Below, piece by piece: positions 1 to 14,401 of a DNA stretch of 14,401 bases; the stretch's first letter is position 1, and each line of letters opens with the position of its first letter. The position numbers and the translations under genes are program-made. Where the stretch lies: positions 1-14,401 of the forward strand of contig JAJRTK010000177.1 in assembly GCA_024278345.1 (NCBI GenBank), written 5' to 3'. This DNA is from a bacterium. Its GTDB lineage: Bacteria; CSSED10-310; JAJRTK01. The notes under the pieces are model-generated. The model worked only from the letters and a program-made list of their open reading frames with translations. It did not search any database and had not been told where the DNA came from.

Positions 1-416
1 CCAGCTACAATGTAGACTTCATCGCACTCCACATGACCTTTGAGCTTTACTGGTGGTCGAGCCACTTCGATCCCTATCCTGAGCTGGGCGGTCATCTTCT
101 GCACGCTGTCCTTGTTTAGCCCTAATTCTCGGGCGATCTGCTGATTCGAAAGATTGAGTCCCATCAGATACAAACATAGAATCCAGACCCGCAGTGGCTG
201 ATGGTGCCCAGCAAATATGGTTCCTGTCAGATCGTCGAAGCGTCGATTGCAGGCCTTACACCGATATCTTTGCCTATGGATTTGAGTTTCGTCTTGGCCT
301 TGTTTGACCACCAACTCCGAGTCGCCGTCCGGACAATGCACAGCCTGTGGCCATCGCATCTGCCGCACCATCTCGAAGCACTTCGCGTCGTCGATGAGTG
401 TTTGGATATTCAGCAT
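1..416 (-). CDS. IS1595-family (ISXO2-like) transposase, N-terminal part, cut by window edge
   Basis: Reading the minus strand from the ATG at 416-414, an open frame of 138 codons continues off the left edge. An in-frame TGA lies about nine codons upstream of this ATG, so the start is well bounded. The protein has the IS1595/ISXO2 layout: a zinc-ribbon-like N-terminus with C28, C53 and C56 in RYRCKACNRRFDDLTGTIFA, then a helix-turn-helix-like stretch LSNQQIARELGLNKDSV (about 89-105), then the start of the catalytic domain ECDEVYIVAG, where D132 should be the first acidic catalytic residue. The ribbon's usual second cysteine is a glycine here (CPDGDS where CPxC is usual). That is one base from TGC, so the copy may be decaying. 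The C-terminal catalytic half lies outside the window, so whether it is intact cannot be judged. Confidence 0.88.
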   Translation of the reverse strand, partial: MLNIQTLIDDAKCFEMVRQMRWPQAVHCPDGDSELVVKQGQDETQIHRQRYRCKACNRRFDDLTGTIFAGHHQPLRVWILCLYLMGLNLSNQQIARELGLNKDSVQKMTAQLRIGIEVARPPVKLKGHVECDEVYIVA

Positions 417-524
417 GCCAGTAATATCGTTCCCGCAGCCTCTTCATGCAACCTCAACCCTTCAACTACCAGCGTTGACCACCAGATCCCTGGATCGCAT
501 ATAGAGCCACTTTTCCAATTACCC
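1..524 (-). mobile_element. Partial IS1595-family insertion sequence; outer end uncertain
   Basis: The transposase fragment implies an insertion sequence whose transposase-5' tip lies somewhere between 417 and about 600. On the minus strand a stretch reading GGGTAATTGGAAAAGTGGCT begins at 524. It looks like an IS tip because it starts with GGG and lies about 108 bases before the transposase ATG. The opposite inverted repeat and the other target duplication are outside the window, so the boundary is a guess. The presence of the IS rests on the transposase and is much firmer than the end point. Confidence 0.35.
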
Positions 525-689
525 TTCCTTCCTCTCTTACGCCCTTTCTCACTCTTCACTGCTGAGGCCACTCGTCCGGCCTTGCGGAACATGCCCGACC
601 CAGATAGGCTGGGTGGCGGGCTCGCCAAGCGGGTTGATCCCGTGGCTGCGGGTGGGGCGGGGCGACAATTTTCAGATATGGGAGAGGCC
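417..689. other. Gene-free stretch between transposase and amidohydrolase
   Basis: Both strands are open in places, but nothing here has recognisable protein character. It should hold the IS tip and the promoter of the amidohydrolase. A short hairpin, ACCCAG / CTGGGT with a five-base loop, lies at 598-614. The segment at about 615-655 is G-rich. A look for tRNA or SRP RNA structure failed: a TψC-like run near 630-643 lacks a proper seven-base loop. Confidence 0.4.
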
Positions 690-2000
690 ATGGTTCTGGT
701 GCTATCGAACATCAAGAAACTCTATGATGGAACCTCGGCGACGGAGGATGCGGTTCTGGAGGGAATCGATCTCTATTTGGTGGGCCAGCGCGTCGATGCC
801 ATCTGCCCGCACAATCCACAACTTTCCCTGGGTTCCGAGCACACGCTTTTTGATGCGTCGGAGCTCACTGTAACTCCTGGAATGATCGACTGTCATGGCC
901 ACGTGACCGTCTTGGGGCTCGACGGTGCGGCCATGGAGCTTGCCAATGGCCCGGCTTCGCTCCTCCACTTTGAGAAGGTCCTCTATACGACGCTGGTCGA
1001 TGGCGGAGTGACGACCCTTCGCGATGTTGGGGGAGCTTCCCACCTGTTGAAACGTTTGGTCGATGACGGAGACATGATTGGACCGCGCCTCAAGATCGCT
1101 ATTTGCATGCTTTCGTCAACCGGGGGCCACGGCGATTTTCGGGGCACGGATCGATGCCATGCGGAGATCTCCAAGCTATGGCCGCCCGTGCCCGGCCGGC
1201 CTTCGAGCATCGTCGATGGGCCGTGGGAATGCAGAAAACGGGTTCGGGAGATTGCCGCCTGTGGCGCGGACCTCATCAAGCTTTGCACCAGCCCCGGAGT
1301 GGCTTCTCCCTCCGACCAACTCGAGCACCGCGACTTCACCCCCCAGGAGATCGAAGCCATCTGTGACGAAGCCTCGGCTCGCGGCCTGAAGGTCGCCGCT
1401 CACGCTCACAGCGCCAGTGGTATCGAGTTGGCGATTCGCCACGGAGTCCACGACATACAGCATATCTCCTTCATGAACGAACGACTGGTGGAGATGGCCC
1501 ACAAGAAGGGTTGCACCGTGACCCCCACTTCTTGGGTTTTGGCCGAGCTCCCTCATGCCCAAGGACTCTCACCCTTCGTCATGGAGAAGGTGGAAAAAGT
1601 TGCCGAAGTCCATACCCAAGCCGTTCAGTACGCGAGCGCCGGGGGCTTGAAAATTCTGGCGGGAACCGATCCGGTGCTTACCGGTATGCATGGAAGGAAC
1701 TACCTGGAAATCGTCTTCCTGGTGCGGGATGGCTTGGCGCCGCTTCAGGCCTGGTACGGGGCAACCGGTTTGGCCGCCGCGGAAATCGGGCAAAGCGATG
1801 CCGGAACTCTCTTGCCGGGGCAAAGGGCGGATCTGCTTCTCTGGAAACAAGACGTCCTTGACGAGCCAATCCGAATGACTGACGAGAGCCTCCTGGAAGT
1901 GATCAAAGACGGCGTGGCCTATCGGGGAGGCGCTCCGGAATTGCCCCAGCGGGGATTCCGAGACCTCGTTCGGGATCGCATCGCTCCCCCTCCAGAATAA
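690..2000 (+). CDS. Amidohydrolase-superfamily metal-dependent hydrolase (COG1228-like)
   Basis: A 436-residue cytoplasmic hydrolase of the imidazolonepropionase/Xaa-Pro dipeptidase-like amidohydrolase group. All metal-site landmarks are visible in order: DCHGH (D67, H69, H71), a lysine in DLIKL (K197) that would be carboxylated to bridge two metals, AAHAH (H238/H240), IQHISF (H258) and AGTDP (D327). GVTTLRDVGG at 107-115 is also typical. The N-terminal and C-terminal strands (LPGQRADLLLW at 375-385) form the small beta domain. The substrate cannot be named; relatives split peptides with C-terminal proline or basic residues, or cyclic amides. The frame is open back to 201, but that part lies antisense to the transposase. 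GGAGAGG at 681-687 supports the ATG at 690; the ATG at 678 is the alternative (440 residues). The gene lies 27 bases before the DUF4197 gene, so the two may be co-transcribed. Confidence 0.9.
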   Translation: MVLVLSNIKKLYDGTSATEDAVLEGIDLYLVGQRVDAICPHNPQLSLGSEHTLFDASELTVTPGMIDCHGHVTVLGLDGAAMELANGPASLLHFEKVLYTTLVDGGVTTLRDVGGASHLLKRLVDDGDMIGPRLKIAICMLSSTGGHGDFRGTDRCHAEISKLWPPVPGRPSSIVDGPWECRKRVREIAACGADLIKLCTSPGVASPSDQLEHRDFTPQEIEAICDEASARGLKVAAHAHSASGIELAIRHGVHDIQHISFMNERLVEMAHKKGCTVTPTSWVLAELPHAQGLSPFVMEKVEKVAEVHTQAVQYASAGGLKILAGTDPVLTGMHGRNYLEIVFLVRDGLAPLQAWYGATGLAAAEIGQSDAGTLLPGQRADLLLWKQDVLDEPIRMTDESLLEVIKDGVAYRGGAPELPQRGFRDLVRDRIAPPPE

Positions 2001-2027
2001 TTTGACAATGACAATGATGAGGAAAAA

Positions 2028-2729
2028 ATGAAACGACGACTCTCCGTTGCTCTTCTATCAGTTTGCATCTTTCTAGCAGGCGCCAACATTTCAAGCGCCC
2101 TGAGCTCCAAGACCATCGCCAAGGGGCTTCTCGATGCCTTGAAAGTCGGCGTCGAAAATGCCATCAAGCAGACGGGTGCCGAAGACGGATTCTTGAAGAA
2201 CGAGGCGATCAAGATCCTTCTGCCGGAAAAACTTCAGCCCGTGGCGAAAATTCTTGGAAAGCTTGGCGGCGACAAGCTGGTGGGCGAGCTGGTGACAAAG
2301 ATGAACCGAGCTGCTGAAGCCGCGGCTCCATCGGCAAAAGAAGTTTTCCTGCCGGCCATCGAAGCTTTGACCTTCAATGACGCACTGGCGATCCTCAAAG
2401 GCAAGGAAGATGAAGCGACCCAGTTCCTCCGGAAGACCAGCGGCGAAGTCCTCATCGAAAAATTCCTGCCCGTCGTGACTCAGCAGATGGAGTCCGTGGG
2501 CGCCGTGAAGGCCTATCAAAAACTTGTAGGCAAAGCTGCCAAGAACCCTTTGGCCATGGGACTGGGTTTTGACGCCAACGAATTCGACATCAACGCCTAC
2601 GTCACCAAACGTGCGGTGGATGGCCTCTTCCACGTCATCAGCCAGGAAGAAAAGAAAATTCGCAAGGATCCCAAAGCCAGAGTTACGGATCTCTTGGGCA
2701 AGGTGTTTGGGAGCCTGGGAGGCGATTGA
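2028..2729 (+). CDS. DUF4197 family exported protein
   Basis: A 233-residue protein starting with a clear signal peptide: MKRR, a hydrophobic core to about residue 20, and a likely cleavage near ISSA at 21-24. The rest is alanine- and lysine-rich and predicted mostly helical. It matches the DUF4197 pattern in the order of its segments: an N-terminal GLLDALKVGVENAI, then DGFLKNEAIKILLPEKLQP, a central MNRAAEAAAPSAKEVFLPAI, and a C-terminal AVDGLFHVISQEEKKIRKDP. The family is periplasmic or outer-membrane associated in Gram-negative bacteria and has no established function. The start is supported by GAGG with an A-rich spacer directly before ATG 2028. It follows the amidohydrolase by 27 bases in the same direction, but the two functions do not obviously connect. 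Family assignment is by remembered pattern. Confidence 0.85.
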   Translation: MKRRLSVALLSVCIFLAGANISSALSSKTIAKGLLDALKVGVENAIKQTGAEDGFLKNEAIKILLPEKLQPVAKILGKLGGDKLVGELVTKMNRAAEAAAPSAKEVFLPAIEALTFNDALAILKGKEDEATQFLRKTSGEVLIEKFLPVVTQQMESVGAVKAYQKLVGKAAKNPLAMGLGFDANEFDINAYVTKRAVDGLFHVISQEEKKIRKDPKARVTDLLGKVFGSLGGD

Positions 2730-2743
2730 GGGTTGCGCCACCT

Positions 2744-2762
2744 GAGCGAACTTAGATCGCTC
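2744..2762. terminator. Candidate hairpin between convergent genes
   Basis: GAGCGA at 2744-2749 pairs perfectly with TCGCTC at 2757-2762 around a seven-base loop, in the gap where the DUF4197 gene and the leftward oxidoreductase converge. It overlaps the oxidoreductase stop codon. No T-run follows on either strand, so it is at best a weak or factor-assisted terminator. Confidence 0.25.
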
Positions 2763-4407
2763 CCGCCTCGGGCACCTGTTCAAGCTTCTGTTGCATCTCG
2801 TCGGGCCAGGTACTGGGGTCGTCGGCTGAGTAGAGTCTGAGATCCTGGCCTTTGGCGGTCAACAGGTCCCCGATGCGGCAGCGGAGCAAGCTGGAAGCGG
2901 CGACAAGGCCTGAGACGACGGCACCCATGACTCCGTGAGCCACGGTGCTTGCGCCGCAGAGATAGAGGTTCCGGATAGGGGATTTGACTGGATAGGACCA
3001 GGGACCCAGTTGGAAGCGGATCTTTTTCGTCCCGTAAAGGTTGCCCCTGTGAGCTGCAACATAGTGTTGGTTCGTCAGGGGCGTCCCCAGAGCGGAGAAG
3101 ACCGTCTTCTCTTCGATTCCGGGGATGAATTCCTCCAGGGTGAGGAACATCCGTTTGGTCAAGGCTTCCTTGAATGCTTTGTAATCAGAAGGTCGCTCGT
3201 CCTTTCGGGTGTCGGCCCAAGGCAGGAACGAATCGTAGCCGACGAAGGTGAAGGCTTCCAGGGTGTGGGGTCCTTTGCGCTTGGTCCGATCCTTGAGAGT
3301 CGTCACCGTGGCGAAGGCCGCCTCGAAAGGCTCGGCCCAGGTTTCCATTGGGCGCGATGCTTGGCGATAGAGGGCCCCGAGGTCGGGTTCTCGCAAGTAC
3401 CAGACATTGCCCGAATCCAGGCCTTGACTTTCGAGATCCATATCCACGGCCAGAAAAAGGCTGAGGGCTGAGACAGAGTACACCGTCTTGGCGAGCTTCT
3501 TCGCCAAGCGGTGGTTCAAGTTTTCACTTCCCACAAGCCGCTGGAAAGTCATAAAGGGATCGGCGTTGGAAACGACGAAATCGGATCTGATTTCGGTTCC
3601 ATCTTTTAGGCGGACACCCATGGCGCGGCGGCGATGGCCTTTGGTTTCCAAAAGGATTTTCTCCACTGGCGCCCGGACTTTGATGGCGCCGCCATGGCGC
3701 CTGAGCTCCTTGATGAAGGCTTTGGGGATGGAGGCCGCGCCGCCCTTGGGATACCAGGCTCCGTCGGCGTAATGATCGGCGATGCTGGCATGGAGTGCCA
3801 CTGTCGCCGTGGAAGGAGGCTCGGCATAGTCTCCGCCCTGGACGCCCAGGATCGTTTGAAGCAGCGGGTCTTTAATGCCGCAGTGGTTGAAGAGTGTTTC
3901 CAGGGAGCGCAACCCCCACAAGCTCATCGTGGGAGCCTTAAAGGGAAGGGCCAGCATTTCCAGCGGGCTCTCCACCTTCAGGAGCTTGCCCATGTCGTCG
4001 GCCACGGAACAAAGAATGTCAAAATAGCGATGGATGGCTTGGCGCTCGTTGGGAAAGCGGGCGACGAGGCGCTCCATAAAGCGGTCCATACGACCGGGAA
4101 TATCGAACTTCTCATTCCCTACCCGCACGTGATCGTAGCCATCGGGATTGAGCTGCAAGAAAACCAGATCGTTGGCCACTCCAAGACCTTCCAAGAATCG
4201 CCGAAAACGACCGCCTGGCCCCAACTCACCAACGTAGTGAACACCGGGGCTGAAGCGGTAACCATCCAGGGTGAAAGACTGGCACCAGCCCCCTGGAAGA
4301 TAGTGCTGCTCGAAGATCATGACTTTCTTGCCCGCTCTAGCCAGAGAAACGGCAGCTGTCAAGCCTCCGGCACCCGATCCGATGACAATGACATCACAGT
4401 CGTTCAT
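2752..4407 (-). CDS. FAD-dependent oxidoreductase, carotenoid isomerase / retinol saturase (CrtI/CrtISO-like) family
   Basis: A 551-residue flavoprotein. The N-terminus has the dinucleotide-binding motif VIGSGAGG (8-15), followed by an acidic residue at the end of strand two (IFEQHY, E33) and PGGWCQSF, the arrangement seen in phytoene desaturases, CrtISO and all-trans-retinol 13,14-reductases. Other family marks are YRFSPGVHYVG near 52-60, ADGAWYPKGGAASIPKAF in the middle, VVSNADP in the substrate/FAD region, and the C-terminal FAD-closing segment NLYLCGASTVAHGVMGAVVSG (from about 480). The length fits CrtISO/RetSat better than CrtI. It probably isomerises or reduces a conjugated polyene or isoprenoid at the membrane, but no carotenoid synthesis gene is adjacent and the substrate is unknown. 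The ATG is preceded by TAGGAGAG at good spacing, so the start is firm. It is divergent from the exported-protein gene at 4638. Confidence 0.87.
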   Translation of the reverse strand: MNDCDVIVIGSGAGGLTAAVSLARAGKKVMIFEQHYLPGGWCQSFTLDGYRFSPGVHYVGELGPGGRFRRFLEGLGVANDLVFLQLNPDGYDHVRVGNEKFDIPGRMDRFMERLVARFPNERQAIHRYFDILCSVADDMGKLLKVESPLEMLALPFKAPTMSLWGLRSLETLFNHCGIKDPLLQTILGVQGGDYAEPPSTATVALHASIADHYADGAWYPKGGAASIPKAFIKELRRHGGAIKVRAPVEKILLETKGHRRRAMGVRLKDGTEIRSDFVVSNADPFMTFQRLVGSENLNHRLAKKLAKTVYSVSALSLFLAVDMDLESQGLDSGNVWYLREPDLGALYRQASRPMETWAEPFEAAFATVTTLKDRTKRKGPHTLEAFTFVGYDSFLPWADTRKDERPSDYKAFKEALTKRMFLTLEEFIPGIEEKTVFSALGTPLTNQHYVAAHRGNLYGTKKIRFQLGPWSYPVKSPIRNLYLCGASTVAHGVMGAVVSGLVAASSLLRCRIGDLLTAKGQDLRLYSADDPSTWPDEMQQKLEQVPEAGAI

Positions 4408-4637
4408 GCGCTCTCCTAAAATATCTGGAAACGTCCTTGTCTTGCCGCCTCAACCAGTTCAGCGGCGACGAGGAGGCAGCACCATTCTTGTCGGAGCGGT
4501 TCATTTTGTCAACGGGGTTGATTCGAATCGTGATCTCGACGCCGCGAATGGGATCGGCTAAACTTCCTTGGCTTCAGCTCCGGGCGCCAGGCCGGAGCAC
4601 TCAACCCGGTAGCCCCCCAAACCATGCGAGAGTTTTC
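4408..4637. promoter_or_regulatory. Divergent intergenic region with a leader hairpin
   Basis: This region must carry promoters for both the leftward oxidoreductase and the rightward exported protein. A perfect seven-base-pair hairpin, GCTCCGG (4577-4583) and CCGGAGC (4592-4598) with an eight-base loop, lies about 40 bases before the rightward start and may be in its leader. TTGTCA at 4506-4511 resembles a -35 box, but no convincing -10 follows. The rightward reading frame is open back to 4437 without protein character. Confidence 0.4.
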
Positions 4638-5486
4638 ATGCGTCAGTTTGACTCCATGCGTTTTCCGATTTGCCCGTTGGCTCTCGTAGCCGTTCTGCTC
4701 CTTTCGGGACAGGCTCACGGCCAGAATGAGCCCGTAAAAAGCCTCCAAAAAGTCGATATTGCTTTGTGGCCCGAATATGACAAGCCCAGCGTCCTTGTCA
4801 TGTACCGCGTGGAGATTCCGGCAGAAACAGCCTTTCCGGCTACACTCCAGCTTTCGCTACCCGCGGCGGTGGGCGAACCTCATGCCGTGGCTTGGCGTGG
4901 ACCTGACGGCAAGCTATTTCTTGCGCAGTACACGCGCCAAGTCCGAGGAGAGTGGGCCACGCTGGAGATCAAGGCCCCCGGCCCCAAGCTCCAAATCGAG
5001 TACTACGACCTGTTACCGATCTCCGGCCAAGCACGAGATTACCGCTTTTCTTGGTCTGGCGGGGTCGCCGTCAAGGAATTCGCCTTCGAAGTGCAAGAAC
5101 CCACAGGGGCATCTGATTTCACGATCAAGCCAACACCCACCCACCAGTCGGCGCTGGGTGAAAGGAGTCTTCGGACCTACCGGAACGTGCTAGGTTCGCT
5201 GGAATCCACGGCCAAGGCCACCATTGAGCTGCACTACAAGAGGAACACCCTCCTTCCCTCAGTAGCGCCAATCCAGAGCGGCGCTCCCGGACCGGCAAAA
5301 CCAGGAATGGCAGCTTTTCCGGAAGGACCGACGACAGAGCTTCCGCCAAGTCAGGATAGCTCGGGGGCAATTCCCACGTGGGTGATCATCTTCGGCTTCC
5401 TGGTTCTTGCCGGGGCTCTTCTCTTCGTCCTCACCGGAAATGATGAGTCCAGCGCCGGAGCGGGGTCCAAGACCGAAACGGAATGA
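4638..5486 (+). CDS. Unrecognised exported protein with C-terminal membrane anchor
   Basis: I do not recognise a named family. The 282-residue protein begins with a signal peptide: hydrophobic PLALVAVLLLSG (13-24), likely cleaved at AHG/Q near 28. A beta-rich extracytoplasmic domain follows, with IALWPEYDKPSVLVMYRVEI at about 41-60 and alternating strands to about 220. Then comes a Pro/Gly/Ser-rich linker (about 205-243), one transmembrane helix AIPTWVIIFGFLVLAGALL (from 244 to about 266) and a short acidic/polar tail. So it is likely held in the inner membrane with the beta domain in the periplasm. The start ATG 4638 has GAGAG five bases upstream. The frame is open from 4437, but the longer version would place the signal peptide internally. 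It converges with the kinase gene 43 bases away. The domain could bind carbohydrate or another protein, but that is only inferred from its beta-sandwich look. Confidence 0.82.
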   Translation: MRQFDSMRFPICPLALVAVLLLSGQAHGQNEPVKSLQKVDIALWPEYDKPSVLVMYRVEIPAETAFPATLQLSLPAAVGEPHAVAWRGPDGKLFLAQYTRQVRGEWATLEIKAPGPKLQIEYYDLLPISGQARDYRFSWSGGVAVKEFAFEVQEPTGASDFTIKPTPTHQSALGERSLRTYRNVLGSLESTAKATIELHYKRNTLLPSVAPIQSGAPGPAKPGMAAFPEGPTTELPPSQDSSGAIPTWVIIFGFLVLAGALLFVLTGNDESSAGAGSKTETE

Positions 5487-5487
5487 T

Positions 5488-5538
5488 GGCGGGTGATCGA
5501 CGCGCGGCGGGTGATTTTGCTTTGGTTCCTCAATCACC
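5488..5538. repeat. Short direct repeat and inverted repeat between convergent genes
   Basis: GGCGGGTGAT occurs at 5488-5497 and again at 5506-5515. The second copy continues as GGTGATT (5510-5516), which pairs with AATCACC (5532-5538) across a 15-base loop, overlapping the kinase stop codon. It may act as a weak two-way terminator for the genes ending at 5486 and 5530. The long loop and missing T-run on the plus strand make this doubtful. Confidence 0.25.
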
Positions 5539-7551
5539 GGCTGACAAGGCGATCCGGAAGCCGATGAAGGAGCGCCGCACTTTCTCATCGATGCCGAAGC
5601 GATAGGAAGACCTCAAATAGACGCTTCCCAAGCTCCAGGCTCCCCCTTTGACGACGTGGACACTTGGATCTTCGCCGCTCGAGACGGGATTCTTGGCGAT
5701 CTTGTCTTCGAATCCGTCGTAGGCGTTCTTGTCGTAGGGATCGGCGCACCACTCGTAAACGTTTCCCGCCATGTCCAAGAGACCATAACCGTTAGGGGGA
5801 AACGAGCCCACGGGCGCCGTGGTGGCGAATCCGTCGTCGTAAGCCGGTTCTTTCCACTTTTCCCCGCACCGCGCGTCGCACGAATTTGCGCGGCTTCCAT
5901 CTTGTGGATGGTCACCCCAGGGGTAGATGAGCCCTCCCAGTCCGCCACGTGCGGCGTACTCCCACTCCGCTTCCGTGGGAAGGCGGACGCCTCTTCCCAC
6001 TTTAGCGAGGAACTTCCGCACGTCGAGCCATGAAACCTTTTCCACGGGAAAATTATCTCCACCGTGTTGACTTGGATTGGAGCCCATGACCGCAGCCCAT
6101 TGGGCCTGAGTGACTTCCGTGCGCCCGATCCAAAAGCTATCGACATAGACTTGGTGGCTAGGTGACTCGCTGGCGGCGCAATCCCGATCCGCGGGAACAC
6201 ATCCTCGCCAATAGGTGCCGGAGGGAATCCAAACCAGCTTGGCGACGGAACCGCTGGCAAGGTGAAGGGTGCGCTGTTTTTCGCCATTGGAATCGTGGGA
6301 GGAGCTGGTCTCGTCGGGGGGGAGGAGGGTCAACAGGGCACCGATGGACAGGAGAGCCACCACCGCGACGATCAGAATTGTTCCGTAGGAACTGCGGACT
6401 TTTCTAGAACCTGACAAGCCCCGTGTGTTGCTGTCTCCGGACTCTTGTCGATCAGTGCGGGATCTCTGGCGCCTGCCAGACCCCGATCTTTCCCCGGGGG
6501 CTCGGGCCTTCTTGCCAGGCAGGGTTCGGGCAGGCGTTGTTTCGGCAAGCAGTTCGCGGGGATTCCTGGAAACACCCTCTTCGGGGGTCAGCCGCCGTGT
6601 GTCAACATGAACGGCATCGCCATCCGGGGTTGTGGCATCGATATCGGTGGGCTCCGCGGACGGGTGGCCGGGAGGAAAGAGAGGAATCCCGATGGAAGTC
6701 GCCTCGACGGCGTCATCGTCACTCTTGGAGCGGTAGTACTGTTGGAGAACTAAGAGCTCATCGATGACGGGATCGAAGGAATGGAAACGGTCCTCCACCG
6801 ATTTTGCCAGACAGGCGTCGATGAGCTTTCGCAAGCCGTCAGGCACATCCTCGACGATAGGCTCTGGTGGCTCGTTGACAATTTTGTACGCGCGGGAAAC
6901 TGGCGTGGGACCCGTAAAAGGCTTCCGGTAGGTCAAAAGCTCGTAGAGGACGATGCCAAACCCGAAAACGTCTGACGCTGGCGTGATCTCCTCCCCAAGG
7001 ATTTGTTCCGGAGACATATAGGAAGGGCTTCCCATGGCCGAGCCGGTGCTCGTGAGCCGCGTCAACTCTCGCGAGAGGAGCTTGGCGATGCCAAAATCCA
7101 TCAACTTGATTCCGCCACCATCGACGATGCGGATGTTCGAGGGCTTGATATCCCGGTGAATCACTCCGCGGCCATGGGCGTGCTGCAGCGCCTTTGCCGT
7201 CTGTAGCACGATCTGAATCTTCTGCTTGACACTCAAAGGGATCTTGTCTTCGATGATCTCGTTCAGATCTCGGCCGGGAAGATACTCCATCGCCATGTAG
7301 AGTCGGTCACCCTCCACCCCGAGGTCGTAGACAAAGATGATGTTGGGATGGTTGAGGCTGACGGCCACGTTCGCTTCGTTGAGAAAACGTTTCCGAATGG
7401 TGTCGGTATCTTCAAGAACGTGGTTGATGAGCTTGAGGGCGACTTGGCGGCCCAGCTCGACGTCGTGGGCTTGATAGACCACCGCCATGCCTCCAGATCC
7501 AATCTTGGAGCCCAGCTCGTATTTCCCGATTTTTCGGGGTTTTAGTGACAT
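5530..7551 (-). CDS. Transmembrane Ser/Thr protein kinase with extracytoplasmic FGE-sulfatase-like domain
   Basis: From the ATG at 7551 the protein has 673 residues. Residues 11-270 are a complete PknB-like kinase: Gly loop IGSGGMAVVY (17-26), K40, helix-C E59, catalytic HRDIKPSN (132-139), DFG (152-154), and a SPE activation-segment end (180-182). A low-complexity Arg/Ser/Pro/Glu linker (about 280-388) leads to one transmembrane helix (391-411). Residues 436-670 are an FGE-sulfatase (SUMF1/PvdO-like) domain: WIPSGTYWRG, FWIGRTEVTQAQWAAVMG, RLPTEAEWEYAARGG, YGLLDMAGNVYEWCADPYD, VVKGGAWS and FIGFRIAL. The kinase should be cytoplasmic and the other domain outside, like a receptor. The two catalytic cysteines of true FGE are absent from the C-terminal core, so it more likely binds a ligand or does other chemistry. 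Upstream starts at 7563 and 7602 are in frame; homology begins at 7551. It is divergent from the act operon. Confidence 0.93.
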   Translation of the reverse strand: MSLKPRKIGKYELGSKIGSGGMAVVYQAHDVELGRQVALKLINHVLEDTDTIRKRFLNEANVAVSLNHPNIIFVYDLGVEGDRLYMAMEYLPGRDLNEIIEDKIPLSVKQKIQIVLQTAKALQHAHGRGVIHRDIKPSNIRIVDGGGIKLMDFGIAKLLSRELTRLTSTGSAMGSPSYMSPEQILGEEITPASDVFGFGIVLYELLTYRKPFTGPTPVSRAYKIVNEPPEPIVEDVPDGLRKLIDACLAKSVEDRFHSFDPVIDELLVLQQYYRSKSDDDAVEATSIGIPLFPPGHPSAEPTDIDATTPDGDAVHVDTRRLTPEEGVSRNPRELLAETTPARTLPGKKARAPGERSGSGRRQRSRTDRQESGDSNTRGLSGSRKVRSSYGTILIVAVVALLSIGALLTLLPPDETSSSHDSNGEKQRTLHLASGSVAKLVWIPSGTYWRGCVPADRDCAASESPSHQVYVDSFWIGRTEVTQAQWAAVMGSNPSQHGGDNFPVEKVSWLDVRKFLAKVGRGVRLPTEAEWEYAARGGLGGLIYPWGDHPQDGSRANSCDARCGEKWKEPAYDDGFATTAPVGSFPPNGYGLLDMAGNVYEWCADPYDKNAYDGFEDKIAKNPVSSGEDPSVHVVKGGAWSLGSVYLRSSYRFGIDEKVRRSFIGFRIALSAGD

Positions 7552-7873
7552 GAATGTTTCCATTTGCGCGGAGCGCCACGAATTGTCTATGATGCAGCCC
7601 ATCGTTCGTGAACGCCTTCACACAGGGATCAACCCCAATGGCATCGCCTAGCCTAGCCCAATCGGGCTACGCTGTCCAAGCCGTCAGGAATCGGGCGTAG
7701 ATGTTTTTTTGTCATGTCCCGTTTTATCGGTCTTGAGGGTGAAGTCGTGGCGTGTGGGAAGATTTTGGAAATCCCGCGGCACGTACTCGAAGTACGCCTA
7801 TGTAAAGTGCGTGTCGAAAAACAATGGATATATTGTGGGATTCTTCGTTGTTTCTAAAGAATAGGGCGCTTTC
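7552..7873. promoter_or_regulatory. Divergent intergenic region, kinase / act operon
   Basis: These 322 bases contain no gene apart from possible N-terminal extension codons of the kinase up to 7602. They should hold the promoters for both directions. Visible structure: a hairpin TAGCCC-AATC-GGGCTA at 7654-7669; a palindrome CGTACT-CGA-AGTACG at 7782-7796; and TATATT at 7829-7834, which matches five of six bases of a -10 box and would start transcription about 33 bases before actA. That -10 sits inside a short inverted repeat ACAAT/ATTGT (7821-7836). No good -35 partner was seen. For the kinase, TTGGAC and TAGGCT with an 18-base spacer on the minus strand, overlapping the first hairpin, are weak candidates. 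Confidence 0.4.
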
Positions 7874-8524
7874 ATGGCTCAAGTATTCCACCGAAGCTTG
7901 AATTCAATTTCGAGGTTCGGCATCGTCGGGGGTGCGATTTTGGCGGCGGGTGTGGCACTGGGGCTGGCCGCAGCCTATCGTTCTTCCTTGGTCACCCAGG
8001 TCAATATTTCAAGAGCACAACCTGTGCCCTTCAGCCACAAGCACCACGTCAATGGTCTGGGCCTCGACTGCCGATATTGCCATACATCGGTGGAATCGTC
8101 TCCATTCGCGGGCATTCCGCCCACGCAGATCTGCATGAATTGCCATTCCCAGATCTGGTCGGACAGCCCAATGCTGGAACCCGTCCGGAAGAGTTTCCGA
8201 ACGGGAGAACCGCTCCATTGGACCCGGATTAACGATGTCCCGGACTTCGTTTACTTCAACCACAGTATCCATGTTCACAAGGGAATCGGTTGCGAGACCT
8301 GCCATGGGCGGGTGGACCGGATGCCGCTGACGTGGAAGGCGAATCCGCTTTACATGAAATGGTGTCTGGCCTGCCATCGAGCGCCGGAAGAGTATGTCCG
8401 CCCTCGTGAGGAAGTCTTCACCATGGGGTGGAAGCCGGCTGAAGATCAGGATTTGCTCGGTGCGCGACTAGTGAAGGAATACCACATCCAAAAACTCACT
8501 CACTGCAGCGTATGTCACCGATGA
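7874..8524 (+). CDS. actA: Alternative complex III pentaheme cytochrome c subunit ActA
   Basis: A 216-residue membrane-anchored multiheme cytochrome c. An N-terminal hydrophobic helix (about 15-35) acts as signal anchor; there is no convincing cleavage site, so the heme domain should stay tethered on the periplasmic side. Five CXXCH heme sites are present at 66-70 (CRYCH), 87-91 (CMNCH), 140-144 (CETCH), 164-168 (CLACH) and 211-215 (CSVCH). Extra histidines in FSHKHH (53-58) and YFNHSIHVHKG (127-136) can serve as distal ligands. This matches ActA of Rhodothermus-type alternative complex III, which accepts electrons from the Fe-S clusters of ActB. It is the first gene of the operon. Its stop overlaps the start of actB, which favours coupled translation. 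An AGGG about eight bases before the ATG is a modest ribosome site. Confidence 0.96.
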   Translation: MAQVFHRSLNSISRFGIVGGAILAAGVALGLAAAYRSSLVTQVNISRAQPVPFSHKHHVNGLGLDCRYCHTSVESSPFAGIPPTQICMNCHSQIWSDSPMLEPVRKSFRTGEPLHWTRINDVPDFVYFNHSIHVHKGIGCETCHGRVDRMPLTWKANPLYMKWCLACHRAPEEYVRPREEVFTMGWKPAEDQDLLGARLVKEYHIQKLTHCSVCHR

Positions 8525-11500
8525 ATTCACCAACGCAAAAACACAGACGATTCAATTTTGGCGATCTTCGGGACAATGTCCGGAGGGAAGGCGGCCCAAA
8601 CAATTGGCGAAGCCTCGACGAGCTGGCTGGGACAGACGAATTCCGCAAGTTCCTCCACGGGGAGTTTCCGGAGCAGGCGCCAGCTTTCTCTACCGAAGTG
8701 GGACGCCGAGGCTTTCTCAAGCTGATGGGCGCTTCGTTGGCCTTCGGTGGTTTGACGGCCTGCGGAATCCAGCAACCGCGAGAGGAGATCGTCCCCTACG
8801 TTCGAGCTCCCGAAGAAATCGTGCCCGGCCAACCGCTTTACTTCGCCACGGCGATGCCTCTTGGCGGTGTGGGGCTGGGACTCTTGGTAGAGAGCCACAT
8901 GGGCCGCCCCACCAAGATTGAGGGAAACCCTTCGCATCCGGCGAGCCTGGGTGGAACCGATGCCATCGCCCAAGCCTCGGTGCTGGAGCTCTACGATCCA
9001 GATCGCTCTAAATCGGTGGCAGGCAGGGGCCGCTTGACTTCTTGGAGCTCGTTTCTGGGACCGATGCGAGAGCATTTGGCGAACCAAAACGCGAAAAACG
9101 GGGCGGGTCTAAGGATTCTTACGGGAGCCGTTTCCTCGCCGACTCTGGGCCGCCAGCTCCAAGAGCTGCTGGAACAATATCCCGCCGCCCGATGGCACCA
9201 ATACGATCCGTTGTGGCGGGACAGTGCCTTTGAGGGTGGCCGGCAGGCGTTCGGTGAGCCCATCGACCTTTGTTATCGGCTGAAGCGGGCGGACGTCGTG
9301 CTCTCCCTCGACGCGGATTTCCTGACCCAAGGTCCCGGTCATGTCCGGTACTTGAAGGATTTTGCTTCCAGGCGCACTGCCCGGAACGGAGGGGAGAGCC
9401 TCAATCGGTTCTACGCCGTGGAATCGATGCCGACGGCGACGGGAACGATGGCGGATCACCGCTTATCCTTGGCGGTTCGGGATATCGAGATCTTCGTCCG
9501 GGCTCTTGCCTGGGAGTTTGGTATCGGTTCAGGACCAGCGGCGGCGGCCTTGGGGAAAAAGGATGCCCGCTGGCTGAAAGCGGTCAAGGACGATCTCTTC
9601 AGGCATAAAGGAAGCTGCCTGGTCATTCCGGGGTCCCATCTTTCCGCCGAAGCCCACGCGCTGTCTCACGCTATCAACCACGCCTTGGGGAACTTCGACC
9701 GAACGCTCTACGCCATTGGAAACGTGGCCGCGCGGCCGGAAAACCACCTGGAGTCTCTCAGGGACCTTGTGGAGGAGATGAAGGCGGAGAAGGTCGAGGT
9801 CCTCCTCATCCTTGGAGCGAACCCTGTCTATACCGCGCCAGCGGATCTCGAGTTTTCCCGGCACCTCCGGAAAGTGCCCATGTGCGTGCATCACGGGCTT
9901 TACCAGAATGAGACGGCCGGGCTTTGCCAGTGGCATATCCCGGCGGCGCATTATCTGGAGAGTTGGAGCGACATCCGCGCTTTCGACGGTACTGTTTCCA
10001 TCGTTCAACCCCTGATTGCTCCGCTGTACAATGGGCGGAGCGAACATGAATTCCTGGCGGCCCTCATGGGCCAGACAGGGAAGAAGGGGTACGAGATTGT
10101 CCGGAAATCGTGGAAGGAGAAGCTCCTTGGAGGCGAAGATGAGGCTTTGTGGCGCCGAGCCCTCCATGACGGAGTCGTCTCTGGCACGGCATCGCCGCCC
10201 AAGGCAGTGAAACTGGCCTCCGCTCTCCGGACCTCGGGTAGCAGAAGGCAGCCCTTGCCTCCATCTCCACGCAAGAAAGGGTTGGAGCTGGTTTTTCGCC
10301 TCGACCCATCCGTGGCGGATGGCCGTTTTGCCAACAATGGATGGCTCCAGGAGCTTCCGAAACCCTTGACCAAGATCGTCTGGGAAAACGCCGCGCTGAT
10401 TGGCGTGGCCACGGCCGAGGCGATGGGCCTTGCCAATGGCGATCTGGTGGAGCTTAAACTCGAAGGACGATCCCTGGAAGCGCCGGTTTGGATTGTGCCC
10501 GGCCATGGGAAGGAGTCCGTGACGCTTCACCTTGGATATGGCCGGAAGCGCGCTGGCCGGGTGGGCAATGGTCTTGGTTTCGACGCAAACGCACTCCGAG
10601 TCTCCTATGCTCCCGGGGCGGCTCACGGCGCAAAGCTTGTGCAAACGCGGCGGCAGCATTCTTTGGTCAGCACGCAGCACCACCACAGCATGGAGAGCCG
10701 CCACTTGGTGCGTACCGCCACGAAAGAGCAGTTCGCCCGGAATCCCGACTTTGTTCACGAGTCAAAGATTCCTGGCTTGGATGAGAACCTCAGTCTTTAC
10801 CCCGGTTTCGAATACGACGGATATGCCTGGAGCATGGTGGTGGATCTGGGGGCCTGCGTGGGCTGCAATGCTTGCGTCACGGCTTGCCAGGCGGAAAACA
10901 ATGTTCCAGTGGTGGGCAAGGAAGAGGTGGCTGCGGGCCGAGAAATGCACTGGTTGCGGGTAGACGGCTACCATCAGGGAAGTCCCGACGCCCCGAAATT
11001 CCTTCATCAGCCCGTCATGTGCCAGCACTGCGAACAGGCCCCGTGCGAAGTGGTCTGTCCGGTGAACGCCACCGTGCATAGCCCCGAGGGACTCAACGAG
11101 ATGGTCTACAACCGGTGCGTCGGCACGCGGTACTGCTCCAACAACTGTCCCTACAAGGTTCGCCGGTTTAATTTCTACCAGTATTCGGATCTCGAGACGG
11201 AGAGCCTGAAGTTAGGCCGCAATCCCGACGTAACGGTGCGCAACCGCGGTGTCATGGAGAAGTGCTCCTACTGCGTACAGCGGATCAATCTGGCCCGGAT
11301 CGCCGCGAAGAACGAAGATCGCGTGATCCTTGATGGCGAGGTCGTCACGGCATGCCAGTCGGCCTGTCCCACGGACGCCATCGTTTTCGGGGATCGAAAC
11401 GACAAGGGGAGCAGGGTGGCGAAGCTTCAAGGGAGTCCCCTCAATTACGGACTCTTGACCGAGCTGGGCACTCGTCCACGGACCTCCTATTTGGCCAGAG

Positions 11501-11535
11501 TCACCAACCCCAACCCCGAGATCGAGGCTCTGTAG
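8512..11535 (+). CDS. actB: Alternative complex III fused molybdopterin-like / Fe-S subunit ActB
   Basis: A 1007-residue fusion typical of ActB. After a soluble N-terminal stretch with SLDELAGTDEFRKFL comes a Tat-type motif RRGFLK (65-70) and a hydrophobic segment ending in a cysteine (TACG, about 82-85). Residues about 95-745 form the B1 domain, related to molybdopterin oxidoreductases (HMGRPTKIEGNPSHPASLGG) but without the usual N-terminal Fe-S cysteine cluster; in characterised ActB this domain carries no molybdenum. Residues about 775-985 form the B2 ferredoxin-like domain with C782/785/788/792, C837/840/845/849, C869/875/879 and C918/921/948/952. The third group reads CVGTRYCSNNCP, with Thr872 in a cysteine position, which fits the one [3Fe-4S] plus three [4Fe-4S] set known for the complex. 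It passes electrons from ActC quinol to ActA. An alternative start is ATG 8521, overlapping the actA stop as ATGA. Confidence 0.97.
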   Translation: MSPMNSPTQKHRRFNFGDLRDNVRREGGPNNWRSLDELAGTDEFRKFLHGEFPEQAPAFSTEVGRRGFLKLMGASLAFGGLTACGIQQPREEIVPYVRAPEEIVPGQPLYFATAMPLGGVGLGLLVESHMGRPTKIEGNPSHPASLGGTDAIAQASVLELYDPDRSKSVAGRGRLTSWSSFLGPMREHLANQNAKNGAGLRILTGAVSSPTLGRQLQELLEQYPAARWHQYDPLWRDSAFEGGRQAFGEPIDLCYRLKRADVVLSLDADFLTQGPGHVRYLKDFASRRTARNGGESLNRFYAVESMPTATGTMADHRLSLAVRDIEIFVRALAWEFGIGSGPAAAALGKKDARWLKAVKDDLFRHKGSCLVIPGSHLSAEAHALSHAINHALGNFDRTLYAIGNVAARPENHLESLRDLVEEMKAEKVEVLLILGANPVYTAPADLEFSRHLRKVPMCVHHGLYQNETAGLCQWHIPAAHYLESWSDIRAFDGTVSIVQPLIAPLYNGRSEHEFLAALMGQTGKKGYEIVRKSWKEKLLGGEDEALWRRALHDGVVSGTASPPKAVKLASALRTSGSRRQPLPPSPRKKGLELVFRLDPSVADGRFANNGWLQELPKPLTKIVWENAALIGVATAEAMGLANGDLVELKLEGRSLEAPVWIVPGHGKESVTLHLGYGRKRAGRVGNGLGFDANALRVSYAPGAAHGAKLVQTRRQHSLVSTQHHHSMESRHLVRTATKEQFARNPDFVHESKIPGLDENLSLYPGFEYDGYAWSMVVDLGACVGCNACVTACQAENNVPVVGKEEVAAGREMHWLRVDGYHQGSPDAPKFLHQPVMCQHCEQAPCEVVCPVNATVHSPEGLNEMVYNRCVGTRYCSNNCPYKVRRFNFYQYSDLETESLKLGRNPDVTVRNRGVMEKCSYCVQRINLARIAAKNEDRVILDGEVVTACQSACPTDAIVFGDRNDKGSRVAKLQGSPLNYGLLTELGTRPRTSYLARVTNPNPEIEAL

Positions 11536-11539
11536 CGCC

Positions 11540-12949
11540 ATGGTAGTAGGCAAGTCAGAAAGTTTTACCGCGACGCTTCAAGAGGCTCCATTGATCGAGC
11601 CGGGGCACAGTTACGCGTCGATGACTGAGAAGATCAGCGACATCGTCTTGACAAAGCCCCATCCCCGAAGCTGGGCCATCGTATTTCTGACGGGCCTCTC
11701 TCTCTTGATGCTCATGCTCTACGCGGTCCTCTATCTTTTTATTCGGGGGATCGGCATCTGGGGCATCAACGTGCCGGTGGGCTGGGGTTTTGCCATCATC
11801 AATCTGGTCTGGTGGATCGGGATCGGCCACGCGGGCACGCTGATCTCGGCGATCCTGCTCTTGCTGCACCAGGACTGGCGGACCTCTATCAACCGGTTCG
11901 CCGAAGCGATGACGTTGTTTGCCGTGGCTTGCGCGGGGCTTTTTCCCATCCTGCACACCGGGCGGCCCTGGCTTGTCTACTACCTGATTCCCTATCCCGA
12001 CACCCTGGGACTCTGGCCGCAATTCCGGAGCCCGCTGGTTTGGGATGTCTTCGCGATTTCCACCTATGCCAGCGTGTCACTCCTGTTTTGGTACGTGGGC
12101 CTGCTCCCCGACCTGGCGACCATGCGGGACAGAGCCAAGAACCGCTTCGCCCGGGTCATCTATGGACTCTTCGCCCTTGGATGGCGTGGATCGGCGCGTC
12201 ACTGGCATCGGCATCAAGTCGCTTCCCTTCTTCTTGCCGGCTTGGCGACACCCTTGGTGGTTTCGGTGCATACGGTGGTGAGCTGGGACTTCGCCATGTC
12301 CATCATTCCCGGCTGGCACGCCACGATTTTTCCACCCTATTTCGTAGCCGGGGCGATCTATGCCGGTTTCGCCATGGTGATGACCCTTGTGATCCCCATC
12401 CGGCATTGGTACGGGCTTCAAGATTTCATTACGATCCGCCACATCGAAAACATGGCGAAGATCACCCTCGCCACGGGTCTCATCGTCTGTTACGGCTATC
12501 TGATGGAGGCCTTCATGGCGTGGTACAGCGCCAATCCGTACGAGCAGTTCATGATGCACAACCGGCAGTTTGGGCCCTACGCGCCTGTCTACTGGACGCT
12601 GATCTTCTGCAATGGCGTAGTGATCCAGGCGCTCTGGTTCAAAAAGGTGCGAACGAATGTGAAGATTCTCTTCGGCATTTCGCTCATTGTCGGCGTAGGG
12701 ATGTGGCTGGAGCGGTACATCATTGTCGTGACCAGCCTCCACCGCGACTTTCTGCCCTCGTCGTGGGGAATGTATGCCGGGACCTTTTGGGATTACGCGA
12801 CGTTCTTGGGCTCTATCGGCCTCTTCTTGACCCTGTTGATGTTGTTCGTCCGGTTTGTTCCCATGATCTCTGGCTTCGAGCTGCGAGAGCTCTGGTGGAA
12901 ACTGAACCGTTCCGCCAAGGATGAAGCTTCTGACAAAGCCGCGGCCTAG
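11540..12949 (+). CDS. actC: Alternative complex III quinol-binding membrane subunit ActC (NrfD/PsrC-like)
   Basis: A 469-residue polytopic membrane protein with roughly ten hydrophobic helices, the first at about 45-68, then 82-110, 122-140, 168-190 and on to 423-440, between charged tails. Family marks are PRSWAIVFL, WGINVPVGWGFAIINLVWWIGIGHAGT (start about 74), FPILHTGRPW (H139) and SPLVWDVFAISTY (D169), then VHTVVSWDFAMSIIPGWH in the later half. H139 and D169 occupy positions expected for the quinol pocket near the periplasmic face; that role is taken from the known complex, not shown here. ActC oxidises menaquinol or ubiquinol and feeds the ActB clusters; conserved acidic and histidine residues in a second helix bundle are thought to conduct protons. 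It starts four bases after actB, with no obvious ribosome site, so translation is probably coupled. ATG 11621 (MTEKISD) is a possible inner start. Confidence 0.96.
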   Translation: MVVGKSESFTATLQEAPLIEPGHSYASMTEKISDIVLTKPHPRSWAIVFLTGLSLLMLMLYAVLYLFIRGIGIWGINVPVGWGFAIINLVWWIGIGHAGTLISAILLLLHQDWRTSINRFAEAMTLFAVACAGLFPILHTGRPWLVYYLIPYPDTLGLWPQFRSPLVWDVFAISTYASVSLLFWYVGLLPDLATMRDRAKNRFARVIYGLFALGWRGSARHWHRHQVASLLLAGLATPLVVSVHTVVSWDFAMSIIPGWHATIFPPYFVAGAIYAGFAMVMTLVIPIRHWYGLQDFITIRHIENMAKITLATGLIVCYGYLMEAFMAWYSANPYEQFMMHNRQFGPYAPVYWTLIFCNGVVIQALWFKKVRTNVKILFGISLIVGVGMWLERYIIVVTSLHRDFLPSSWGMYAGTFWDYATFLGSIGLFLTLLMLFVRFVPMISGFELRELWWKLNRSAKDEASDKAAA

Positions 12950-12963
12950 GGAGTGTGTGAGCG

Positions 12964-13503
12964 ATGGATTCAAGTTCCGCGATTCATGGATATGTCGCCG
13001 AGTTCGAAAAGGCAGAGCAGTTGGTGGCCGCTACCCGCCGCACGCGGCTGGCGGGGTATCGAGTCTTCGACGCTTATAGCCCATTCCCGGTCCACGGGCT
13101 GGACGAAGCCATGGGCCACCCGAGAACCATCTTGCCCTGGTTGGTCTTCTTGGGCGGGCTAGCCGGGGGTGTTGGAGGGTATCTTCTCCAGTACTATCCC
13201 CACGTCATCGACTATCCCCTGAATGTGGGCGGCCGCCCGCTGAACAGTTGGCCGTCTTTCATCCCGGTCACGTTCGAGATGACGATTCTCGGTGCTGCTC
13301 TGGTGGCTGTTTTTGGGATGATCATTCTCAATGGCCTTCCTCAACATTACCACCCGATCTTCAACCTGGAGCGGTTCGAAAGGGCTTCCCAGGACCGGTT
13401 CTTTTTGTGCATCGAAACGAAAGACCCAAAATTCAACAAGACCGAAACCAGGGAGTTTCTCCTTGAGCTGGGCGCATCCGAGGTCTCCGAGTGTGAGGAG
13501 TGA
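12964..13503 (+). CDS. actD: Alternative complex III membrane subunit ActD (DUF3341)
   Basis: A 179-residue protein with the DUF3341 layout. A cytoplasmic N-terminal alpha/beta domain begins IHGYVAEFEKAEQLVAATRR and contains GYRVFDAYSPFPVHGLDEAMG (from 31), followed by two transmembrane helices at about 56-78 and 98-123 joined by a loop with YPLNVGGRPLNSWPSF, and a C-terminal tail with HPIFNLERFERASQDRFFLCIE. It carries no cofactor motif. In the known complex ActD packs beside ActC and stabilises the membrane part. It starts 14 bases after actC; GTGTGTGAGCG before the ATG gives only a weak ribosome site (GAG). The end of this gene contains the strong AGGAG that serves the next start. Confidence 0.95.
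   Translation: MDSSSAIHGYVAEFEKAEQLVAATRRTRLAGYRVFDAYSPFPVHGLDEAMGHPRTILPWLVFLGGLAGGVGGYLLQYYPHVIDYPLNVGGRPLNSWPSFIPVTFEMTILGAALVAVFGMIILNGLPQHYHPIFNLERFERASQDRFFLCIETKDPKFNKTETREFLLELGASEVSECEE
13496..13500 (+). promoter_or_regulatory. Strong Shine-Dalgarno site deciding the actE start
   Basis: AGGAG lies four bases before ATG 13505 and inside the last codons of actD. It is a good ribosome site and supports the long version of actE. The later ATG 13670 has no comparable site, only GAAAG a few bases upstream. Confidence 0.6.
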
Positions 13504-13504
13504 C

Positions 13505-14401
13505 ATGAGGCGCGAAACGAACCCAGGACGTGGCCGCGAAACTTCCTTGGCAAAGAGACGAATGGCTTTTTTTTCTCTTCGGGTTGGGGTCCGCTCGCAT
13601 CAGCGGCTATCCAGCCGACTGCTGCTCGCCCATCCTCGCCCTTGGCCGTCTCTCCAGGCCCCGAAAGCGATGCACGACCGAAAAACAGGTGACGCATTTT
13701 TTCGGCGGCGGGCCGGAATCCCTTGGATGGGGGCTCTTGTGATCCTCCTGGCCGGCTGCACCGACATGTACGACCAGCCGAGGCACGAACCGCTGGAGGC
13801 GAGCAACTTCTTTTCCGACGGAGCCTCTTCGAGGCCCCTTGTCCAGGGAACCGTTGCCCGAGGCCAGCTCCGCCTTGACAGCCATCTCTACCGGGGAAAG
13901 CTCAACGGGACGCCTGCCAAGGCGTTTCCCATGCCCATCACGCGGGAGCTCGTGGCCCGGGGCCGAGACCGCTTCAACATTTACTGCTCTCCGTGCCACG
14001 ACAAGACGGGCGGTGGGAACGGGATGATCGTGCAGCGGGGTTTCAACCCGCCTCCCTCGCTTCACATCGATCGCCTCAAACGGGCTCCCGTAGGCACCAT
14101 TTTTGGCGTGATCAGCAATGGTTTCGGCGCCATGCCGAGCTATGCCGTCCAAGTTCCCATTCTGGATCGCTGGGCCATCGCCGCCTACGTCCGCGCTCTG
14201 CAGCTCGCCCAAAGTGCCCCTCTTGAGCGGGTTCCCTCCGAGATACGCAAGAAGCTGGAAGGGTATCCACGCAAGGCGGGACAGAACAGAAAAAAAAGGA
14301 AAACGCGTAGCGTACAAAAACGTGGGTCCAGGGAGCGCGCTCCCTGGTGGGTGCAGGGCGAAGCCCTGCCAGGGGACGGGGGATGGAATCCCCGGACCAC
14401 C
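13505..14401 (+). CDS. actE: Alternative complex III monoheme lipoprotein cytochrome c ActE, 3' end open at window edge
   Basis: The frame from ATG 13505 stays open for 299 codons to the last base. Family features start inside it: a basic N-region FFRRR, hydrophobic GALVILLAGC with lipobox cysteine C85, then DMYDQPRHEPLEASNFF, a typical ActE opening. GTVARGQLRLD and the heme site CSPCH (161-165) follow, with a likely distal ligand in GAMPSYA (M210). ActE is an outer-facing lipid-anchored cytochrome c that can hand electrons onward, usually to a terminal oxidase. The start is unsettled. The strong ribosome site favours 13505, but lipoprotein processing favours ATG 13670, which puts the cysteine at residue 30. 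After LEGYPRK (about 251-257) the tail turns strongly basic and then reads through a hairpin repeat, unlike known ActE ends; see the A8 run at 14290-14297. The gene begins one base after the actD stop. Confidence 0.9.
   Translation, partial: MRRETNPGRGRETSLAKRRMAFFSLRVGVRSHQRLSSRLLLAHPRPWPSLQAPKAMHDRKTGDAFFRRRAGIPWMGALVILLAGCTDMYDQPRHEPLEASNFFSDGASSRPLVQGTVARGQLRLDSHLYRGKLNGTPAKAFPMPITRELVARGRDRFNIYCSPCHDKTGGGNGMIVQRGFNPPPSLHIDRLKRAPVGTIFGVISNGFGAMPSYAVQVPILDRWAIAAYVRALQLAQSAPLERVPSEIRKKLEGYPRKAGQNRKKRKTRSVQKRGSRERAPWWVQGEALPGDGGWNPRTT
14325..14398. repeat. Compact three-hairpin palindromic element inside the actE reading frame
   Basis: Three adjacent perfect hairpins are present. The first is a 20-base palindrome at 14328-14347 built on CAGGGAGCG/CGCTCCCTG. 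The second is GCAGGGC-GAA-GCCCTGC at 14353-14369. The third is GGGGAT-GGA-ATCCCC at 14379-14393. GGTCC (14325-14329) can pair with GGACC (14394-14398) to close them into a clover-like fold, though its last two bases compete with the first hairpin. A small ACGC-GTA-GCGT hairpin and A-rich sequence precede it. This is the form of dispersed intergenic repeats of the REP/multi-hairpin kind. Only one copy is in the window, so its repetitive nature is inferred from form. Confidence 0.65.

Follow-up and report, generated by a model that had tools for sequence, protein, structure and literature searches.

The right end of the window (the whole stretch of DNA analysed, which is the complete contig C99 of 14,401 bp) carries an operon for alternative complex III (ACIII), with genes for a pentaheme cytochrome, ActB, ActC and ActD followed by an ActE frame, and the question raised by this locus is where and how actE ends. 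As the initial annotation had pointed out, the actE frame is stop-free through an A-rich tract and three hairpins; it is open from upstream of 13505 through 14401, the contig end, and its stop is not visible in the window because the right end of the contig falls inside a repeat. The genome is a 6.06-Mb draft in 550 contigs, 87.9% complete with 2.1% contamination. The answer reached here is that actE very probably took up a MITE with 23-bp terminal inverted repeats (TIRs) in its last codons, and that this MITE was most likely moved in trans by a DUF6399-type transposase that is seen in this genome as relics.

The features concerned are as follows (window coordinates unless another contig is named).

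7874-8524, pentaheme cytochrome
8512-11535, ActB
11540-12949, ActC (PF03916)
12964-13503, ActD (PF11821, 238 bits)
13670-14260 (+), native part of actE, a monoheme cytochrome c lipoprotein of ACIII (PF13442, 41.3 bits)
14253-14260 (+), left target-site copy, AGCTGGAA
14261-14401 (+), left 141 bases of the MITE, encoding the C-terminal tail GYPRKAGQNRKKRKTRSVQKRGSRERAPWWVQGEALPGDGGWNPRTT, which continues as AER and a stop on contig C265
14261-14283 (+), left TIR of the MITE, the sole TIR match within the window
14284-14321 (+), A-rich subterminal stretch of this MITE subtype, encoding the basic portion of the tail
14328-14347 (+), hairpin 1 of the MITE core
14353-14369 (+), hairpin 2 of the MITE core
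14379-14393 (+), hairpin 3 of the MITE core, whose closing pair is C-G or U-A and, in 8 of 20 copies, varies on each side
C265:181-188, right target-site copy, GACTGGAA

The native part of actE has the lipobox LLAGC and the heme motif CSPCH, and ActE orthologues are 55, 50 and 48% identical to it. The likely start is the ATG at 13670, which precedes a normal lipoprotein signal ending in LLAGC and is consistent with the lipobox reported for ActE of Rhodothermus (PMC5928083). The ATG at 13505, where the open frame could also start, is probably too far upstream, considering the position of the signal peptide. A second, diverged ACIII gene set is present on C24 (L123, 5138-12643, minus strand) with its own E and F genes; its identities to the window operon and C265 are 31% (ActA), 39% (ActB), 55% (ActC), 32% (ActD), 36% (ActE) and 32% (ActF).

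A MITE family with a three-hairpin core

When the contig end was used as a search query, the sequence shared with other parts of the genome was found to begin exactly at 14261. The 141 bases from there on are 100% identical to copies on C523 and C91, and in other copies the 23-base TIR (GGGTATCCACGCAAGGCGGGACA) recurs in inverted orientation about 100 bases past the window's share of the element. Complete copies span GGGTATCCACGCAAGGCGGGACA to TGTCCCGCCTTGCGTGGATACCC, most with about 210-303 bp between the TIRs; the window copy shows the left half only. The target duplications are 8 or 9 bp long and many are perfect, those at full copies including GAACCACA, GCGAGATC, CCAGTCGG, TCGAGTTC and AGCGGGTC (8 bp) and CCCTGGCAT, GCCTTTTGC and GACGATGAG (9 bp). 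The TIR has 413 matches in the genome at three or fewer mismatches, compared with zero for the reversed control. Since each full element is counted twice and each contig-cut copy once, this number corresponds to about 207 to 413 elements. No TIR match was found in 59 other genomes, seven of which are from the same phylum, and the 242-bp copies, which were translated in all six frames, are too short to hold a transposase gene. By its size, TIRs, duplications and copy number, the window repeat is a member of a TIR-bounded MITE family.

At least 40 places in the genome match the 80-base core with its three hairpins, and at seven, counting the window, the identity is 100%. Pairing in the three window hairpins is perfect or near-perfect. 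In 20 variant copies 98.8% of the hairpin pairs are formed, in contrast to 37-57% when the partners are slid by 1-3 columns. Taken by itself, the window strand folds with an energy only slightly better than that of shuffles (z -1.84), and the case for the element therefore rests on its repetition. A search of Rfam gave nothing above the gathering score, the best match being Clostridiales-2 at 18.1 bits against a cut-off of 58.6.

The initial annotation had described a dispersed palindromic element of 74 bases at 14325-14398 and had proposed a search for further copies. Many copies were indeed found and the element is dispersed, but its extent has to be revised to that of a TIR-bounded MITE some 240 bp in length: because the repeat starts at 14261 and not at 14325, the A-rich tract belongs to the element. 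The same A-rich stretch follows the TIR in other copies, for example on C134, C91, C343 and C179.

The three-hairpin core is also found without recognisable TIRs, beside other short palindromic repeats, at three loci (L017, L022 and L023, on C26, C321 and C546), so that the core may be an older repeat captured between TIRs. As a separate observation, in several copies (e.g. L129:9804-10045) the 242-bp MITE has no stop in four of its six frames, against about one expected from shuffles. The possible depletion of stops (P about 0.003-0.02 for single copies) is a lead only, the copies being related and not independent.

The probable insertion site and the predicted new end of ActE

The junction between actE and the MITE lies at 14260/14261, exactly at a TIR edge. 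When the right junction to be expected was searched for, three loose matches came up, and of these only the one on C265 adjoins actF. There the MITE end is followed by CTGGAAGAAGAGAAACCATGA and then by actF, the junction reading TGGATACCC|GACTGGAAGAAGAGAAACCATGACAGAG. The ActF encoded on C265 shares 44.6% identity with its counterpart next to ActE in genome G019, and the C265 protein is assigned to the window operon because the second ACIII set, on C24, carries its own E and F. The two target copies, AGCTGGAA and GACTGGAA, match at 6 of 8 positions and thus form an imperfect duplication. When the flanks are joined with one target copy, they read ...GAG ATA CGC AAG AAG CTG GAA GAA GAG AAA CCA TGA and encode ...EIRKKLEEEKP*, with the TGA overlapping the ATG of actF (ATGA). 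This in-frame restored end places the insertion four codons (EEKP) before the native stop.

Positions 1-23 of C265 differ from 14300-14321 of the window and belong to a different MITE subtype, so C99 and C265 cannot be merged base for base. The mismatch is attributed to drift of the assembly into another copy at the end of C265, or to strain mixture. The whole insertion is spanned by no contig or read; from the evidence on both sides we infer that C99 and C265 lie on either side of a single insertion.

With the MITE in place, ActE is predicted to lose EEKP and to gain about 50 basic residues. The predicted tail, GYPRKAGQNRKKRKTRSVQKRGSRERAPWWVQGEALPGDGGWNPRTT in the window plus AER and TAG from C265, has 50 residues, 14 of them K or R and 4 D or E, and would yield tryptic peptides such as APWWVQGEALPGDGGWNPR; the exact stop (AER*) is that read on C265 and would end 84 bp before actF. 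Among the distinct contexts of other copies, about half close this frame after a few codons (FG*, YG*, AG*, AER*), and the rest leave it open. The MITE tail is absent from all the ActE orthologue ends read, namely those of G003 and G032 and of nine loci at which the ActE frame is readable and actF comes next. The orthologue C-termini diverge past RWAIxAYxRALQ, which places the tail on a variable end of ActE. These results agree with the initial annotation, according to which the likeness to ActE ends at about 14262 and gives way to a basic tail coded by what looked like a dispersed palindromic element. Of its two alternatives, an element that entered actE at the 3' end and took the place of the native stop, or a stop in another frame, the first is borne out. 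The insertion is supported by the C265 junction and the restored end, and the comparison of orthologues that it proposed leaves this reading standing. The real stop and actF, which it suggested should be sought to the right, are both on C265, as the AER-stop within the MITE and the actF behind it.

Coding copies of the element are rare. A codon-usage score trained on this genome was applied to the 150 bp adjoining each of 134 scorable element edges and, the score being modest per site, only the bulk contrast is used. No coding signal is present beside 128 of the 134 edges, compared with 54.5% of random positions. A coding frame reads into the element at three edges, compared with 23.5% of random positions (binomial 3e-12), which bears out the earlier expectation that a coding copy would be unusual. 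Coding insertions of the MITE thus occur at no more than 3 of the 134 scorable edges in this genome. The three are actE, an ORF that has no Pfam support, and an exosortase-like gene whose frame enters a degenerate copy. The exosortase-like gene (PF09721, 44 bits; L174:1379 on C373, minus strand) is a second candidate for a C-terminal fusion.

Three other explanations of the actE end may be considered. The assembler may have run from actE into an unrelated repeat copy, the true actE end being intact. Such a chimera would be favoured by a contig end inside a high-copy repeat, by the 43 of 124 contig ends that lie inside such elements (a biased sample), and by the disagreement of C265 and C99 over about 20 bases at the C265 end. 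It is nevertheless quite improbable, because on a separate, independent contig the other MITE end stands immediately before CTGGAAGAAGAGAAACCATGA and actF, the joined flanks give an in-frame actE end whose stop overlaps the actF start, and the junction falls exactly at the TIR edge, where a true insertion boundary belongs. A mixed population, in which cells with an empty site coexist with cells carrying the MITE and C99 and C265 may stem from different strains or insertions, is unlikely, though less so than the chimera. In its favour, the target duplication is imperfect, C265:1-23 is of another subtype, and the draft is fragmented, incomplete and slightly contaminated. Against it, only the C265 match among the three loose ones adjoins actF. 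A native ActE tail in this lineage, with only a chance likeness to the repeat, is scarcely credible; the frame is open through the element, but the 141 bases are identical to the copies on C523 and C91 and the orthologues lack the tail, by which this reading is refuted.

Under the preferred reading, the insertion of a MITE within the last codons of actE would have displaced the native stop. Ribosomes would then read into the MITE and stop inside it, so that a basic tail of about 50 residues would replace EEKP, and actF, with 84 bp between it and the new stop, would lose the termination-reinitiation coupling provided by ATGA. A four-base overlap of stop and start is a typical arrangement for coupled translation and was needed in two model organisms, in which distances of about 20 nt almost abolish coupling (PMC10666635). 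Instead, actF may rely on its own ribosome site, GGAAGAAGAG, which is intact beside the element; independent initiation is plausible because this site is kept just upstream of the actF ATG. The insertion would be tolerated, since the end of ActE is not conserved. In Flavobacterium johnsoniae, electron transfer to cytochrome aa3 does not require ActE, although growth is slower without it (PMC8552683).

Candidate mobilisers of the MITE

The mobiliser of the MITE is likely to be a DUF6399 transposase, as judged from shared ends. Decayed DUF6399 copies are present at C188 (L187/L191) 2-580, C390:21266-21652, C393:1947-2069 and C507:2847-2976, and those on C188, C390 and C393 end in the MITE TIR with 3-4 mismatches. 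In the C188 relic TTTGTCCCGCCTTAAGTGAATACCC comes after the DUF6399 domain, which scores 158 bits against a cut-off of 35.4, and the end of the relic reads TGTCCCGCCTTAAGTGAATACCC. No intact DUF6399 copy was found in this genome, and mobilisation would have been in trans by a transposase that is now represented only by relics. An element of 2505 bp with a DUF6399 CDS (222.5 bits) is present on plasmid pCRI9333.07 of Crinalium epipsammum (L196:519-3023). It has perfect 23-bp TIRs, GGCTACCAATCTAAGGCGGGACA, whose inner 11 bases are those of the MITE TIR, and is flanked by an 8-bp duplication, CGTTTTCT; this arrangement is evidence that DUF6399 is part of a transposase. Behind DUF6399, Acaryochloris, Methylomonas and genome G271 have right ends that resemble these; none was found at the Thiodictyon copy.

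Pfam lists DUF6399 as a domain of unknown function, and a full-text literature search found no paper naming it. Three residues, D142, D198 and E451, are invariant across three diverse DUF6399 proteins, and weak Pfam matches suggest an N-terminal helix-turn-helix; together these would fit a predicted DDE transposase. No solved structure matches DUF6399 by sequence, no relatives were found in viral contigs or phages, and a protein scan of the genome-contig collection found no relative.

The window has a transposase of its own at the left end, where the N-terminal part of an IS1595-family transposase (1-508) runs off the contig. Its zinc ribbon, at 3-416, and target duplications of 8 bp, which also fit IS1595, could be taken to indicate that this element mobilises the MITE. 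This is highly improbable, because the IS1595 end, GGCTCTATATGCGATCCAGGGATCT (reverse complement at 484-508), is unlike the MITE TIR and no MITE TIR is nearby. The origin of the MITE from IS1595 is rejected for the same difference of ends. IS1595 remnants are also present on C295 and C322, and the GGCTCTATATGCGATCCAGGGATCT end sequence is found within a MITE on C88 (L120:10998).

Comparison with known systems and significance

The actE case may be compared with four known systems. In Coxiella burnetii strain Dugway, an in-frame QMITE2 at the 3' end of enhC supplies the last 33 aa, with the stop directly after, and all the functional genes affected in that genome are hit at their 3' ends (PMC5896051). 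As in actE, the C-terminus of the protein comes from a MITE at the gene's 3' end, but the element is unrelated, and two strains were compared there whereas a single draft genome is considered here. The RU-1 repeat in the Erwinia carotovora amidase gene ECA3499 did away with the normal stop and extended the protein from 461 to 496 aa beyond the conserved domain (PMC2759123); again a short mobile repeat takes away the stop and lengthens the protein, although element and host are unrelated to those studied here. The Chunjie MITE of Geobacter uraniireducens, of up to about 235 bp, has TIRs, 38 full-length copies and many full and partial copies that are mostly intergenic, one of them disrupting an operon (reviewed in PMC10969869). 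By description it resembles the present MITE in size, TIRs and copy pattern, the copy numbers being 38 full-length copies versus 413 TIR matches. The Rickettsia palindromic elements are palindromic repeats that have turned protein-coding, in frame inside many genes (reviewed in PMC10969869). In actE, too, a palindromic repeat becomes coding sequence; unlike them, however, the present MITE avoids genes, and ActE ends in the element. With coding sequence reading into it at 3 of the 134 scorable edges at most, the MITE is not assigned to that class.

The actE case is clearly a further example of a known, uncommon event, a C-terminus supplied by a MITE, in a new element family. A wider reading, which is put forward tentatively, is that the DUF6399 proteins are the transposases of an IS group whose MITEs reach hundreds of copies in this genome, one of which supplies a translated and tolerated C-terminus of ActE and a three-hairpin spacer that replaces the ATGA coupling of actE and actF. 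In the preferred reading of actE, a burst of repeats has edited a core energy-metabolism operon, changing the end of a protein and breaking a four-base stop/start overlap. The high copy number of the MITE also helps to explain the assembly of this genome into 550 pieces. The link to DUF6399 would be a more useful by-product than the actE case, as it offers a concrete handle on this domain, probably that of the transposase of an IS group.
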